In this document: positions 1-64,000 of the stretch, piece after piece | Layout: every line of letters begins with the position of its first letter | Numbering within the stretch: the first letter of the stretch is position 1 | NCBI GenBank assembly: GCA_036504735.1 | Contig: DASXUQ010000005.1 | Location: 279,377-343,376 of the forward strand | DNA from: a bacterium | GTDB lineage: Bacteria > Electryoneota > RPQS01 | DNA: 64,000 nucleotides | Direction: 5' to 3' | Notes under the pieces: model-generated | Databases searched by the model: none | Told to the model about the DNA's origin: nothing | What the model saw: only the letters and a program-made list of their open reading frames with translations | Program-made: the position numbers and the translations under genes

Positions 1-435
1 CATCTCGGAAACAGAAAACCCGGCCATCACGGGAAAGGCCAGGTTCGTTATCAAATCGAAAAATAGAGTGGCGACGATTCCGAGTCCGACCATGACACTC
101 GCATACCATGTGCCTTTCTCGCGTCCGCGCACGAGAAACGCCGCCAGCGATCCGGCCAATCCCGCCGCCGCCATGCCGATGACCTGCGCCACGAGCACAA
201 GTCCGAGCGAGCTTCCCATGGGGTTGAAGCCGGCAAACAGAGCCTCGGTCAGACCTCCGGTCAGCAATCCCCCGCCCGGCCCGAGCATGAACCCGGCGAT
301 AAAGCAGATCGCCGTTACCAGTTCAACATTGGGTATGCCGCTCAGCGCGACTCCCGCCACCAGTCCCAGCGCGACGAACATCGCCAGACGCGTGAGCAGG
401 AGCGGCGGACGACCCAGCCGGGACTCGATACTCAT
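1..435 (-). CDS. ECF transporter S component, probably for a corrinoid (3' end beyond window)
   Basis: This reading frame is open to the window edge, giving 145 N-terminal residues. It is very hydrophobic, with at least four membrane segments. The stretch IPNVELVTAICFIAGFMLGP followed by a glycine-rich GGGLLTGGLTEALF segment resembles substrate-binding S subunits of energy-coupling-factor transporters, which pair with EcfT and two ATPases to import vitamins. I chose the ATG at 435 because GGGGAG lies six bases upstream; an in-frame ATG at 441 is too close to that site. A cobalamin riboswitch lies directly upstream, so the likely substrate is cobalamin or a precursor. The S-component family is fairly clear; the substrate is inferred from the riboswitch. 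EcfT and the ATPases are not in the window. Confidence 0.75.
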   Translation of the reverse strand, partial: MSIESRLGRPPLLLTRLAMFVALGLVAGVALSGIPNVELVTAICFIAGFMLGPGGGLLTGGLTEALFAGFNPMGSSLGLVLVAQVIGMAAAGLAGSLAAFLVRGREKGTWYASVMVGLGIVATLFFDLITNLAFPVMAGFSVSEM

Positions 436-499
436 CTGCATCTCCCCGCCAAAGCGGAGAGCCTCCACCTGAACCTTACGACCGAAGGATACTGTATAC

Positions 500-630
500 G
501 GCTGGCAGGTCTCCTGGCTGAGCGCGGCATTCAGTGAAGAAAGCCGCGCTTTCACAGTTGCGGGTCAGCGACGGAATCACACCGTCTTCCCTATTCTTCC
601 GCTTGCGCGGACACCAACCGCTGGTGTGCA
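500..630 (-). ncRNA. Cobalamin (AdoCbl) riboswitch
   Basis: Read on the minus strand, this leader ends with AGCCAGGAGACCTGCCAGCC (519 to 500), which contains the classical B12 box. Upstream are the other conserved blocks: GGTTGGTGTCCG, then AGGGAA followed by a GGTGTGATTCC arm, then GACCCGCAACTGTGA, and a GCGCGGC/GCCGCGC stem just before the B12 box. The order and spacing match the cobalamin riboswitch family. It lies between rplS (stop at 669) and the ECF S component (start 435), so it should repress transport when cobalamin is abundant. Confidence 0.95.
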
Positions 631-668
631 AACAAAGAACAAAAAGCAGATCGCCGAGGCAATCGAAA

Positions 669-1055
669 CTACTTCGCGGCCTCAGCCGTTGCCGTGGTCT
701 CGGGGACGATCACGCGAGCCTTCTCCTTGATACGCGCCTTCTTGCCCTTCAATCCGCGCAGGTACGTGAGCTTCGCACGGCGGACGCGGCCTTTGCGCAT
801 CACTTCGATGCGCGCCACGGACGGCGAATGCAGCGGGAAAATACGCTCCACGCCAACACCCATGGAAATTTTCCGGACGGTGAACGTCTCATCGAGTCCG
901 CCGCTATGCCGGCCGATCACGGTACCCTGGAAGGCCTGCAGGCGCTCCTTATCACCTTCGATAACGCGCACCGAGACACTGACGGTGTCTCCGGGGACAA
1001 AGCTCGGAACGTCTTTGCGCAGGTCATCTTGGGTCCAATTCGAAATGCGGTTCAT
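669..1055 (-). CDS. rplS: 50S ribosomal protein L19 (bL19)
   Basis: A 128-residue protein of the bL19 family, which sits at the interface of the large and small subunits. Recognisable stretches are [20 protein letters not shown], the [10 protein letters not shown] segment, and the basic C-terminal [14 protein letters not shown]. The last ten or so residues (Thr/Ala/Glu-rich) are an extra tail beyond the usual ~115 residues. The gene follows trmD by five bases and ends the rpsP-khpA-rimM-trmD-rplS cluster, a very common arrangement. The start is an ATG at 1055. Confidence 0.97.
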
Positions 1056-1060
1056 GATAG

Positions 1061-1789
1061 TTACTTATGGTTTCGTCTGTCTTTTTCAAACTCAGGATGG
1101 GCCGCCAGCCAGGCGTTCCACAAATCCGGGCGGCGTTCTCTCGTACGCCCAACGCGCTGATCCATTCGCCAGCGCCGGATATTCTCGTGATGCCCGCTGA
1201 GCAATGCCTCAGGCACCCGCCGCCCATTAATCTCTTCGGGACGCGTGTAGTAGGGCGCGTCGAGCAGGCCATCTTCAAAACTGTCCGTGTCCGCCGACTC
1301 CGGATCGCTGATCACTCCGGGCAGCAGCCGCACCATCGCGTCAACAAGCACCGCGGCCGGAATTTCTCCGCCGCTGAGCACATAGTCGCCGATGGAGACT
1401 TCGTGCCATTCGTCGCGCTCAAAGACCCTGCCGTCGACATCCTTATAGTGTCCGCACAGAAGGATCAGTTCTTCGGCCGTTACCAAATCGCGGACACGCG
1501 ATTGGGTCAGCGTCTGCCCCTGCGGCGACATGTACAGTCGCAACGGCTCTGCGGCGCGGATGGTTTTGAGATGGTCCAGCGCGGCCCATACAGGCTGCGC
1601 CATCAGCACCATCCCGGCTCCACCTCCGTACGGCGAATCGTCAATGTTTCCATGCCGGTCCGTCGTGTAGTGCCGCAGATTATGAACCCAGATTTCCACC
1701 GCGCCCGACAGCAGCGCATTGCGCAGGATCGAGCTGTTGATCAGTCCGGAAAAAATTTCCGGAAAGCCGGTGAGAATGTCAATCGTCAT
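1061..1789 (-). CDS. trmD: tRNA (guanine-N1-)-methyltransferase TrmD
   Basis: TrmD uses S-adenosylmethionine to methylate G37 of tRNAs, which prevents +1 frameshifting. The N-terminus [13 protein letters not shown], the [11 protein letters not shown] loop and [20 protein letters not shown] are hallmarks of the trefoil-knot SAM site. I place the start at the ATG at 1789 because this matches the family N-terminus. The frame also extends upstream to 1810, which would add seven residues (MNRRRKR) inside rimM. With the chosen start the gene overlaps the end of rimM by 11 bases. The protein is about 242 residues, the usual length. Confidence 0.96.
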
Positions 1790-2330
1790 CCGTTTCCGGC
1801 GACGGTTCAATCACTTCCGAACTCGCCAACTGGCGCCAGTTGAGGATTTCGATGGTCCTCTTTTCGGTGTTCACTGTACCCACCCATTCCTTGACGAAGG
1901 GCACCAGCAGCTCGTCCCCATCTTTCTCAAACTGCAGAATGTCCTGCGCTCCGGCCTGTATATCCTTCAGAGTTCCCAGCACAGTTCCGTCTTCCGCCAC
2001 GCCCATGTAGCCGATAATGTCGGTCGTGTAGTAGACATCCTCGGGCAGCGTCCACGTCTCGGTATCGGGCACGCACACCTCCACGCCGCGCAATTGGTCG
2101 GCTTCATCCCGGGTGCGAATTTCCCGAAGCGTAAGCAGCAGTAGCGCATTCGCCCAGCGGAGGTTCTTCACGGTGCATTGAGCGAGCACAGTCTCACCGC
2201 GCAGCAGATACACTGTGCGCAGCGCTTCAAACCGTTCAGGAAAATCAGAGAGGGGCTCGAGTTTGAAGGTTCCCTGAAGCCCGTGCGCACCGACGATGAC
2301 TCCAACTGTGCGAAGGTCTTCCGGGTTCAT
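1779..2330 (-). CDS. rimM: Ribosome maturation factor RimM
   Basis: RimM (183 residues) binds ribosomal protein S19 and helps the 30S head mature. The N-terminal domain starts MNPEDLRTVGVIVGAHGLQG, the usual G-x-I-x-GxHGLxG signature. The C-terminal half is a PRC-barrel, seen around GYMGVAEDGTVLGTLKDI and ILQFEKDGDELLVPFV. The gene lies between the KH-domain gene khpA and trmD, its usual neighbours, and overlaps trmD. Confidence 0.96.
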   Translation of the reverse strand: MNPEDLRTVGVIVGAHGLQGTFKLEPLSDFPERFEALRTVYLLRGETVLAQCTVKNLRWANALLLLTLREIRTRDEADQLRGVEVCVPDTETWTLPEDVYYTTDIIGYMGVAEDGTVLGTLKDIQAGAQDILQFEKDGDELLVPFVKEWVGTVNTEKRTIEILNWRQLASSEVIEPSPETDDD

Positions 2331-2351
2331 CCTCTGTCCTTTTCCGTTATC

Positions 2352-2630
2352 CTACTCGTGGTCGGCGGCCTGACCGTCCTCCAGATGCGGACGCGCCGGG
2401 TCAACGATTTCGAATCCGGCGCGCAGTCCCTGTCGCGCCGCGACGGCGATCACCAGAGTCCGGATGGACTTGGCGGTCTTCCCTTCCTTCCCAATGACCT
2501 GTCCGAGATCGCCATCACCGACATGGAGCCGGTACAGATGACGACCGCTTTCCTTCTCGACATGTTCGACGTGAACAGCATCCGGGTTGTCCACCAGGTG
2601 CTTGACTATGAAGCTGATGAACTGTTCCAT
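2352..2630 (-). CDS. khpA: KH-domain RNA-binding protein KhpA
   Basis: A small (about 92 residues) single-KH RNA-binding protein. The KH signature is VIGKEGKTAKSIRTL, with the GKEG loop that contacts RNA. The usual N-terminus MEQFISFIVKHLVDNPDAV matches the KhpA/YlqC family. The ATG at 2630 is chosen because it gives that N-terminus; a GTG at 2642 would add four residues, but its only AG-rich site abuts it. Partner KhpB is not in the window. The position between rpsP and rimM is the standard one. Confidence 0.92.
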   Translation of the reverse strand: MEQFISFIVKHLVDNPDAVHVEHVEKESGRHLYRLHVGDGDLGQVIGKEGKTAKSIRTLVIAVAARQGLRAGFEIVDPARPHLEDGQAADHE

Positions 2631-2687
2631 AATCCGGGTCACCCTTGCGCTCTAACGTGGCAAAGATCAGGCAGAATGTGTAGTTGT

Positions 2688-3089
2688 TCAGGAAGTGGCG
2701 GCGCTCTCGGCGGAAGCCTTGCCTTTGCGCTTCAGCTTTTTCTGTTCCGCCCGTTGTGCCGTCCTCGCCGCCGCGGCCTCGCGCCACGTTGCCAGCGTCG
2801 CAGCAATCTTTTCGGGCGGCGTCTGCCGCTTCATGAGATCAAACCGGAGCAGGATGCCGCGCTGCGAAAGAAGGCTTCGCACCGTATCGGAAGGCACGGC
2901 GCCCTGGGTCAGCCACCGCAGCGCCTTTTCTTCGTTCACTTCGAACTGCGCGGGCTGCAGGTTAGGATGATACACGCCGATCTGATCCAAATAAGCGCCA
3001 TCCCGGCGGTTCCGGGAGTCCATCACGACGATGCGATAGTGCGGCACTTTCTTACGTCCCGCGCGTGTGAGTCTGATGCGTACGGACAC
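2688..3089 (-). CDS. rpsP: 30S ribosomal protein S16 (bS16)
   Basis: The core of about 85 residues begins MSVRIRLTRAGRKKVPHYRI and contains the conserved RRDGAYLDQIGVYHPN. From about residue 90 the protein continues as an Ala/Lys/Arg-rich extension (TWREAAAARTAQRAEQKK and on), so the 133-residue product is longer than the common 80 to 90. Such tails occur in several phyla. The start codon is GTG at 3089. The gene follows ffh by about 30 bases. Confidence 0.96.
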   Translation of the reverse strand: MSVRIRLTRAGRKKVPHYRIVVMDSRNRRDGAYLDQIGVYHPNLQPAQFEVNEEKALRWLTQGAVPSDTVRSLLSQRGILLRFDLMKRQTPPEKIAATLATWREAAAARTAQRAEQKKLKRKGKASAESAATS

Positions 3090-3121
3090 AACAGGTTCCT
3101 ATGGTTAGTACACTATGATTC

Positions 3122-4444
3122 TTAATTCCCGCCGAGCACACGTCGAAGTTGACCCGGCCCCGCCTTGCGCAGCCGTTTCATCATCTGCACCATCTGCTCG
3201 TACTGCTGGATCAGGCGATTCACTTCCTGCACATTGCGCCCCGCTCCCAAAGCGATGCGGCGGCGGCGGCGTGCATTGAGGATCTGCGGACGCTCACGTT
3301 CCTCGGGAGTCATGGACAGAATGAGCGCTTCCATGTGCTTCAATCCGCGCTCGTCCACCTGCACGTCCTTGAGCTTCGCGCCCACGCCGGGAATCATCCC
3401 CAGCAGGCTCTGCAGCGATCCCATCTTCTTGAGTTGCTGCAACTGATCGAGAAAATCCGTCAGCGTGAATTCCGCGCGGCGGAGCTTCTCTTCTAACTTG
3501 GCGGTCTTTGCTTCGTCGGCGGTCGCCTGAGCCTTCTCGACGAACGACACGATGTCGCCCTTGCCCAGAATGCGTCCGGCCATCCGGTCGGGATGGAACG
3601 GCTCCAGCGCTTCGAGTTTTTCACCGACGGAGACGAACTTCAGCGGTTTGCCGGTGACGCTGCGGATGGAGATCGCCGCGCCACCGCGCGTATCGCCGTC
3701 CATCTTGGTGAGCACCGAACCGGTAAACTGCAGCCGGTCATGGAAGGCCTTGGCGGAATTCACCGCGTCCTGGCCGGTCATGCCGTCCGCCACAAACAAA
3801 ATTTCGGTCGGCTTAACGAGCTTCTGGATCCGCTCCAGTTCATTCATCAGCTCGTCGTCCACGTGCAGACGGCCCGCGGTATCCAGGATGACCGGATCAA
3901 GGCTGATGCGCCGCGCGTGCTTCAGCGCCGCGTCACATACCTCCACCGAACTCTTGCTGTCGCCGCGAAACACCGGAACGCCGATGGACTCGCCCAGCAC
4001 CTGCAACTGATCCTGCGCGGCAGGACGCTGCAAGTCCGCCGCTACGAGCAGCGGACGCTTGCCCTTAGTCTTCAGATGCCGCGCCAGTTTGGCGCAGAAC
4101 GTCGTCTTACCGGAGCCCTGCAGACCGACCACCATGTAGACGGTAGGCGGCTGAGACGCCGTGACAAGCCGGCTCTCCTTTTCGCCGAGCAACACCACCA
4201 GTTCGTCATAGACGATCTTGACGATGAGCTGCGCGGGCATAACGGCCTTGACGACTTCCTGTCCGACAGCCTTCTCTTCGACGTGCGCGAGGAAATCCCG
4301 CACCACCTGCACATTGACGTCGGCATCCAGAAGAACGCGCCGAATCTCCTGCAACGACTCGTGAATGTTACTTTCACTAATCTTGCCGATTCCGCGCAGG
4401 TTCCGGAAAACCTGGTCAAGCCGTGAGGTCAGATCATCAAACAT
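3122..4444 (-). CDS. ffh: Signal recognition particle protein Ffh (SRP54)
   Basis: Ffh (440 residues) is the GTPase that binds signal peptides and 4.5S RNA and delivers ribosomes to FtsY. The N domain (residues 1-90) is followed by the G domain with P-loop GLQGSGKTT (about 107-115), the DTAGR motif and TKMDGDTRGGA. The methionine-rich M domain (from about residue 325) holds the LGMIPG segment and the RRRRIALGAG RNA-binding turn. The gene lies three bases after rfaE2 and upstream of rpsP. The 4.5S RNA gene is not visible in the window. Confidence 0.98.
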   Translation of the reverse strand: MFDDLTSRLDQVFRNLRGIGKISESNIHESLQEIRRVLLDADVNVQVVRDFLAHVEEKAVGQEVVKAVMPAQLIVKIVYDELVVLLGEKESRLVTASQPPTVYMVVGLQGSGKTTFCAKLARHLKTKGKRPLLVAADLQRPAAQDQLQVLGESIGVPVFRGDSKSSVEVCDAALKHARRISLDPVILDTAGRLHVDDELMNELERIQKLVKPTEILFVADGMTGQDAVNSAKAFHDRLQFTGSVLTKMDGDTRGGAAISIRSVTGKPLKFVSVGEKLEALEPFHPDRMAGRILGKGDIVSFVEKAQATADEAKTAKLEEKLRRAEFTLTDFLDQLQQLKKMGSLQSLLGMIPGVGAKLKDVQVDERGLKHMEALILSMTPEERERPQILNARRRRRIALGAGRNVQEVNRLIQQYEQMVQMMKRLRKAGPGQLRRVLGGN

Positions 4445-4447
4445 GGA

Positions 4448-4942
4448 TCAGGAAAACCGCTCTACAATCTCTTCGATCAAACCGCTGGTAGAGCATCCGT
4501 CGCGAAAAGGCAGAATCACCACCTTGCCGCCGTTCTGCTCAACATGCTTCGCACCGGCCACTTCACTCGGCTTGTAGTCGCCGCCTTTAACCAGCACGTC
4601 CGGTGTGATCGCCTTGATCAGATCTTCCGGAGTATCTTCATCGAACAACACCACGTGGTCCACGCATCGCAACGCCGCGAGCGCATAGACCCGGTCCTCG
4701 GCGCTCATCAAGGGCCGCTTCGGGCCTTTCAGCCGCCGGGTGGAGTCATCACTGTTCACACCGACAATCAACACGGTCCCCAAGTCGCGCGCCGCGCACA
4801 GGTACTCGATATGACCGCGATGCAGAATATCGAATACGCCGTTGGTGAACACTATCGTGCCACTCATCACGCGCTCGACTTTGCAGCGGCGCGCTGCCTC
4901 TTCGCGAGTCAGCAGTGCAGGGAAATTAGTGTCTCTCTTCAT
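4448..4942 (-). CDS. rfaE2: D-glycero-beta-D-manno-heptose 1-phosphate adenylyltransferase (RfaE2/HldE C-domain)
   Basis: A stand-alone nucleotidyltransferase of the HldE C-terminal type that makes ADP-heptose for the LPS inner core. The signature VFTNGVFDILHRGHIEYL carries the HxGH catalytic motif, followed by GVNSDDSTRRLKGPKRP and VKGGDYKPSE. In E. coli this domain is fused to the kinase; here the kinase RfaE1 is separate, on the other side of a tRNA gene. I place the start at the ATG at 4942, which gives the usual ~34 residues before VFTNG. That ATG begins on the last base of tRNA-Val, so no normal Shine-Dalgarno site is possible. An internal ATG near 4867 is the alternative. Confidence 0.92.
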   Translation of the reverse strand: MKRDTNFPALLTREEAARRCKVERVMSGTIVFTNGVFDILHRGHIEYLCAARDLGTVLIVGVNSDDSTRRLKGPKRPLMSAEDRVYALAALRCVDHVVLFDEDTPEDLIKAITPDVLVKGGDYKPSEVAGAKHVEQNGGKVVILPFRDGCSTSGLIEEIVERFS

Positions 4943-5018
4943 GGTGGGCGACACAGGACTTGAACCTGTGACCTCTGGTATGTGAGACCAGCGCTCTAAC
5001 CAACTGAGCTAGTCGCCC
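4942..5018 (-). tRNA. tRNA-Val (anticodon CAC)
   Basis: Read on the minus strand, the gene folds into a full cloverleaf. The acceptor arms are GGGCGAC and GTCGCCC, and the D arm is GCTC/GAGC. The anticodon stem is CTGGT/ACCAG with loop CTCACAT, giving anticodon CAC. The T arm is ACAGG-TTCAAGT-CCTGT. Discriminator A and CCA are encoded. It decodes GUG valine codons. It lies between rfaE1 and rfaE2 in the same orientation, so it is probably processed from a polycistronic transcript. Its final A is also the A of the rfaE2 ATG. Confidence 0.97.
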
Positions 5019-5022
5019 AAGA

Positions 5023-5070
5023 ATTCAAAATCTGAAAGGCCGAAAAACTGAAACGCTGAAAGGCGATTTC
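5023..5070. repeat. Degenerate CTGAAA-unit tandem tract
   Basis: The gap between tRNA-Val and rfaE1 holds repeated units of 8 to 9 bases: TCTGAAAGG, CCGAAAAA, CTGAAACG, CTGAAAGG. A similar tract, on the opposite strand, lies at 11641-11691. Both are in short gaps next to a stop codon. Its role is unknown; it may be an interspersed repeat family of this genome. Confidence 0.6.
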
Positions 5071-6061
5071 AGTCTCGCTGCGCGATCACATCAAGCAACC
5101 GCTGCCGCTCGATGGGAACCACACCGACTTCACCGCAAACGATTCCGGCCGCATAATTGGCCATTACCGCGGCTTCCGCCGGGTTTGCGCCGCCCGCTTC
5201 GGCAGCCATACATGTGGAAATAACCGTGTCACCCGCACCGGAAACGTCGCTGACCTTGATGGCGCGGGTGGGAATATGCTGCATGACATCCCGGCCATGA
5301 AACAGCGTCATACCGCGTTCGCCGCGCGTCACCAGCAACAGGTCGGGGGAAATCCTGTCAAACAGAGCCCGTCCCGCATCCGCAAGCTGCGTTTCGTCAC
5401 CGATCTTGACTCCCATCGCGCGCTCCAGTTCCCGCAGATTCGGCTTGAACAGGTGTGTCCCGCGGTAGTCGAAGAAGTGCTCGAACTTGGGATCGACGCC
5501 GACCTGCACGTTGTGCGCGGCAGCGATTTTCAACGCGGATTCGATCACGTGGCCTGTCAGCACGCCCTTGTTGTAGTCCTGCAGGATGATGGCCTGAAGC
5601 GTCGGCATGGCGCTTTCCAAAGCGGCCAGCAACCGGTTCTCTTCAGCGGCGGAAATATCACCCAGCGTCTCACGGTCGGCCCGGACCACATGCTGATCGT
5701 GCGCGATAATGCGGGTCTTCTCGGTGGTGCGGCGTCCGGCGGTAATGATCATTCCGGAAGTAACCGCTCCGCAGATTTCCAGATGGCCCAGCATCACCTG
5801 GCCGGCGGCATCTTCACCCATCACGCCGAAGGCAAAGGGTTCCACGCCTAACGTGCCGAGGTTCTGCACCACATTTCCCGCACCGCCCAGCCCCGTGCTC
5901 TCGGATTCGATTTCCACCACCGGCACCGGAGCTTCCGGGCTGATCCGCTTCACACTGCCGGACAGATGCCGGTCAAGCATAAAGTCACCCAGCACGGCAA
6001 TGCGCTTCCCACGGGCGGCATTCAGAATTTCTTCCGCGCGGACAGGTGAGATGTGATTCAT
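5069..6061 (-). CDS. rfaE1: D-glycero-beta-D-manno-heptose-7-phosphate kinase (RfaE1/HldE N-domain)
   Basis: A PfkB/ribokinase-fold kinase of 330 residues that phosphorylates heptose 7-phosphate at C1, the step before RfaE2. Diagnostic segments are VLGDFMLDRHLSGSVKRISP, PEAPVPVVEIE, GGAGNVVQNL, DPKFEHF and the catalytic DVSGAGDTVI near residue 270. The HldE family starts with exactly this VxGDxMLDxYxxGxxxRISPEAPVP pattern. The gene is followed by a repeat tract, tRNA-Val and rfaE2, so the two activities stay co-directional but unfused. It follows frr by about 20 bases. Confidence 0.95.
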   Translation of the reverse strand: MNHISPVRAEEILNAARGKRIAVLGDFMLDRHLSGSVKRISPEAPVPVVEIESESTGLGGAGNVVQNLGTLGVEPFAFGVMGEDAAGQVMLGHLEICGAVTSGMIITAGRRTTEKTRIIAHDQHVVRADRETLGDISAAEENRLLAALESAMPTLQAIILQDYNKGVLTGHVIESALKIAAAHNVQVGVDPKFEHFFDYRGTHLFKPNLRELERAMGVKIGDETQLADAGRALFDRISPDLLLVTRGERGMTLFHGRDVMQHIPTRAIKVSDVSGAGDTVISTCMAAEAGGANPAEAAVMANYAAGIVCGEVGVVPIERQRLLDVIAQRD

Positions 6062-6083
6062 AGTCCGCTGCTCCCGTCCGTAC

Positions 6084-6641
6084 TCACCCTTCGAGGATCT
6101 CCTTCTCCTTCAGATCGAAGAGGTGATCCATTTCCTTGATATGCTTGTCGGTCATCTCCTGAGTGCGATGCTCGGCCTTCTTTGTCTCGTCCTCGGAGAT
6201 TTCGTGATTCTTCTCGAGCTTCTTGATATGCTCGTTGGCGTCGCGGCGGATGTTGCGAACGGCAACCTTGGCCTCTTCGACATACTTCTTCACGAGCTTC
6301 ACCAGATCCTTGCGGCGTTCTTCGGTGAGCGGCGGAATAGTCAGGCGGATCATCGTGCCGTCATTCATCGGATTCAATCCGAGATCCGACATCTGTATCG
6401 CCTTGCCAATCGCACCCAAGGTGCTCTTGTCCCACGGCTGGATGACGATGGACTTCGCATCCGGTGTCGACACCGATGCGACCTGGGCCAGCGGCATTTC
6501 GGAGCCGTACACATCCACCCGAATAGGTTCTACCAACCCGACCGATGCCTTCCCCGTCCGAATGTGCGTCAATTCCAGACGGAGTTTCTCTACGGATTTA
6601 TTCATCCGCAGTTCGCAGTCCGCTACGATTTCCTTGACCAT
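6084..6641 (-). CDS. frr: Ribosome recycling factor
   Basis: RRF (185 residues) splits the post-termination ribosome together with EF-G. The family signatures are visible: an N-terminal helix with LRTGKA-like LTHIRTGKASVGLVEPIRVD, YGSEMPLAQVASVSTPDA, IQPWDKS and IRLTIPPLTEERRKDLVK. The C-terminal helix bundle is Lys/Glu-rich. It lies seven bases after pyrH in the classic rpsB-tsf-pyrH-frr order. Confidence 0.98.
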   Translation of the reverse strand: MVKEIVADCELRMNKSVEKLRLELTHIRTGKASVGLVEPIRVDVYGSEMPLAQVASVSTPDAKSIVIQPWDKSTLGAIGKAIQMSDLGLNPMNDGTMIRLTIPPLTEERRKDLVKLVKKYVEEAKVAVRNIRRDANEHIKKLEKNHEISEDETKKAEHRTQEMTDKHIKEMDHLFDLKEKEILEG

Positions 6642-6648
6642 AAATTAC

Positions 6649-7356
6649 TCACCTGCCAATTAATGTGCCGATCTTCTCGCCGGCAAGGATGCGCCGCAGG
6701 TTGCCGCGCTTCTTGAAATTGAACACGTGAATCGGAATACTGTTCTCGAGGCAGAAGGTGACCGCCGTCGTATCGATCACCCGAAGCTGCTTGCTCACAA
6801 ACTCAAGATAGGTGAGGTTGTCGAACATGGTCACATCGGGAGTGGTCACAGGGTCTGCCGTGAAAATGCCGTCAACCTTGGTGCCCTTCATGAGCACGTC
6901 GGCTTTGATTTCCTTCGCTCTCAGCGCCGCGGCGGTATCCGTCGAAAAGAACGGGCTGCCCGTGCCGGCGGCAAAGATCACCACGCGCCGTTTCTCCAGA
7001 TGACGCAGCGCCCGGCGACGGATAAACGGTTCGGCAACGGTCTGCATGGGAATAGCCGATTGCACGCGGGTAACCACGCCCAGGCGCTCCAACGCATCCT
7101 GCAGAGCAAGGGAATTGATGACCGTGGCCAGCATTCCCATCTGATCGGCGCTCACGCGGTCCATCCCGCCTGCAGCACCCTTCAAGCCGCGGAAGATATT
7201 CCCGCCGCCAATGACAATTCCGAGGTCCACATGGTCCGCATGCACCTCGGCGATCTCTTCGGCCATCGCCGCCAGCACGGCAGGGTCTATGCCATAGTCC
7301 CCCGCCCCAACCAGCGCCTCACCCGAGAGCTTAAGCAGAACACGACTGTATCGCAG
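6649..7356 (-). CDS. pyrH: UMP kinase, probable CTG start codon
   Basis: PyrH phosphorylates UMP to UDP. The sequence has [11 protein letters not shown] at the N-terminus, [11 protein letters not shown], the [14 protein letters not shown] loop and [13 protein letters not shown]. No ATG, GTG or TTG precedes the essential LKLSGEAL motif in this frame: the frame opens at 7378 with the tsf stop codon. The CTG at 7356 gives [15 protein letters not shown], which aligns with the usual [15 protein letters not shown] of the family. It has GAG six bases upstream. The first conventional start (GTG at 7278) would delete the phosphate-binding N-terminus. An ATT at 7362 is the alternative. The 235-residue length is normal. 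The identity is certain, the start codon inferred. Confidence 0.93.
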
Positions 7357-7377
7357 AAAAATCTCGCAGGATTGAGG

Positions 7378-8256
7378 TTACGCGCCCACGCGGACGCGCA
7401 CAAACGACGTGACCTCGATGGGACTGCCGGACTTCTTGGACGTGGCAGCAATGAGGTCCCTGATGATCACTTTGGGATCCTTCACAAACGGTTGCTCGAT
7501 CAGAGCGACCTCCGAGAACCACTTGTTGACGCGGCCCTCGGCGATCTTGTTCACGGCGGCTTCCGGCTTGCCTTCGGCACGCGCGCGCTCTTTTTCCAGT
7601 TCGGTCTCCGACGCGATCTTCTCGGCGGGCACTTCATTGCGCGTCACAAACGTTGGTGCGGAAGCGGCTACCTGCATGGCAAGATCACGGCCCAGCGTCA
7701 CGTCATCGGCATTGGCGGCCTTCGCGCCCTTCAACGCCACCATCACGCCCAACTTCTGGTCGGAGTGGATGTAGGTGCCGATCACGCCATCCGCCACCTG
7801 CAAACGGGCGAAACGTCCGATCTGCAGTTTCTCGCCAATCTTGCCGATCAGGTCGGAAAGCGCGTCGCCGATCTTCGTCCCGTCAGCCATCGGCTTCGCC
7901 GCCAGTTCATCGGCGGACTTGCCATCGGCATCCGTCCACGACAGCACAACGGCCGCCGCATTGGTCGCGAGTTGCCGGAACATATCGTTCTTGGCGACAA
8001 AATCAGATTCGCTGTTCAATTCCACCAGGGCGCCCGTGCGGGAATCGGGGGAAAGGGCGATCACCACAAGTCCCTGCTCCGCAGAGCGGTCGGCACGCTT
8101 TTCAGCGGCAGCCTTGCCCTTCTTGCGCAGATATTCCAGAGCCTTGGTTTTGTCTCCGCCAGACTCCGTCAACGCCTTCTTGCAATCCATCATGCCCGCG
8201 CCGGTTTCCTGACGCAGTTCGTTGACCAGAGATGCGGTAATTCCTGCTTCTGCCAC
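7378..8256 (-). CDS. tsf: Elongation factor Ts
   Basis: EF-Ts (292 residues) recycles EF-Tu by exchanging GDP for GTP. The N-terminal UBA-like domain begins ITASLVNELRQETGAGMMDC, followed by KKAL, the family signature. The core shows LVELNSESDFVAKND, which contacts EF-Tu. The start is GTG at 8256 with GAGGA upstream. It follows rpsB by 88 bases. Its stop codon lies in the same reading frame as pyrH, 21 bases before the pyrH CTG. Confidence 0.98.
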   Translation of the reverse strand: MAEAGITASLVNELRQETGAGMMDCKKALTESGGDKTKALEYLRKKGKAAAEKRADRSAEQGLVVIALSPDSRTGALVELNSESDFVAKNDMFRQLATNAAAVVLSWTDADGKSADELAAKPMADGTKIGDALSDLIGKIGEKLQIGRFARLQVADGVIGTYIHSDQKLGVMVALKGAKAANADDVTLGRDLAMQVAASAPTFVTRNEVPAEKIASETELEKERARAEGKPEAAVNKIAEGRVNKWFSEVALIEQPFVKDPKVIIRDLIAATSKKSGSPIEVTSFVRVRVGA

Positions 8257-8344
8257 GTTATCCTCTACAAGCTAATGGTCGTATGTTTATATTGCCTATC
8301 CGCCCGAATCACCGGCAGTTGCCCACCATAGACTCCAAAGCGTC

Positions 8345-9337
8345 TTAAGCCTGTTCGCCGCTGTTGCCGGCGGTTTCCGCGCGCGGAGCTTCCGGGGCAC
8401 TGGGGGGTGTCACATCGGCTGCAGGTTGCGGCTTCTCTTCTCCGCCGTGTTGCGGCGGTCTGCTCGGTCCCGCGCTGGGGCCGCCTTCACCGGGACGACG
8501 CACTCTCTTGCGTCGCGGATCGCCACCACGATCTCCACCCGGTCCGCCCGGACCGCCGGGACGGCCACCGCCATCACGGCCACGCGGCTCGCGATGCTCC
8601 TGATCACGCGCGGAGGTCTCCTGTGCGGCTTCATGCAAGTGGGCCGTGGCGCGATAAGCCCCGAGGCCTTCGGCAACGGCGTCCGTGAAGGCGCGGGTGA
8701 CGACGGCGATGGACTTGAAGGCGTCATCGTTGGCCGGGATCGGATAGTCCACCAGATCCGGGTCTACGTTGGTGTCGGTGATCGCAAAGATGGGAATACC
8801 TAGCCGGCGAGCTTCAGCCACCGCGATCTTCTCGCGGCGCACGTCGACGACGAACATCGCGCCCGGCAGCCTGTTCATATCACGGATACCGCCGATGGAT
8901 TCGAGCAGCTTTTCACGGCGGCGTTCGATCATCAGGCGTTCTTTCTTCGAAATCTTCTCGAACGTGCCATCCGTCATCTTCTTCTCGAGCGTGTTCAGGG
9001 TCTTGATGCCCTGGCGGATGGTTTGGAAGTTGGTCAATGCGCCGCCCAGCCAGCGCTCGTTCACATAGGGAACGCCCGCCCGCTTGGCCTCGGCCAGCAT
9101 GATATCACGCGCCTGCGCCTTGGTACCAACAAATAAGACCTGTTCACCACGCGAAGAAATTTCTCGGATGGCGTTACAGGCCTTGTCCAGGCACTCCTGG
9201 GTCTTGCGAAGGTCGATCAGATGGATGCCGTTCCTCTGCATGAGGATGTACGGCTTCATCTTGGGGTGCCAGCGACGGGTCAAATGGCCAAAATGCGCGC
9301 CGGCGAGCAGCAGTTGCTGCAGCGTAACTCGAGACAT
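8345..9337 (-). CDS. rpsB: 30S ribosomal protein S2 (uS2) with a long Gly/Arg/Pro-rich tail
   Basis: The S2 core (residues 1 to about 236) begins SRVTLQQLLLAGAHFGHLTRRW and has RNGIHLIDLRKT, FVGTKAQARD and ERWLGGALTNFQTI. From about residue 237 a disordered tail of roughly 93 residues follows, first rich in Arg/Gly/Pro (GRPGGPGGPGGDRGGDPRRK), then Pro/Ala/Glu. S2 proteins are usually about 230 to 260 residues, so this 330-residue form is extended. I use the ATG at 9337, with AGGAG seven bases upstream, rather than the adjacent TTG at 9340. Confidence 0.97.
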   Translation of the reverse strand: MSRVTLQQLLLAGAHFGHLTRRWHPKMKPYILMQRNGIHLIDLRKTQECLDKACNAIREISSRGEQVLFVGTKAQARDIMLAEAKRAGVPYVNERWLGGALTNFQTIRQGIKTLNTLEKKMTDGTFEKISKKERLMIERRREKLLESIGGIRDMNRLPGAMFVVDVRREKIAVAEARRLGIPIFAITDTNVDPDLVDYPIPANDDAFKSIAVVTRAFTDAVAEGLGAYRATAHLHEAAQETSARDQEHREPRGRDGGGRPGGPGGPGGDRGGDPRRKRVRRPGEGGPSAGPSRPPQHGGEEKPQPAADVTPPSAPEAPRAETAGNSGEQA

Positions 9338-9340
9338 CAA

Positions 9341-9440
9341 AATCTCCTGAGGGGTTTACCGCCTCCCTGTCCATCATCCCGAAAAGCAATCCGCTTGCGC
9401 GGACACCCGCTTCCGGTCCGAACAGGTGTGTCAGTGTAAT
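9341..9440 (-). promoter_or_regulatory. Structured rpsB leader candidate
   Basis: Read on the minus strand, the untranslated region before rpsB can fold into GACACACC/GGGTGTC around a GC-rich loop. This is directly followed by the compact hairpin TCCGC-GCAA-GCGGA. The 18 bases GGTGTCCGCGCAAGCGGA (9407 to 9390) are identical to part of the cobalamin riboswitch at 615 to 598, but no B12 box is present here. Autoregulation of rpsB-tsf through S2 binding to its leader is known in other bacteria; whether this RNA does that is inference. Confidence 0.4.
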
Positions 9441-9477
9441 TTCCCGCCGCTGATGCGAGGGATACATAAACAGTACG

Positions 9478-9513
9478 GTTTGCCGGGCGGAATCAAGATT
9501 CCGCCCGGCAAAC
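9478..9513 (-). terminator. Perfect 17-bp stem-loop between rpsI and rpsB
   Basis: GTTTGCCGGGCGGAATC and its exact complement are separated by two bases, giving a very stable hairpin 15 bases after the rpsI stop codon. It has no clear U-run on either strand, so it may act as a processing or attenuation hairpin instead of a classical intrinsic terminator. It separates rplM-rpsI from rpsB-tsf. Confidence 0.55.
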
Positions 9514-9527
9514 AATCGAACAATCGT

Positions 9528-9920
9528 TTAGCGCTTCGAGTACTGGAACCGCTTGCGGGCGCCGGGCTGACCGTATTTCTTGCGCTCACGCTCACGCGGA
9601 TCGCGAGTCATCAGGTCGTTCTGGCGAAGCACGGGCTTCAGCGTCTCATCCATCAGCACCAGCGCGCGGGCAATGCCCAGCCGCACGGCGCCTGCCTGGC
9701 CGCTCAAACCGCCGCCACAGACGGTGGCTTTGATGTCGAGCTTATCGAGATGCTCGGTCACTTTGAGCGGGGTCTCAATTTGCATCCGCAGCACATCGCG
9801 GCGGAAATAGCCCAGCAAATCCTTGCCGTTAACGTCCACCTTGCCGGTTCCATGGGAGAGCCAGACTCGGGCAATGGCAGTCTTGCGGCGGCCGGTAGCG
9901 TAGTATCGTGTTGCTTTCAT
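9528..9920 (-). CDS. rpsI: 30S ribosomal protein S9 (uS9)
   Basis: A 130-residue uS9. It begins MKATRYYATGRRKTAIARVWL, has LGYFRRDVLRMQIETPL and GGGLSGQAGAVRLGIARALV. It ends with the conserved basic tail GARKRFQYSKR, whose terminal arginine contacts P-site tRNA. It follows rplM by 12 bases, the universal rplM-rpsI pair. Confidence 0.98.
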   Translation of the reverse strand: MKATRYYATGRRKTAIARVWLSHGTGKVDVNGKDLLGYFRRDVLRMQIETPLKVTEHLDKLDIKATVCGGGLSGQAGAVRLGIARALVLMDETLKPVLRQNDLMTRDPRERERKKYGQPGARKRFQYSKR

Positions 9921-9932
9921 GGTATGACGGTA

Positions 9933-10373
9933 TTACGAGTTTGACTGAGCTAAAAGGGATTCCGGTACCTGAGCAGTATGCGGATGCACCGGACCGGCGT
10001 ACACGCGAAGTTTGCCAAGCTGCTTGCGCCCCAAACGAGTACGAGGCATCATGCCCTTGACAGCCAATTCGATGATCCGTTCGGGATGCTTCTTCTTCAA
10101 GGACTCGTACGAGGTCCAGGTTTTTCCCTGCGGATGGCCAGTATGATGGAAGTACATCTTCGTACTGGCTTTGCTTCCGGTTACCCGGATCTTCTCGGCA
10201 TTGATAACGACAACAAAATCGCCCACATCCGTGCTGGGGGTAAACTGAGGCTTATTTTTGCCTCGGAGAATACTGGCGATGGTGGTGGACAGACGGCCAA
10301 GCACCTGGTTCGAGGCGTCTACAATGACCCACTTCCGTTCAACCTCGCCGGCCTTCGCGTGGTAGCTTTCCAT
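9933..10373 (-). CDS. rplM: 50S ribosomal protein L13 (uL13)
   Basis: A 146-residue uL13, an early assembly protein of the 50S subunit. Signatures are [40 protein letters not shown], the [11 protein letters not shown] loop and [18 protein letters not shown]. The start is the ATG at 10373 with AGGA nine bases upstream. A short overlapping ATG at 10380 is out of frame. It is the first gene behind the promoter at 10404-10432. Confidence 0.98.
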
Positions 10374-10403
10374 TACTCATGATCCTATTTTTGCAAGCTT
10401 ATA

Positions 10404-10432
10404 AATGTAGTGAAAGCATCACAAATTGTCAA
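10404..10432 (-). promoter_or_regulatory. Sigma-70-type promoter for rplM-rpsI
   Basis: On the minus strand the -35 box is TTGACA (10432 to 10427) and the -10 box is TACATT (10409 to 10404), separated by exactly 17 bases. Transcription would begin near 10397, about 25 bases before the rplM start. The surrounding sequence is AT-rich, unlike its neighbours. Upstream of it (to 10564) I see only a GC-rich CCCC-AAA-GGGG hairpin after galT. Confidence 0.8.
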
Positions 10433-10564
10433 TACCTTTCTTTGACAACTTAGACCCAGCTTTCACATACATCTAAGCGAATTTATTACAATTGCTTACA
10501 GAGCGTCAGTATCCCCACGTCCCGGTTGACGGGCCTCCGTCCGCTCCGGCCCCTTTGGGGGAGG

Positions 10565-11599
10565 CTACCCTTCCAGAATGGCACTGCGCAGGTATTCTGC
10601 GGCCTGTTCTGGAGGCGTCGGATTGATGTGAAACCCTGTCCCCCACTCAAATCCCGCTGATTTGGTCAGGCGCGGGATGATCTCTACGTGCCAATGATAC
10701 CCCTCGGCAAGAGCCGGAAATTTCTGACTCCAAACCGAATGCGGTCGCAGATTTGGCGCGATATGCATCACAAAATTGAACGGTGGATCGTTCAGAGCGG
10801 TCCGCAAGCGGCCCAAGGTCTTGACAATGGCGCTTGCCAGGCCTTCCAGTTCAGTATCCGTAACCAGCGAAAAGTCGTGCTGATGGCGGATGGGAGCCAG
10901 AAACAGCTCGAAGGGGGACCGGCTGGCGTACGGAGCAAAGACCACATACGATCCATCATCATGGACGATCCGCGTGCCAACCTCCAGTTCCTGCCGGATA
11001 ATGTCGCAAAACAGGCAGCGCTCGCGGCTCATGTAATGATCCCGCGCCGATTGCAGTTCTGTCTCGATGACCTCGGGCACGATGGGCATGGCAATCAGTT
11101 GCGAGTGCGGATGGGACAGGGTCGCCCCCGCATTCTCGCCGTAATTGCGGAACATGGCGATGTACTGGAACCGTGTGTCACGCATCAGGTCCCGCAGACG
11201 GTCGCGCATGGCGCGTAAAACCTTGGCAAGGTGCGCGGGAGGCTGGTCTGCCATGTGGCGGGTATGATCCGGCGTCTCGATCACGATTTCGTGCGCGCCG
11301 ATGCCGTTCATGCGGTCATAGAGGCCATCCGCTGCTCGCTCCAGATTTCCCTCGATCCGCAGCGCCGGGTACTTGTTGGCCACCACACGCACCGACCATC
11401 CGGGGGAATTGGGCGCGCTGAAACCATCTCGAATCGCCAGAATCTCCGGAGGCGTCTTGTCCTCATTGCAGGGGCAGAACGGGCAAAAGTCCGCCGGCTG
11501 CTGCGACACCTTCACCTCGAATTCCGATGGCCGAAGGGCGCGTTCACTGGCGATAATCACCCATTGGCGCTGAATTGGATCATGTCTGAGTTCAGGCAT
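10565..11599 (-). CDS. galT: Galactose-1-phosphate uridylyltransferase
   Basis: GalT (344 residues) exchanges UMP between UDP-glucose and galactose 1-phosphate in the Leloir pathway. The catalytic HPHSQ lies at about residues 163-167, where the second His is uridylylated. The zinc-site cysteines CPFC are at about 39-42. The second HIT-like half contains FCDIIRQE and ends with the ...HWHVEIIPRLTKSAGFEWG signature. It follows the GH57 gene by 92 bases that carry a CTGAAA repeat tract, and AGGA precedes the ATG. Its position after glgC-GH57 suggests shared sugar-nucleotide metabolism. Confidence 0.96.
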   Translation of the reverse strand: MPELRHDPIQRQWVIIASERALRPSEFEVKVSQQPADFCPFCPCNEDKTPPEILAIRDGFSAPNSPGWSVRVVANKYPALRIEGNLERAADGLYDRMNGIGAHEIVIETPDHTRHMADQPPAHLAKVLRAMRDRLRDLMRDTRFQYIAMFRNYGENAGATLSHPHSQLIAMPIVPEVIETELQSARDHYMSRERCLFCDIIRQELEVGTRIVHDDGSYVVFAPYASRSPFELFLAPIRHQHDFSLVTDTELEGLASAIVKTLGRLRTALNDPPFNFVMHIAPNLRPHSVWSQKFPALAEGYHWHVEIIPRLTKSAGFEWGTGFHINPTPPEQAAEYLRSAILEG

Positions 11600-11640
11600 A
11601 CGATTTTCCTACTGGCGTGGCAATCTCTCTACGCCAAGAA

Positions 11641-11691
11641 TTTCACCGTTTTCAGATTTTCAGTATTTCAGCTTTTCAGCCTTTTCCGAAA
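11641..11691. repeat. Degenerate CTGAAA-unit tandem tract (second copy)
   Basis: On the minus strand, right after the GH57 stop codon, the units read GCTGAAAA, GCTGAAATA, CTGAAAAT, CTGAAAAC, GGTGAAATT. Unit and period match the tract at 5023-5070, which reads on the plus strand. Between this tract and galT lies a small TGGCGT/ACGCCA inverted repeat (11613-11636). Confidence 0.6.
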
Positions 11692-13809
11692 TCACACCAT
11701 CCAGTTCGCTGCGATCATCTCATCCGTCGGCACCACAAAATGGTACGCGCCGGCGGGGGGCAGCTTTTCGATCACGGCGTTGTCATCAATGATTTCCACC
11801 CAGAACTGGCACTCGCCGCCAAGCTGCAATCCGACCCGTTCATAAGCCAGCGCGACCTCCACAATGCGGCCCGATACCCAGCGGAAGCCGTCGTTTTTGC
11901 TCAAGGGCTGCTTTTCGTTCAGCGGAATCGACAGGCTGGCACGGTCTTCGGAAAGCACATGCAGGATCAGCACCGAAGATGCTTGTGGGCGCAGCGTCGC
12001 GGCTGGATCGAAGCGGAAGTACAGCTCATTCTTGCCGAAACCGTAAAACAGAGCCCGCATCGTATGTTCCGCTCGTCCCATCGTGGCCCCATACTGGCGC
12101 GGATCTACCTTGCAGGCATTGGCCCACTCGAAATAAGAGGTGTCTCTGCCGTCCAGAATCGGAAAAACCGGGAAGACCGGTTGCAGCCGGCGTTCCGCGC
12201 GCGGCGAAACTTTGATCGGCGCATCCAGCGCAGGAGGATACTGTCGGCCTGCCGCCTGATATACCGCCTTCAGATAGGACCGGAACAGCGCGTCAAACTG
12301 ATGCTCGTAGACCGAGCTGAATGGTTCGCCATACCACCAGAACCAGTCTGAACCCTGTGCGCGCAGCATCCACTTCCAGCACTCCTCGCGCCGCTCGTCC
12401 GCAGCGCCGAGTTCGTCCAGCATGTGCCGCGCCCGCCGCAATTCGATCCACGCTTCATTCTTCTGCGGGTCGCCGATCCAAATATGGAAGTCCGAGTCAA
12501 TCCACGATCCCGGATGCACATGATGCACGCGCTCGCGAGTCGGCGATTGCGCGTGCTCACCAAAGGTCTGGGTCTTCAAATGCGGGTGAGAATCCAATTC
12601 CCGGTACAGTGTATGCAGAAACTTCTCGCCCCCATCCGCATAATGCTCCCACGGATTCTCACCGTCCAGCGCGATAACCAGGCAGCGCGCGGGGTCGCCA
12701 CGGGTTGCAGATTCGATCCGCTCGGCATGGGCGACAAACTCCCTGACCGCCTCCCGCGCCGGCATGCTCGAATAGCGGAAGCCAATGGCATCGGACAGCG
12801 CTCGGTCGCGGAAATACAACCGCATCCCGTGCGGTCCCCGCTCCCATGCCTGAGAATAGAAATGCGAGATCGAATCCTTGCGGCTGCGCTCTCCCCTTTC
12901 CAGGATCGCCTGATCCGTCGCCGCCCAGCGATACCCGCAGCGAGCCGCAATTTCCAGCGCCTCATCACTCACAGAGCCTTCCGATGGCCAGAGCCCCACA
13001 GGCGCTTCGCCCCAGACATCTTCCTGCACCGCCCGCGCAAGTTTCAACTGCCGTTCGGCATCCTCCGGATGGCGGTATTCCATCCGTGGAAGCCGTTGAC
13101 GCTGAATATCCGCCAGCGCCACATGGGAGTCGCATAACAGCGGCAAGATGGCGTGCGAATAGGGCGACGTGGAAATTTCGATGGTTCCCGAGTCCCGCAA
13201 TTCACGGTAAGCCGGAAGCAAATCACTCAAAATGCGGTGATGAAAATCCAAAATCGTAAGAATATCCCCATGGGAATATCCTTTGCGTTTTGCCAGCAGA
13301 TCCGCGATCACCGGATCGCGCCGTCCCGCAAAACCGATCCAGATCAAGTTGAACAGCGCGATCAGGTCCGTATAATCCTGTCCGGTATACTCCATCATCG
13401 CCTGTTGAAGTGCGGCGTCTGTCGCATGCTCGCCGCGCTTGTGCAGCAACTGTTGATAACGTGGGTGAGGCCGGACGTGCACATCCCAGTTGATGGAAAA
13501 GAAATCGGCAAGGATCACCCGCTTTTCCACCTCGAGGAGATCTGCGACGGGAGTTCGGGAGAGGCGTTCGAACTCGTCTGCCACAGGCTCGCCGGCCGCA
13601 AACTGAATCTGTTCGAGCAGTGACGGCGAAAAGTTCGATGTGACGCGCGCGCCAGTCTCCCGCACCGCGGTCAGCATGTCGAGATACCCGCGCACCGCGT
13701 GCAATCTCACCCAGGGCATCACCGGCCGCTCCATCTCAGGAGACTGGTAGAATGGCTGGTGGTTATGCCAAAGAAACAGCACAGGAAGGCGTTCGCCCCG
13801 CTGCGTCAC
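11692..13809 (-). CDS. Glycoside hydrolase family 57 protein (alpha-glucan-acting)
   Basis: A 705-residue GH57 enzyme. The N-terminal barrel motif is VLFLWHNHQPFY. The nucleophile region reads GLWPSEGSVSDEAL (Glu in WPSEG), and the acid/base region reads VIALDGENPWEHY. Family members act on alpha-glucans as amylases, amylopullulanases or 4-alpha-glucanotransferases; I cannot choose between these. The last ~220 residues form a beta-rich C-terminal domain. I place the start at the GTG at 13809: it overlaps the glgC stop (GTGA) and has GGGAGG nine bases upstream. The frame runs further upstream, but inside glgC and without family similarity. The coupling with glgC suggests glycogen turnover. Confidence 0.9.
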   Translation of the reverse strand: MTQRGERLPVLFLWHNHQPFYQSPEMERPVMPWVRLHAVRGYLDMLTAVRETGARVTSNFSPSLLEQIQFAAGEPVADEFERLSRTPVADLLEVEKRVILADFFSINWDVHVRPHPRYQQLLHKRGEHATDAALQQAMMEYTGQDYTDLIALFNLIWIGFAGRRDPVIADLLAKRKGYSHGDILTILDFHHRILSDLLPAYRELRDSGTIEISTSPYSHAILPLLCDSHVALADIQRQRLPRMEYRHPEDAERQLKLARAVQEDVWGEAPVGLWPSEGSVSDEALEIAARCGYRWAATDQAILERGERSRKDSISHFYSQAWERGPHGMRLYFRDRALSDAIGFRYSSMPAREAVREFVAHAERIESATRGDPARCLVIALDGENPWEHYADGGEKFLHTLYRELDSHPHLKTQTFGEHAQSPTRERVHHVHPGSWIDSDFHIWIGDPQKNEAWIELRRARHMLDELGAADERREECWKWMLRAQGSDWFWWYGEPFSSVYEHQFDALFRSYLKAVYQAAGRQYPPALDAPIKVSPRAERRLQPVFPVFPILDGRDTSYFEWANACKVDPRQYGATMGRAEHTMRALFYGFGKNELYFRFDPAATLRPQASSVLILHVLSEDRASLSIPLNEKQPLSKNDGFRWVSGRIVEVALAYERVGLQLGGECQFWVEIIDDNAVIEKLPPAGAYHFVVPTDEMIAANWMV

Positions 13810-15038
13810 CAGACAAACCCTCCCGGAACCACCGTCACGCCCTTGGGGGTCACGATGAACCGCGCACGATCCGATTCGCTGTCCACACCGATAGTCATCC
13901 CATCCGGAATTCTCACTCCCGGACACACCAAGGCCTTGTGGACAACAGCCTTCCGGCCCACATCCACGCCGTGCAGGAGAATGGACTCCGTCACTCGCGC
14001 GCCCGTGTGTACCCGAACTTCCGGAGACAGCACGCTCTTTTCAACGCTGCCACCCGAGATCACGCACCCCGAACTGATGAGCGAATCCACGACCTTGCCC
14101 TGCAGCCCGAGTTCAATACTCGAATCCGTAATCCGTGCCGGCGGATGCTGGCCGAAATAGGTGCGGATCGGCCAGTCGGGGTCATATAAATTGATCTCGG
14201 GATACGGGTCCGCCAGATCGAGATTCGCAGCGTAGTAGGACTCAAGGGTTCCTATATCGCGCCAGTAGGCGGGCCGGTTGTGATGTTCATCGCGGAACGG
14301 ATAGACGACCACCTTCTCTCCACGCCCCACCAGCGCGGGGATGATGCTCCGCCCGAAGTCATGCGCCGAATTGGTATCTTTGGCGTCACGGATCAGCTCG
14401 CGGACCAGTTTGGCCGTCGTAAACACATACACACCCATGGACACCAGCGATTTCTTCGGATCGCTGGGCATCGTGGGCGGCTCCTGCGGCTTCTCCACAA
14501 ATTCCAGCACACGGTTGTCCGCGTCAATCCCCAGCACACCCATTTCGCGGGCCATTGAACGTTCGACTTCCACGGCGGCAATCGTCATCTCCGCGCCGCG
14601 CGCCACGTGATAGTCGAGCATCTTCGAGTAATCCATCTTGTAGACGTGATCACCCGAGAGGATCAGCACATACTCCGGCTTGTGCCGCTCCAGCAGTTCG
14701 ATATTCTGATAAATCGAATCCGCCGTCCCGTGATACCAGTCCTCGGACATGCGGTGCTGCGGAGGAAGAGCTTCGATGAACTCATCCAGTTCGCCGCGGA
14801 ACAGCATGTCCCAGCCGAGCTTCAGGTGACGATTCATCGTCAGGTTGGAATACTGCGTGAGCAGATAGACCTGACGGATACCGCTGTTGAAGCAGTTGGA
14901 CAGCGTAAAATCGATAATTTTGTAGCTGCCTGCGAAATCCACGGCAGGCTTGGCCATGTCGCGCGTTAACGGATAGAGCCGTTCGCCGCGTCCACCAGCC
15001 ATAATGAGCGTAAGAGCGTTCGCAAAAACTGGATTCAT
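13806..15038 (-). CDS. glgC: Glucose-1-phosphate adenylyltransferase (ADP-glucose pyrophosphorylase)
   Basis: GlgC (410 residues) makes ADP-glucose, the committed step of glycogen synthesis. The N-terminal nucleotidyltransferase domain shows LIMAGGRGERLYPLTRDMAK with PAVDFAG, then GTADSIYQN, LILSGDHVYKMDY and FVEKPQEP. The C-terminal left-handed beta-helix begins near residue 300 (IELGLQGKVVDSLISSG). The gene overlaps the upstream response regulator and the downstream GH57 gene by four bases each, so all three are probably translated together. Confidence 0.96.
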   Translation of the reverse strand: MNPVFANALTLIMAGGRGERLYPLTRDMAKPAVDFAGSYKIIDFTLSNCFNSGIRQVYLLTQYSNLTMNRHLKLGWDMLFRGELDEFIEALPPQHRMSEDWYHGTADSIYQNIELLERHKPEYVLILSGDHVYKMDYSKMLDYHVARGAEMTIAAVEVERSMAREMGVLGIDADNRVLEFVEKPQEPPTMPSDPKKSLVSMGVYVFTTAKLVRELIRDAKDTNSAHDFGRSIIPALVGRGEKVVVYPFRDEHHNRPAYWRDIGTLESYYAANLDLADPYPEINLYDPDWPIRTYFGQHPPARITDSSIELGLQGKVVDSLISSGCVISGGSVEKSVLSPEVRVHTGARVTESILLHGVDVGRKAVVHKALVCPGVRIPDGMTIGVDSESDRARFIVTPKGVTVVPGGFVW

Positions 15039-15397
15039 TCTCGCTTAGCAAGGACTTTCTTGATGGCCTGTTTCAACTCTGTCGTATCGGAACTCTTGAC
15101 CACATACGCCTCCGCCGGCCACGTCATAAAATTATCGCGATAGGACGGATAGGCTGTATTCAAAATCACCGGCTGCCGTTTGTCGCGCGCCATGATCTTC
15201 TGCAACAGATCGATTCCCGACATGCCCGGCATCTGAATGTCGAGCACGATCACGTCGTAATCGCTCGTCTCAAGTTTGCCCAGCACTTCGGTGGCGTTTC
15301 CCGCCGTTTCCACCTCGTAACCCTCTTCCTCGAGTTCCATCCGGTACAGCTCCCGGAGGTTCTTCTCGTCATCGGCGACCAGTAGCTTTGCGCTCAT
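15035..15397 (-). CDS. Single-domain response regulator (CheY-like receiver)
   Basis: About 120 residues consisting only of a receiver domain. The acidic pair is D9-D10 (LVADDEK), the phospho-acceptor is D53 in VIVLDIQMPG, and the conserved lysine is K101 in YVVKSSD. There is no output domain, so it must act through protein contacts. The ATG at 15397 overlaps the nadC stop by four bases; an upstream start at 15409 would add four residues. The orphan histidine kinase at 19531-20742 is the nearest candidate partner, which is only an inference. Confidence 0.9.
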   Translation of the reverse strand: MSAKLLVADDEKNLRELYRMELEEEGYEVETAGNATEVLGKLETSDYDVIVLDIQMPGMSGIDLLQKIMARDKRQPVILNTAYPSYRDNFMTWPAEAYVVKSSDTTELKQAIKKVLAKRE

Positions 15398-16254
15398 GGG
15401 ACGTTCCACTCCACTTCTAATGAAAAGTCAACCGCCTTGCTCGAGTGCGTCAATGCTCCGACCGAGATCGCGTGCACGCCCGTGGAGGCATAATCCACGG
15501 CGTTTGAGAGGTTCACTCCGCCGGACATTTCCAAATACACGGCGTTTCCGTGCCGTTTCACCGCTTCCGCCACGTCTGCCGGAGTGAAGTTGTCCAACAG
15601 CACGTGACTCCAGCCCATCGCCACCGCCTTTTCCAGTTCGTCGAGCGATCCCGCCTCGATCTTTCCATCCGCCAGCAACCCGCTCAGCGCGTGCTCGTCC
15701 GTGCGGCGCATGTCTTCCAGACATCTGCGGACGCCGTCCATGCCGCCAAGGATGCCCAAGTGGTTATCCTTGAGCAGCACCGCGTCCGTCAGATTCGTGC
15801 GGTACGCATCTCCTCCACCGTGGCGGACGGCGGCGATCTCCAGCGCGCGCAGGCCGGGCAGTGTCTTACGCGTGCATAAGATGGTGGTCTTCCATGGCGC
15901 CGTGACATCCACAAATCGGCGCGTATGCGTGGCCACGCCGGAAAGATGCGTCAAGAAATTCAGCGCGGTGCGCTCGGCCTTCAGAATGGACCGCGCCGGG
16001 CCGGACAGTTCCATGACGCGCTGCAACCGTACCACGCGCGCGCCGTCCATGACCAGCGCCTGCAGCTTCACCCCGGGGTCAACCTCGGCAAACACGGCAG
16101 CCACGACAGGCAACCCCGACACCACCGCATCTTCCCGTGCCTCGATCCACGCCGTGCCTGTGACCTCCGCGCCGACAAACAGGTCGGAGGTCATATCCCG
16201 GTTGCCCGCGATGTCCTCGTTCAGCGCGACGCGGATAAGATGCTCCAGATCCAT
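15394..16254 (-). CDS. nadC: Nicotinate-nucleotide pyrophosphorylase (carboxylating)
   Basis: NadC (286 residues) converts quinolinate and PRPP to nicotinate mononucleotide, CO2 and PPi in NAD synthesis. Signatures are ALNEDIAGNRDMTSDLF, AERTALNFLTHLSGVATHTR, CTRKTLPGLRALEIAAVRHG with GGDAYRTNL and VLLKDNHLG. The C-terminal DNFTPADV and LEMSGGVNLSN match the family barrel. It begins four bases after the helicase gene and overlaps the response regulator gene. Confidence 0.96.
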   Translation of the reverse strand: MDLEHLIRVALNEDIAGNRDMTSDLFVGAEVTGTAWIEAREDAVVSGLPVVAAVFAEVDPGVKLQALVMDGARVVRLQRVMELSGPARSILKAERTALNFLTHLSGVATHTRRFVDVTAPWKTTILCTRKTLPGLRALEIAAVRHGGGDAYRTNLTDAVLLKDNHLGILGGMDGVRRCLEDMRRTDEHALSGLLADGKIEAGSLDELEKAVAMGWSHVLLDNFTPADVAEAVKRHGNAVYLEMSGGVNLSNAVDYASTGVHAISVGALTHSSKAVDFSLEVEWNVP

Positions 16255-16258
16255 ACGA

Positions 16259-18466
16259 TCAGTTTACCTTCTTGAGAGGCGCGAACTTGATAGCCAGAAG
16301 CTTCGATCCCATGCCTTCAAACGCCACGCGGACCTTCATATCCTGCATGTCGCCGGATTTCGCGGTGACGACGCCGATGCCGAACTCCGGGTGCTCCACC
16401 ACGTCGCCAATCTGGAAAGGCACGAGGGAGACATTAGGCTTGGCAGGTGTGGCACCGTTTTTCTTGGTGCGCGACGGAATATCCGTCGGGCTCCAGCGCT
16501 CGATTCCGTCCTCGGAAACCGTTGTACGGTCCGAGCGGCCCGGCAGCGACCAACCCCGCAAATGTTCCGGCGCAATATCGCGCAAAAACCGCGACGGTTC
16601 CTGCCATTCCAGCATGCCGTTCAAATATCGGGTCTGCGAATAGGTGAGATAGAGCCGTTCTCTGGCGCGCGTAACTCCCACATAGAACAGCCGGCGCTCC
16701 TCTTCCAGTTCGGCAGGCGCAGCTAAACTCCGGTTGTGCGGCAGCAGTTTCTCTTCCACTCCGACAACAAACACCACCGAATACTCGAGGCCCTTGGCCG
16801 CGTGCAAGGTCATCAGCGTGACGCGCTCCGCCGCCTTATCATATTCATCCACGTCGGAAACGAGGGCGACTTCACTCAGGAAATCCGTCAGGTCATATCC
16901 CGGATGCTCGCGCATCCGCTCCCGCGCGGCTTCCACAAGCTGGGTGAGATTCGCAACGCGTTCATCCGCATCTTCCGTCTCCTGCTCACCGTAGAACTCT
17001 TTCAGTCCGCTGGCTTCCAACACGGTTTCCACTTTCCCGACCAGATCCATCGACTGGATCTTCTGCCGCAGCGAGTCAACCAATTCTGCGGCCGGAGCCA
17101 ATTTGGCCTTGGCAAGCTTTGTCAGATTTTCCGACTGATCCAGCGACATCATAATGCTGCCGATACTGCCGCTCGCGCGCCGCGCCTCTTCTTCAAGCCG
17201 CTGTATGGTCGTCGCGCCGATTCCCTTCGGAGGAAACTGCAGTGCGCGCTTCCATGCCTGCTCGTCGTCCAGATTGACCATCAGCCGCAGATAGGCCAGA
17301 AGGTCTTTGATTTCCTTCCGCTCATAGAACCGGGTGCCGCCGACCACGGTGTAGGGAATCGCCTGCCCAATGAGCACTTCTTCAAACTGCCGGGACAGTG
17401 CATTGGTACGGAACAGGATGGCAAAATCCTTCCAGCGGTATTTTCCGTTGCGCGTCAGGTGATGCAGTTCCCCCACCACTTCATGCGCTTCGTCCATAGC
17501 CCGCGCGACCTGCCGCATGACGACCTTCTCGCCGTCAGTCTTCTCGGTCCACAGTTTCTTCTCTTCGCGATGGCGATTGACACAAATGACGTCATTGGCC
17601 ACGTTCAGAATCTGCTGCGTCGAGCGGTAGTTCTGCTCCAGACGGAAGACCTGAACGTTCTTGAGGTCCTCCTGAAAAGCGAATACGTTGCGATAGTCCG
17701 CGCCGCGCCAGCCGTAAATCGACTGGTCGTCGTCACCCACGACGTACAGGTTATCCTGCGGACGCGCCAGAGTCAACGCCAGTTCATACTGCGGACGGTT
17801 GGTGTCCTGAAACTCGTCGATCAGCACGTGGTCATAGCGCCGCTGCACGCGTTCCAGCACCTCCGGACGGGCCTTGAAAAGATCCAGCGGCAACTGCAGC
17901 AGATCGTCGAAGTCCACCGCGCCCGCCTTGCGCAGGCGCTCATTGTAAACCGGCAACAGATCGTGCGCCAGTTTGTGGAAGCGGTGTTTGCCGGTCAGCA
18001 CGCCGCCGTTCTTGAGCAGCGAGATCCAGGACCGCAGCGTGGATGCGGTAACCTCTTCGCGGGCAATGCGTTTTTCCGCCAGCAGAGCGGCGACGACAGC
18101 TTCCGTATCGTCAGAATCATATATGGAAAAGTCTTTCGGAAGGTTCGCTTCGGCAGCGTATTGACGCAGCAGGCGCGCACAGAACCCATGGAAGGTTCCG
18201 GCCCACGGGACGCCCTCGCCGCCACCGATGAACGTACGCAGGCGTTCCTGCAATTCGCCCGCCGCCTTGTTGGTGAAGGTCATCACCAGAATGGCATGCG
18301 GGGCTACATGAAAATGTTCTATGAGGTAAAGTGCGCGGCCAGTAAGGACGCGGGTCTTGCCGGAGCCTGCTCCGGCCAAAACCAGCACCGGGCCTTCCGG
18401 CGCCGTTACAGCGTTACGCTGCTCAGCGTTTAGTGTTTCAACAAATTTATCGAGGGATTGATGCAC
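16259..18466 (-). CDS. pcrA: ATP-dependent DNA helicase, UvrD/PcrA type
   Basis: A superfamily 1A 3'-5' helicase of 735 residues used in nucleotide excision repair and clearing of DNA-bound proteins. It has the Q-motif LNAEQRNAVTAPEGPVLVLA, Walker A GAGSGKTRVL (about 32-41), LIDEFQDTNRPQYEL, VGDDDQSIYGWRGA, FRLEQNYRST and the C-terminal LMTLHAAKGLEYSVVFVVG. The final ~55 residues (FQIGDVVEHPEFGIGVVTA) form the Tudor-like domain found in PcrA, which binds RNA polymerase. Confidence 0.96.
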   Translation of the reverse strand: MHQSLDKFVETLNAEQRNAVTAPEGPVLVLAGAGSGKTRVLTGRALYLIEHFHVAPHAILVMTFTNKAAGELQERLRTFIGGGEGVPWAGTFHGFCARLLRQYAAEANLPKDFSIYDSDDTEAVVAALLAEKRIAREEVTASTLRSWISLLKNGGVLTGKHRFHKLAHDLLPVYNERLRKAGAVDFDDLLQLPLDLFKARPEVLERVQRRYDHVLIDEFQDTNRPQYELALTLARPQDNLYVVGDDDQSIYGWRGADYRNVFAFQEDLKNVQVFRLEQNYRSTQQILNVANDVICVNRHREEKKLWTEKTDGEKVVMRQVARAMDEAHEVVGELHHLTRNGKYRWKDFAILFRTNALSRQFEEVLIGQAIPYTVVGGTRFYERKEIKDLLAYLRLMVNLDDEQAWKRALQFPPKGIGATTIQRLEEEARRASGSIGSIMMSLDQSENLTKLAKAKLAPAAELVDSLRQKIQSMDLVGKVETVLEASGLKEFYGEQETEDADERVANLTQLVEAARERMREHPGYDLTDFLSEVALVSDVDEYDKAAERVTLMTLHAAKGLEYSVVFVVGVEEKLLPHNRSLAAPAELEEERRLFYVGVTRARERLYLTYSQTRYLNGMLEWQEPSRFLRDIAPEHLRGWSLPGRSDRTTVSEDGIERWSPTDIPSRTKKNGATPAKPNVSLVPFQIGDVVEHPEFGIGVVTAKSGDMQDMKVRVAFEGMGSKLLAIKFAPLKKVN

Positions 18467-18479
18467 AGGGTTTCAGGTA

Positions 18480-19541
18480 TTAGCCGGCGTGGCTGGTGTC
18501 AGGATGGGCCGAGTCTCGGCGGATTCGATCAAGTTGCTGCTTGGCGACGAGGTGATCCGCAAAGTTCGTTGTAAACGAGTGCGTGCCGTCTCCTTTCGCC
18601 ACGAAGAAAAGGTAGTTGGTGGTCGCAGGGTTCAGCGCCGCAAGAATCGCCGGCACTCCCGGATTATTTATCGGACCTGGTGGCAGTCCCGGATTGCGGT
18701 ACGTGTTGTACGGGCTGTCCACCTTCAAATCGCTGAAATAAAGCCGCGCTGGTCCTTTCCCCAAGGCATAGGAGACTGTAGGATCCGCCTGCAGCGGCAT
18801 GCCGCGCTTCAGGCGGTTGTGATACACGGATGAGATCAGCGGCGCCTCGCTGGGCACTGAGGTTTCCCACTGCACAATGCTGGCGAGGGTCAGGATCTCG
18901 TGCATGGTCAGTCCCATGCGGGTCGCGCGCTCGTCCATATCCTTGGGAATATGGTTGCGGAAGTTCGCTACCATGCGCGTCACGATCCGCTTGGGATCTG
19001 TCCCTACGGCGATGAAATAGGTGTCGGGGAAAAGATACCCTTCAAGGGAGGGGCCGTCGAGTCCCAACTCACGAACCAGCGAACTGTCGTCCACCAGCCC
19101 CATGAACAGCGCGGAATCCAGACCGAGTTTTTGCTGCAAAGCCTCCGCCACATCCGCCGCCGTGCGACCTTCCGGCACCGTGACCGGAATCCCCAGCGCC
19201 TTGGTATGCGAAAGATTCTTGATCAATTCGAACAGCGATTGCCCGCTGGCCAGCATCATGTTGCCCGCCTGAATCTTCGTATCCGCACCCATGACGCGAA
19301 TCGCGTAACGGAACATGACGGGATGCTCAATCAGCTTATGCTCGAAGAGGATCTGCGCCACCTGCGGGATCGTCGCTTTCTCGGGGATGGAAATCTCCAC
19401 CATCTGTCGCGGGCCGTCGGCCACCGAGCCTTCCAGCAGAAAACGCGAGAAGACCTCCAGCGTCACCAGCAAAACAAAGGCAAACGCAACCGTGATCAAA
19501 CCGCGAAACGTCCGCGACCAGGAATGAGGACTAATGTGCAT
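18480..19541 (-). CDS. mltG: Endolytic murein transglycosylase MltG
   Basis: A YceG/MltG-family protein of 353 residues that cuts nascent peptidoglycan and helps set glycan length. A single N-terminal membrane segment (about 14-30) anchors it. A LysM-like subdomain (IPEKATIPQVAQILFEHKLI) precedes the catalytic part, which shows EGYLFPDTY, LASIVQWETSVPSEAPLISS, VYHNRLKRGMPLQADPTVSY and YNTYRNPGLPPGPINNPG. The catalytic Glu lies in VQWET (family: VEKE/VEKET). The start overlaps the histidine kinase gene by 11 bases. Confidence 0.95.
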   Translation of the reverse strand: MHISPHSWSRTFRGLITVAFAFVLLVTLEVFSRFLLEGSVADGPRQMVEISIPEKATIPQVAQILFEHKLIEHPVMFRYAIRVMGADTKIQAGNMMLASGQSLFELIKNLSHTKALGIPVTVPEGRTAADVAEALQQKLGLDSALFMGLVDDSSLVRELGLDGPSLEGYLFPDTYFIAVGTDPKRIVTRMVANFRNHIPKDMDERATRMGLTMHEILTLASIVQWETSVPSEAPLISSVYHNRLKRGMPLQADPTVSYALGKGPARLYFSDLKVDSPYNTYRNPGLPPGPINNPGVPAILAALNPATTNYLFFVAKGDGTHSFTTNFADHLVAKQQLDRIRRDSAHPDTSHAG

Positions 19542-20742
19542 CGTCTTTCTTCAGCGCTATCCGCATCACCGTCCCGAGGCCCGGCGCGGTTTCTTTGATA
19601 AAGAGTCGTCCGCCATGATACTCCTCAACGATCCGCCGCGCCAGAGATAACCCCAAACCCCATCCGCGGGTCTTGGTGGAAAATCCCGGACGGAATACAT
19701 TCCGCCGGTTCTTCGCCGCGATTCCCGGCCCGTTGTCCGCTACGTCGACGTAGACCCAATGCGGTTTCTCTTCACAGGTGATGCGGATTTCTCCGCCGGT
19801 CGTCCGCAGCGCGTCGATCGCATTCTTGACCAGATTCTCCATCACCCAACTGAAAAGCTGAGAATTCATGCGGATCACCGGATCACACGGAAAATCCAGA
19901 TGGATTTCTATGGGCTTACCCGTTTTCGGCAGGCGGCTCCGGAAATAGTCTACGGTGTCACTGACCGTGTGCCGCACGTGCGACGGCGCGAGCATCGGTT
20001 CGGACCCGATCTGCGAGAAGCGGGCTGTCACTCTTTCCAGCCGTGTGAGATCGCGCTGCATCTCCTCCAGCGCGTGCTCGCGGGCGCCACCCGTCTTCAG
20101 CAGTTCAATCCAGCCCATCAACGACGTCAGCGGCGTCCCAAGTTGGTGGGCGGTCTCCTTGGCAAGACCCACCCATACCATGCGCTCTTCACTGCGCTTG
20201 ATATTTCGAAAGCCCGTGTATCCTACAATCACAAACAGCGCCGCGACAAGAATTTCGATCCACGGCAGCCATCGCAACTGCCGGATAACAAGGGAGTCGC
20301 CGTAATGGAACCAATCCACCTGCTGCTCGCCCACGAGAATCGGCAACGGATCGTTTCCCCCCTGATCCATCGCCTTCAACAGCTCATGCAGTTTCCGCCG
20401 CGCGTCCGCCGAAGTGTCATTCGGAGCAACCGACACATTCTTCCAATGCTTCGGATTCCCCTGACCGTCGGTCACAATAATCGGAAAGTCCACTGCCTGA
20501 ATCTGTTCGAGGGCAAGCGCAATCAGTTCCGGGTACTCGCTGTTCACGAGCACCGAGTACAGCCGGATCTTTCCTTGCAGGTTAGCGCGCGTCGAATCCT
20601 TCAGTCGCCCGACAAGCACCTGCGTGTAGACCAGAACCGAAACAATCAGGGTAATGGCAATGAGAAACAGAACGCCCTTGAAGGTGCCGATGTGCTGGTA
20701 GGCCATCCGGCGGCCAAGCCACATGCGCAGTTTCTCAGACAT
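19531..20742 (-). CDS. Membrane sensor histidine kinase (orphan)
   Basis: A 403-residue kinase with one N-terminal membrane segment (about 24-44) and a second near 163-183. They flank an extracytoplasmic sensor of about 110 residues. The H-box is AKETAHQLGTPLTSLMGW with the phospho-acceptor His, the N-box is ENLVKNAIDAL, and the G-boxes are DNGPGI and GWGLGLSLARRIV. HQLGTP-type H-boxes are frequent in FCB-group kinases. No response regulator is adjacent. The nearest is the single-domain receiver about 4 kb downstream. The signal sensed cannot be read from the sequence. Confidence 0.92.
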   Translation of the reverse strand: MSEKLRMWLGRRMAYQHIGTFKGVLFLIAITLIVSVLVYTQVLVGRLKDSTRANLQGKIRLYSVLVNSEYPELIALALEQIQAVDFPIIVTDGQGNPKHWKNVSVAPNDTSADARRKLHELLKAMDQGGNDPLPILVGEQQVDWFHYGDSLVIRQLRWLPWIEILVAALFVIVGYTGFRNIKRSEERMVWVGLAKETAHQLGTPLTSLMGWIELLKTGGAREHALEEMQRDLTRLERVTARFSQIGSEPMLAPSHVRHTVSDTVDYFRSRLPKTGKPIEIHLDFPCDPVIRMNSQLFSWVMENLVKNAIDALRTTGGEIRITCEEKPHWVYVDVADNGPGIAAKNRRNVFRPGFSTKTRGWGLGLSLARRIVEEYHGGRLFIKETAPGLGTVMRIALKKDDAH

Positions 20743-21724
20743 CCGCTGCGCGCGCGGCCTTTACTGTGTTTGCCGACGGTTCACCGGAATCGTACTTGAC
20801 AGAATACGTCCGGTCCCGTTCCGAGGTGTTCACCATCTTCTCCGCGATCAGGCCAAAGGAGAAGAATTGCGCGCCAATCACCATCAGCAGCACACCCAGA
20901 AACAGCAGCGGCCTGTTGCCGATGGGCACACCGTAAAACTTGCCGATGGTCAGATAAAGGTTGACCAGAAAGCCGACCAGTCCGCACGCCATGCCGATAG
21001 TGCCGAAGAAATGCAGCGGCGCGCGATTGTAATCGGAAATAAACAGCACAGTCAGCAGATCGAAGAAGCCGTTGATAAACCGGTTCAGGCCGAACTTCGT
21101 CTTGCCGTACTTCCGCGCGTGGTGCAGCACCGGAATCTCCGTAATGCGGTAGCCCAGCTTAAAGGCCAGCACCGGCAAAAAGCGATGCAATTCGCCGTAC
21201 ACCGGGAGTTCCTTCACCACATCGTATCGGTAGGCTTTCAGACCGCAGTTGAAGTCATGCAGCCGGATTCCCGAAAGTACTCCCGTCGTATAGTTGAAGA
21301 ACTTCGACGGAAGGGTTTTGGAAATCGGGTCATGCCGGGTCTTCTTCCAGCCGGATACCAGGTCAAACCCTTCTTCGAGCTTGCCTACCAGCGCGGGAAT
21401 TTCTGCGGGGTCATCCTGCAAATCGGCATCCATCGTGATCACATAGGTTCCCCGCACGGCGCGGAAGCCCGTAGCCAGAGCCGCCGACTTTCCGAAATTG
21501 CGCCGGAAGGAAATCACCCGCACAAAGGGATTCCGCTCCGCCAAAGTGCGCAGAACGGCGAGGGACTCGTCCCGGCTGCCATCATCCACAAAAATCAGTT
21601 CGTAGCTCCATCCGGTCTTCTGAAAGACCGCAAGGAGCTGGCTATGCAGTTCGGGAAGCGACTCCGCTTCGTTGAACAGCGGTATGACCACGCTGACGCG
21701 CGGCACGTGTTGGTCACCGTTCAT
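20735..21724 (-). CDS. Family 2 glycosyltransferase, polyprenyl-phosphate type
   Basis: A 329-residue GT2 enzyme with a cytoplasmic GT-A domain (VSVVIPLFNEAESLPELHSQ, FVDDGSRDES, MDADLQDDPAEI, GLKAYR) and two C-terminal membrane helices (about 235-258 and 268-292). This architecture is that of DPMS/GtrB/ArnC-like enzymes that move a sugar from a nucleotide onto undecaprenyl phosphate. The sugar is not predictable. It overlaps the histidine kinase gene by eight bases and follows the DUF4292 lipoprotein. Confidence 0.9.
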   Translation of the reverse strand: MNGDQHVPRVSVVIPLFNEAESLPELHSQLLAVFQKTGWSYELIFVDDGSRDESLAVLRTLAERNPFVRVISFRRNFGKSAALATGFRAVRGTYVITMDADLQDDPAEIPALVGKLEEGFDLVSGWKKTRHDPISKTLPSKFFNYTTGVLSGIRLHDFNCGLKAYRYDVVKELPVYGELHRFLPVLAFKLGYRITEIPVLHHARKYGKTKFGLNRFINGFFDLLTVLFISDYNRAPLHFFGTIGMACGLVGFLVNLYLTIGKFYGVPIGNRPLLFLGVLLMVIGAQFFSFGLIAEKMVNTSERDRTYSVKYDSGEPSANTVKAARAADV

Positions 21725-21739
21725 GGCGACTTGTCCAAG

Positions 21740-22501
21740 TTACTTGGAAGTGGAAATGCTCTGTTGAGGGCGGGCATCCGGCGCTTTGAGCTGGATGTCG
21801 CTGAAAGACCAGGTGAACGTGACGTCACCCGTTGGGTTCGAACACGTCACACGCGTGGCGACCGGCCACCCTTGCACGGTCTTGATCCGTTCATATTTCT
21901 TCAGCAACAGGTCGCGCCCGCCGCGCTGCACCTGCTCATTGCTGACCGTTCCCTTCTGCGTATCCAGCGTCAACACATACGAAACATCGTCACCGTTGCC
22001 GTAGACCAACGCGCGCCCGTCCGCTTCGGTTTGCACGCTGTCCGTCTGGAATCCGCTGCTGCGGCCGCTCACAGGAAACGGGAGGATATCCCGTGGATCC
22101 CAGTTCGGCACCCCCATCGGGATCATTCGCGACAACATCACGGTATCCTGCAGCGTGTACGTTGTCGGAATGCTGTGCGTATCGAAATAGATGAGCTGGC
22201 TGGGCGTCACGTAGAACGTGCCGATGAAACGGTTGTAGGGCTTTTCGAACCCGACCTCATAGCGTTCGCCCGCCAGATACATCAAGTGGCCGCGCGCCGT
22301 GAAGGTGGTGTCATGAATGGCAAATCGGAGCTTGAGAGAGGCAAAGAGCGATGTCCAGTGCTCGAACCGGTCAAGACTGATATGCAACGCCGCTTCGGGT
22401 GACAGAGGCTGGGTTGGCTTCTTCCGAAGGGCGTTCTGCGCTCCGCAACCGCTCAACACCAGAGCGATCAGCAAAGCGGCGCCGACATACTTAATGCGCA
22501 A
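21740..22501 (-). CDS. DUF4292-type outer-membrane lipoprotein
   Basis: A predicted lipoprotein of 253 residues with signal peptide LRIKYVGAALLIALVLSGCG, where LSGC is the lipobox. The rest is beta-rich, with segments such as SLKLRFAIHDTTFTARGHLM and SYVLTLDTQKGTVS that resemble LolA/LolB-like DUF4292 proteins. I place the start at the TTG at 22501, preceded by GGCGGA and overlapping the end of the TPR gene by 11 bases. The longer frame upstream lies inside that gene and would bury the signal peptide. Its function is unknown. The family resemblance is by pattern. Confidence 0.75.
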   Translation of the reverse strand: MRIKYVGAALLIALVLSGCGAQNALRKKPTQPLSPEAALHISLDRFEHWTSLFASLKLRFAIHDTTFTARGHLMYLAGERYEVGFEKPYNRFIGTFYVTPSQLIYFDTHSIPTTYTLQDTVMLSRMIPMGVPNWDPRDILPFPVSGRSSGFQTDSVQTEADGRALVYGNGDDVSYVLTLDTQKGTVSNEQVQRGGRDLLLKKYERIKTVQGWPVATRVTCSNPTGDVTFTWSFSDIQLKAPDARPQQSISTSK

Positions 22502-23870
22502 GCTTCCGCCGCAGGGATTCGTTTTGGGGGTTCTTTTCCAGGGCGCGCCGGTACATCTTCCCCGCTTTGCCGTGGTCGCCCGATTTTTCATAGGCATCGC
22601 CCAGGTGCTCAAGGATGTCCGCGCCATCGGGCGTCTCTTTGGCGGCTTTCTTCAGCAGATCGATGGCGTCATCATAGTGACCGAGCATGTACTCGATCCA
22701 GCCCATCGTATCCAAATACGCGCCGTTCTTCGGCTCCGCCTTTAGCGCCGTTTCCACCAGCTTCTTCGCCTGGTCAAGATTCTGTCCCCGGGAAGCATAC
22801 GTGTACGCCAAATTGTTCAGGTAGATCGGTGCGCTGTCGGAAAGCGTAATCGCGTGCTCATACAAGGTAACGGCGCGGTCGAGCGAATCCAGACCGTCGT
22901 AGATCATCGCCAACGTGCCCATCGCCACATACAATGTCGTATCCAAGCGGATGGCGCTCTCCAAGGCGTCGATGGACTCTTTCGTGTGGCCGCCCAGCCG
23001 GTTCAGCGCAATCCCTTTTAAACTGTAAAGTCCGGCCTGCGGCTTCACGTGCGCGAGGGCACTGTCCACAATCGACGGGACCTCGGTGAAACGCTGGCGG
23101 TCCATGGCAATCAAGGCTCGTCCCACCCAGAAACGCGGTTCGCCCGGCTCCAGCCGGTTGGCGAGTAGCACGCACTTCTCTCCCGCGCTCGTGTCGCCTT
23201 TCTGAAAATACGCGGTGCCCAGCGTGTACACCAATCCCGCATCCGTGCTGTCCGTCGCAACCAGTTTCTTCAGAAGCGGAATAGCACGGTCGTACTGAGA
23301 CGATGTCAGATAAATGGTCGCTACCTGGCGCGTCAGGGTCTCTGATTCGCCGCCTTGCTGGATGATCCTTTCGTAGATCCTGTCCGCTTCCTTATAATCA
23401 CGGCGGGCAAGTTCCACAGACAGCAGCTCCCGCAGATACTCCAGTTTCTTGGGAGCGATCTGCACCAGTTTTTTCAACGCGTCGCGAGCGTCATTGGGCT
23501 TTCCCGAACTGCGCAGGATCAGCGCCTTCAATTCCAGCGCGGGAACGTACTCCGAATGAATGCGCAGCGCCCGGTCAAGCAAGTCCACGGCCATCGCCGA
23601 ATTTCCCAGCAACGCGTAGTCCTGTGCCAGCGCAACATGGATGAACGCCGACGTGGAATCGAACCGCAGAGCTTCCTGATAGTGGAAAACTGCGCGGTAG
23701 TAATCCTCGACCTGATCCGCCGTTGTTCCGCGGATGAACTGATCCATCGCGCGAGAGTGGTTGTCCTGAGCGGCGGCTTCGGAATCCCCGCGCTTGGCCG
23801 CGAGGGCCACGCCGCTGAGAGCGACGCAGAGCAGCAGGATAGAAATGGAGATGCGCGGCTTAATCAGCAA
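22491..23870 (-). CDS. Secreted TPR-repeat protein
   Basis: A 459-residue protein with a signal peptide (ILLLCVALSGVALAA) and tetratricopeptide repeats over nearly its whole length. Examples are YRAVFHYQEALRFDSTSAFI, YDRAIPLLKKLVATDSTDAG, LDQAKKLVETALKAEPKNGA and YDDAIDLLKKAAKETPDGAD. TPR arrays serve as protein-binding scaffolds; here it is presumably periplasmic or lipoprotein-associated, given the DUF4292 lipoprotein after it. The start is a TTG at 23870 overlapping the rseP stop. No specific function can be assigned. Confidence 0.85.
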   Translation of the reverse strand: MLIKPRISISILLLCVALSGVALAAKRGDSEAAAQDNHSRAMDQFIRGTTADQVEDYYRAVFHYQEALRFDSTSAFIHVALAQDYALLGNSAMAVDLLDRALRIHSEYVPALELKALILRSSGKPNDARDALKKLVQIAPKKLEYLRELLSVELARRDYKEADRIYERIIQQGGESETLTRQVATIYLTSSQYDRAIPLLKKLVATDSTDAGLVYTLGTAYFQKGDTSAGEKCVLLANRLEPGEPRFWVGRALIAMDRQRFTEVPSIVDSALAHVKPQAGLYSLKGIALNRLGGHTKESIDALESAIRLDTTLYVAMGTLAMIYDGLDSLDRAVTLYEHAITLSDSAPIYLNNLAYTYASRGQNLDQAKKLVETALKAEPKNGAYLDTMGWIEYMLGHYDDAIDLLKKAAKETPDGADILEHLGDAYEKSGDHGKAGKMYRRALEKNPQNESLRRKLAH

Positions 23871-24915
23871 TCATCCTCACAATATCGTGATAGGAGACAA
23901 ACAATACAAGGAGCAGCAGCAGCGCCATGCCGACTTGCTGAATCCACAGTTTCACGCGAGTCGGTATGGGCCGGCGGGTGATCGCCTCGATAATCACATA
24001 CATGATATGACCGCCATCCAGAGCCGGAAACGGAAGAATATTCAGGAAGGCAATGGAGACGCTCACATAGGCAATAAAGAACAGAAACGCCCCGGACCCT
24101 TCGCGCGCGCTTTCGCCGGATAGCTTGGCGACGCCCAGTGGCCCCGAGAGTTGCGAAACACTGCTCTCGCCCGTAGCCAAACCGGCGATGAACTGCCCGA
24201 TGGCGCGAGTGGTTCCGGCGCAGAATGTCCAGCCGCGTCCTACGGCGTCACCCAGCCCGGCCGGACGTGTCTCGACCTTTGGCGCGATGCCGATTACCCG
24301 GCGATCCACGCCGCCTTCGCTCATTTTTTTTGTCGGCACCAGAAGAGTCAGGTCTTCGCCGGTCTCACGATGCACGGTCAGGGCAATGGAGTCGCCCGCG
24401 GCGCTGACATTTTCTACGACCTTCTCCCACGTTGGAGTCGCAACCCCGTTCACCGCCGTGATATGATCACCAGCCTGAATCCCCGCGGTTGCCGCGGGCA
24501 TATCCGGCAGCACTTCGCCAATCGTGGTATCGACCACATGGCCCACGCCAATAGCCAGAGTGAGCGCCGCGATCATCAGAAACGCCGTAATATAGTTCAT
24601 CAGCACACCGGCGGAGAGCACGAAAATCCGGGCCAGAGGCGGCTTGGACATGAACTCGTCCGGCGCGCCAGTAATCCCTTCGTCATCCATGGACTCATCC
24701 ACCATGCCGGCAATCTGCACATAGCCGCCCAGCGGGATCCAGGAAATTGCGAACTCGGTATCGCCGATCTTCTTGGAGAACATCTTTGGCGGAAATCCGA
24801 TGGAGAAGCGTTTGACGCGCATCCCCATCAGCCGCGCCGCAAGGAAATGTCCGAATTCGTGAATCGTGACGATGATCCCGATGGTCACGATAAAAGACGC
24901 AATGGTCAGCAGCAT
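23860..24915 (-). CDS. rseP: Site-2 protease RseP (RIP metalloprotease)
   Basis: An intramembrane zinc metalloprotease of 351 residues. HEFGH (residues 19-23) supplies the zinc ligands and catalytic Glu inside the first membrane helix. The third ligand lies in NILPFPALDGGHIMYVIIEA (LDGG motif). One PDZ domain (about 125-200: VLPDMPAATAGIQAGDHITA) sits between membrane segments. RseP cleaves anti-sigma factors and leftover signal peptides. The order rseP-dxr is widely conserved. The ECF sigma/partner pair at 53-54 kb could be a substrate system, which is inference. Confidence 0.96.
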   Translation of the reverse strand: MLLTIASFIVTIGIIVTIHEFGHFLAARLMGMRVKRFSIGFPPKMFSKKIGDTEFAISWIPLGGYVQIAGMVDESMDDEGITGAPDEFMSKPPLARIFVLSAGVLMNYITAFLMIAALTLAIGVGHVVDTTIGEVLPDMPAATAGIQAGDHITAVNGVATPTWEKVVENVSAAGDSIALTVHRETGEDLTLLVPTKKMSEGGVDRRVIGIAPKVETRPAGLGDAVGRGWTFCAGTTRAIGQFIAGLATGESSVSQLSGPLGVAKLSGESAREGSGAFLFFIAYVSVSIAFLNILPFPALDGGHIMYVIIEAITRRPIPTRVKLWIQQVGMALLLLLVLFVSYHDIVRMIAD

Positions 24916-26111
24916 GGTCTCTCCTTCATGTTCATGGAGAGGCGCGTCACCTGCTCTGCCGCCCTTGCGCGAGCCCGGGTGTCCGCGCTGCGAACTCCGG
25001 TAAGATCTGTTAGCGGTTCGTCCGGCCAGACGGTCACAACTCCCCGGATCACCTCCGGGATATCCGCGAAGCAGATCCGTCCATTCAAGAACGCGTCCAC
25101 CGCGACTTCATCCGCAGCCGAGAGCGCCGCAGGCGTTGTGCCGCCCTTCTTCAGAGCGTCAAACGCCAGATCAAGACACGGGAAATCCCTTGGCTCAACC
25201 GGTTCAAATGTCAGAGAGCGTAAATGCTCGGGGCCGGTAGGCACGAGGTGACTTGGCAACCGGTCCGGGTAAGATAACGAGAATAGTATGGGCAATCGCA
25301 TATCGGGGGTGCTCAGTTGCGCCTTAAAACTACCATCAATGAATTCAACCATAGAATGTACGACCGACTGCCGGTGGGCAATGACTCCGATGGATTCCGG
25401 AGAAACGCCGAACAGTCGCTGTGCTTCGATAACTTCCAAACCTTTATTAAAAAGTGTCGCTGAGTCTATCGAAATCTTCGGTCCCATTTTCCACGTCGGA
25501 TGCGCCAAGGCTTCCTGAACGCTCACGTTCTTCAGATCCGCCTGCTTCCGCCCCCAAAACGGGCCGCCGGAAGTCGTCAGCCAAATGCGCCGTACCTGAT
25601 CCAATCGCTCACCCAGCAAACACTGAAAAATGGCGCTGTGCTCCGAGTCTATCGGAAGGACCGCAGCGTGATGGTCCGCCGCCATCTTCATAATGATGGG
25701 GCCTGCCGCTACCAGCGTCTCTTTGTTGGCCAAAGCAACCGGCAACCCGCGCTGCAGCGAGACCGCGGTGGGTTCTAATCCCACGCTTCCGGTCAGGGCA
25801 TTGACCAGCAGATCATACTCACTGTCCCGCGCCTGAGCAGCCACAGCCGCTTCACCGGCAAAAACATGCGCGATGCCGTGCTGCCTGGCGATGGCCTGCA
25901 GATCGTCCCGCTTCGAAACATCCTCAAGTGCGATGGAATTCACATGGAATTCCGCCGCCAAAACACCAAGTTCCGCAACATTCGAACGCGCGGCAAGCCC
26001 TACAACACGGAAATATTCCGGATGTTCACGAACCACCGACAGCGTGCTGCGGCCTACAGAACCCGTTGCGCCTTGAATAAGTAACCGCTTAGGAGGATGT
26101 GCTGTTCCCAC
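24906..26111 (-). CDS. dxr: 1-deoxy-D-xylulose 5-phosphate reductoisomerase
   Basis: Dxr (401 residues) makes MEP, the committed step of the MEP isoprenoid pathway. The NADPH site is IQGATGSVGRSTLSVVREHP. Active-site segments include ALANKETLVAAG, PIDSEHSAIFQCL, TSGGPFWGR and MGPKISIDSATLFNKGLEVI. The C-terminal helical domain is present. The start is GTG at 26111, adjacent to the stop of the LipM-like gene (TGAGTG). With uppS in the same cluster it supports undecaprenyl carrier synthesis. Confidence 0.96.
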   Translation of the reverse strand: MGTAHPPKRLLIQGATGSVGRSTLSVVREHPEYFRVVGLAARSNVAELGVLAAEFHVNSIALEDVSKRDDLQAIARQHGIAHVFAGEAAVAAQARDSEYDLLVNALTGSVGLEPTAVSLQRGLPVALANKETLVAAGPIIMKMAADHHAAVLPIDSEHSAIFQCLLGERLDQVRRIWLTTSGGPFWGRKQADLKNVSVQEALAHPTWKMGPKISIDSATLFNKGLEVIEAQRLFGVSPESIGVIAHRQSVVHSMVEFIDGSFKAQLSTPDMRLPILFSLSYPDRLPSHLVPTGPEHLRSLTFEPVEPRDFPCLDLAFDALKKGGTTPAALSAADEVAVDAFLNGRICFADIPEVIRGVVTVWPDEPLTDLTGVRSADTRARARAAEQVTRLSMNMKERPCC

Positions 26112-26861
26112 TCAGTTCCCCGCCGCAGAAGTCGACGGTATCGACTGAAGGTTCGAGAAAACTGTCACAAAACTCGCGGCCATGGCCTCTCGCAGGTCGT
26201 TTGGATGCACAGCATAACCGAGTTCGTGCGAGATGGACGTGGCTTTGCTCTCCAATTTTGCGCGTAACAACTCCCGGCTATGGTCATCTTTCAACTGCAG
26301 AAAATCCGTAATCCGAAGATGATCGTCTCCGGTTAAGATCGAGCCATGCTGCAAAATCGCCGACGATAGCTTGCGCTGTGCGCTGCCCACAATCTTTTTC
26401 CCGCCTACCGTGACTTCCCAGCGCGAGGTCCGCACAAAGCACGAAGTCCGGTTAGGAAGCGCCGAAAGGGGCTCGCCCCGTTCATCAACTTCCGCAGCCA
26501 CACCCAATGCCCGCAGCCCACCGGCAATGGCCCGGCTTACAAGCTCCTGCACGCGCGACGCATCTTTCGGCCCGTCGCAGTTGGGCAGCACAATCGCATA
26601 GGTGAGTTCGTCACTGTGCAGCACAGCCGCGCCACCGGTCGGCCTCCGCACCCATGGCATACTTGCGGCGCTTAATCGACTCATATCCAACTGTTCGGCG
26701 CTCTGATGATACCCAAGGGAAATGGTAGGTACCTCCCACTGGTAGAAACGCACCAGCGGCTCAAACTTGCCACGCTCGGCCAGTTCGAGGAGCGCCTGGT
26801 CCTCTTCCATCAGGATCGCTCCGCTCCGGGCCGGGTCCTGCTGCACTCGCAACCGGATCAC
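26112..26861 (-). CDS. Lipoyl/octanoyl transferase family protein, LipM-like
   Basis: A 249-residue member of the biotin/lipoyl ligase fold. RRPTGGAAVLHSDELTYAIV is the family substrate loop, and GGKKIVGSAQRKLSSAILQH with GSIL is the lysine segment. The segment NRTSCFVRTS holds a cysteine where LipM octanoyltransferases have their acyl-accepting Cys (pattern CFxxPS). This favours octanoyl transfer over ATP-dependent lipoate ligation. I place the start at the GTG at 26861: it overlaps the lpxA stop (GTGA) and has GAGGAAG upstream. The frame extends further, but inside lpxA. No lipA is in the window, so the assignment rests on motifs. Confidence 0.75.
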   Translation of the reverse strand: MIRLRVQQDPARSGAILMEEDQALLELAERGKFEPLVRFYQWEVPTISLGYHQSAEQLDMSRLSAASMPWVRRPTGGAAVLHSDELTYAIVLPNCDGPKDASRVQELVSRAIAGGLRALGVAAEVDERGEPLSALPNRTSCFVRTSRWEVTVGGKKIVGSAQRKLSSAILQHGSILTGDDHLRITDFLQLKDDHSRELLRAKLESKATSISHELGYAVHPNDLREAMAASFVTVFSNLQSIPSTSAAGN

Positions 26862-27664
26862 AGTTCTTCCTCTGTTCCCACCACGCGATTGCCCGGCAAC
26901 AGCCCACGCTTGGATTTCGAGATGAATTCCAACACCTGCTGCACCTCGGGGATGCTGCCATATTCGGCGCTGATTTTCTCCACAGCCTGCACACGGTTCA
27001 GTTCGGACTGAAACAGCACCTGGTAGCATTTCTTCAGCGCATTCCGCGTTTCGGATGCAAAGCCGCGCCGGCGCAACCCTACGGAATTCAAACCGAAATA
27101 GCGCACCGGCTGCCCGCCGGCGAGAATGAACGGCGGCACGTCCTTGGGCACGCGCACTCCGCCGCCGATCATTGAATGCCGTCCGATGCGCACGAACTGA
27201 TGCACCGGCACCACGCCGCCGATAATCGCGTATTCTTCCACTTCCACGTGGCCCGCAAGTTCAACGCAATTGACAAGGATCACGTTGTCGCCGATGACAC
27301 AGTCATGAGCCACGTGAGCATAAGCCATCAACAGACAATTGCTGCCGATGACGGTCTTGCCTGTCGCCTTGGTGCCGCGGCTAAGCGTTACAAACTCGCG
27401 GATTACCGTATTATCCCCTATAAACAGCTCGGTGCGTTCGCCGCCGAATTTCAGATCTTGCGGTTCGCCGCCAATAGCTGCGCCGTGAAAAATGCGTACG
27501 CCTTTGCCGAGACGCGTTCCCGCGTGAATACGGACGTTGGTGCTGATCTGGCACCCTTCACCGATAATCACGTCATCATCAATTACACTGTACGGCTCGA
27601 TCACCACACTGTCCGCGATTTCGGCGCGCGGGGACACAACTGCCGTAGGATGAATGTTCGCCAT
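26858..27664 (-). CDS. lpxA: Acyl-ACP:UDP-N-acetylglucosamine O-acyltransferase
   Basis: LpxA (268 residues) performs the first step of lipid A synthesis, transferring a 3-hydroxyacyl chain to UDP-GlcNAc. It starts IHPTAVVSPRAEIADSVVIE and is built of left-handed beta-helix hexapeptides. The catalytic His is in AYAHVAHDCVIG. The C-terminal helical part includes GLRRRGFASE. It lies 18 bases after the lpxC-fabZ fusion and overlaps the lipoyl transferase gene. Confidence 0.97.
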   Translation of the reverse strand: MANIHPTAVVSPRAEIADSVVIEPYSVIDDDVIIGEGCQISTNVRIHAGTRLGKGVRIFHGAAIGGEPQDLKFGGERTELFIGDNTVIREFVTLSRGTKATGKTVIGSNCLLMAYAHVAHDCVIGDNVILVNCVELAGHVEVEEYAIIGGVVPVHQFVRIGRHSMIGGGVRVPKDVPPFILAGGQPVRYFGLNSVGLRRRGFASETRNALKKCYQVLFQSELNRVQAVEKISAEYGSIPEVQQVLEFISKSKRGLLPGNRVVGTEEEL

Positions 27665-27682
27665 GCCTTCCTTCAGCCTTTC

Positions 27683-29071
27683 CTAACGATCTACTACCAC
27701 TGCGGTCATATCGGCTTCCGCCACCAGCACGCCGTCCACCTGTGCCTCGCCATGCATCTTGCACAGCCCGCGGCGGAACATCAGCATGTTTACAGTGAAC
27801 TTGATTTGGTCGCCGGGAATGACGGTCTTGCGAAACTTCACATTGTCCAGACCGGTAAAATACACTACTTTGCTTTCTGGGTCGTCCACGGAATTGAGCA
27901 ATAGCACGCCGCCGGTCTGTCCCATGGATTCGATAATCAGTACACCGGGCATCACCGGGTGTCCGGGGAAGTGGCCGTCGAAAAACGGTTCGTTGCGCGT
28001 CACATTCTTAATACCTACCACGCGTTCCAACGGCGCCAGTTCGAGAATCCGGTCGACCAGCAGCATGGGGTACCTGTGCGGAAGCAATTTCTCGATGGCC
28101 GCGGCATCGAACACATACCCGCGTCCACCCTTGCTGCCGAAGCGCCGAGTCATGAGCTGCGTCTCATATGCCTTACGCAACATGCGGGCCACTTCCACGT
28201 GGGATGAATGTCCGCCGCGCGCCGCCAGCACGTGCCCCTTGATCGGAACTCCCACCAGCGCAAGGTCGCCGATCAGGTCCAGCGCCTTATGCCGAACCGG
28301 CTCGTTCTTGAAACGCAGAGTGCGGTTGTCCAGAGTGGAGTTGCCCAGCGTCACATTATTTTCATGATGGAAGATTTTTTTGAGCCGGTCCAGATCGCTC
28401 GGGTCCAGTTCACGGTCCACGAAGACCACGGCATTCTCCAGCGATCCCCCCTGAATCAGGCCCTTCTCCTTAAGCTGCTCGGTTTCGGACAGCAGGCAGA
28501 ACGTGCGCGCCGTGCTGAATTCGGGCACAAACTCATCCAGAGAGTACATCGACGTGTACTGCGTTCCGATGGACGGATGCGTGTAGTCGATCATGTACGT
28601 GATGCGGAATTCCGTCGAAGGCACCACGACGATGTCTACGCCTTCCTTCTCGTTGTGATAAGTCAGCGTCTTCTCGACTTCCAGAAAGTCCCGTGGAGCA
28701 TCCTGTTCGACAAGCCCCGCTTCCTGCAATGCGGCAACGAAAGGCCCCGCGCTGCCGTCCATGATTGGCGGCTCATCCGATGACAGTTCGATGATCAGAT
28801 TGTCAATTCCGAGCCCGGAAACCGCCGCCAGCACGTGTTCGACGGTGTATACCTTGGTGCCGTCACGGCCCAGTACGGTGCCCCGGGAAATTTCCACCAC
28901 AAATTCCGCCAGCGCGGGAATCTCCACACCGGCCCCCACGTCGGCACGGCGAAAGCGGATGCCAGTCTTGGGGTCCGCCGGGTAGAAAGCCAGATGAACG
29001 GGGTGCCCTGTGTGTAAACCGGTGCCGGTAAGGTGCGCGGGCCGCGCAATCGTACGTTGCCTGTCAGTCAC
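27683..29071 (-). CDS. lpxC-fabZ: Bifunctional UDP-3-O-acyl-N-acetylglucosamine deacetylase / 3-hydroxyacyl-ACP dehydratase
   Basis: A 462-residue natural fusion. The LpxC half (residues 1 to about 310) has the zinc ligands H79 (VEHVLAA), H261 and D265 (RHKALDLIGD) and a later GHSSH segment. The FabZ half (from about 325) has LPHRYPMLLVDRILEL and catalytic His/Glu in GHFPGHPVMPGVLIIESMGQ (H367, E381). LpxC commits UDP-acyl-GlcNAc to lipid A; FabZ makes unsaturated acyl-ACP. This fusion is characteristic of Bacteroidetes and other FCB phyla. It overlaps lpxD by four bases. Confidence 0.97.
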   Translation of the reverse strand: MTDRQRTIARPAHLTGTGLHTGHPVHLAFYPADPKTGIRFRRADVGAGVEIPALAEFVVEISRGTVLGRDGTKVYTVEHVLAAVSGLGIDNLIIELSSDEPPIMDGSAGPFVAALQEAGLVEQDAPRDFLEVEKTLTYHNEKEGVDIVVVPSTEFRITYMIDYTHPSIGTQYTSMYSLDEFVPEFSTARTFCLLSETEQLKEKGLIQGGSLENAVVFVDRELDPSDLDRLKKIFHHENNVTLGNSTLDNRTLRFKNEPVRHKALDLIGDLALVGVPIKGHVLAARGGHSSHVEVARMLRKAYETQLMTRRFGSKGGRGYVFDAAAIEKLLPHRYPMLLVDRILELAPLERVVGIKNVTRNEPFFDGHFPGHPVMPGVLIIESMGQTGGVLLLNSVDDPESKVVYFTGLDNVKFRKTVIPGDQIKFTVNMLMFRRGLCKMHGEAQVDGVLVAEADMTAVVVDR

Positions 29072-30114
29072 GAATCCGCCTTGTCTTTGTCCTGATCACC
29101 ATATACGCTTGCTTCAAGGGCGCGCACGCGTTTGAACAACTCCGGCAGCCTCGTCAGTGAGGCTTCGATTCTCCGCCATAGAGAGTGCGGACGCGACGGG
29201 CTGCCCGCAACCACTTCGCCCGCGAGAACATCATGTCCGACTCCCGCCCGTGCCGCCACCTGTACGTGGTCGCCGATCTCGATGTGGCCCACGACTCCGA
29301 TCTGCCCGCCGAACCGGCAGTAGCTCCCAATCTTGGTGGAGCCCGACACGCCGGTCTGGGCCGCGATCACAGTGTGTGATCCAATAGTCACGTTGTGCGC
29401 AACCTGAATCTGATTATCCAGTTTCGTTCCGCTGCCAATCACCGTCTCGCCCAGTGTGGCACGGTCGATAGTGGTATTCGCGCCGATCTCGACGTCGTCC
29501 TCAATCACCACCGTGCCGAGTTGCGGGACCTTCCGGTAGCCCTCACCGCTGGGCGCGAAGCCGAAGCCATCGCTGCCGATCACCGCGCCATCCTGCAGCA
29601 CCACACGATTCCCAAGGCGTACACCTTCCCGCACACTCACTCGCGAGTGGATTTCGCACTGCTCGCCAACCGTAACATCAGCCGCAATCACCGTATTAGG
29701 GTACACCACACTGCCCGCGCCAATCCGGCTGCGCGCTCCGATATAGGAAAAAGCTCCAACGGTTACGCCTGCGCCGATCATCGCGTCGGGTGCAACCACC
29801 GCCGTCGGGTGAACTCCCACTTCAAGCCATGGCTTTCGGGGATTGAATAGTTCGAGCAGCCGCAGAAAATCCACGTAAGGATCCGCCACCTCAATCAGCG
29901 TGCGCGACGTTTCCCGCGCACCGGGGGCCACGAGTACCGCCCCCGCCTGAGTCGTTTCCAGATAGCGCACATATTTGACGTTCGCCACAAAACTCAGGTC
30001 ATGCGGTCCCGCCTCTTCGATCTTTGCAAGACCGCTGATCACCGTGTCGTCCCTGCCGATCAACCTCCCGTTCAGAAAACGGGCCACCTCGGCGGTCGTC
30101 ATAGAAAGGCTCAA
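29068..30114 (-). CDS. lpxD: UDP-3-O-(3-hydroxyacyl)glucosamine N-acyltransferase
   Basis: LpxD (348 residues) adds the second hydroxyacyl chain in lipid A synthesis. The N-terminal uridine-binding domain (about 1-100) contains DLSFVANVKYVRYLETTQAG. The rest is a left-handed beta-helix of hexapeptides with IGSDGFGFAPSGEGYRKVPQ and the catalytic His in NQIQVAHNVTIGSHTVIAAQ. It lies between the Skp-like gene and lpxC-fabZ, the common bamA-skp-lpxD order. Confidence 0.97.
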   Translation of the reverse strand: MSLSMTTAEVARFLNGRLIGRDDTVISGLAKIEEAGPHDLSFVANVKYVRYLETTQAGAVLVAPGARETSRTLIEVADPYVDFLRLLELFNPRKPWLEVGVHPTAVVAPDAMIGAGVTVGAFSYIGARSRIGAGSVVYPNTVIAADVTVGEQCEIHSRVSVREGVRLGNRVVLQDGAVIGSDGFGFAPSGEGYRKVPQLGTVVIEDDVEIGANTTIDRATLGETVIGSGTKLDNQIQVAHNVTIGSHTVIAAQTGVSGSTKIGSYCRFGGQIGVVGHIEIGDHVQVAARAGVGHDVLAGEVVAGSPSRPHSLWRRIEASLTRLPELFKRVRALEASVYGDQDKDKADS

Positions 30115-30118
30115 CGCC

Positions 30119-30643
30119 TTACTCCTTCTTCAGGGCTTCAATCACCTGGTCCGTGATGTCATGCTCGGGCAACGCAAACACGATGTTCGAGGACGAGGCG
30201 TCGAACACGAAGTCGTAGCTGTTTTCCTTGCTGATCTTCTGAATGGCGCCGTTAACCTTGTCGAGAATCGGCTTAGACAGTTCGAGGTTGCGGTTGTAGA
30301 GCTTTCCGCCTTCGCCCCACGTGTCCTTGCGGAACTTCTCCAGCTCCGACTGCTTGTCCATGAAGCGCTGCTCGCGTTCCTTGCGTGCCTCGTCGGACAG
30401 CATCAGGCTCTGCGCCTTCAGTTCGTCCGCCATCTGCTTCACGTTCTCTTCCATCGACGTCGCCTGCGTAATGTACTGGCGTTCCTCGTCCTGAAGCTTT
30501 TGTTTCGCCTGGCGGTAATCGTCATTGGCTTCGAGAATTTTATCCGAATCCACGTACGCAATCCGTAATTCCTTAGCCAGAGTCAGACCCGCGCCGCCGA
30601 ACAGAACCAGGCAGAAGAGGATGGCAAAACTTGCTCTACGCAT
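30119..30643 (-). CDS. skp: OmpH/Skp-family periplasmic chaperone
   Basis: A 174-residue secreted protein with signal peptide MRRASFAILFCLVLFGGAGL. After RIAYVDSDKILEANDDYRQA it has a long charged coiled coil (QKLQDEERQYITQATSMEEN onward), as in Skp, which holds unfolded outer-membrane proteins. The C-terminal strand region (NSYDFVFDASSSNIVFA) is typical. The ATG at 30643 is chosen because GGAG lies five bases upstream; the preceding ATG at 30646 is closer. It is directly downstream of bamA, fitting its role. Confidence 0.93.
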   Translation of the reverse strand: MRRASFAILFCLVLFGGAGLTLAKELRIAYVDSDKILEANDDYRQAKQKLQDEERQYITQATSMEENVKQMADELKAQSLMLSDEARKEREQRFMDKQSELEKFRKDTWGEGGKLYNRNLELSKPILDKVNGAIQKISKENSYDFVFDASSSNIVFALPEHDITDQVIEALKKE

Positions 30644-30672
30644 CATTACTCCTTCAGTGAAATATTTGTTGA

Positions 30673-33033
30673 TCAAAAACCGCGGCCAAACTGGAAGTGA
30701 GGCACCCAGCGCGTCGTCCGCAACCCCCGTGCATCATAATAATCCAGGCCCAGGCCGTAGTCCAGCCCAATCATGCCGATCATCGGCATGAACAGCCGCA
30801 CGCCTAATCCGACGGACCGCCGCAAATTCGACAGGTCCGTTGTCCCGAAGCTGCTCCAGACGTTGCCCGCTTCGGAAAATCCAAGTACAAAGATGGTCGG
30901 ATTCCGCACAATCGGATACCGCAGTTCAAACGACTGTTTGAAGAGCGTCTTTCCGCCTGCCGCGAACACTTCGCCGGTTGTGGCTGACCTTACCTGTGGG
31001 CCGACCTTCAACTCATCATACCCGCGCAGCGGTGTGCCCAGCGACAGGCCCGCGCCGCCCATGAAGAAATAGTCAAAGTAGGGAATGTCCACCGGGTTCC
31101 GCGTGAGTCCGTCCAGCACGCCCGAAGAGGTGCTGGCGGCGAGCACGAGATCGCCGGCCAGAGGCACATACCACTGATTGTTGAACTCACCCTTGATATA
31201 CTGGTCGTTGCCGCCAAGGGGTCCTCCGGTGAGTTCTCCGCGCAGCGTCGTCACCGAGCCGCGAGTTGGAAACTCCTGATCGTTGCGGCTGTCGCGGGTG
31301 ATAATCTGCGTCAAGGTCGAGGAAATACGCGGCACATCTTCTTCGAGTCCGCGCGGGTTGCTGGTCTTGAACCCAGCCGTAAAATTCGAATACTTGGTGC
31401 GATTCAAGCTGTAGACATAATCCAAGCGGAAGTAGTCGTCCGGCCACCGCAGGCGCTGACCGACGCGCAGCGATCCGCCGATAATGTCTTCATCGAAACC
31501 GTAGACCGATCCGCCGCGGTGCGTGTCCGTAAAGGACCCGCCCACCAGAGTGCGATGGTTGCGGAACCACGGCTCGGTGAAGCTGATCGAGAACGCCCGG
31601 TAGGTCTTGCCGAAGTTCCAGTCCAGCGCGAGTTGCTGACCGTTCCCGAGCAGATTGTTCATCTGGAACCCGACGGCTCCGATGAACCCGTCCGTCTGGC
31701 TGTAACCGGCGGACACATTGGCCTGGTCGGTGGACTTCTCCTCCACCTTCAGGTACAGGTCCACCTGATTGTCGTTGATCGGCACCACGTCAGGTGCAAC
31801 GCTCGAGAAGTAATTCAGAATATTCACTTCGCGGATCGAACGCTGCAGCTTGGTCACGTCAAACGTCTCACCAGGGTACAGCACCAGCTCGCGGCGGATG
31901 ACCCGCTCCTTCGTCTTGGTGTTTCCCTCGACGTAGATCCGGTTCACTTTGAATTCGTTTCCTTCCACCACGTCCATCTGGACGTCCACCACGCGGCCTT
32001 CCTTCACCTTTTCACTCGGATTCACCGCCGCGTAAATATAGCCCTTCTCGTAATACCCCGTGCCGACGTCCGCGAGACTCTGCTGGAACTTCTGGGCATT
32101 GTAAAGTTCGCCCGGCGACACCCGCATCCGCGCGTTCAGTTCGGTGTCCGTGAAGAGCTTGTTGCCCGTCCACGTGAAGGTGCCGTAATGGTACACGTCC
32201 CCTTCATTCACCTTGAAATCGAGCGTGATCCAGCGGCGGTCCTCGCTGTACAGGACGGTATCCGATACGATTTCGAAATCGCGATAGCCCTTGCTGCGGT
32301 AGAAGTCCACCACCATCTGCTTGTCTTCATCCAGTTTCTCGCGCTTGAACTCGCCGCTGCGGAACAGCGCCTTCTGATGGATGTCTTTCAATTTGCCGCG
32401 CAGGGTCCGGTCACTGAAGGCCTTGTTGCCCTCGAAGTCAATCTTGCGGATCTTGACCTTGGTGCCTTCCTTAATCGCCACGTCCACGATCACTTTCCCG
32501 CTTTCGGTCGACGAGAAGGTCTTCACATCCACATCGGCCAGAAGGTAGCCCATGTCCGCGTACTTCTTCTTCAAGCGGTTCTTGAGCAGCACCAGATCGC
32601 GCGGCTGGATCACCTGCCCCTTGGTAATCTGCACCAGCTTGTCCAGCTCGTCGCCCTTCAGCTTCTTGTTGCCTTTGATGTCAATGCGTTCGAGACGCGG
32701 CATCTCCTTGACATGAATGCCGATGTAGACGCCTTCCGGCGCTTCACGCTCTTCCACCACCTCCACATCTGAGAACAGATTCAGTTTCCACAGTTGCTGG
32801 ATAGCGGTCTGGATGTCATCACCGGTCACTTCCTGCCCTACGGACAGCCCGGAGTGTGCGCGGATCAGTCCGGCATCGGTGTTCTGGTTGCCCACAATCG
32901 AGATGCCCAGGATGCGGACGCGGTTCTGCGCCGGGGCTCCGGATTTGGTCTGCGTCTGAGCCAGACACACCCCAAAGGCGAGCAGCAGAAACGCCACGAG
33001 CATGGATAGACGCAAGTTTGGTCTGTAATTCAC
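30673..33033 (-). CDS. bamA: Outer membrane protein assembly factor BamA
   Basis: BamA (about 786 residues) folds beta-barrels into the outer membrane. A signal peptide (LRLSMLVAFLLLAFGVCLAQ) precedes five POTRA domains (roughly 35-440), seen as repeats such as VRILGISIVGNQNTDAGLIR, IDIKGNKKLKGDELDKLVQI and FKVNRIYVEGNTKTKERVIR. A 16-strand barrel follows, and the protein ends in RWVPHFQFGRGF with the C-terminal aromatic. I use the GTG at 33033 because it gives a charged n-region and GGAG ten bases upstream. An extension further upstream lies inside tamB. Confidence 0.96.
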   Translation of the reverse strand: MNYRPNLRLSMLVAFLLLAFGVCLAQTQTKSGAPAQNRVRILGISIVGNQNTDAGLIRAHSGLSVGQEVTGDDIQTAIQQLWKLNLFSDVEVVEEREAPEGVYIGIHVKEMPRLERIDIKGNKKLKGDELDKLVQITKGQVIQPRDLVLLKNRLKKKYADMGYLLADVDVKTFSSTESGKVIVDVAIKEGTKVKIRKIDFEGNKAFSDRTLRGKLKDIHQKALFRSGEFKREKLDEDKQMVVDFYRSKGYRDFEIVSDTVLYSEDRRWITLDFKVNEGDVYHYGTFTWTGNKLFTDTELNARMRVSPGELYNAQKFQQSLADVGTGYYEKGYIYAAVNPSEKVKEGRVVDVQMDVVEGNEFKVNRIYVEGNTKTKERVIRRELVLYPGETFDVTKLQRSIREVNILNYFSSVAPDVVPINDNQVDLYLKVEEKSTDQANVSAGYSQTDGFIGAVGFQMNNLLGNGQQLALDWNFGKTYRAFSISFTEPWFRNHRTLVGGSFTDTHRGGSVYGFDEDIIGGSLRVGQRLRWPDDYFRLDYVYSLNRTKYSNFTAGFKTSNPRGLEEDVPRISSTLTQIITRDSRNDQEFPTRGSVTTLRGELTGGPLGGNDQYIKGEFNNQWYVPLAGDLVLAASTSSGVLDGLTRNPVDIPYFDYFFMGGAGLSLGTPLRGYDELKVGPQVRSATTGEVFAAGGKTLFKQSFELRYPIVRNPTIFVLGFSEAGNVWSSFGTTDLSNLRRSVGLGVRLFMPMIGMIGLDYGLGLDYYDARGLRTTRWVPHFQFGRGF

Positions 33034-33037
33034 AGAA

Positions 33038-36000
33038 TCACGGCTCCAACGCAAAGAAGTATTTGAGAGACACGGACTCGTCGCGCCGCCGTTCCACCTC
33101 GTCGTATTCCACGGCAAGGTCCAGCACAAGGTCGCGCGAGAGCGGATTAATGCGATATTCAAGGTTCCACGAATGAATCAGGCCGAGGCGATCCTTCAAT
33201 TGCAGCGCGCCTTCGGATAATTCTCCGGTATACGTAAAGAACACGTCGCGCGTGAGATACTTTCCCACCGTCACTTGCGAACCGGTAAAAAACCGGAACG
33301 CGGACGTCTGTTGCACCGAGTCCTGCAAGGCCCGAACGCGCTGCTGGCGCGCCAGCGAAGATCCGCGCCCGCCGCCGGGCGAAATCGTAATTTCATCCAG
33401 CAGCGTCCAGCGCTCAAGCCGTCGCGTCAACGGACTCAGCCATTGCCGGCTGAGCGCTCGCGCCACAGTAGACGCCATGAGCTGCTCGGCCTTGCCGCGA
33501 ACGTCGGTGCCCGCGTTAAATCCCAGAAGTTGCAGCACCTGCTCCGGAGACTGGTTCGCATCACTCTCGAGCACCACCGTCATCTCATCGAGACGCCCCC
33601 GTGGCTGGCGGGTTCCGGTCTCGCGGTCGATCTGATAGAGCGTCAGGTAGACGGGAATGGATCGTCCCACCGTATCCACGCCGAACGTAGTTGCCCGGCC
33701 TTCGAGCACCGGCATAACCGCTGTTTCGTCGAAGTCGGCATAGACGTGATCGATGTTGAAGGTCTGGTCGAGGTAGTCTACCTTGCCCCGCAGCGAAGAC
33801 GCGCGGCCGTTCAGATGGAATGTCGCGTCATCAATCGTTCCCCGGATTCCCAGCGGGGTATTCCCCGGATCCAGCATGGCGTCAATCGACAAATGGTCGA
33901 AATAGTCGGCCAACGTGCCGAAGAACACCGAGTTCTTGAGCGGCCCAAACAGGTTGGAGTTCTTGAGGCTCGTCAACTCCACGTCGTAGCGGTCGCCCGA
34001 GCCCACGGCCACATCGAGATTCCATTTGGCCTGTTCCAGCCGTTCCAGCAGCCAGCGTTCCACAGGCCGTGGCTTGCGCGGCGGCGCGCCCGGCTTTCCG
34101 CCCCCACCCACAAAGGGAAAAGTAATCCGCGAATTGCGCAGTTCGGCGTTGCCCGCAATCAGCAGTCGATTCTCGCCGTACCCGGAAATGGTGACCGTCC
34201 GGCCGGCGGTCGCGCCAAACACCAGCGTGCCCGTCCAGTCGTTCTTCATCAGACCGGGCAAATGCAGCGGCATTCCTTCGTCGCCACTCTCGATCTTGAG
34301 AACGCCAAGGCACACATGAGGTTTGGGAATGATCAGCGGCTCGAGTCCGAAAATGCTCGAATCGCAATCCGGTAGAGTTTCGATCTGAACCCATTGCTCG
34401 CCGGAACGGAAGCTGAGCTTTCCGGTCTGAACCTCGCCAGTCGGCGCCAATTCGATATTCACCTCGGTGGCAACCGGGCTGGGGGTGGCATCCGGATAGG
34501 CGAACATTCCTTTCGCTACGGAGAGCTTCCCACCCAGAAATCGCGGATGGCTGAGCGTACCGCCGAAATCCATGAGCAGATTGCCGTCACTCCCCATCGT
34601 GCGGAAGCTTCGCTCGAGCTGGTCCACCAGATCGAGGAAATCGCCCTTGCCTTCGATGTGTGCGTGCAACTCACCATCGGCCTTGGGGATGACGTCGCCG
34701 CTCAGCGCAAACTGGTAGGTGTTTGTCTTGCTGAACGCAGCTCGCGGGATACGGAGAATCCGCTCGCCCGCCGCGTTCTCGCCCATGCGAGCGGTAGCGG
34801 TGAACTCATCCACTTGCAGCTCATTGAACAGTTCGCCGTTGCGGACCGTTATTTCCGCTTCGACGTCAGGCCGCGTGAGGGCTCCGCTGACGGCGGCGCG
34901 TCCCGTCAATTCCCCGCTCAAAATGCCTTCCTGGCCAATCAACGCCAGCAAAAAGTCTTCCGCCCGCGCCGAACCTACCTCGGCAGTCACGGCAATCGTG
35001 CTGGCTCGAAAATCCACGTTGCCGGAGGCTTCGATGATCTTGCGCACATCCCGGCCCAGTTCGAAATCGTGAACGGTCATCGCCAGCCCCTGGCCGGACG
35101 CATCGAGGTTCAACCAGTAGCCCGGCACACTGAAGACCGATCCGTTGATCATGGAAAGGTCCGCGCTCCACTCGGGACGGTCGAAAGTCCCCCACGCCTT
35201 GACCACACCTGACAATGTTCCCTTCAGGGCCAGCGCACTCTCCGTCACAGGCCGCAACGGCAGACGGTCCAAGTCCAGATCCCCGACCGTCAGTTCGAGA
35301 TCCACCGTCCGGTTGGGGATGTCGACTCGGCCTTTCAACTCTCCCGCGGCGTCAATGAACACGCGATCGATATTCAGCACCCGGTCCGCCAGCGTCACGT
35401 CGGCGCGACCTTCGAACGGATACCCGTCCCCTGCCGTGCCCGACCACTTACCGCTCATCGCAACATGCGCAGGATTCGTGCGGTCGTACCGTCCCGAAAA
35501 ATGGACATCGCGCGCAATTTGCGGAAGCAGTCCCACCGAGTCCGGCTTGATCTGCGCGTCCCACGCCAGTAGTCCGCCCGACGCGTCCCCCGCGAACTTC
35601 ATATCGAATTCCTGCAAGGGACTGATCGCCGCACCGACGTCGGGAAAAAGCAGCGTCAGCACATGCTGCAGATTCTGAGCGGTAACCTGCGTGGTGTCGT
35701 TCCCCGCCTGCACCTCGATGTGGCTGGCGCCATTGGCTGTACCCACGTCCAGCATCCAGACATCGCCGCTGTGCCGAAGTCCTGCCGTTCCGACGTCGCC
35801 GCCGTCCGCGCCTACAAACGTGACGCTTGTGCTTGGCGACAAAAGCGGGCCGATGGCATTGAATCTCAATTCGCGCACCGCCGATGTCCACCCCAGCAAG
35901 GTCGGCACTCGCGCAAACCCAAACCGCCCGCGCACATTCCACATCGGCTGCGGCGACAGCCCCAGTGATCCGCCGAGTTCGGCTGTACCCTCGCTCGTCT

Positions 36001-37228
36001 CAAACGAAAACGTTTCAATGTCGAGCCTTGCGGGAGTCAGCGCCACCCGAGCCCGCACATTCCGTGCCGCTTGATCGAAGGCTCCGAGCGAATCGCTCTC
36101 CAGAGTTACATCCGCCAGCGGCGCCGAAAAATCTCCGCGAATCGCAACCCGACTCTTCACCCGGCCCGAGATCGGCGGCATCGTCTTTAGGACGTCCCGC
36201 AGCGCCGCTAAATCTTCGGAAGCAAATTCACCATTGAGGTTCAGCCTACCCTTGTCCCGAAGCACTATCACACCGCCGACCTCACCGCCGGCGTATGGCA
36301 ATGCAAGGGTCATGGGTTCGATCAGAATGCTGTCCGCCGCAAGCGAAGCATACAGGGACTTTGCCTCGACCACCCCCGCGGGAGTCGTCACATGGATATC
36401 GTCCACCGACGCCGCGCCGCGCAAAATTGCGCTGCTATCGGCGGCTGTCAACCGCACCGAGACCCTGCCGCCCCCGGTCGTCACCGGAGGAAGACTCTTG
36501 CCCAAACCGGGCACCGGACCGGACGGAATGCCCGCGACCGCTTGCAGTTCCAGCGTCTTCTTGCGCGGCGCAACGGCACCGGTCACATCCAGCGTCCGGC
36601 TCGAGTCACCGAGGTATCGTCCCGCCACGTTAAGCCGAAACACCTCGCCGTCCCGCCGCTCCACCGTCCCCTTCACCTCACAGAGCGTGAGCGGCGCCTG
36701 GTCCGTCCGCTGCAGGAGGACACGCAAGCCATCGAGGTCAACGCGCTTCAAGCTGTCCAACCGGCCCAGCGCGGCATACACCGCTCCGGGAACTTTAATC
36801 TCTGGCAGCCATGCCGAATCGGTCGAATCCTTTTCCCCCGCTTCACCGCTCGCGATCAGGATCTCCGCGCCCGAAATCCGCACAGAACGCACAACGCGTT
36901 CCACCAGCTCCGGTCTGCGCAAAATGTCGAAAGGCGTGATTGCAATCTGGATATCACGAATCCGCAGCCGCGATCCCTGCTTATCCAGCGGAAAAACCAC
37001 GCCGGATAATTCGACCGACTTCAACCCGACCGAAACCTGATCTACGACCGTCCCCGGTCCCAGCCGTTCGAGCAGCAGCTCATCAAACTTCGATTTGAGC
37101 CCGCGGCGAACAGGCGCAAGAGAAAAAGTGACGTACCCCGCCACGGCTATCAGCGCCAAAACGGCAGCGACAGCAAACAGTACTCTCGCGGTGCGAGTCG
37201 TCCCTTTCTCCTCGTGCGTTCCCTTCAC
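33038..37228 (-). CDS. tamB: TamB-like translocation and assembly module protein
   Basis: A 1396-residue AsmA/TamB-type protein with one N-terminal membrane anchor (about 14-34). A very long beta-rich repeat region of alternating short strands follows, forming a predicted lipid-conducting groove between inner and outer membranes. The C-terminal ~350 residues match the TamB_C (DUF490) domain, including EQVLQLLGFNAGTDVRGKAE and the end WNLEYRINPLSRDLVLDLAV. The start is GTG at 37228 with a weak ribosome site, probably coupled to the FAD-protein gene six bases upstream. bamA follows directly, as in many Gram-negative genomes. Confidence 0.93.
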   Translation of the reverse strand: MKGTHEEKGTTRTARVLFAVAAVLALIAVAGYVTFSLAPVRRGLKSKFDELLLERLGPGTVVDQVSVGLKSVELSGVVFPLDKQGSRLRIRDIQIAITPFDILRRPELVERVVRSVRISGAEILIASGEAGEKDSTDSAWLPEIKVPGAVYAALGRLDSLKRVDLDGLRVLLQRTDQAPLTLCEVKGTVERRDGEVFRLNVAGRYLGDSSRTLDVTGAVAPRKKTLELQAVAGIPSGPVPGLGKSLPPVTTGGGRVSVRLTAADSSAILRGAASVDDIHVTTPAGVVEAKSLYASLAADSILIEPMTLALPYAGGEVGGVIVLRDKGRLNLNGEFASEDLAALRDVLKTMPPISGRVKSRVAIRGDFSAPLADVTLESDSLGAFDQAARNVRARVALTPARLDIETFSFETSEGTAELGGSLGLSPQPMWNVRGRFGFARVPTLLGWTSAVRELRFNAIGPLLSPSTSVTFVGADGGDVGTAGLRHSGDVWMLDVGTANGASHIEVQAGNDTTQVTAQNLQHVLTLLFPDVGAAISPLQEFDMKFAGDASGGLLAWDAQIKPDSVGLLPQIARDVHFSGRYDRTNPAHVAMSGKWSGTAGDGYPFEGRADVTLADRVLNIDRVFIDAAGELKGRVDIPNRTVDLELTVGDLDLDRLPLRPVTESALALKGTLSGVVKAWGTFDRPEWSADLSMINGSVFSVPGYWLNLDASGQGLAMTVHDFELGRDVRKIIEASGNVDFRASTIAVTAEVGSARAEDFLLALIGQEGILSGELTGRAAVSGALTRPDVEAEITVRNGELFNELQVDEFTATARMGENAAGERILRIPRAAFSKTNTYQFALSGDVIPKADGELHAHIEGKGDFLDLVDQLERSFRTMGSDGNLLMDFGGTLSHPRFLGGKLSVAKGMFAYPDATPSPVATEVNIELAPTGEVQTGKLSFRSGEQWVQIETLPDCDSSIFGLEPLIIPKPHVCLGVLKIESGDEGMPLHLPGLMKNDWTGTLVFGATAGRTVTISGYGENRLLIAGNAELRNSRITFPFVGGGGKPGAPPRKPRPVERWLLERLEQAKWNLDVAVGSGDRYDVELTSLKNSNLFGPLKNSVFFGTLADYFDHLSIDAMLDPGNTPLGIRGTIDDATFHLNGRASSLRGKVDYLDQTFNIDHVYADFDETAVMPVLEGRATTFGVDTVGRSIPVYLTLYQIDRETGTRQPRGRLDEMTVVLESDANQSPEQVLQLLGFNAGTDVRGKAEQLMASTVARALSRQWLSPLTRRLERWTLLDEITISPGGGRGSSLARQQRVRALQDSVQQTSAFRFFTGSQVTVGKYLTRDVFFTYTGELSEGALQLKDRLGLIHSWNLEYRINPLSRDLVLDLAVEYDEVERRRDESVSLKYFFALEP

Positions 37229-37234
37229 TCGCCA

Positions 37235-37915
37235 TCACCACTGAAAAAGCCCGTTGGGATCCAGCAGAGTCTGAATGTCTTTCGGCGACAGCAACGGCTC
37301 GCCCGCTTCCGGCGTGCGCCCGTTCGCCCGGTCGTTCCCGTCCAGTACGGCCACGGGAATCGGCGTCGCCATTTCCACCGCCGCAATCACGCCCAGTCGC
37401 CCGCGCGAACCTAAAAACAGATTCGCCCCTGCCGGATCTTCCACACTCACCGTTCCCGGTCCGGCAAACTTCTGGATTTCGCCGGTGGACAAAATGACAT
37501 CGATAGAGCGCACGCGCGACCACAGTGCGCGCAAGCTCGCGTCATGGTCCGATCCTGCCATCCCGCAAATCAATCCGCCGATGGTCTTGCGCGGCGGCTC
37601 GGATCCTCCCCGCACCACGCTCGAGACCGGCGTGCCTCCCAGCACCCGCACGGAAAACGGCGAGACCTTTTCGATCCCTGTCAGCCAGACATTCAGGATC
37701 ACCAGAATATTCTCGCGCAGCGTCGAGAGTTGCGGCGGCTTCGAACTCTCATTGCCAAGCACCAGCACGTTATAGCGATGATCCCGCGCCGCTTTCACCA
37801 CCTGCGCGGTCTGCTCAGGAGTCTTCGGGGCGACCACCGGATAGAAGGCGTCCTGACGAAGCCCCTTGCCGACAATCTCCCTCAACTCCGCTTCCAGTTC
37901 CTCCCGCGCGCTCAT
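37235..37915 (-). CDS. Small FAD-binding oxidoreductase-like protein (FAD_binding_4 core only)
   Basis: A 226-residue protein resembling the FAD-binding domain of glycolate-oxidase-type enzymes (GlcD/GlcE). It has PVVAPKTPEQTAQVVKAARD, VRVLGGTPVSSVV, RKTIGGLICGMAGSDHDASL, SRVRSIDVILSTGEIQKFAG, LGSRGRLGVIAAVEMATP and the terminal LDPNGLF. The usual substrate-binding cap domain between the last two elements is missing, so it is about half normal size. The usual cofactor-linking loop (GxGTxxxG) is replaced by LVLGNESSKPP, so FAD binding is uncertain. It overlaps uppS by four bases and precedes tamB. Its function is unknown. Confidence 0.65.
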   Translation of the reverse strand: MSAREELEAELREIVGKGLRQDAFYPVVAPKTPEQTAQVVKAARDHRYNVLVLGNESSKPPQLSTLRENILVILNVWLTGIEKVSPFSVRVLGGTPVSSVVRGGSEPPRKTIGGLICGMAGSDHDASLRALWSRVRSIDVILSTGEIQKFAGPGTVSVEDPAGANLFLGSRGRLGVIAAVEMATPIPVAVLDGNDRANGRTPEAGEPLLSPKDIQTLLDPNGLFQW

Positions 37916-38652
37916 GACGTCTCCTCAATAGCTCCGAATCGCCGGTGCCGTTTGCTGTACTCCCGAATCGCCTCCATAAGCTGCGGCTTGCGAAAGTCCG
38001 GCCACAGCGTTTCGGTCACTACGATTTCCGAATAGGCCAGTTGCCACAATAAGAAATTGGATATCCGCATTTCGCCGGACGTGCGAATCAGCAGGTCAGG
38101 GTCGGGCAGGCCGGCGGTATAGAGGTGCGAGTCCATATCTTCCGTCGCAATCCGCTTCCGCCCTTCCTTAAGCAGGGAATTCACCGCGTCCACGATCTCC
38201 TGCCGCCCGCCGTAAGACAACGCCAGATTCAAAATCAGCCCCGTGTTGCCCGACGTCTTGCGGACCGCGTACTTCATTCCGTGACGTGCGGCGGGAGTCA
38301 AATCCTGCAAGCGGCCGATGACGCGCAGCTGCACGTTGTTCTTCATCAGGCTCTCGAGTTCCACGCCGATGGTCACCACCAGCAGTTCCATCAGAGCCTG
38401 CACTTCGCTCTTCGGTCGCTTCCAGTTCTCGCTCGAGAAGGTGTACAGCGTGAGCACTTCAATACCCAGTTCACCCGCCGCCTCTACAATCTCGTGCGCC
38501 GACCTCACGCCTTCGCGGTGCCCTGCCACCCGTCCCAAGCCGCGGGCTTTGGCCCAGCGCCCGTTGCCGTCCATAATGACGGCAACGTGGCGCGGAATCC
38601 TCAGACCTTCGGCGGTTGCGACGGGCTTCTCTTCCCCCCGGATGCTCGGCAC
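37912..38652 (-). CDS. uppS: Isoprenyl transferase (undecaprenyl diphosphate synthase)
   Basis: UppS (246 residues) builds the C55 lipid carrier for peptidoglycan and LPS. Signatures are HVAVIMDGNGRWAKARGLGR, GHREGV, TLYTFSSENWKRPKSEV and RTSGEMRISNFLLWQLAYSE with the catalytic Asp in IMDGNGRW. I choose the GTG at 38652, which follows the TPR gene stop by one base and has GGGAG nine bases upstream. An upstream extension of 14 residues lies inside that gene. It feeds the same envelope pathway as uppP and dxr in this window. Confidence 0.96.
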   Translation of the reverse strand: MPSIRGEEKPVATAEGLRIPRHVAVIMDGNGRWAKARGLGRVAGHREGVRSAHEIVEAAGELGIEVLTLYTFSSENWKRPKSEVQALMELLVVTIGVELESLMKNNVQLRVIGRLQDLTPAARHGMKYAVRKTSGNTGLILNLALSYGGRQEIVDAVNSLLKEGRKRIATEDMDSHLYTAGLPDPDLLIRTSGEMRISNFLLWQLAYSEIVVTETLWPDFRKPQLMEAIREYSKRHRRFGAIEETS

Positions 38653-38653
38653 G

Positions 38654-39895
38654 CTACTTCTCTCCCAAGGCCTTGCCCTTCTTAATCGCCTCAACGCCTT
38701 CTGTGGTCTTCCCCAGTCGCGTCAACGCGATGCCGTAATTGATCCATGCCGGACCGTGGTCGGGATACAGGTCCGTGATGTGCTTGAACGTGTCCCGGGC
38801 CTTTTCCGTGTTCACATGAGATCCGCCCTCAAGATACAGCACGCCCAGCACAAACAGCACATCCTTATCCCCCTGATTGTACTTCAATGCGTTCTCGAAA
38901 GCCGACATGGCGCCCGACGTATCCGCAACCTGCAGTTTGAACTGTCCGATGGTGTATTCGATGTCTGCCAGCGAGGCTGTGTCCTTGATCGCCTTCGCCG
39001 CATTCTCCAGTGCCGACACTGCAACCGTCTTCATCGAGTCGCGTCGTGCCGCCGTTAGAGAGGTGTCTCCCGCGAGTTTGGCCAGCGTATTCGCCTTTAA
39101 TTGGATCGCGTTGATGTTTTCCGGTTCTGTCTTCAGAATCGCATCCGCCGTCGTCAACACGTCGGTGTTCCGGCCCAGGTTGTAATAATCTACCAGCAAC
39201 GCCTCGCGCGCAATGGCCTCGCCCTGCTTGTACTCGTCCGTCTCGCGCTTCTCTTTGTCCGACGCTTCAATCGCCTGGATGGCCGCCTTCCAGTTCGCTG
39301 CGGACGCCGCCGTCGAATCCAGTTTCGTCAGAATCTGCGCCTTGAAACCGTAGGAGTTCCACCGCTCGGGCACCAGCCGGATGGCCACGTCCAGATCCTT
39401 CAGCGCGCTATACAGATACGTCTTCGGATCCGGATCCTTCTTGCCTTCCGACGTCGCTTTAATGTAGTTGGTATCCGCCTGCAGCGCCTCGAAATAGAAG
39501 TGCGTCCAGGTCTTCTGCAGCACGCCGTCGATCTTGTTTTTCAGTTTCTTGACCATTCCATCGTCGGCAGGCTTGCGCGCGGTGGTCGCCTGTTTGAAAT
39601 CCGACAGCATGCGCTCGTATAGCTCCATCTGCGGATTGGTCTTATCCTTCGCAACCTGCTTCGCCAGTTCGATATTGGACGAATCGGACGCGATGGTATG
39701 CAGCAATTCGCCGCGTTCCTCGTACGCTTCCAGATTGTCCGGTTCTTTCTGAATGGCCTGATCGTAGAATTGCAGCGCCTTGCCCCAGTCACGCTGCTTC
39801 ATATACACTCGCGCTGATGTCAGTTCCATCCCCGCCAGAACAACTCCGGCGCTGACGACTAACAGAAGGATAGTAAGTAGGAAAGTTTTCTTCAT
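38654..39895 (-). CDS. Secreted TPR-repeat protein
   Basis: A 413-residue protein with a signal peptide (MKKTFLLTILLLVVSAGVVL) and TPR units such as WGKALQFYDQAIQKEPDNLE and TSGAMSAFENALKYNQGDKD. The middle is Lys/Asp-rich and helical. The ATG at 39895 has GAGG eight bases upstream and starts exactly at the signal peptide; the longer frame upstream lacks support. It is placed between mtnA and uppS. A scaffold role in the periplasm is likely, but the partner is unknown. Confidence 0.85.
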   Translation of the reverse strand: MKKTFLLTILLLVVSAGVVLAGMELTSARVYMKQRDWGKALQFYDQAIQKEPDNLEAYEERGELLHTIASDSSNIELAKQVAKDKTNPQMELYERMLSDFKQATTARKPADDGMVKKLKNKIDGVLQKTWTHFYFEALQADTNYIKATSEGKKDPDPKTYLYSALKDLDVAIRLVPERWNSYGFKAQILTKLDSTAASAANWKAAIQAIEASDKEKRETDEYKQGEAIAREALLVDYYNLGRNTDVLTTADAILKTEPENINAIQLKANTLAKLAGDTSLTAARRDSMKTVAVSALENAAKAIKDTASLADIEYTIGQFKLQVADTSGAMSAFENALKYNQGDKDVLFVLGVLYLEGGSHVNTEKARDTFKHITDLYPDHGPAWINYGIALTRLGKTTEGVEAIKKGKALGEK

Positions 39896-39936
39896 GGGGA
39901 AAGCCTCAAGGTAAAGTAGATAATCGTTCCCTGCCG

Positions 39937-40932
39937 TTAGAACGTAAACGGCGGGCGGACGACCCCTGCGTCCGTGATGAAACTCGTAACATACTTGTGC
40001 GGCGTCACGTCGAACGCCGGATTCCAAACCTCAACTCCCGGCACCCGGTTCAGTCCTACGGTAGCCGACAATATCTCATTCCGGTTGCGCTGCTCGATGG
40101 GAATATCCTTGCCCGAACGCAAACTCAAATCGAAGGTGGTAACCGGCGCGACAACGTGAAAGGGAATCCTGTTCGCGTGCGCTATCGTGGCGACCATCGC
40201 CGTGCCGATTTTGTTGGACGTGTCGCCGTTGCGCGCGATGCGGTCCGCGCCCACAAACACCCGTGTCACCCGTCCCGCCAGCATCAACGCTGCCACCATG
40301 TTATCGCACAGCAGCGTGACCGGCAGCCCGGCCTTGGAGCATTCCCACACGGTCAACCGCGCACCCTGCCCCACAGGTCGCGTTTCGCAGGCGTAGACGT
40401 CTTTCACCTTGCCATGCGTATGGCCATACTTGATGACGCCTAACGCCGTGCCGATTCCGCCCGTTGCCAGTGCGCCCGTGTTGCAGTAGGTGAGCACATG
40501 CTCGTCGGCGCCCATAACCTCAAAACCGTTCCTTGCCATCGACAGGCACGCGCGCGTATCGCTGCGGTGAATCTGAATCGCTTTGCGGATCAAGTGTCCC
40601 AGCAAATCGCCGCCGTTGCGGTCCACCACAGCGGCCATTTCGCCCAGCGCGTGAAACAGATTGTAACCCGTGGGACGCGTCTTCGCCAGTCTGGCAATCG
40701 CGGCGCGAATCCGGTCAGGAGTCGCATGTTTCGCCAAGCCCGCCAGTGCCACTCCGTACGCCGCCGCAATTCCGATCACCGGTGCTCCCCGCACGGCGAG
40801 AGTCTCGATGGCCTTGGCAACCGTCTCGACAGTCCTTGCGCGAATCCACACTTCTCGGCCCGGAAGCTTGCGCTGATCGAGAATCAGCAGTTCTGTCCCG
40901 TCCCAGCGCAGCGCCTGAATCTGCTCTCTCAT
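39937..40932 (-). CDS. mtnA: S-methyl-5-thioribose-1-phosphate isomerase
   Basis: MtnA (331 residues) isomerises methylthioribose 1-phosphate to methylthioribulose 1-phosphate in methionine salvage or the related MTA/DHAP shunts. Signatures are TVETVAKAIETLAVRGAPVI, YCNTGALATGGIGTALGVIK (catalytic Cys), ETRPVGQGARLTVWEC, DNMVAALM and VGADRIARNGDTSNKIGTAM (catalytic Asp). The start is the ATG at 40932, overlapping the PfkB kinase by four bases. A longer frame upstream lies inside that gene. No other salvage gene is nearby, apart possibly from the kinase. Confidence 0.95.
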   Translation of the reverse strand: MREQIQALRWDGTELLILDQRKLPGREVWIRARTVETVAKAIETLAVRGAPVIGIAAAYGVALAGLAKHATPDRIRAAIARLAKTRPTGYNLFHALGEMAAVVDRNGGDLLGHLIRKAIQIHRSDTRACLSMARNGFEVMGADEHVLTYCNTGALATGGIGTALGVIKYGHTHGKVKDVYACETRPVGQGARLTVWECSKAGLPVTLLCDNMVAALMLAGRVTRVFVGADRIARNGDTSNKIGTAMVATIAHANRIPFHVVAPVTTFDLSLRSGKDIPIEQRNRNEILSATVGLNRVPGVEVWNPAFDVTPHKYVTSFITDAGVVRPPFTF

Positions 40933-41903
40933 GGAATCGTGCTCATTCTGACAAACTGCCGGTAGCGCCGGTCTACGTCCGCGCGTTTCTTGTCCCGCAG
41001 TCCCGCCGGTCCAAAGCCTTCTACATAAAACGATCCGATCACACTTGCCCACGCCATCGCGCGGCGAATCGCACCTGCCGTAATCTGGCGCTCGCCGGCA
41101 AGGTACCCAAGCATTCCACCCGCAAACGCATCGCCTGCGCCGGTCGGGTCTACCACGTCAAGCACAGGGAAAGTATTCGACAAATACGTGTCCCGCTCGC
41201 CAACGACGAAGCTGCCATGCTCGCCCTTCTTGACCACAACCCACTTCGGCCCCATCTTGCGTAATGCCGCCGCACCCTTAAACAGGTTGTGTTCGCCCGT
41301 CAGCCAGCGCACCTCGTCATCGTTCACGAAGAAGAGATCGGACTGCTTCAGAACCTTCATGAATTCCTTGCGTGCCACGTCGATCCACAGCTTGAACGTG
41401 TCGATCGCCACCAGCTTCGGGCGGTTGACCTGCTTCAGCACCGAATACTGCAACGCCGGATGAATCGCCGCCAGAAAGAGAATCTTCGGATTCAGATAAG
41501 CCTTGGGCAGCAGGGGTTCGAAACTTTCGAACACACCCAACTCCGTGCGGATCGTTTCGCGTGACAGAAAATTATCGCCGTAGCGGCCTTCCCACAAAAA
41601 GCTCTTGCCGGGCAGAACTCCCACGCCGGACAAATCCACATTGCGCCGCGTCAAAAATTCCAGGTCCTTCATTGGATAGTCTTCCCCCACCACACCGACA
41701 ACCCCCACCTTCGCAAACAGCGAGGCCGCATTGGCAAAGTGCAGCGCAGAGCCGCCCAGCACCGGCGCCTCCGTCGACGCGAAAGGAGTATGCAGAAGAT
41801 CCAGCGCCACGCTGCCCACAACGACCACGTCCGGCGATTTCGTAGCGCCCGCCTTGGCGGGCAAGGCCTTCACCGGCCTATTCACAATTGTAGATTTGCT
41901 CAA
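40929..41903 (-). CDS. PfkB-family sugar/nucleoside kinase
   Basis: A 324-residue ribokinase-fold kinase. The N-terminal strand is DVVVVGSVALDLLHTPFAST with substrate motif GGSALHFANAASLFAKVGVV. The ATP-site signature is VVDPTGAGDAFAGGMLGYLA, where the Asp in GAGD is the catalytic base. Its 4-base overlap with mtnA suggests a related substrate, such as methylthioribose or a nucleoside. That is inference, because known MTR kinases (MtnK) belong to another fold. The start is a TTG at 41903 with AGGAG ten bases upstream; a GTG at 41885 is also possible. Confidence 0.85.
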   Translation of the reverse strand: MSKSTIVNRPVKALPAKAGATKSPDVVVVGSVALDLLHTPFASTEAPVLGGSALHFANAASLFAKVGVVGVVGEDYPMKDLEFLTRRNVDLSGVGVLPGKSFLWEGRYGDNFLSRETIRTELGVFESFEPLLPKAYLNPKILFLAAIHPALQYSVLKQVNRPKLVAIDTFKLWIDVARKEFMKVLKQSDLFFVNDDEVRWLTGEHNLFKGAAALRKMGPKWVVVKKGEHGSFVVGERDTYLSNTFPVLDVVDPTGAGDAFAGGMLGYLAGERQITAGAIRRAMAWASVIGSFYVEGFGPAGLRDKKRADVDRRYRQFVRMSTIP

Positions 41904-41907
41904 AAGC

Positions 41908-43548
41908 TCACATCTCCTTGGGCGCGCTGACACCGCAGAGCGAAAGCCCTCGCTGGAGGGCAATCTGAGTTGCACGGCACAGGGCCAAGCGCGCCAGTTG
42001 AAGTTCTTGGGGCTCGGTCAGAACCCGGTGATCATGGTAAAACTTGTGGAACTGCGTCGCCACCTGCCGCAGCCACTCGGTCATCCCGTGCGGATCGCGG
42101 CTTTGCGTCGTGTCGGCGATTACATCCTGAATCTCCCGCAAGCGCCGCAGCAGATCCAGTTCCTCAGGAGTCGTCAGCGGGCTCAGATCCACGTCCGCTC
42201 CCGGATACGGCACACCCGCCTTCTTGAAAATCGACTCAATCCGCGCGTGAGCGTACTGCACGTAGAAGACCGGATTCTCGTCCGACTGCTTCTTGGCCAG
42301 GTCAATATCGAAATCCAGCGGCGTGGACGTGCGGCGCAGCAGGAAGAAGTAGCGCGCGGCATCCACGCCCACTTCCTCGATCAGCTCGGCCATCTCGATA
42401 ATCTGCCCCGCCCGCTTGGACATCTTCACCGGCTCGCCGTCCCGCAGCAGCGTCACGTGCTGCAGCAGCATCACTTCGAGCGGTTGCGGATCAAACCCCA
42501 GCGCCCGCAACGCCGCCTTCATGCGCGATGTGAAACTATGATGATCCGGGCCAAGAATATTCAGCACCGGATTGTAACCGCGTTCGAATTTGTCGGCATG
42601 ATAGGCAATGTCCGGCAGGAAGTAGGTCGCCCGCCCATCCGACGTCACCACTACCCAATCCTGCGTATCGCCGTATTCGGAGGTCTTGATGTAGGTCGCG
42701 CCGTCCTTCACATACACGGCATCGCGTTCGCGCAGTTTCTCCAGAACATGTTGCTCCGCCTGGCGACCGCGCAATTCGCTTTCCAGATACCAGCGGTCGA
42801 ACTCTACCCGGAACGACCCCAGCGTCGCGCGGTGAGACTTCACGAAATACTCAATCGCCAGCGATCCCAACTGCTGCGCCGCCTGCTCAGCCGGCATATC
42901 ATGAAAGCGCGAGCCATGTTCCGCCTTCACCTGCCGCGCCAAATCCATGATATACTCGCCGTGGTAGCCGCCCTCGGGTATCTCCGCCGCAAATCCCAGT
43001 TCGCTCTCATAACGCGCCCGAAGCGATTCGCCCAGCAGCCGCACCTGATTTCCCGCGTCGTTCACGTAGAACTCGGCATCGCAGCGTGCCCCCCGCGCGC
43101 GGAACAGGCGGGTCAGGCTGTCGCCCACCGCCGCCGCACGGGCACTGACCACATTCAACGGTCCCGAAGGATTGGCGCTGACGAATTCGATCAGAATCTT
43201 CTGCCCGGCCAGGTCGTGGCTCTGCCCGAACGTCCCCTCACTCCGCAGGGCATCCGTTGCAATCGAATGCAGAAACGGCGAGGCGAACGTGAAGTTGATG
43301 AACCCCGGCCCCGCCACGCTCTCCGACGCGATCAAGTCACGATTCAGGTGCAGTTTGGAGAGCAACATCTCCGCAATCGCGCGCGGGTTCTTGCCCAGCT
43401 CTTTCGAGTGCACGAGCGCGGCGTTCGTTGCAATATCGCCATGCGTCGCATCCCGCGGTTTTTCGAGCACCACGCGCGGCGCCGCCACTCCCAGCGACTG
43501 GAGCGCTTCGTTCAGTTCGACCGTCAGATGCTGATGTGCTTTGTTCAT
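41908..43548 (-). CDS. argS: Arginyl-tRNA synthetase with altered HIGH motif
   Basis: ArgRS (546 residues) charges tRNA-Arg. The N-terminal tRNA-recognition domain (about 1-100) is followed by the class I catalytic core. Recognisable parts are FVSANPSGPLNVVSARAAAV, YVNDAGNQVRLLGESLRARY, VKMSKRAGQIIEM (KMSKS-like) and the C-terminal anticodon-binding helices (YFFLLRRTSTPLDFDIDLAK, ENPVFYVQYAHARIESI). The HIGH signature normally present after GPL (HxGH) reads NVVS here. The rest of the enzyme looks intact, so I treat it as functional. It follows rsfS by two bases. Confidence 0.95.
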   Translation of the reverse strand: MNKAHQHLTVELNEALQSLGVAAPRVVLEKPRDATHGDIATNAALVHSKELGKNPRAIAEMLLSKLHLNRDLIASESVAGPGFINFTFASPFLHSIATDALRSEGTFGQSHDLAGQKILIEFVSANPSGPLNVVSARAAAVGDSLTRLFRARGARCDAEFYVNDAGNQVRLLGESLRARYESELGFAAEIPEGGYHGEYIMDLARQVKAEHGSRFHDMPAEQAAQQLGSLAIEYFVKSHRATLGSFRVEFDRWYLESELRGRQAEQHVLEKLRERDAVYVKDGATYIKTSEYGDTQDWVVVTSDGRATYFLPDIAYHADKFERGYNPVLNILGPDHHSFTSRMKAALRALGFDPQPLEVMLLQHVTLLRDGEPVKMSKRAGQIIEMAELIEEVGVDAARYFFLLRRTSTPLDFDIDLAKKQSDENPVFYVQYAHARIESIFKKAGVPYPGADVDLSPLTTPEELDLLRRLREIQDVIADTTQSRDPHGMTEWLRQVATQFHKFYHDHRVLTEPQELQLARLALCRATQIALQRGLSLCGVSAPKEM

Positions 43549-43550
43549 GC

Positions 43551-44222
43551 TCAGGATTTGCGTGGACGCTTCGGCGCGGTCTTCTTGGGAGCGACCTTCT
43601 TCGGCGCGGCTTTGGGAACGCTCTTCTTTACCGCCGTCTTCTTAACCGCGGACTTCTTCACCGCTGTCTTGCGCACGGGCATGCCTGAGGCGGTCTTGGC
43701 AGCGCTCTTCGGCTTGGCAACGGTCTTCTTGGCGGCGGCTTTCTTGGCAGCCACCTTCTGGGCGACCGTCTTCTTCGCAGGCGCTTTCGGCTTCACCGTC
43801 TCCGGCTTGACACCCGCCACGGCCACGCGTCGGCGCGAAGCCCGAGGACGCGGGATCGCTTCCTGCTCGTCATTGACTTCCACCACTTCCGCATCGCCCC
43901 ACAGATCTTCCAACCGGTAGAACTCCCGGAAGCTCGGCTGGAACACGTGCACCACCACGTCCACATAGTCCAGCAACACCCAATTCAGCGTGTCCATGCC
44001 TTCACGGTGCAGCACGCGCTCGCCAGTTGCGGTCTTGATCTGCTTTTCGATATTTTCGACAATCGCCCTCACCTGCTGGTCCACATCGCCGGTGCAGATC
44101 ACAAAGTAATCCGCCACCGCTTCCAATTGGCGCAAATCCAGAATCAGGACGTTCGATGCCTTCTTCTCAAGTGCGGCGGCCGCAATGCGGCCTGCGAGTA
44201 TCTGCGAATCCGAAGAACCCAG
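43551..44222 (-). CDS. rsfS: Ribosomal silencing factor RsfS with Lys/Ala-rich tail, CTG start
   Basis: RsfS binds L14 and blocks subunit joining in starvation. Residues 1 to about 120 are the RsfS domain: GSSDSQILAGRIAAAALEKK, VLILDLRQLEAVADYFVICT, DWVLLDY-like NWVLLDYVDVVVHVF and FREFYRLEDLWGDAE. From about residue 125 to 223 the protein is a lysine/alanine/proline-rich, histone-H1-like tail. No ATG, GTG or TTG lies before the conserved N-terminus, but CTG at 44222 has AAGGAG six bases upstream, so CTG is the likely start. The first conventional start, a TTG at 44135, would remove 29 conserved residues. Confidence 0.9.
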   Translation of the reverse strand: MGSSDSQILAGRIAAAALEKKASNVLILDLRQLEAVADYFVICTGDVDQQVRAIVENIEKQIKTATGERVLHREGMDTLNWVLLDYVDVVVHVFQPSFREFYRLEDLWGDAEVVEVNDEQEAIPRPRASRRRVAVAGVKPETVKPKAPAKKTVAQKVAAKKAAAKKTVAKPKSAAKTASGMPVRKTAVKKSAVKKTAVKKSVPKAAPKKVAPKKTAPKRPRKS

Positions 44223-44225
44223 TGT

Positions 44226-44864
44226 CTACTCCTTTGAATCAGGTTTGAGATTTAGCCGCAATCGCGGATAATCTGCTCCGAGAATAACCGTCACGTCAAT
44301 GTCGCGCGGATTCTTCGGGATGTCTGTCGTTACGCGGGCATGATCAATTCCCAGTGAATCGGCAATCGCCATCGCCAGCCCCGCGTTCGTGGTGCGGCTG
44401 ATCACCGCGCTGAATTCGAATCGCTGTGCCCCGGCATTCCCCATGCCGCGCACGTCAAAGTAGCTGCTCCTCGCCCGCAGCGCGGTCATGGCTTTCAGGG
44501 CCAGTCCCTTCTCCCCGCAACCGTTCCAGATTTCCACCCGGATCGGGTGCTCCGCCGGTTCCTTCGAGAGATCCGTCTTCACAGCATTAGACACGGCGGC
44601 AGAACCGAACGTTGAGTTGCGCACAGAATCGGCGCCGGAGGGTGTGGTCGACTTGGTGCTATCCACCGAGGTTGAGCCAAGGTAACTCATACCGTGTGTC
44701 GCCGGGTCCCAGCGTTCCGCGTCCGTGAAATACCACCAGGCGAGCAGGACAACCACGGACACAGCGAAAATCGAGACGCCCAGGCGAAGTCTCTGCCATA
44801 GGTCGAACTCGGTCTTGGAAGGCGGAAGATTCTGGCGTGGAGGAAGGTAAAAGTGGCGTGACAA
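44226..44864 (-). CDS. LytR C-terminal domain (LytR_C) membrane protein
   Basis: A 212-residue protein with one N-terminal membrane segment (about 28-46), a Ser/Thr-rich linker and a C-terminal LytR_C-type domain (PIRVEIWNGCGEKGLALKAM onward, ending VTVILGADYPRLRLNLKP). Such domains are found alone or attached to LytR-CpsA-Psr wall enzymes. Here it stands alone just upstream of rsfS, a pairing I recall from several FCB genomes. The start is a TTG at 44864 with AGGT upstream. Its function is unknown. Confidence 0.8.
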   Translation of the reverse strand: MSRHFYLPPRQNLPPSKTEFDLWQRLRLGVSIFAVSVVVLLAWWYFTDAERWDPATHGMSYLGSTSVDSTKSTTPSGADSVRNSTFGSAAVSNAVKTDLSKEPAEHPIRVEIWNGCGEKGLALKAMTALRARSSYFDVRGMGNAGAQRFEFSAVISRTTNAGLAMAIADSLGIDHARVTTDIPKNPRDIDVTVILGADYPRLRLNLKPDSKE

Positions 44865-44950
44865 AGGAAGACCTGAACGAAAAGACCGAGAGAAGAGGTC
44901 TCGGTCTCAATAACGGAACGATTCAACCCGGAGAACGTGTGCCGAAACCT

Positions 44951-45463
44951 CTACGGCCGGTCAAAATATGACCCGTATCCGAATGAACCCCAGCCGTAAT
45001 CGGGATAGTAAGGCGACGAATCCATCCCACGGTAGACCGACAGACGGAAGGTCGTGTTCGACCAAGGCCGCCAGTTGAGATCCGCGCCGCCCACGAAGTT
45101 GCCGTTTTGAAAGCCATTGGAGAGCCCCGTATTCCATTGCGGTGAAGACGACGGCTGGAACACATACCCCAGATGCGTCGTCAGAAACAACGGATTGGAA
45201 ATCCGGTAGTCCACGGTGTTCATGTACATCCCCTGGCTGACCCCATGACCGCCGGCGCTCGCGTAGCCAAAGGAAAACGATTGGGTCATATGCATCCGGT
45301 TCGGATCGAACAGCCCGCGGATCGCCTTAAGCCCGAGCGCAGACGTATTCGAGCGAAGATACTGGCTCACGTCGCTGGAAGGCGGAGCATTCCGGTACTG
45401 GGCAGAAGCAAGCGAAACCAGGCAAACCATCGCCAGTCCGGTCACCAAAAGTCGGAGCCGCAT
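44951..45463 (-). CDS. Small secreted protein, unknown function
   Basis: A 170-residue protein with a clear signal peptide (MRLRLLVTGLAMVCLVSLAS, cleaved after SAQ). The mature part contains beta-strand-like stretches (MTQSFSFGYASAGG, NPLFLTTHLGYVF, TTFRLSVYRGM) and ends in a Tyr/Gly/Pro-rich run. This suggests a small outer-membrane or periplasmic beta protein. The ATG at 45463 has GGAAGG eight bases upstream. It has its own promoter at 45496-45524. I do not recognise a family. Confidence 0.75.
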   Translation of the reverse strand: MRLRLLVTGLAMVCLVSLASAQYRNAPPSSDVSQYLRSNTSALGLKAIRGLFDPNRMHMTQSFSFGYASAGGHGVSQGMYMNTVDYRISNPLFLTTHLGYVFQPSSSPQWNTGLSNGFQNGNFVGGADLNWRPWSNTTFRLSVYRGMDSSPYYPDYGWGSFGYGSYFDRP

Positions 45464-45495
45464 GGCCATATCCTTCCTAAGTGGTTGCATCCCAA

Positions 45496-45524
45496 AAATT
45501 AAGAGTTTGCCGCCAAAAAGTCAA
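45496..45524 (-). promoter_or_regulatory. Sigma-70-type promoter for the secreted protein gene
   Basis: On the minus strand TTGACT (45524 to 45519) and TAATTT (45501 to 45496) are spaced by 17 bases, about 33 bases before the start at 45463. The -35 box overlaps the stop codon of the upstream uridylyltransferase gene. Confidence 0.65.
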
Positions 45525-46267
45525 GTGCTGCTGTTCGTTAGAACGGCTCTCAGATCCTGTTCCGCATCCAAAAGTTCGGCGGCAGTGTTAATTCCCCGCA
45601 CTTCACGAAAATCCGCTAAATCAACAGCTTGTACCGGAAGCCCGCGCTTTTGCAAAACCCCGATCACATCCGTCAAGTAATATTCACCCTTGCTGTTATC
45701 CGCCTTGATTTCCGAAAGTGCGTCAAATAACACGCGAATATCGAAACAATAGATTCCCGAATTGATCTCGCAAATCTCCTTCTCTCCATCCGTCGCTTCG
45801 CGAGCTTCTACAATTCGCATGAATTTTCCGTCAGAATTGCGAATAATTCGCCCGTAAGCCGCAGGATCTGGAGCACTGGTGGAAAGCACGGTGGCCACCG
45901 CCTGGTACTCGCGGTGCGCTCCCAGCAGTTTGCACAGAGTATTTGCCCTCAGCAGAGGCACGTCGCCCGAGAGCACAATAATTTCGCCGCTTTCCTCTGC
46001 AAGCAGGGCGTTCGCCTGCTGCACTGCATGCCCCGTGCCAAGCTGCGGCTCCTGGACCACAAATTCCATTCCGCGTCCCGCCAATTTCCCCTGAACTTCC
46101 TCCCGCCTGTGGCCAACCACCACAATCAGGCGATCCGGATCAAGCTGCTGGGCCGCGTGCAACACATGTTCAATTAGGGATTTGCCCCCCAAGACATGCA
46201 AAACTTTCGGGAGGTCACTGTTCATGCGGGTACCTTTACCCGCTGCAAGGATCAAAACTGCAAGCAA
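45521..46267 (-). CDS. GlmU-like N-acetylglucosamine-1-phosphate uridylyltransferase, single domain
   Basis: A 248-residue nucleotidyltransferase closely resembling the N-terminal half of GlmU. It shows VLILAAGKGTRMNSDLPKVL, QEPQLGTGHAVQQA, VLSGDVPLL, GRIIRNSDGKFMRIVEARE, EINSGIYCFD and KGEYYLTDVI. The left-handed beta-helix acetyltransferase half of GlmU is absent; the stop codon follows directly after the uridylyltransferase domain. The organism would need the acetylation of GlcN-1-P from another protein, or this enzyme acts on another sugar phosphate. The start is a TTG at 46267 with AGGT seven bases upstream. Confidence 0.85.
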   Translation of the reverse strand: MLAVLILAAGKGTRMNSDLPKVLHVLGGKSLIEHVLHAAQQLDPDRLIVVVGHRREEVQGKLAGRGMEFVVQEPQLGTGHAVQQANALLAEESGEIIVLSGDVPLLRANTLCKLLGAHREYQAVATVLSTSAPDPAAYGRIIRNSDGKFMRIVEAREATDGEKEICEINSGIYCFDIRVLFDALSEIKADNSKGEYYLTDVIGVLQKRGLPVQAVDLADFREVRGINTAAELLDAEQDLRAVLTNSST

Positions 46268-46318
46268 AACGCGCTACCTGCCTCGTTAACGTTTTCCCAT
46301 GAAATGCGGTTCCTGAAA

Positions 46319-47170
46319 TCACCCCATCCGAAGCGGCAAATTGTCTATGAGCCGCACCGAACCGAGCTTTCCCGCAATGATCAGCCGTGCCTCTTGGGGC
46401 AGCGGATCTTTTTCGACAAAATCACTCTCCCCCACCGCTGTCGCATAGTCGAGTTCGAATTCTTCAACCGACCGTGCCGCCTCGCGCATGGCGGCGTGAA
46501 TATCATCCAGACTTCGAAGCCCGCTCTCGAAAAGCCTCTTCCCCTCGGACAACGCGCGATATAGCACCGTTGCCTTATGCCTCTCGGCGGCTTTCAAATA
46601 TGCATTGCGGGACGACATCGCCAACCCGTCCGCCTCGCGCACCGTAGCCGATTCCACAATTTCGACGGGGAAATTAAGGTCCGCTACCATCCGCCGGATC
46701 AGGAAAAGCTGCTGCGCATCCTTTTGACCGAACACCGCCACATTTGGTTGAACAAGATGCAGCAATTTTGCAACCACCGTCAGCACGCCGCGAAAGTGCC
46801 CCGGTCGGCTTCGGCCTTCAAACTCATTCCCCACGGGTCCCGGATCCACCGTCACCAGCGGCGAGCCTGCAGGATACATCTGCTCTGCCGTCGGCAGGAA
46901 GACCAGCGCCACACCTTCACGCTCCAGCAGTTCACAATCCTTCTCCGGAACACGCGGATAGACCCGGTAATCTTCCTTAGGACCGAACTGCGTGGGATTG
47001 ACAAATATCGAAACTGTGACCTTCTCCGCCTTTGACCGCGTCGTCTCCAGCAGCGACAAGTGCCCGCTGTGCAGCGCGCCCATTGTAGGCACAAACCCCA
47101 GCGATGCGCCGTCCCGCCGCATATCTTTCAGCGCCGCATCCAGTTCGGCAAACGTGTGCGCGATCTTCAT
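46319..47170 (-). CDS. panC: Pantothenate synthetase
   Basis: PanC (283 residues) condenses pantoate and beta-alanine with ATP. Signatures are FVPTMGALHSGHLSLLETTR, SIFVNPTQFGPKEDYRVYPR, FGQKDAQQLFLIRRMVADLN and SSRNAYLKAAERHKATVLYR. The start ATG shares a base with the panB stop (TGATG). Together panB-panC supply most of the pathway to pantothenate for coenzyme A; panE and panD are not in the window. Confidence 0.97.
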   Translation of the reverse strand: MKIAHTFAELDAALKDMRRDGASLGFVPTMGALHSGHLSLLETTRSKAEKVTVSIFVNPTQFGPKEDYRVYPRVPEKDCELLEREGVALVFLPTAEQMYPAGSPLVTVDPGPVGNEFEGRSRPGHFRGVLTVVAKLLHLVQPNVAVFGQKDAQQLFLIRRMVADLNFPVEIVESATVREADGLAMSSRNAYLKAAERHKATVLYRALSEGKRLFESGLRSLDDIHAAMREAARSVEEFELDYATAVGESDFVEKDPLPQEARLIIAGKLGSVRLIDNLPLRMG

Positions 47171-48054
47171 CAGCCCTTGCGCGAAGGCTTCGCCTTGTGC
47201 GAGTTTCCTGCCTCCGCGTCCTTCTCCGGCTTAAGGTCGTAACTTTCTGCCTGCGAGGGGAAACGTCCTTCGTGGATATCTTCCACCCACGTGCTCACCG
47301 CATCGCGTACGAGCTGCGCACCGGGAATGTAGTGACGCACGAACTTCGGCTTGAATTTGTCGAAGATGCCCAGTAGATCGTAATTCACTAAGATCTGCCC
47401 GTCGCAGTCCGGCCCGGAGCCGATGCCGATGGTCGGAATCTTCAGGGATTTGCTCACGGTGCCGGCCAAACTGCTCGGGATCTTCTCCAGGACAATCGCA
47501 AAGCACCCGGCCTTTTCCAGCGCCACGGCATCGGCAATGAGTTGCTCGCCTTCTTCGCGCGTGGTCGCCTGCAAGCCGTAGCCGCCAAACACGTTGATCT
47601 TCTGCGGCGTCAACCCAAGGTGTCCCATCACGGGGATGCCCGTGTCCACCATCCGTGTGATCGTCGGCAGCAGATACGGCGGCGCTCCCTCAAGTTTCAC
47701 CGCCTGCGCTCCGCCTTCCTTCAGAAAGCGCACCGCATTGTGGATCGTGTCTTCCGTCGAAATCTGAAAGCTCCCGAACGGCATGTCCGCAATCACCATC
47801 ACGCGCGAGGTTCCACGCGAAACGCACCGTGTCAAAAACAGCATCGCGTCCATCGTCATGGGTATGGTCGTCGAGTGTCCGGCCACCACATTGCCCGCGC
47901 TGTCTCCCACCAACAGGAAATCCACGCCGGCTTCCTCTTCCAGCGCGGCGAACACGGCATCATACGCCGTGAGTCCGACGATTTTTCGCCCTTCTTCCTT
48001 GCAGCGCACGATCTGCGGCGCCGTCACTCGCGGAAAGGCCTGTGTCTTACTCAT
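47170..48054 (-). CDS. panB: 3-methyl-2-oxobutanoate hydroxymethyltransferase
   Basis: PanB (294 residues) makes ketopantoate from alpha-ketoisovalerate and 5,10-methylene-tetrahydrofolate. Signatures are GLTAYDAVFAALEEEAGVDF, LVGDSAGNVVAGHSTTIPMT, ADMPFGSFQ and GHLGLTPQKINVFGGYGLQA. An additional charged tail of about 30 residues (SYDLKPEKDAEAGNSHKAKP) ends the protein. It overlaps mnmA by four bases and panC by one base. Confidence 0.97.
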   Translation of the reverse strand: MSKTQAFPRVTAPQIVRCKEEGRKIVGLTAYDAVFAALEEEAGVDFLLVGDSAGNVVAGHSTTIPMTMDAMLFLTRCVSRGTSRVMVIADMPFGSFQISTEDTIHNAVRFLKEGGAQAVKLEGAPPYLLPTITRMVDTGIPVMGHLGLTPQKINVFGGYGLQATTREEGEQLIADAVALEKAGCFAIVLEKIPSSLAGTVSKSLKIPTIGIGSGPDCDGQILVNYDLLGIFDKFKPKFVRHYIPGAQLVRDAVSTWVEDIHEGRFPSQAESYDLKPEKDAEAGNSHKAKPSRKG

Positions 48055-49232
48055 AAGTTCTCCGCTCCATCAAATCCGGAAATCACACCGCCGCCCAACA
48101 CCAGCTCGTCATCGTAGAACACCGCGGACTGTCCCGGTGTTACCGCCCGCACTGGCTGGTCAAATTCAATTCGCGCACGTCCACCGGGCAGGGGGATGAC
48201 CCTCGCCGTATGCGGCACATCGCGATACCGCACCTTCACCGCACAGGCGACACCGTCTGAGGGCTCCCCAATGGACACCCAGTTGACGTCATGCACCAGC
48301 GCGGCACGGGCGAAACACTCATCCTCGTAGCCGACATGAATCCGGTTGGCTACCGGATCAATCCGCTTGATATACAGTGGCCGGTCAGCGGAAATCCCCA
48401 TTCCCTTGCGCTGGCCCACCGTGAAATTGGTAATCCCGTCGTGGTAGCCGAGCACTTTCCCTTCCGGCCCCACAATTTCGCCGCGATGAATCACCTTCAG
48501 TTCCTCGGCGAAATTATCTTTCAGGAAGCGGCGGTAATCGTCGTCCGGCACAAAGCAGATATCCTGGCTTTCCGGCTTGTCCGCCGTGGCCAGTCCTAAT
48601 TCCGCCGCAATCTGCCGCACCTGCGGCTTGGTCAGTTCTCCCAGCGGAAACACGGTTCGCGCCAGGCTCTCTTGAGACAACCCCCACAGTGCGTAGGATT
48701 GGTCCTTCTCGCCATACAGCGCCGTCCTGAGTTGCACCCGCCCGTCCTTGCGCGCTACGCGCGCATAATGGCCGGTCGCCAGATACTCGCAGCCCATTTT
48801 CCGGGCACGCTCGATCAGCGTCTGCCACTTGACAAAGCTGTTGCAGCGCACACACGGATTCGGCGTCCTTCCAGCAAGATATTCCTGCGCGAAATTTCGC
48901 ACCACCGAACCGTGAAACTCATTCGACAGATCCATCACATAATGCCGGAACCCCATGCGATGGGCCACCGCCGCGGCATCCTGCGCCATCGTAATCGAGC
49001 AGCACCCCGATGCCCGGTTCAGCGACATCTCCTCACCCTTGGCATCGGTCCACAGGTGCATGGTCACACCCACCACGTCATACCCCTGCTGCTTCAGCAA
49101 CGCCGCCGCCACCGAACTATCCACCCCACCCGACATCGCCACCGCGACAACGGCGTGCTCGTTGAGGTCGCCGCGCGGGGTGTCCTTACCCCGCGCGTCC
49201 GGGGACCTGAGCGTGTTCTCCAATAGTAACAT
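48051..49232 (-). CDS. mnmA: tRNA-specific 2-thiouridylase MnmA
   Basis: MnmA thiolates U34 of tRNA-Lys, -Glu and -Gln. It has the PP-loop AMSGGVDSSVAAALLKQQG, the catalytic cysteines in GRTPNPCVRCN and SQDICFVPDDDY, and the FTVGQRKGMGI loop. The N-terminus has about 30 residues before the PP-loop, longer than usual. I use the ATG at 49232; a GTG at 49235 directly precedes it. The sulfur donor is the cysteine desulfurase encoded immediately upstream, so the two form a functional pair. Confidence 0.95.
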   Translation of the reverse strand: MLLLENTLRSPDARGKDTPRGDLNEHAVVAVAMSGGVDSSVAAALLKQQGYDVVGVTMHLWTDAKGEEMSLNRASGCCSITMAQDAAAVAHRMGFRHYVMDLSNEFHGSVVRNFAQEYLAGRTPNPCVRCNSFVKWQTLIERARKMGCEYLATGHYARVARKDGRVQLRTALYGEKDQSYALWGLSQESLARTVFPLGELTKPQVRQIAAELGLATADKPESQDICFVPDDDYRRFLKDNFAEELKVIHRGEIVGPEGKVLGYHDGITNFTVGQRKGMGISADRPLYIKRIDPVANRIHVGYEDECFARAALVHDVNWVSIGEPSDGVACAVKVRYRDVPHTARVIPLPGGRARIEFDQPVRAVTPGQSAVFYDDELVLGGGVISGFDGAENL

Positions 49233-49246
49233 CACTAATCTCGCAC

Positions 49247-50419
49247 TTATCTCATCGCCGCCGGTGCCAATGCTCTCTGCGCGGCAACCACACCCGGCAG
49301 TACAGTCATCAATGCTTCTACATCCGCCATACTATTGAATCGTCCGAAGGAGAACCGCAGCGACGCCTGCGCCACGATGGGATCGAGCCCCAGCGCAATG
49401 AGCACGTGCGAAGCTCCAATCGCTCCCGCGCTGCACGCACTTCCCGTTGAGACACAAAACCCTTTGCGATCCAGCGCAATCAACAGAGCCTCGCCTTCGC
49501 ATCCGAGAAACGACATATTCAGCAGTGCCGGCGCGCGATGTGTTCGAGAACCGTTCACACACACGTCCGGAATCTGCTCGAGGATCGAAGCTTCCAATCG
49601 GTCGCGCATCGCCAGCAGGCGTTGCGACTCTTCCGCAAACATCTCCCGGCACAGGTCTGCCGCTTTGCCGAAGCCGCTGATCCCCGGCGTGTTTTCTGTG
49701 CCGGTTCGCAATCCGCGCTCCTGGCTTCCGCCGATAAACCTTGGAGACAACCGTGTTCCGCGTTTAATCACCAGCGCGCCCACGCCTTTCGGGCCATAAA
49801 TTTTGTGACTCGAAATGCTTGCCAGATCGGCATTCAGTTCGGCAAACCGGAAGGGAATCTTTCCGAAGCTCTGCACGCAATCCGTGTGAAACACCACTCC
49901 GTGCTCACGGCACAGCGCACCAATCTTTGCGACATCCTGGATCGTCCCCAGCTCGTTGTTGACGTGCATTACGGAAACCACCGCCGTCTTGTCGGTGATC
50001 GCCTTTGCCACGTCCTGCGGATCGAGCCGCCCCTCGCTGTCAACCGGCAGAATCGTGGCCTCGCCCCCGCGCTCTTTCCAACGCTTCGCCGTGTCCAGCA
50101 CCGCATGGTGCTCGTTCGCTGCCGTAATCAGGTGACTCTTCTTGCCATGCCAATAGTCCAGCACGCCAAGGAGCGCCCAGTTGTCGGCTTCCGTCCCGCC
50201 GGACGTAAAATACACTTCGTCGTCACGGCAGCCCATGAGCCGCGCAATGGACGCACGGGATTCTTCCAGCCGCATCTTTGCCCGGCTGCCGATCTCGTGC
50301 GCACTCGACGGATTTCCCCAGTAATCCGTCAGGGTCTCGGACATGGCGGCGATGACGGCCGGATCCGGTCTCGTCGTGGCGGCATTGTCCAGATAAATGG
50401 GCTGGTCTCTCTGTGTCAT
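49247..50419 (-). CDS. iscS: Cysteine desulfurase (NifS/IscS family)
   Basis: A 390-residue PLP enzyme that removes sulfur from cysteine for tRNA thiolation and Fe-S clusters. It has YLDNAATTRPDPAVIAAMSE, AANEHHAVLDTAKRW, HVNNELGTIQDVAKIG, the PLP lysine in SSHKIYGPKGVGALVIKRGT, and the persulfide Cys in STGSACSAGAIGASHVLIAL. The NifS-like subgroup also fits. It leads the iscS-mnmA-panB-panC cluster and has its own promoter at 50442-50470. Confidence 0.95.
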   Translation of the reverse strand: MTQRDQPIYLDNAATTRPDPAVIAAMSETLTDYWGNPSSAHEIGSRAKMRLEESRASIARLMGCRDDEVYFTSGGTEADNWALLGVLDYWHGKKSHLITAANEHHAVLDTAKRWKERGGEATILPVDSEGRLDPQDVAKAITDKTAVVSVMHVNNELGTIQDVAKIGALCREHGVVFHTDCVQSFGKIPFRFAELNADLASISSHKIYGPKGVGALVIKRGTRLSPRFIGGSQERGLRTGTENTPGISGFGKAADLCREMFAEESQRLLAMRDRLEASILEQIPDVCVNGSRTHRAPALLNMSFLGCEGEALLIALDRKGFCVSTGSACSAGAIGASHVLIALGLDPIVAQASLRFSFGRFNSMADVEALMTVLPGVVAAQRALAPAAMR

Positions 50420-50441
50420 AGTCTATGCCTCGAATCACTCC

Positions 50442-50470
50442 AATATACGGCTAAATTACAGCAAAATCAA
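50442..50470 (-). promoter_or_regulatory. Sigma-70-type promoter for iscS-mnmA-panB-panC
   Basis: On the minus strand TTGATT (50470 to 50465) and TATATT (50447 to 50442) are separated by 17 bases and lie 23 bases from the iscS ATG. It is divergent from the promoter at 50493-50521. Confidence 0.75.
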
Positions 50471-50492
50471 GCGCTATGCATCTATGAAAGCA

Positions 50493-50521
50493 TTGACTTT
50501 TGATAGAGAAGGTTTTACATT
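50493..50521 (+). promoter_or_regulatory. Sigma-70-type promoter for the plus-strand outer-membrane protein gene
   Basis: TTGACT (50493-50498) and TACATT (50516-50521) are spaced by 17 bases, about 33 bases before the ATG at 50555. The -10 hexamer is the same as in the rplM promoter. The two divergent promoters have -35 boxes only 22 bases apart and could compete or share a regulator. Confidence 0.8.
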
Positions 50522-50554
50522 GTCACGAACAGCCTTATCCCAGCGGAATTGCCT

Positions 50555-51985
50555 ATGAAAGTCGCCTTCGTTTTTTTTGCCCTGCTCGCCGCCCTCACTC
50601 TGGCGACAGCCCAGGAAGCAACTGATCCTGCCTTTGAACCACCCATGAGCCAGCCGGGTTCTGATTCCCAAGTGCGTTGGAATGGCACTCTTGGCATGGT
50701 TATCATGAACGGCAAGGTCTATCAGCAATTTGGTCTTCGACCGGACATCCCTTTCGGTAAGTTTGGAGTAGGGCTCGATCTGACCTTTCGCTTTGATGCC
50801 GACGGCAATTTCAAAAAGGATGAATGGAATACGGGCCGCGCTTATGTGGAAAAGATCTACTACGTCCGTTATGGCCAGCCCGGCGATCCATTCTATGCAC
50901 GCGCGGGAGCACTCGACAATGTGACTCTCGGCTACGGCATGATCATGCGCCGCTACTCGAACACGATTCAGTATCCTGAGGTTAAGCGAATCGGCTTCTA
51001 CACCGAAGGCGGTGTTGATGGTTACAGTTGGCAAGCTATGCTGAACAGCGTCAGCGAACTGGATCAACCCGGCCTGATGGCCGCACGCTTAAGCTACGAT
51101 ACAGGCTTGCAAGGCCTCACCGTCGGCGCGACCGTTGCCCATGATGGCAATCAGTTTGCCGGTCTGACGGACAAGGATCACGACGGTGTTCCCGACCGGC
51201 TGGACCTCTTTCCCAACCGCAACGATTTCCGGATTCGCGACCAACTGCTCTCGTCATTCCACAATGATACGACCACCCGCGATTACCTGATCGATAACGG
51301 CTTTTTGCCCGATTTCCGGAAGGCACCCGTCAGCTATAATGACATCAAGGAATCGGTGACGGAGTTCGGCGCGGACGCGGGCTTCCCACTTGTAAAAGGC
51401 AGCAAGTTTTCCGTCTGGACCTATGCGCAGATTGCCAAGATCGCCCGCCACGGCTGGGGCTGGTCTTTCCCCGGGGCTCGCATGCAGGTTGGCCCGCTCA
51501 CTCTCAGCGGCGAGTACCGCCAGTATGGCAAGGAATTCCGCGGGGAGTTCTTCAATTTCACCTATGAACTCGAGCGCGCGCAGCTTCAGGGCGATTCCCT
51601 GTTCATCACCAAGGAAAAGGCCCTGAACAATCTCGGGTCGGCCAAGGGATTCTTCGGCGATGCCCTGATATCCATCCAGACCTTCGGCTATCTGTACGGC
51701 TGGTATGAGGACATGCACGGCGCGCAGTACCACGACGGCAAAACACTTTACGGCGAACTCGGCGTCACACCGCCGCAGGTTACCCGCATGCAAAAGCTTA
51801 CCGGCTATTACATGCAGCCCAACGTGCATACCCTACTGAACCGCGTGACCGAAGGCACCATTTACGGTGCCAAACTCTACTTCGCCTTAGCGCGCAACGT
51901 CAGCCTGGTGTATGACCATCGCATCACCTACTATAACGGGCAAAATCACCGCACTGTCCGAGTCGAGACTATGGTCTCCTTCTGA
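50555..51985 (+). CDS. Putative outer-membrane beta-barrel protein with a calcium-type DxDxDG loop
   Basis: The only protein gene on the plus strand (476 residues). A signal peptide (MKVAFVFFALLAALTLATAQ) is followed by a mature protein of alternating aromatic strands (GVGLDLTFRFDADG, AYVEKIYYVRYG, TLSGEYRQYG, KLYFALARNVSLVYDHRITY). It ends in VETMVSF with a terminal phenylalanine, as in outer-membrane barrels. Residues ~206-217 read DKDHDGVPDRLD, a thrombospondin-type-3/EF-hand-like calcium loop. I use the ATG at 50555 rather than the TTG at 50549. Its function is unknown; no specific family was recognised. Confidence 0.85.
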   Translation: MKVAFVFFALLAALTLATAQEATDPAFEPPMSQPGSDSQVRWNGTLGMVIMNGKVYQQFGLRPDIPFGKFGVGLDLTFRFDADGNFKKDEWNTGRAYVEKIYYVRYGQPGDPFYARAGALDNVTLGYGMIMRRYSNTIQYPEVKRIGFYTEGGVDGYSWQAMLNSVSELDQPGLMAARLSYDTGLQGLTVGATVAHDGNQFAGLTDKDHDGVPDRLDLFPNRNDFRIRDQLLSSFHNDTTTRDYLIDNGFLPDFRKAPVSYNDIKESVTEFGADAGFPLVKGSKFSVWTYAQIAKIARHGWGWSFPGARMQVGPLTLSGEYRQYGKEFRGEFFNFTYELERAQLQGDSLFITKEKALNNLGSAKGFFGDALISIQTFGYLYGWYEDMHGAQYHDGKTLYGELGVTPPQVTRMQKLTGYYMQPNVHTLLNRVTEGTIYGAKLYFALARNVSLVYDHRITYYNGQNHRTVRVETMVSF

Positions 51986-52010
51986 GCGGCATTGTTCCCA
52001 GAAACGCAAA

Positions 52011-52043
52011 AACCCGAAACCTGATACGGTTTCGGGTTTTCTT
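52011..52043. terminator. Bidirectional rho-independent terminator
   Basis: AACCCGAAACC pairs perfectly with GGTTTCGGGTT around a six-base loop. The stem is followed by TTCTT on the plus strand and by TTTTG on the minus strand (an A-run precedes the stem). It lies between the stop codons of the plus-strand barrel gene (51985) and the minus-strand rdgB (52064), so it ends both convergent transcripts. Confidence 0.92.
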
Positions 52044-52063
52044 ATCCCCAGTGCCCGAGGAGT

Positions 52064-52672
52064 TCAGTCGCGCTCGAGCAGAAATCGCAGCAGCTTTTCC
52101 ATCTTCTCCACCGCTTGCCCCCGGTGGGAGATGCGGTTCTTCTCCTCGAGGTCAATCTCGGCCATGGTCCGACCGGACGGCAACACAAAAACCGGATCGT
52201 AGCCAAACCCTTTGGTGCCTCGCCTCTCCCGGCCGATGTTTCCTTCCACCTTGCCCTCCACGCAAAAGAGGCTGTCTGGAGTCTTCAGACAGATCACCGT
52301 CCGAAACTGCGCCTGCCTCTTTTCCGCAGGAATCCCTTCCATTTCAGAAATCAACTTCACACAGTTGGACTCGTAAGTCGCGCCCGGACCGGAATATCGA
52401 GCCGAGTAAACACCCGGCGCGCCGTCCAGTGCGTCCACTTCAAGCCCGGTGTCATCCGCCAGAGCCCAAAGTCCCGTCTGCTGCGCTACCTGATTGGCCT
52501 TCTTGATCGCGTTGCCATACAAATCGGGCTGGTCTTCGATGACCTCCTCTACAAAAGGAAAATCCGCCAAACTCAAGACAGCTAACGGGAGGGCTCTTAG
52601 CTTTTCTTGAATCTCGCGGAATTTATCCCGATTCCTCGTGGCAATCACGAGGGAATCTTTAATCTTATCCAA
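52064..52672 (-). CDS. rdgB: Non-canonical purine NTP pyrophosphatase (RdgB/HAM1)
   Basis: RdgB (202 residues) hydrolyses ITP, dITP and XTP to keep deaminated purines out of nucleic acids. Family signatures are VIATRNRDKFREIQEKLR, DLYGNAIKKANQVA, ALADDTGLEVDALDGAPGVY with SARYSG, GKVEGNIGRERRGTKGFGYD and ISHRGQAVEKM. The start is a TTG at 52672 overlapping the stop of the upstream small gene by eight bases. An internal GTG at 52648 would leave too little before the ATRN nucleotide loop. Confidence 0.95.
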   Translation of the reverse strand: MDKIKDSLVIATRNRDKFREIQEKLRALPLAVLSLADFPFVEEVIEDQPDLYGNAIKKANQVAQQTGLWALADDTGLEVDALDGAPGVYSARYSGPGATYESNCVKLISEMEGIPAEKRQAQFRTVICLKTPDSLFCVEGKVEGNIGRERRGTKGFGYDPVFVLPSGRTMAEIDLEEKNRISHRGQAVEKMEKLLRFLLERD

Positions 52673-52856
52673 AGATTTTGGCGCTATTGCACTTACAGAT
52701 CTTCATCATCTTCGTGACTTGCTTAATGTTGCCGCCACTATTGATGAATTCCTTGACTTTGGTCGCCTGCGGAATCTCGTCACAGACCGGGCAATGCTGG
52801 GCGCCTGCGCCCTTCATACGGTCTACTTTGTCCGCAAATGTTTGTTTCTTTGCCAC
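52665..52856 (-). CDS. Small protein with CxxC and CxC cysteine pairs
   Basis: A 63-residue protein beginning AKKQTFADKVDRMKGAGAQH, then CPVC, a Lys-rich middle (KVKEFINSGGNIKQVTKM) and CKC near the C-terminus. The two cysteine pairs could bind one zinc. A GTG start at 52856 with AAGGA eight bases upstream, a strong promoter at 52902-52930 and the 8-base overlap with rdgB all indicate a real gene. I believe similar small Cys-rich proteins occur in FCB genomes, but I cannot name a family or function. Confidence 0.8.
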   Translation of the reverse strand: MAKKQTFADKVDRMKGAGAQHCPVCDEIPQATKVKEFINSGGNIKQVTKMMKICKCNSAKIFG

Positions 52857-52901
52857 TTAACTGATCCTTAAAGACGATTGATGATTGTGTTGGAATCCTG
52901 C

Positions 52902-52930
52902 AAGATAGGGACTTACTCTCCCTTTGTCAA
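52902..52930 (-). promoter_or_regulatory. Sigma-70-type promoter for the small Cys protein and rdgB
   Basis: On the minus strand a perfect TTGACA (52930 to 52925) and TATCTT (52907 to 52902) are separated by 17 bases, 45 bases before the GTG start at 52856. Confidence 0.8.
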
Positions 52931-52948
52931 GTCCCAACACAAACGACG

Positions 52949-52972
52949 TCTGCTGCCCCCAAGGGCAGCAGA
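52949..52972 (-). terminator. Stem-loop after the sigma-factor operon (possible terminator)
   Basis: TCTGCTGCCC and GGGCAGCAGA form a 10-bp stem with a 4-base loop, 33 bases after the stop codon of the sigma-partner gene. It is followed on the minus strand by CGTCGTTTGTG, which is only weakly U-rich. It separates that operon from the promoter at 52902-52930. Confidence 0.5.
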
Positions 52973-53005
52973 TGGTTTCCCCTTACTCTGCGCAGCGCTT
53001 CAGCG

Positions 53006-53515
53006 CTACTTGCTCGCACCCGTCAGATGGAAATTCTCCTGCTGCAAGTCGGGCTTGGATGCAGGAGGCTTCGTCGAGTCCTTCTTGGCATCCGCCATCG
53101 TCTTGCCATCTTCAGACACCAGTTTAGGTGTCGAAGCCTGCAGTTCATTCGCTGGGGCTGAAACCTGATTCGGCACAACCGGCACTGCTTTGCCAGCCGC
53201 CGAAGCCCCCGCAATCGAAGAGCTACCCGTAACCGCCGAATTCGGAGATTTCACATTCAAGTCAAATGCAAAGAAAGCGATAGCCAAAGCCGTAGCGAAC
53301 CCAAGGCCTGCACCCGCCCAGCCCAGCGTCCAATTGCGCACCGAACTTGGAGCCCGCACCCCCGCCTCTTCCGCCGCCAACTTCCGTTGCAACCGATATT
53401 CGAACTTCGGCGAACAATGTACGGTGGGCAAACTCCTCAACATAGATCTGACCATAAGCAGATCCGGCGAGACCCCGTCTTCACCCTCTGACGACCCAAT
53501 CACGGACTTAGGCAT
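53006..53515 (-). CDS. Putative membrane-anchored anti-sigma factor
   Basis: A 169-residue protein with a cytoplasmic N-terminal part of about 65 residues (VRSMLRSLPTVHCSPKFEYR is the most conserved-looking stretch). One membrane segment (WAGAGLGFATALAIAFFAFD) and a Ser/Ala/Pro-rich outer part follow. The gene overlaps the sigma factor stop codon by eight bases (ATGCCTAA). Position and single-helix topology suggest an anti-sigma factor, but there is no clear zinc HxxxCxxC motif, so the role is inferred from context. Confidence 0.65.
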   Translation of the reverse strand: MPKSVIGSSEGEDGVSPDLLMVRSMLRSLPTVHCSPKFEYRLQRKLAAEEAGVRAPSSVRNWTLGWAGAGLGFATALAIAFFAFDLNVKSPNSAVTGSSSIAGASAAGKAVPVVPNQVSAPANELQASTPKLVSEDGKTMADAKKDSTKPPASKPDLQQENFHLTGASK

Positions 53516-54128
53516 CAGTTTTCCCTGGTTTTCCACCTTCAGACTCCTCAAGCATCAAGAATTTTAGCCTCTTCTGCAATCGGCTACGCCCTCTGTTGAC
53601 TCTGGATTTTACAGTTCCGAGCGGCACATTCAGAATTTGGCTGATTTCCTCGTACGACAAATCCTGAATGTCGCGCAAAAGTACTGCCTCCTTGAAATGA
53701 TAAGGAAGCGCGTTGATTTCCTTGAGAATTATTTCACTCTTCAGCGCACCGTCTACATCGCGCTCAATGTCCGAAGAGGTGTCCACCAGATCGTAATCCT
53801 TCTCATCCTCGCCTTTCGAACTGATCGAGAAGAAGTTTCGCACTTTTCTCCGCCTCAGCTCCGTCTTTGCCAGGTTTGACGCGATGGTGTAGATCCAAGT
53901 CGAGAACTTCGCGACTTGGTGGTACCGATGTCTATTACGATAGACCCGCAGGAAAGTTTCCTGAACGATGTCCTCGCTAAAGAACGCGTCGCCCAGCAGG
54001 CGCACAACAAAATTGAATAAAGGATCGCGATAACGCCGAACAATCTCCTCGAATGCTGACACGTCACCGTTCTGGAATGCCAGAATCAGATCTTCATCGG
54101 TCGGCGATCCGACAGAATTTTCCATCAT
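53508..54128 (-). CDS. ECF RNA polymerase sigma factor (RpoE-type)
   Basis: A 206-residue extracytoplasmic-function sigma factor. Region 2 covers VSAFEEIVRRYRDPLFNFVV, FSEDIVQETFLRVYRN and FSTWIYTIASNLAKTELRRR. Region 4 covers LPYHFKEAVLLRDIQDLSYE, EISQILNVPLGTVKSRVNRG and RSRLQKRL. A negatively charged linker (KGEDEKDYDLVDTSSDIERD) joins them. The downstream gene encodes a likely membrane partner. With rseP in the same window, regulated proteolysis of the partner is plausible but unproven. Confidence 0.95.
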   Translation of the reverse strand: MMENSVGSPTDEDLILAFQNGDVSAFEEIVRRYRDPLFNFVVRLLGDAFFSEDIVQETFLRVYRNRHRYHQVAKFSTWIYTIASNLAKTELRRRKVRNFFSISSKGEDEKDYDLVDTSSDIERDVDGALKSEIILKEINALPYHFKEAVLLRDIQDLSYEEISQILNVPLGTVKSRVNRGRSRLQKRLKFLMLEESEGGKPGKTDA

Positions 54129-54138
54129 CGACTATCCT

Positions 54139-54167
54139 GTTAACTCTTGATCTAAAAAACGGGTTCC
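54139..54167 (-). promoter_or_regulatory. Candidate autoregulatory ECF-type promoter
   Basis: On the minus strand GGAACC (54167 to 54162), preceded by AA, resembles the GGAAC -35 motif recognised by many ECF sigma factors. It is followed after 17 bases by GTTAAC (54144 to 54139), 10 bases before the sigma gene. The -10 match is weak. Confidence 0.4.
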
Positions 54168-54183
54168 TTAAAAGATCCAAAAA

Positions 54184-55194
54184 TCAGGCCGCAAACCGCC
54201 ACAACCACTCGAAGTAGTAATATGGATCCTGCGACTCCGATTTAGCGCGAACTTCTACGTCCAAAAGCCCGGTAATCGCCTGACGTATCCGGGGCTCGTC
54301 AAGCTTCTGTGCCGTCTGCCTGTAAGCGTCTTTTTTAAAGATTTGCCTGCCGAAGATGGCGTCATAAGCCTGCCGCGCCTCTTCGGTTCTTTCCCATGTA
54401 CTCGGCTTCTTTAGAATACCCTTCACCTGCCAAAGTTTCAGCACCATGCCCCGGTGAAAAGCCACCAGCCTCAGCAAGGCCTCTCCCCCATCGAGCAACG
54501 AGCGCGCAATGCGGTGCGCCTGCTCAGGCCGGCGGGCCATCAGTGCGTCTTCAAGATTATAGACCGTATATTCCGAGGAGACACCCGAAACCTTCATCAG
54601 CACCTGCACGCTGATCTCTTTCTCCTCGCCCACATACAAAATTGCGTGGTTCAATTTCGCCGCCAGATCGGACAAATTCTTCAGCGACGTTTCCACCACG
54701 TATCGCAGGGCATCCTCCTCAATCTTCTTCCCCTGCCGCTGCACGAACTTTTCCGCCCATGCCGCGCGGTCGCCTTCTCGCAGATCCCGGAACTCCACAT
54801 CGGTCACATGACTCGAGGCCAGCAAGCCTGCCAGTCGTGTCTCGCGGCTGTCTCCTCCTAAGACCACTATCAGCGTGGTAGTCGCCGATGGCCGCGCCGC
54901 ATAGCGCGTCAGGGCATCCGCTACATCCTGTTTGATCTCCCCGGAAGACTCCCACAACACGACCCGCCGCTCACTGAGCAGGGGCAATGTAGTCACCGCA
55001 TTCCAGAGCGTACCGCCATCCGCATCCGAGCCACGGAACTCGGTAAAGTCGAACGCGGCCGCATCGGGAGTCACGATCTTCGACAGATACTCCTCTTGAG
55101 CTTCGCGCAGCAAGAACTCCTCGCTGCCCCGCAGGACAACGATCTCGAAGTGCTTGCCTTTGCGTACGTCCCTGAGAAACTCCGTCGCGGTCAT
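54184..55194 (-). CDS. holA: DNA polymerase III subunit delta
   Basis: HolA (336 residues) is the clamp-loader subunit that opens the beta clamp. The N-terminal segment EIVVLRGSEEFLLREAQEEY, the middle LPLLSERRVVLWESS, LKNLSDLAAKLNHAILYVGE and the C-terminal collar helix bundle (ARSLLDGGEALLRLVAFHRG) follow the family pattern. I use the ATG at 55194, which overlaps the amidotransferase stop by four bases; upstream in-frame sequence lies inside that gene. Confidence 0.92.
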   Translation of the reverse strand: MTATEFLRDVRKGKHFEIVVLRGSEEFLLREAQEEYLSKIVTPDAAAFDFTEFRGSDADGGTLWNAVTTLPLLSERRVVLWESSGEIKQDVADALTRYAARPSATTTLIVVLGGDSRETRLAGLLASSHVTDVEFRDLREGDRAAWAEKFVQRQGKKIEEDALRYVVETSLKNLSDLAAKLNHAILYVGEEKEISVQVLMKVSGVSSEYTVYNLEDALMARRPEQAHRIARSLLDGGEALLRLVAFHRGMVLKLWQVKGILKKPSTWERTEEARQAYDAIFGRQIFKKDAYRQTAQKLDEPRIRQAITGLLDVEVRAKSESQDPYYYFEWLWRFAA

Positions 55195-55958
55195 TGTGCA
55201 GTTACCCCGTTCTGCCGGTATGCCGGCAGCCGGCACGCCGCTACGAAATCCACAAACAATTTCTGCTGGAGCGCGTAACAACTGGCAAGCCGCTCCGGAT
55301 GCCACTGCACGGCAACCAGATACGGGTGGCCGCGGTGCTCCATCGCCTCTGCCACGCCTTCTTCCGAACGCCCCACCACCCGCAGCGGCGGCGCAGGTTT
55401 GTCCACTCCCTGATGATGGTGACTGTTGACCCTCAGAAGGGTCTCGCCGAACACCCGCGACAGCCGGCAGCTTTCCTCCAGCCGTACTTCATGCGTCGGG
55501 TTGCTGGACGGCACACGCTGCGCGTGATGCGCGACGCCTGCCTGAGTCGGAATATCCTGAATCAAGGTGCCGCCGAGTGCCACGTTGATCACCTGAAACC
55601 CACGGCAGATGGCAAGAATCGGCTTGCCGGTCTCCACGAACAGCCTGAACAGGTGAAATTCGAACTTGTCGCGGGCCTCGGCAACCTCCGTCGCGTCGTG
55701 GACATCCTGTCCGTACAGCGACGGATTTACATCCTCGCCTCCGGTGAACAGCAAGCCATCCAGTCTTTGGGCAAGCTGGCGCATCGCCTCCGGATCATCC
55801 GTATGCGACAGCAGCACCGGAATTCCACCGGCCTCTTCAACGCGCCTCGGATAGTTCTGATCAATGTACAGAATCTCCGCCGTGCGGCAGAACGGGCGCA
55901 GATCCGACGGACCGGCATATCCGGGCGACACCCCGATCATCGGCCGCGCGCTGCTCAA
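55191..55958 (-). CDS. Class I glutamine amidotransferase-like hydrolase (gamma-glutamyl-GABA hydrolase / peptidase C26 family)
   Basis: About 255 residues of the PuuD-like family. It has RPMIGVSPGY, LFTGGEDVNPSLYGQDVHDA, the nucleophile Cys in ILAICRGFQVINVALGGTLI, NSHHHQGVDK and the catalytic His/Glu in VAVQWHPE. Members hydrolyse gamma-glutamyl bonds such as gamma-glutamyl-GABA; the substrate here is unknown. I use a TTG at 55958, overlapping the uppP stop, with AGGA eight bases upstream. The ATG at 55940 is the alternative. The longer frame lies inside uppP. Confidence 0.88.
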   Translation of the reverse strand: MSSARPMIGVSPGYAGPSDLRPFCRTAEILYIDQNYPRRVEEAGGIPVLLSHTDDPEAMRQLAQRLDGLLFTGGEDVNPSLYGQDVHDATEVAEARDKFEFHLFRLFVETGKPILAICRGFQVINVALGGTLIQDIPTQAGVAHHAQRVPSSNPTHEVRLEESCRLSRVFGETLLRVNSHHHQGVDKPAPPLRVVGRSEEGVAEAMEHRGHPYLVAVQWHPERLASCYALQQKLFVDFVAACRLPAYRQNGVTAQ

Positions 55959-56755
55959 ATGTGGAATCCTGTCTTTAATGCAAACAGCACCAGGGCCGAT
56001 GCGAACAACAAATACCACGCAAACGGCTGAATCACGCGCCGCTGCAACAGCTTCATCAGGATCCAAATCGCCAAATAGCTGACGATCATGGAGACCACCG
56101 TTCCCACTATCGTGGCCGTTCCGTCCGGTCCCATAACTCCGGCAAGGTCATGCCGCTGCAGAAAGATGGCGCCGAGAATCGCGGGAATCGCAATCAGGAA
56201 CGAGAAATTGGCCGCCGCCTTCGGATGCAGTCCGCACAGCATGCCCATCACCAGCGTAGCTCCGGAGCGCGACACGCCCGGCAGAATCGCCACTCCTTGA
56301 AACAGACCAATCAGCAGCGCATCCGGAATAGTGATGTCCCGCAATTGTTTGGAACCCTGCATCATCTTGCTGACGCCAAACAACAGCCCGGCAGTCAACA
56401 GCCAGAACATCCCCACCGCCGCCGGAGATTCGAATTGAGTCTCTACAAAGTCCTTGTATCCAAGACCGATCAGCGCCGTGGGGATCGAGGCCACGATAAT
56501 CAGTCCCAGCAACCGCCGGCTGCCCGGTTCGCGCGATGGCGCAAAGACCGAGATGGCCAGCTCGATAATCTGTTTGCGAAAGAACGCGAGAATCGCGATC
56601 AGAGATCCTACATGCAGCAGTACGTCGAAGGTCAACATGGGCTGTGTCAGCCCGAGCAGATATTGAAACACCGCGAGGTGTCCCGAACTGGACACCGGCA
56701 GAAACTCCGTCAGTCCCTGAATAATCCCCAGCAGTACGGCGTCGGGTAAAGTCAT
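55955..56755 (-). CDS. uppP: Undecaprenyl-diphosphatase
   Basis: UppP/BacA (266 residues) removes a phosphate from undecaprenyl diphosphate to recycle the lipid carrier, and can confer bacitracin resistance. It is an integral membrane protein with about eight helices. Signatures are GLTEFLPVSSSGHLAVFQYL (the PVSSSGH catalytic loop) and GVSRSGATLVMGM. It follows the periplasmic binding-like gene by nine bases. Confidence 0.96.
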   Translation of the reverse strand: MTLPDAVLLGIIQGLTEFLPVSSSGHLAVFQYLLGLTQPMLTFDVLLHVGSLIAILAFFRKQIIELAISVFAPSREPGSRRLLGLIIVASIPTALIGLGYKDFVETQFESPAAVGMFWLLTAGLLFGVSKMMQGSKQLRDITIPDALLIGLFQGVAILPGVSRSGATLVMGMLCGLHPKAAANFSFLIAIPAILGAIFLQRHDLAGVMGPDGTATIVGTVVSMIVSYLAIWILMKLLQRRVIQPFAWYLLFASALVLFALKTGFHI

Positions 56756-56764
56756 CCGGCTCCC

Positions 56765-58015
56765 CTATTTCACGACCCGCAACCCGCCGTCCTCATACCG
56801 CACGACGCGAGCCGCTGTGTTCTCATGTCCCTTTTGAAAATCTACAATCACCGAGATGCCGGTCATCCGGGGGGCTTCCGTCAGGGCTCGGGCAATATCC
56901 ATCCGCGTGCGCGGCGCTCCGGAGATCACCTGGCCAAGAAACCGTCCCGCATCCAATCCCAACAATGACCACTCATTGACCACCGCGCCCGTCTGTTGAT
57001 AGGACACGAGGAAGCCGGATGTATCCAGCGCCTCGGGCATCAGCGGCAACACAATGTACATGCCGTTCGTCACGGTTTCCCGCCGCTCCAGCACATCCAG
57101 ATCTACCCAACTGCTGTTGCCCAGCAAAACCGTCTTGGGAGCCAGTGTCGGAAGTTGCTTGGCAAACCCCTCCACATGTTCAGGAGTCAGCGCGAAGAAG
57201 AATCCCTCGCGTGCCCGGACGGAATCTCCATGCAGCGTGTCGGCTTGTCCCGCATACAAGACTTCGCCGCCTTGCGAGCTGCCGAACATTTGAGCGCGCT
57301 CCTCCGGCGAAAGCGCCGAATTCAGCCGTGTGCCGCCCAGCGCCTTCCGCGCCGTGTCTGCAAACATCGCATCAATGCCCGGACGGATCGCCATCGCGTC
57401 CGGCGGATACCACTGCTGAACCTCGAGCGCGCCGCCGGCCTTCACAAAGCCGGATTTGAACCCATCCGCCAGCGCGCGACCGCGCGCATCCAGCGGCGTG
57501 TAAACCATGGCGCCACTCAGTCCGAGGAACCGTGCCGCGAAATCGCCGAGCGTTCTCCCTTGAGTCTCGCCGCTGGGCAGAAATTCGAAAAACTGATTAC
57601 TGAGCGGCGTCATCGAGCGCGAATCGCCCGTCAGCTTAAGCACCGGCATCCGGTGCTGCGAAGACAGGATGGCCACCACCGCGGCCGCGCCTTCATCTCC
57701 GGCAAAGACGATCAGCCGCCTCGATTCCTGCTGCATCAGTGTGTCGCACGCTGCCCGGACTTCGTAAGCCGACCCGCACTTCACCACATCGAATCCGAGC
57801 GTCGAATCGCTGTGCGCCACTCCGAAGCGCACCCCACGTTCTATCAGCGCCGCCGCCGAATCGCCTTCCCATGAGAACGCCAGCAGCAGCACAACACCAC
57901 TGCGCGTCGGAGAAGCAACGGTGTCCGCCGCCCGCACCGTACGGCAGGCCGCGCCGATCACAAACACACTTAGCAGCGCCGTAAAAAACCGAAAAAACCT
58001 GAACGCCCTATTCAA
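56765..58015 (-). CDS. Periplasmic-binding-fold (PBP1-like) secreted protein
   Basis: A 416-residue protein with a signal peptide (FFTALLSVFVIGAACRTVRA). Its mature part resembles the two-lobe fold of Leu/Ile/Val-binding proteins and LpoA (GVVLLLAFSWEGDSAAALIE, LIVFAGDEGAAAVVAILSSQ, FAARFLGLSGAMVYTPLDAR, YQQTGAVVNEWSLLGLDAGR). No transporter genes are adjacent, so a scaffold or regulator role like LpoA is possible. It starts with TTG at 58015, overlapping the glmS stop by eight bases, and precedes uppP. Both neighbours serve peptidoglycan synthesis. Confidence 0.7.
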   Translation of the reverse strand: MNRAFRFFRFFTALLSVFVIGAACRTVRAADTVASPTRSGVVLLLAFSWEGDSAAALIERGVRFGVAHSDSTLGFDVVKCGSAYEVRAACDTLMQQESRRLIVFAGDEGAAAVVAILSSQHRMPVLKLTGDSRSMTPLSNQFFEFLPSGETQGRTLGDFAARFLGLSGAMVYTPLDARGRALADGFKSGFVKAGGALEVQQWYPPDAMAIRPGIDAMFADTARKALGGTRLNSALSPEERAQMFGSSQGGEVLYAGQADTLHGDSVRAREGFFFALTPEHVEGFAKQLPTLAPKTVLLGNSSWVDLDVLERRETVTNGMYIVLPLMPEALDTSGFLVSYQQTGAVVNEWSLLGLDAGRFLGQVISGAPRTRMDIARALTEAPRMTGISVIVDFQKGHENTAARVVRYEDGGLRVVK

Positions 58016-59834
58016 CGGTCACACTCTTGGCAAGATTTCGCGGCTGATCGACGTCACAGCCGCGCAGCACGGCGATGTAGTACGCCAGCAACTGCAGCGG
58101 AATCACACTGAGCAGCGGCGTCAGCAACGGGTGCGTCTGTGGCACGAAGATCACCTGATCGGCCCGCGACGGCACCGCCGTATCCCCTTCCGTGGCAATC
58201 GCCAGCACCCGCCCGCCCCGTGCCCGGACCTCTTCGATATTGGACAGCACCTTCTCATAACTGCCGTCCTTGAGCGCAATGAACACCACTGGCATGTCTT
58301 CGTCGATCAGTGCAATCGGCCCATGCTTCATCTCCGCCGCGGGATAGCCTTCCGCGTGGATATAGGAAATTTCCTTCAGCTTCAATGCGCCTTCCAGCGC
58401 CACCGGGAAGTTCACACCGCGGCCCAGATACAGAAAATTGCGGTGATCTTTGAAATCGTGGGCAATCGTCTCGATGGTCTCGCGGCTGGCGAGAATCCGG
58501 CTGATCTTCTGCGGCAGCGCCGTGAGTTCCTTCAGCAACTCGCGACCTTCGCCCGCTCCAATCCGCCGCGTCCGCGCCAGGCTCAGTGCCAGCATAAACA
58601 GCACCGTAATCTGCGAGGTGAATGCCTTCGTGGACGCCACGCCGATTTCCGGTCCCGCATGCAGATAAACTCCCGCATGGGTTTCCCGCGCAATGCTTGA
58701 ACCGACGACATTGCAGATTCCGAAAACCTTGGCGCCATGGCGCTTGGCTTCGCGGATCGCGCCCAGCGTGTCCTGCGTCTCACCGGACTGTGAAATCGCC
58801 AGCACAATCGTGCCCGGCTCGATAATCGGCGAACGGTAGCGGAATTCCGACGCATATTCCACTTCACAGGGAATTCCCGCCAACTCCTCAATCAGGTACT
58901 CACCCACCAGCCCGGCATGCCAGCTTGTGCCGCAGGCCACGAGGATGATCCGCTTCGCGCTCTGAAACTCATCCATGTAGGCGTTCAGGCCGCCGAACTT
59001 TACCGTCCCCTCATCCAACAGCACGCGCCCGCGCATCGAGTCTGCCACCGTGTTCGGCTGCTCGCAGATCTCCTTGAGCATGAAATGCGGGTAGCCGCCT
59101 TTTTCGATGGCCTTGATGTCGTACGTGATCTGCTCGAGCTTGCGGTTGACCGGAATGTCGGCCAGCGTGCGGTGCTCGACGCCGTCGGTCGTCAGCGTGG
59201 CAATCTCGCCGTCTTCCATATAGGTCACGTCGCGCGTGTAATGCAGAAAAGCCGCCACGTCCGACGCCACGAAATTCTCTCCCTCGCCATGGCCGATGAT
59301 CATCGGCGAACCCATTCGGGCAGCCACAATGCGTCCCGGCTCCCGGGCCGAGACAATCGCCAGACCGTACGTTCCCTGCACCAAAGACAACGCTTGCCGC
59401 ACCGCGCTGGTCAAATCCCCTTCGTAAAACTGGCGAACCAGATGGGCGATCACTTCAGTGTCGGTATCGGTCCTGAACACGTGCCCGTTCTTCGTCAGCT
59501 CTTTGCGCAGGGCAAGATAGTTCTCGATGATGCCGTTGTGGACGAGTACAATGGTCTCGTCATCATCCGTGTGCGGATGCGCATTGTTTCGATTCGGAAC
59601 GCCGTGCGTCGCCCAGCGCGTGTGCCCAATGCCCGCGGTGCCGCTCAGATGCAGGTCCAGCACCTTCTGCTCGAGGTGTGCAACCTTGCCCGCGTCCTTT
59701 TCGATGGCCAGATGATGATCGGTGAACACCGCAACGCCTGCGGAGTCATAGCCCCGGTACTCCATCCGCTTGAGCGCGCCGAACAGAACGGGAACCACTT
59801 CTCTGTTGCCAACATATCCGATAATTCCGCACAT
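58008..59834 (-). CDS. glmS: Glutamine-fructose-6-phosphate aminotransferase (isomerizing)
   Basis: GlmS (608 residues) makes glucosamine 6-phosphate for peptidoglycan and LPS. The N-terminal Ntn amidotransferase starts MCGIIGYVGNREVVPVLF, where Cys2 is the nucleophile, and has GIGHTRWATHG. The C-terminal isomerase has two SIS domains (VACGTSWHAGLVGEYLIEEL, AISQSGETQDTLGAIREAK, VFIALKDGSYEKVLSNIEEV) and ends DQPRNLAKSVTVE. The 54 bases before guaA show no riboswitch. The product feeds the GlmU-like enzyme and LpxA. Confidence 0.97.
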   Translation of the reverse strand: MCGIIGYVGNREVVPVLFGALKRMEYRGYDSAGVAVFTDHHLAIEKDAGKVAHLEQKVLDLHLSGTAGIGHTRWATHGVPNRNNAHPHTDDDETIVLVHNGIIENYLALRKELTKNGHVFRTDTDTEVIAHLVRQFYEGDLTSAVRQALSLVQGTYGLAIVSAREPGRIVAARMGSPMIIGHGEGENFVASDVAAFLHYTRDVTYMEDGEIATLTTDGVEHRTLADIPVNRKLEQITYDIKAIEKGGYPHFMLKEICEQPNTVADSMRGRVLLDEGTVKFGGLNAYMDEFQSAKRIILVACGTSWHAGLVGEYLIEELAGIPCEVEYASEFRYRSPIIEPGTIVLAISQSGETQDTLGAIREAKRHGAKVFGICNVVGSSIARETHAGVYLHAGPEIGVASTKAFTSQITVLFMLALSLARTRRIGAGEGRELLKELTALPQKISRILASRETIETIAHDFKDHRNFLYLGRGVNFPVALEGALKLKEISYIHAEGYPAAEMKHGPIALIDEDMPVVFIALKDGSYEKVLSNIEEVRARGGRVLAIATEGDTAVPSRADQVIFVPQTHPLLTPLLSVIPLQLLAYYIAVLRGCDVDQPRNLAKSVTVE

Positions 59835-59888
59835 GTTTTCCGCTCTCCGTCATTTCACTTGCGTCCGCCAGAATTCGATTCCCGCCAC

Positions 59889-61430
59889 TTACTCCCACTC
59901 CACCGTAGCCGGCGGCTTGGAGGTGATATCATACGTCACGCGATTGATCCCCCGCACTTCGTTGGCGATGCGGCTCGCCGCGCGTGACAACAAGTCGTAA
60001 GGAAGCCGCGTAAAGTCCGCGGTCATAAAATCGTCCGTGTCCACGGCGCGCAGCACGCAGGCGTTTGCGTAGGTTCGCATGTCGCCCATCACGCCCACCG
60101 CCTTCACCGGAAGCAGCACCACGAAGGCCTGCCGCGTCTTGCGGTACCAGTCCGCGCGCCGCAATTCGCTGATAAAAATCGCATCGGCCTCGCGCAGCAG
60201 ATCGCAGCGCTCCCGTGTGACCTCGCCCAGCACTCGCACGGCCAAACCCGGCCCCGGGAAGGGATGACGGTGCAGGATCGTATCCGGCAACCCCAGCAGC
60301 CGGCCCACCTCGCGCACTTCATCCTTGAACAGTTCCCGCAGCGGCTCGATCAACTTGAGATGCAGCGTATCCGGCAAACCACCTACGTTGTGGTGCGACT
60401 TGATCGTCGCCGAAGGTCCGCGCACCGACACGCTCTCGATCACATCCGGATAGATCGTTCCCTGCGCCAGAAACTGCACGCCATCGAGATCCTTCGCTTC
60501 CCGCTGGAACACGTCAATGAAGGTTTTGCCAATGATCTTCCGCTTGCGCTCCGGCTCGGTGACGCCTTTCAATTCACGGAAGAACTCCTCGGACGCATCC
60601 ACCACGCGCACCTGAATGTGCTCGTGACCGGCCAGCAGTTCTTCGATCTCCTCGCGCTCGCCTTTGCGGCCCAGCCCCGTATCCACATACAGGCTGATAA
60701 GCTGCTTGCCGATAGCCTTGCCGACCAGCGCCGCCACCACCGTGGAATCCAGTCCGCCCGACGTCGCGCAAATCACCCGTGACGCGCCGACCGCCGTGCG
60801 GATCTCCTTCACCGCCTGCTCGACAAACGATTCCATGGACCAGCCGCCCGCGCAGCCGCACACGTTCACCGCAAAGTTGCGCAGCAGATCCGCGCCGCGC
60901 GGAGTGTGCGTCACTTCGGGATGGAACTGCACGCCGAACACCGGACGCTCGCGGTGCGCCACCGCAGCGACGATTCCTGCGCCGCTGCCCGCGATCTGCA
61001 CCAGCGGTTCGCGCACATCGGAAATATGGTCGCCGTGATTCATCCACACGGCCATCGAGTCGCCCAGTCCGCGCCACACGCCGCCGTCGCCCTGCAACGC
61101 AATCGTCGCGGGTCCGTATTCACCCTGCGCTCCGGGCGAAACCGGTGACCCGAAGTGCTGCCCAATGAGCTGCATGCCGTAGCAGATGCCCAGCACCGGA
61201 ATGCCGCCGTTCAATAATTCGGGGTCCGGATGCGGCGAGCCTTCCTCGATCACGCTCGACGGACCGCCGGAAAGCACGATGCCTTTGGTCTCCGCCGTCA
61301 GCACGTCTTCGCGCTTGGCGTTGAAGGGGAGAATCTCACAATAGATGCCGAATTCGCGCAGACGGCGCGCAATAAGCTGAGTGGTCTGGCCGCCGAAATC
61401 GAGAACCACGATGCGCTCGGAGTGTTTCAC
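59889..61430 (-). CDS. guaA: GMP synthase (glutamine-hydrolysing)
   Basis: GuaA (513 residues) converts XMP to GMP. The glutaminase domain has VLDFGGQTTQLIARRLREFG, GICYGMQLIGQHFG (nucleophile Cys) and GVQFHPEVTHTPRG. The ATP-pyrophosphatase domain has ATSGGLDSTVVAALVGKAIG, and the dimerisation domain has LREADAIFISELR and the terminal NRVTYDITSKPPATVEWE. Its GTG start at 61430 overlaps the surE stop. Confidence 0.97.
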   Translation of the reverse strand: MKHSERIVVLDFGGQTTQLIARRLREFGIYCEILPFNAKREDVLTAETKGIVLSGGPSSVIEEGSPHPDPELLNGGIPVLGICYGMQLIGQHFGSPVSPGAQGEYGPATIALQGDGGVWRGLGDSMAVWMNHGDHISDVREPLVQIAGSGAGIVAAVAHRERPVFGVQFHPEVTHTPRGADLLRNFAVNVCGCAGGWSMESFVEQAVKEIRTAVGASRVICATSGGLDSTVVAALVGKAIGKQLISLYVDTGLGRKGEREEIEELLAGHEHIQVRVVDASEEFFRELKGVTEPERKRKIIGKTFIDVFQREAKDLDGVQFLAQGTIYPDVIESVSVRGPSATIKSHHNVGGLPDTLHLKLIEPLRELFKDEVREVGRLLGLPDTILHRHPFPGPGLAVRVLGEVTRERCDLLREADAIFISELRRADWYRKTRQAFVVLLPVKAVGVMGDMRTYANACVLRAVDTDDFMTADFTRLPYDLLSRAASRIANEVRGINRVTYDITSKPPATVEWE

Positions 61431-62200
61431 GCCTGCACTCCGGTTTTCAGATCAAGCGGCCACGCCTGCAATTCTTTCATAAACTCGTAATGGGTAAAAT
61501 CCAGCCGGATGGGCGTCACCGTCACATAACCTTCGTGCAGCGCCGTACCGTCGGTTTCCGTTTCGGTGAGCGGCACCTTGTCCCCATCCATCCAATAGTA
61601 GGTTCTGCCGCGCGGATCGGCCCGCTTCAAGAAGGTCTCCTGAAACCGCGCCCGCCCCTGCCGCACCACGCGAATGCCCTTGATTTCACACAGCGGCAGC
61701 GCCGGCACGTTCACATTCAAAAAGGTATCCGGCGGCAAAGCATTCCGGGTGAGCACTTCTGCCATATGTCGCGCAACGGTCCCCGCGTCGCCGAATTCCC
61801 GGGAGGTAAACGACGACAGTGAAACGGCAATCGAGGGGATGTCGTTGATCGTGCCTTCCGTTGCCGCGGACACCGTGCCGGAATAAATTACGGAGATCCC
61901 TGTATTCTCGCCGCGATTGATTCCCGAAATCACCATATCGGGCCGTTCAGGCATTAATTCGGTCAGCGCCAACTTCACGCAGTCGGCGGGAAATCCGCTG
62001 ATCGCCCATGTGTGGTCCGCGCCATCAAGTTTCCACGGAAACAGCCGGATCGGATCGGCCAGCGTGATCGCATGCCCCACCGCCGACTGCTCGCGGTCCG
62101 GCGCGACCACCCAGATTTCTCCAAAACCCTGTAGGGCTTTCACCAGCGCGTGCAATCCCGGAGACTGAATTCCGTCATCGTTCGACAGCAGAACTCTCAC
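61427..62200 (-). CDS. surE: 5'/3'-nucleotidase SurE
   Basis: SurE (257 residues) is a metal-dependent nucleoside monophosphate phosphatase of the stationary phase. It begins MRVLLSNDDGIQSPGLHALV with the metal-binding DD pair and has VVAPDREQSAVGHAITL, VISGINRGENTG, YSGTVSAATEG and LNVNVPAL. The GTG start overlaps the accD stop; the stop overlaps guaA by four bases. Confidence 0.96.
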   Translation of the reverse strand: MRVLLSNDDGIQSPGLHALVKALQGFGEIWVVAPDREQSAVGHAITLADPIRLFPWKLDGADHTWAISGFPADCVKLALTELMPERPDMVISGINRGENTGISVIYSGTVSAATEGTINDIPSIAVSLSSFTSREFGDAGTVARHMAEVLTRNALPPDTFLNVNVPALPLCEIKGIRVVRQGRARFQETFLKRADPRGRTYYWMDGDKVPLTETETDGTALHEGYVTVTPIRLDFTHYEFMKELQAWPLDLKTGVQA

Positions 62201-63066
62201 GCGTTTTCCGCCTTGCCGGTCATGAAGAAACTCAAAATGGTAATGAGCGTGGGCCGGATGTCGCCGCGCGATACAATGCGGTCCAGGAAGCCCTTATCCA
62301 GCAGGAACTCGCTGCGCTGAAATCCCGGCGGCAGATCCTGTCCAATCGTCTGTTTGATCACGCGCGGTCCGGCAAAACCGATCAGCGCTCCCGGCTCGGC
62401 AAGATTGACGTCGCCCAGCATTGAAAAGCTCGCGGTCGTTCCGCCCGTCGTCGGATTGGTCAGAATCGAAATGTACGGCAACCCCGCGTCGGAAAGCTCC
62501 ACCAGCTTTACGCTGGTCTTCGCCATCTGCATCAGCGAGATCATCCCTTCCTGCATTCGCATACCGCCGGAGCGCGAAATCACGATCAACCCGCGCTTCT
62601 CGGCAATCGCCTTGTCCACCGCGCGCGCCAGCTTTTCGCCCACCACGCTGCCCACGCTGCCGCCCATGAACACGAACTCCATGATCGCCAGCACCGCGGG
62701 AATCTCTCCTACCGTACAGGTGCCGATGGTCACCGCTTCATTCTTGCCGGTCTTCTTGGTCGACGCGGTCAGACGGTCGCTGTATTTCATCTGGTCGCGG
62801 AAACCGAGAGGATCCATCGACTTCAAATCATGCTCGAATTCCTGCCAGCTCCCTTCGTCGGCGATGATGCCGATGTATTTGTCGCTGGGCATAGGAAAAT
62901 GGAAATTGCATTTCGGACAGACCAGCAGCCGCTTTTCCAGTTCGCGATTGAAGACGATTTCGCCGCAGCTCTCGCACTTCACCCAAAGATTGTCGGAGGT
63001 CGTCGTTTTCTTGTTGGGCTGTGGCACCACGCCCGTGCGATCCCGCTTAAACCATTCCAGAGCCAT
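62197..63066 (-). CDS. accD: Acetyl-CoA carboxylase carboxyltransferase subunit beta
   Basis: AccD (289 residues) carries the zinc ribbon and half of the carboxyltransferase active site that makes malonyl-CoA. The ribbon is WVKCESCGEIVFNRELEKRL then LVCPKC. The carboxylase fold shows MEFVFMGGSVGSVVGEKLAR, SRSGGMRMQEGMISLMQMAK and TTGGTTASFSMLGDVNLAEP. The partner accA is not in the window. It begins four bases after rimI. Confidence 0.96.
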   Translation of the reverse strand: MALEWFKRDRTGVVPQPNKKTTTSDNLWVKCESCGEIVFNRELEKRLLVCPKCNFHFPMPSDKYIGIIADEGSWQEFEHDLKSMDPLGFRDQMKYSDRLTASTKKTGKNEAVTIGTCTVGEIPAVLAIMEFVFMGGSVGSVVGEKLARAVDKAIAEKRGLIVISRSGGMRMQEGMISLMQMAKTSVKLVELSDAGLPYISILTNPTTGGTTASFSMLGDVNLAEPGALIGFAGPRVIKQTIGQDLPPGFQRSEFLLDKGFLDRIVSRGDIRPTLITILSFFMTGKAENA

Positions 63067-63070
63067 GCGG

Positions 63071-63589
63071 CTATTTCTCCTCTGTTTTCGACCCGGTCTC
63101 TCCGGCCATCACCTCGTCCGTCACTGGGGCGGCAATCTCCGGCATCGCACAATGCATCACCAGAGCGTCCTCGCCGTCACCATAATATTTCTTCCGCACC
63201 GACAGCGGCTTGAATCCGAACCGCTCATACAGCGCCTGCGCCGGGGTATTGGTCACGCGCACTTCCAGAAACATGTCGCGCATTCCCTGCTTCTGCCCTT
63301 CGGCAACCAGGTACGACAGCAGTTTCGATCCTACGCCCTTGCGGTGCATCTCCTCGGCCACGGCCACATTCAGAATATGAATCTCGTCGATCACCCACTG
63401 CGTAATGATGTAGCCGACCACATGGCCATCCACCATCGCCACCCAGTTGTTCGGCGAAAAACTCATGATCTCCAGAAAGCTCGCAGCGGACCACGGGTCC
63501 TTGTAGACGGCCTTCTCGATCTTCAGAATAGCCGCAAAATGATCGGGCGTCAGCGTTACGAGCGTAATGTCAGGCTTTGAGTTGTCCAT
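63071..63589 (-). CDS. rimI: Ribosomal-protein-alanine N-acetyltransferase (RimI-type GNAT)
   Basis: A 172-residue GNAT acetyltransferase of the RimI group, which acetylates the N-terminal alanine of S18. It has DPWSAASFLEIMS, HILNVAVAEEMHRKGVGSKL (acetyl-CoA loop R-x-x-G-x-G) and TNTPAQALYERFGFKPLSVR followed by KKYYGDGEDALVM. The ATG at 63589 has GGGA five bases upstream and overlaps the folP stop by 20 bases. A tail of ~25 residues follows the domain. Substrate is assigned by family only. Confidence 0.88.
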   Translation of the reverse strand: MDNSKPDITLVTLTPDHFAAILKIEKAVYKDPWSAASFLEIMSFSPNNWVAMVDGHVVGYIITQWVIDEIHILNVAVAEEMHRKGVGSKLLSYLVAEGQKQGMRDMFLEVRVTNTPAQALYERFGFKPLSVRKKYYGDGEDALVMHCAMPEIAAPVTDEVMAGETGSKTEEK

Positions 63590-64000
63590 GGATTTCCCGG
63601 AAGCGATCAAGAATATCCACTACCTGTTTGATTTCCCGCACGTCATGAACTCGTACCACGTCCGCGCCGTAGAGCGCCGCTATGGCCACTGCCGCTGCGG
63701 TTGAATACTGCCGCTGATCGGGCGGCAGGTGATTGAATTCTCCGGTAAACGCTTTGCGCGACGGTCCCGCCAGCACGCCCGCCGCCAGGGTCCGGAAACC
63801 GTCCAACCCGCCCAGCAAACGGTAGTTCTGCTCAAACGTTTTGCCGAAACCGATGCCCGGATCTACAAGGATTCTCGAGCGCGGAATTCCTGCTTGTAGG
63901 GCGATGCGCACGCCGTCCGCAAGGTAGTCTTCGATTTCACCGAACAGATCGCCGTACTGAGTATCCTGCTGCATCACCTTGGGCATGCCCCGCATGTGCA
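63570..64000 (-). CDS. folP: Dihydropteroate synthase, C-terminal part (5' end beyond window)
   Basis: The frame is open to the window edge, so about the last 143 residues are seen. FolP joins p-aminobenzoate to the pterin diphosphate in folate synthesis. The visible part has HMRGMPKVMQ, GIPRSRILVDPGIGFGKTFE (substrate loop), the LAAGVLAGPSRKAF segment and RVHDVREIKQVVDILDRFRE. The N-terminal half of the TIM barrel lies outside. Confidence 0.95.
   Translation of the reverse strand, partial: HMRGMPKVMQQDTQYGDLFGEIEDYLADGVRIALQAGIPRSRILVDPGIGFGKTFEQNYRLLGGLDGFRTLAAGVLAGPSRKAFTGEFNHLPPDQRQYSTAAAVAIAALYGADVVRVHDVREIKQVVDILDRFREIHGQLKA

Follow-up and report, generated by a model that had tools for sequence, protein, structure and literature searches.

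The gene for the ribosome-silencing factor RsfS in the window, which is the whole stretch of 64,000 nucleotides analyzed here and comes from an uncultured bacterium, lies in a frame where ATG, GTG, and TTG are absent between the preceding TAG and a TTG at 44135. This raises the question of where RsfS synthesis begins and what the start codon may do. We propose that rsfS begins at a selected CTG, a rare start codon, at 44222 behind a strong Shine-Dalgarno (SD) sequence, and that initiation factor IF3 limits the expression of rsfS together with that of infC; we give this whole reading a probability of about 0.6. The features of the locus are as follows.

43551-44222, minus strand: rsfS coding sequence as read from the CTG, 223 aa, stop included; based on Pfam RsfS (PF02410) and conservation from the CTG in 12 genomes
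44220-44222, minus strand: putative rsfS start codon CTG, which all 12 readable family and order members share at one alignment column
44229-44235, minus strand: SD sequence AAAGGAG of rsfS; seen in the sequence, with GGAG-like bases kept in relatives and the anti-SD of the genome intact
44226-44228, minus strand: TAG stop of the upstream gene, within the SD-start spacer and in frame with rsfS
44133-44135, minus strand: TTG, the first conventional in-frame codon of rsfS, read as an internal Leu of the ILDLR strand inside the Pfam domain and not as the start
43899-44186, minus strand: RsfS domain, residues 13-108 (Pfam match)
43554-43886, minus strand: Lys/Ala/Pro-rich C-terminal tail of RsfS (32% K+R, 32% A+P)
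44226-44864, minus strand: gene with a LytR_C domain (PF13399, Pfam match), directly upstream of rsfS here and in most of the phylum
41908-43548, minus strand: downstream argS with an ATG start (open reading frame and Pfam match)

On the minus strand, the rsfS start region reads AAAGGAG-TAGACA-CTG, within the context ...GATTCAAAGGAG TAG ACA CTG GGT TCT TCG GAT TCG CAG ATA CTC GCA GGC CGC.... The spacer from AAGGAG to the CTG is exactly 6 bases, and the 16S 3' end of the window genome carries an intact anti-SD (GGATCACCTCCTTT). The TTG at 44135 is located 29 codons downstream of the CTG. The sequence-only reading had placed a CTG at 44222 six bases behind AAGGAG, with conventional start codons lacking from the TAG to the TTG; re-reading of the minus strand gave the former exactly and confirmed the latter. 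The E. coli rsfS neighbourhood differs and contains nadD and cobC.

The protein read from the CTG matched PF02410 with 109 bits against a curated cut-off of 21.6, covering positions 3-98 of the 98 in the profile, and rsfS is present as a single copy in the window genome. Solved RsfS chains 2o5a, 4wcw, 9q40, 3ups, and 6sj5 aligned from query residues 7-14, and residue 11 aligned to residue 11 of M. tuberculosis 4wcw. The N-terminal helix and first strand, as in the solved chains, are present only with the CTG start. These alignments and the Pfam match, which begins at residue 13, bear out the earlier claim that 29 RsfS residues lie upstream of the TTG. The protein product is an ordinary RsfS. 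A typical RsfS is about 115 aa long and has no C-terminal tail of the kind seen here. Tails of 40-111 residues rich in Lys, Arg, Ala, and Pro (29-44% K+R) were observed in all 12 family and order members; the tail resembles histone H1, and its match to Pfam HC2 was below the cut-off.

The comparison covered 13 genomes from the family and order of the window genome, and the N-terminus of rsfS was readable in 12 of them, the remaining one being cut by a contig edge. CTG occupied one alignment column in all 12, with no insertion or deletion between it and the conserved domain. GGAG-like bases were found at positions -11 to -8, with G at -8 in 11/12 and A at -1 in 10/12, and the bases between the SD and the CTG, as well as those after the CTG, varied freely. 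CTG accounts for 35% of the internal Leu codons of these genes, and the other invariant Leu columns contained 2-5 CTG per 12 sequences; since the start column was CTG in 12/12, the start codon is conserved beyond amino-acid constraint. In eight members, including the window, no ATG, GTG, or TTG precedes the CTG in frame. The other four count against the CTG reading in having an in-frame ATG or TTG 2-8 codons upstream, which lacks an SD. Folding of the 12 start regions revealed no common hairpin. The sequence-only reading had proposed an alignment in which relatives would keep both the upstream residues and the CTG, and all 12 did so; no conventional start turned up in place of the CTG in any of them. 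These results indicate that the CTG at 44222 is very probably the genuine rsfS start.

Other families and phyla were then compared at the rsfS start. Elsewhere in the phylum, the apparent start was TTG in families f3 and f5 and GTG in f4, while five members of the sister family f7 (L048, L053, L056, L059, and L062) had ACG, preceded by GGAG at a distance of 6-7 nt, and its sixth member had CTG. No ATG was present in the expected start region of rsfS in f3, f4, f5, or f7. To our knowledge, natural bacterial starts at ACG have hardly been reported. In the phylum of genome G108, ATA was found at the rsfS start column in 25/30 sequences, and ATA makes up 38% of the internal Ile codons. The order of G097 showed ATC in 15/29, ATA in 3/29, and ATG in 5/29, and the phyla of G114 and G061 showed ATT, ATA, and ATC. 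One genome in the phylum of G106 had a CTG that aligned to the TTG of 17 others, mostly behind the same GGAGG. These other near-cognate starts sit at the same position as the window CTG or nearby. Judged from sequence comparison, rsfS starts of the CTG, ACG, ATA, ATC, and ATT type occur in several phyla and belong to the codon class used by infC.

In a tree built from 252 RsfS sequences, strict labels gave at least 11 changes of start codon, a rough figure because support in a single-gene tree is limited. A permissive automatic start caller gave 23 changes; this count was set aside in favor of the strict one because the caller mislabels loci that have an ATG (e.g., L076, L080, L122, and L190). 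E. coli rsfS starts with TTG, as checked in its sequence. An ATG was available for rsfS in 68 of 78 similar named loci, mostly from Bacteroidetes and Paenibacillus. Because many bacteria start rsfS with ATG, any control of rsfS by IF3 cannot be universal.

The specificity of this pattern was examined in a control set of 30 genomes, comprising 19 of this phylum and 11 of other groups picked for odd rsfS starts. An ATG, GTG, or TTG was available for smpB in 28/28 and for rbfA in 30/30 (58/58 together); none was available for rsfS in 19/30 or for infC in 14/27. Among the genes compared, only rsfS and infC showed this lack of a conventional start. In one genome (G008, locus L308), rbfA had ACG where its relatives carry ATG, and an ATG follows three codons later. 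The infC gene of the window genome itself (locus L247, contig C5, around 362133-362336, outside the window) reads GGAGGTCACGCC-ATC, the ATC lying behind GGAGG. Relatives showed CTG, ACG, ATT, and ATC as infC starts, and both ACG and CTG occurred within the phylum of the window genome. Ten further genes of the window also have a long open frame ahead of their first canonical start, and in none of them did the Pfam domain begin earlier than that start, so domain sequence ahead of the first conventional start, as at rsfS, is no routine feature of the window. The odd codons common to rsfS and infC suggest that two factors that oppose the joining of ribosomal subunits share one translational control.

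How such control might work can be framed by the action of IF3, which blocks subunit joining from the 30S side. CUG, AUA, AUC, and AUU reportedly support weak initiation and are discriminated against by IF3, as attributed to Sussman et al. 1996. CUG forms initiation complexes of lower stability than AUG, GUG, or UUG does (PMC11497404), and the GTC start of Streptomyces sigR is repressed by IF3 (PMC5472188). In S. aureus, infC starts with AUA, and AUU and AUA starts behind extended SDs gave about 10% of the output of AUG in poor medium (PMC13009471). RsfS of S. aureus binds uL14 and acts from the 50S side to prevent subunit joining (PMC7125091). When RimM is absent from E. coli, IF3 and RsfS both increase and load onto the 30S and 50S subunits, respectively (PMC13246957), which gives an indirect hint of rsfS control by IF3. 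From the codon class, the repression by IF3, the output of weak starts, the anti-joining roles, and the RimM data, we infer that rsfS translation may follow the balance of free IF3 to 30S subunits together with infC.

In the proposed mechanism, initiator tRNA would initiate rsfS at the CTG at 44222, positioned by the strong SD six bases upstream, and the weak pairing at the first position would be kept by selection. The CTG, ACG, ATA, ATC, and ATT of rsfS are of the kind that IF3 destabilizes on the 30S subunit, and infC starts likewise. Little RsfS would be made while IF3 is abundant compared with 30S subunits. When IF3 is titrated, as with excess or defective 30S subunits or ribosome assembly stress, rsfS and infC would be derepressed together, and this joint derepression would yield matched anti-association factors, IF3 on the 30S and RsfS on the 50S. 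The parts of this proposal differ in strength. Comparison firmly supports the predicted start at CTG and its conservation, together with the strong SD and the codon class shared with infC, and low RsfS expression from a weak start codon is plausible. The limitation of RsfS synthesis by IF3, and its rise upon IF3 titration, is more speculative than the CTG start, and we consider its chances about even. We also suggest tentatively, at slightly less than even odds, that rsfS is the second widespread gene after infC to be held in the IF3-discriminated class (CUG, AUA, AUC, AUU, and ACG) across several phyla, that the ratio of free IF3 to 30S subunits co-regulates both genes, and that ACG is a natural start in one lineage.

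Observations on E. coli count against control by IF3. UUG, the start of E. coli rsfS, is only weakly sensitive to IF3. The rise of RsfS in the E. coli ΔrimM strain could be transcriptional. In addition, expression of a lacZ fusion of E. coli rsfS was highest in exponential phase and unaffected by polyamines (PMC10917681).

It is possible, with odds clearly below even, that the CTG is the true start and merely sets a low, constant level of RsfS, with no regulation specific to IF3. In S. aureus, weak codons lower output about tenfold (PMC13009471), and a title cited in the same paper describes E. coli pcnB as translationally limited by its AUU start, both of which fit a constant low level. However, an ATG with a weak SD would serve equally well for low output, whereas the SD of rsfS is strong and its codon alone is poor, as in infC. 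Moreover, the rsfS codons recur within the near-cognate class that infC uses.

We rejected initiation at the TTG at 44135 as very improbable. This TTG is the first conventional start and the choice of a standard gene caller, and it would give a protein of 194 aa with the upstream residues untranslated. However, such a protein would lack 17 residues at the start of the Pfam match, which the solved chains contain, and the residues upstream of the TTG are conserved as protein. No SD precedes the TTG, and the same codon is CTG or ATG in 5/12 members of the order. Readthrough of the TAG, which would fuse the LytR_C gene to rsfS without initiation at the CTG, fits the window, where both genes share one frame with TAG ACA between them. 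Among the order members, however, the upstream gene ends anywhere between 134 nt ahead of the rsfS start and 4 nt past it, its frame differs, and its stop can be TGA or TAA; only the SD and CTG are constant. Because the upstream stops differ in kind, frame, and distance, we excluded readthrough or a fused frame as having next to no probability. An error of sequencing or assembly that altered a true ATG, GTG, or TTG, conceivable in a draft genome of 19 contigs, was likewise rejected as scarcely credible given the identical codon in 12 independent assemblies.

For annotation, gene callers restricted to ATG, GTG, and TTG will shorten RsfS or put it in the wrong place across entire orders and phyla, and in the window genome they remove the first helix and strand of the protein. 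If IF3 controls rsfS, the factors that separate the 30S and 50S subunits would be wired together at translation initiation, and subunit balance would have a simple way of feeding back on ribosome silencing. The induction of RsfS under assembly stress becomes testable by reporters that differ in one codon.

The infC gene, which encodes IF3, is well known to start with AUU, AUA, or AUC and is autoregulated by IF3. Like rsfS of the window, infC has a near-cognate start behind a strong SD in the same genomes and encodes a subunit anti-association factor; unlike infC, rsfS would be cross-regulated by IF3. Streptomyces sigR resembles the window rsfS in its extensive SD, non-canonical start, and usual misannotation, although it encodes a sigma factor, is confined to one genus, and has IF3 control shown by experiment (PMC5472188). 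In S. aureus, ccpN and cvfC1 (AUA/AUU with an extended SD) share with rsfS a conserved weak start and a strong SD, an arrangement that lowers output in these two genes; they differ in using Ile codons only, in being limited to Firmicutes, and in encoding a gluconeogenesis repressor and a small protein (PMC13009471). E. coli rsfS is the same gene as that of the window and has a non-AUG start, and its UUG was already known (PMC10917681); UUG is a conventional alternative start, whereas CTG, ACG, and ATA are not. A literature search, with arXiv 2008.10758 (on non-AUG-preferring genes) and Hecht et al. 2017 outside its scope, found no description of rsfS with near-cognate starts. As a near-cognate-start gene, rsfS joins infC, pcnB, sigR, ccpN, and cvfC1.
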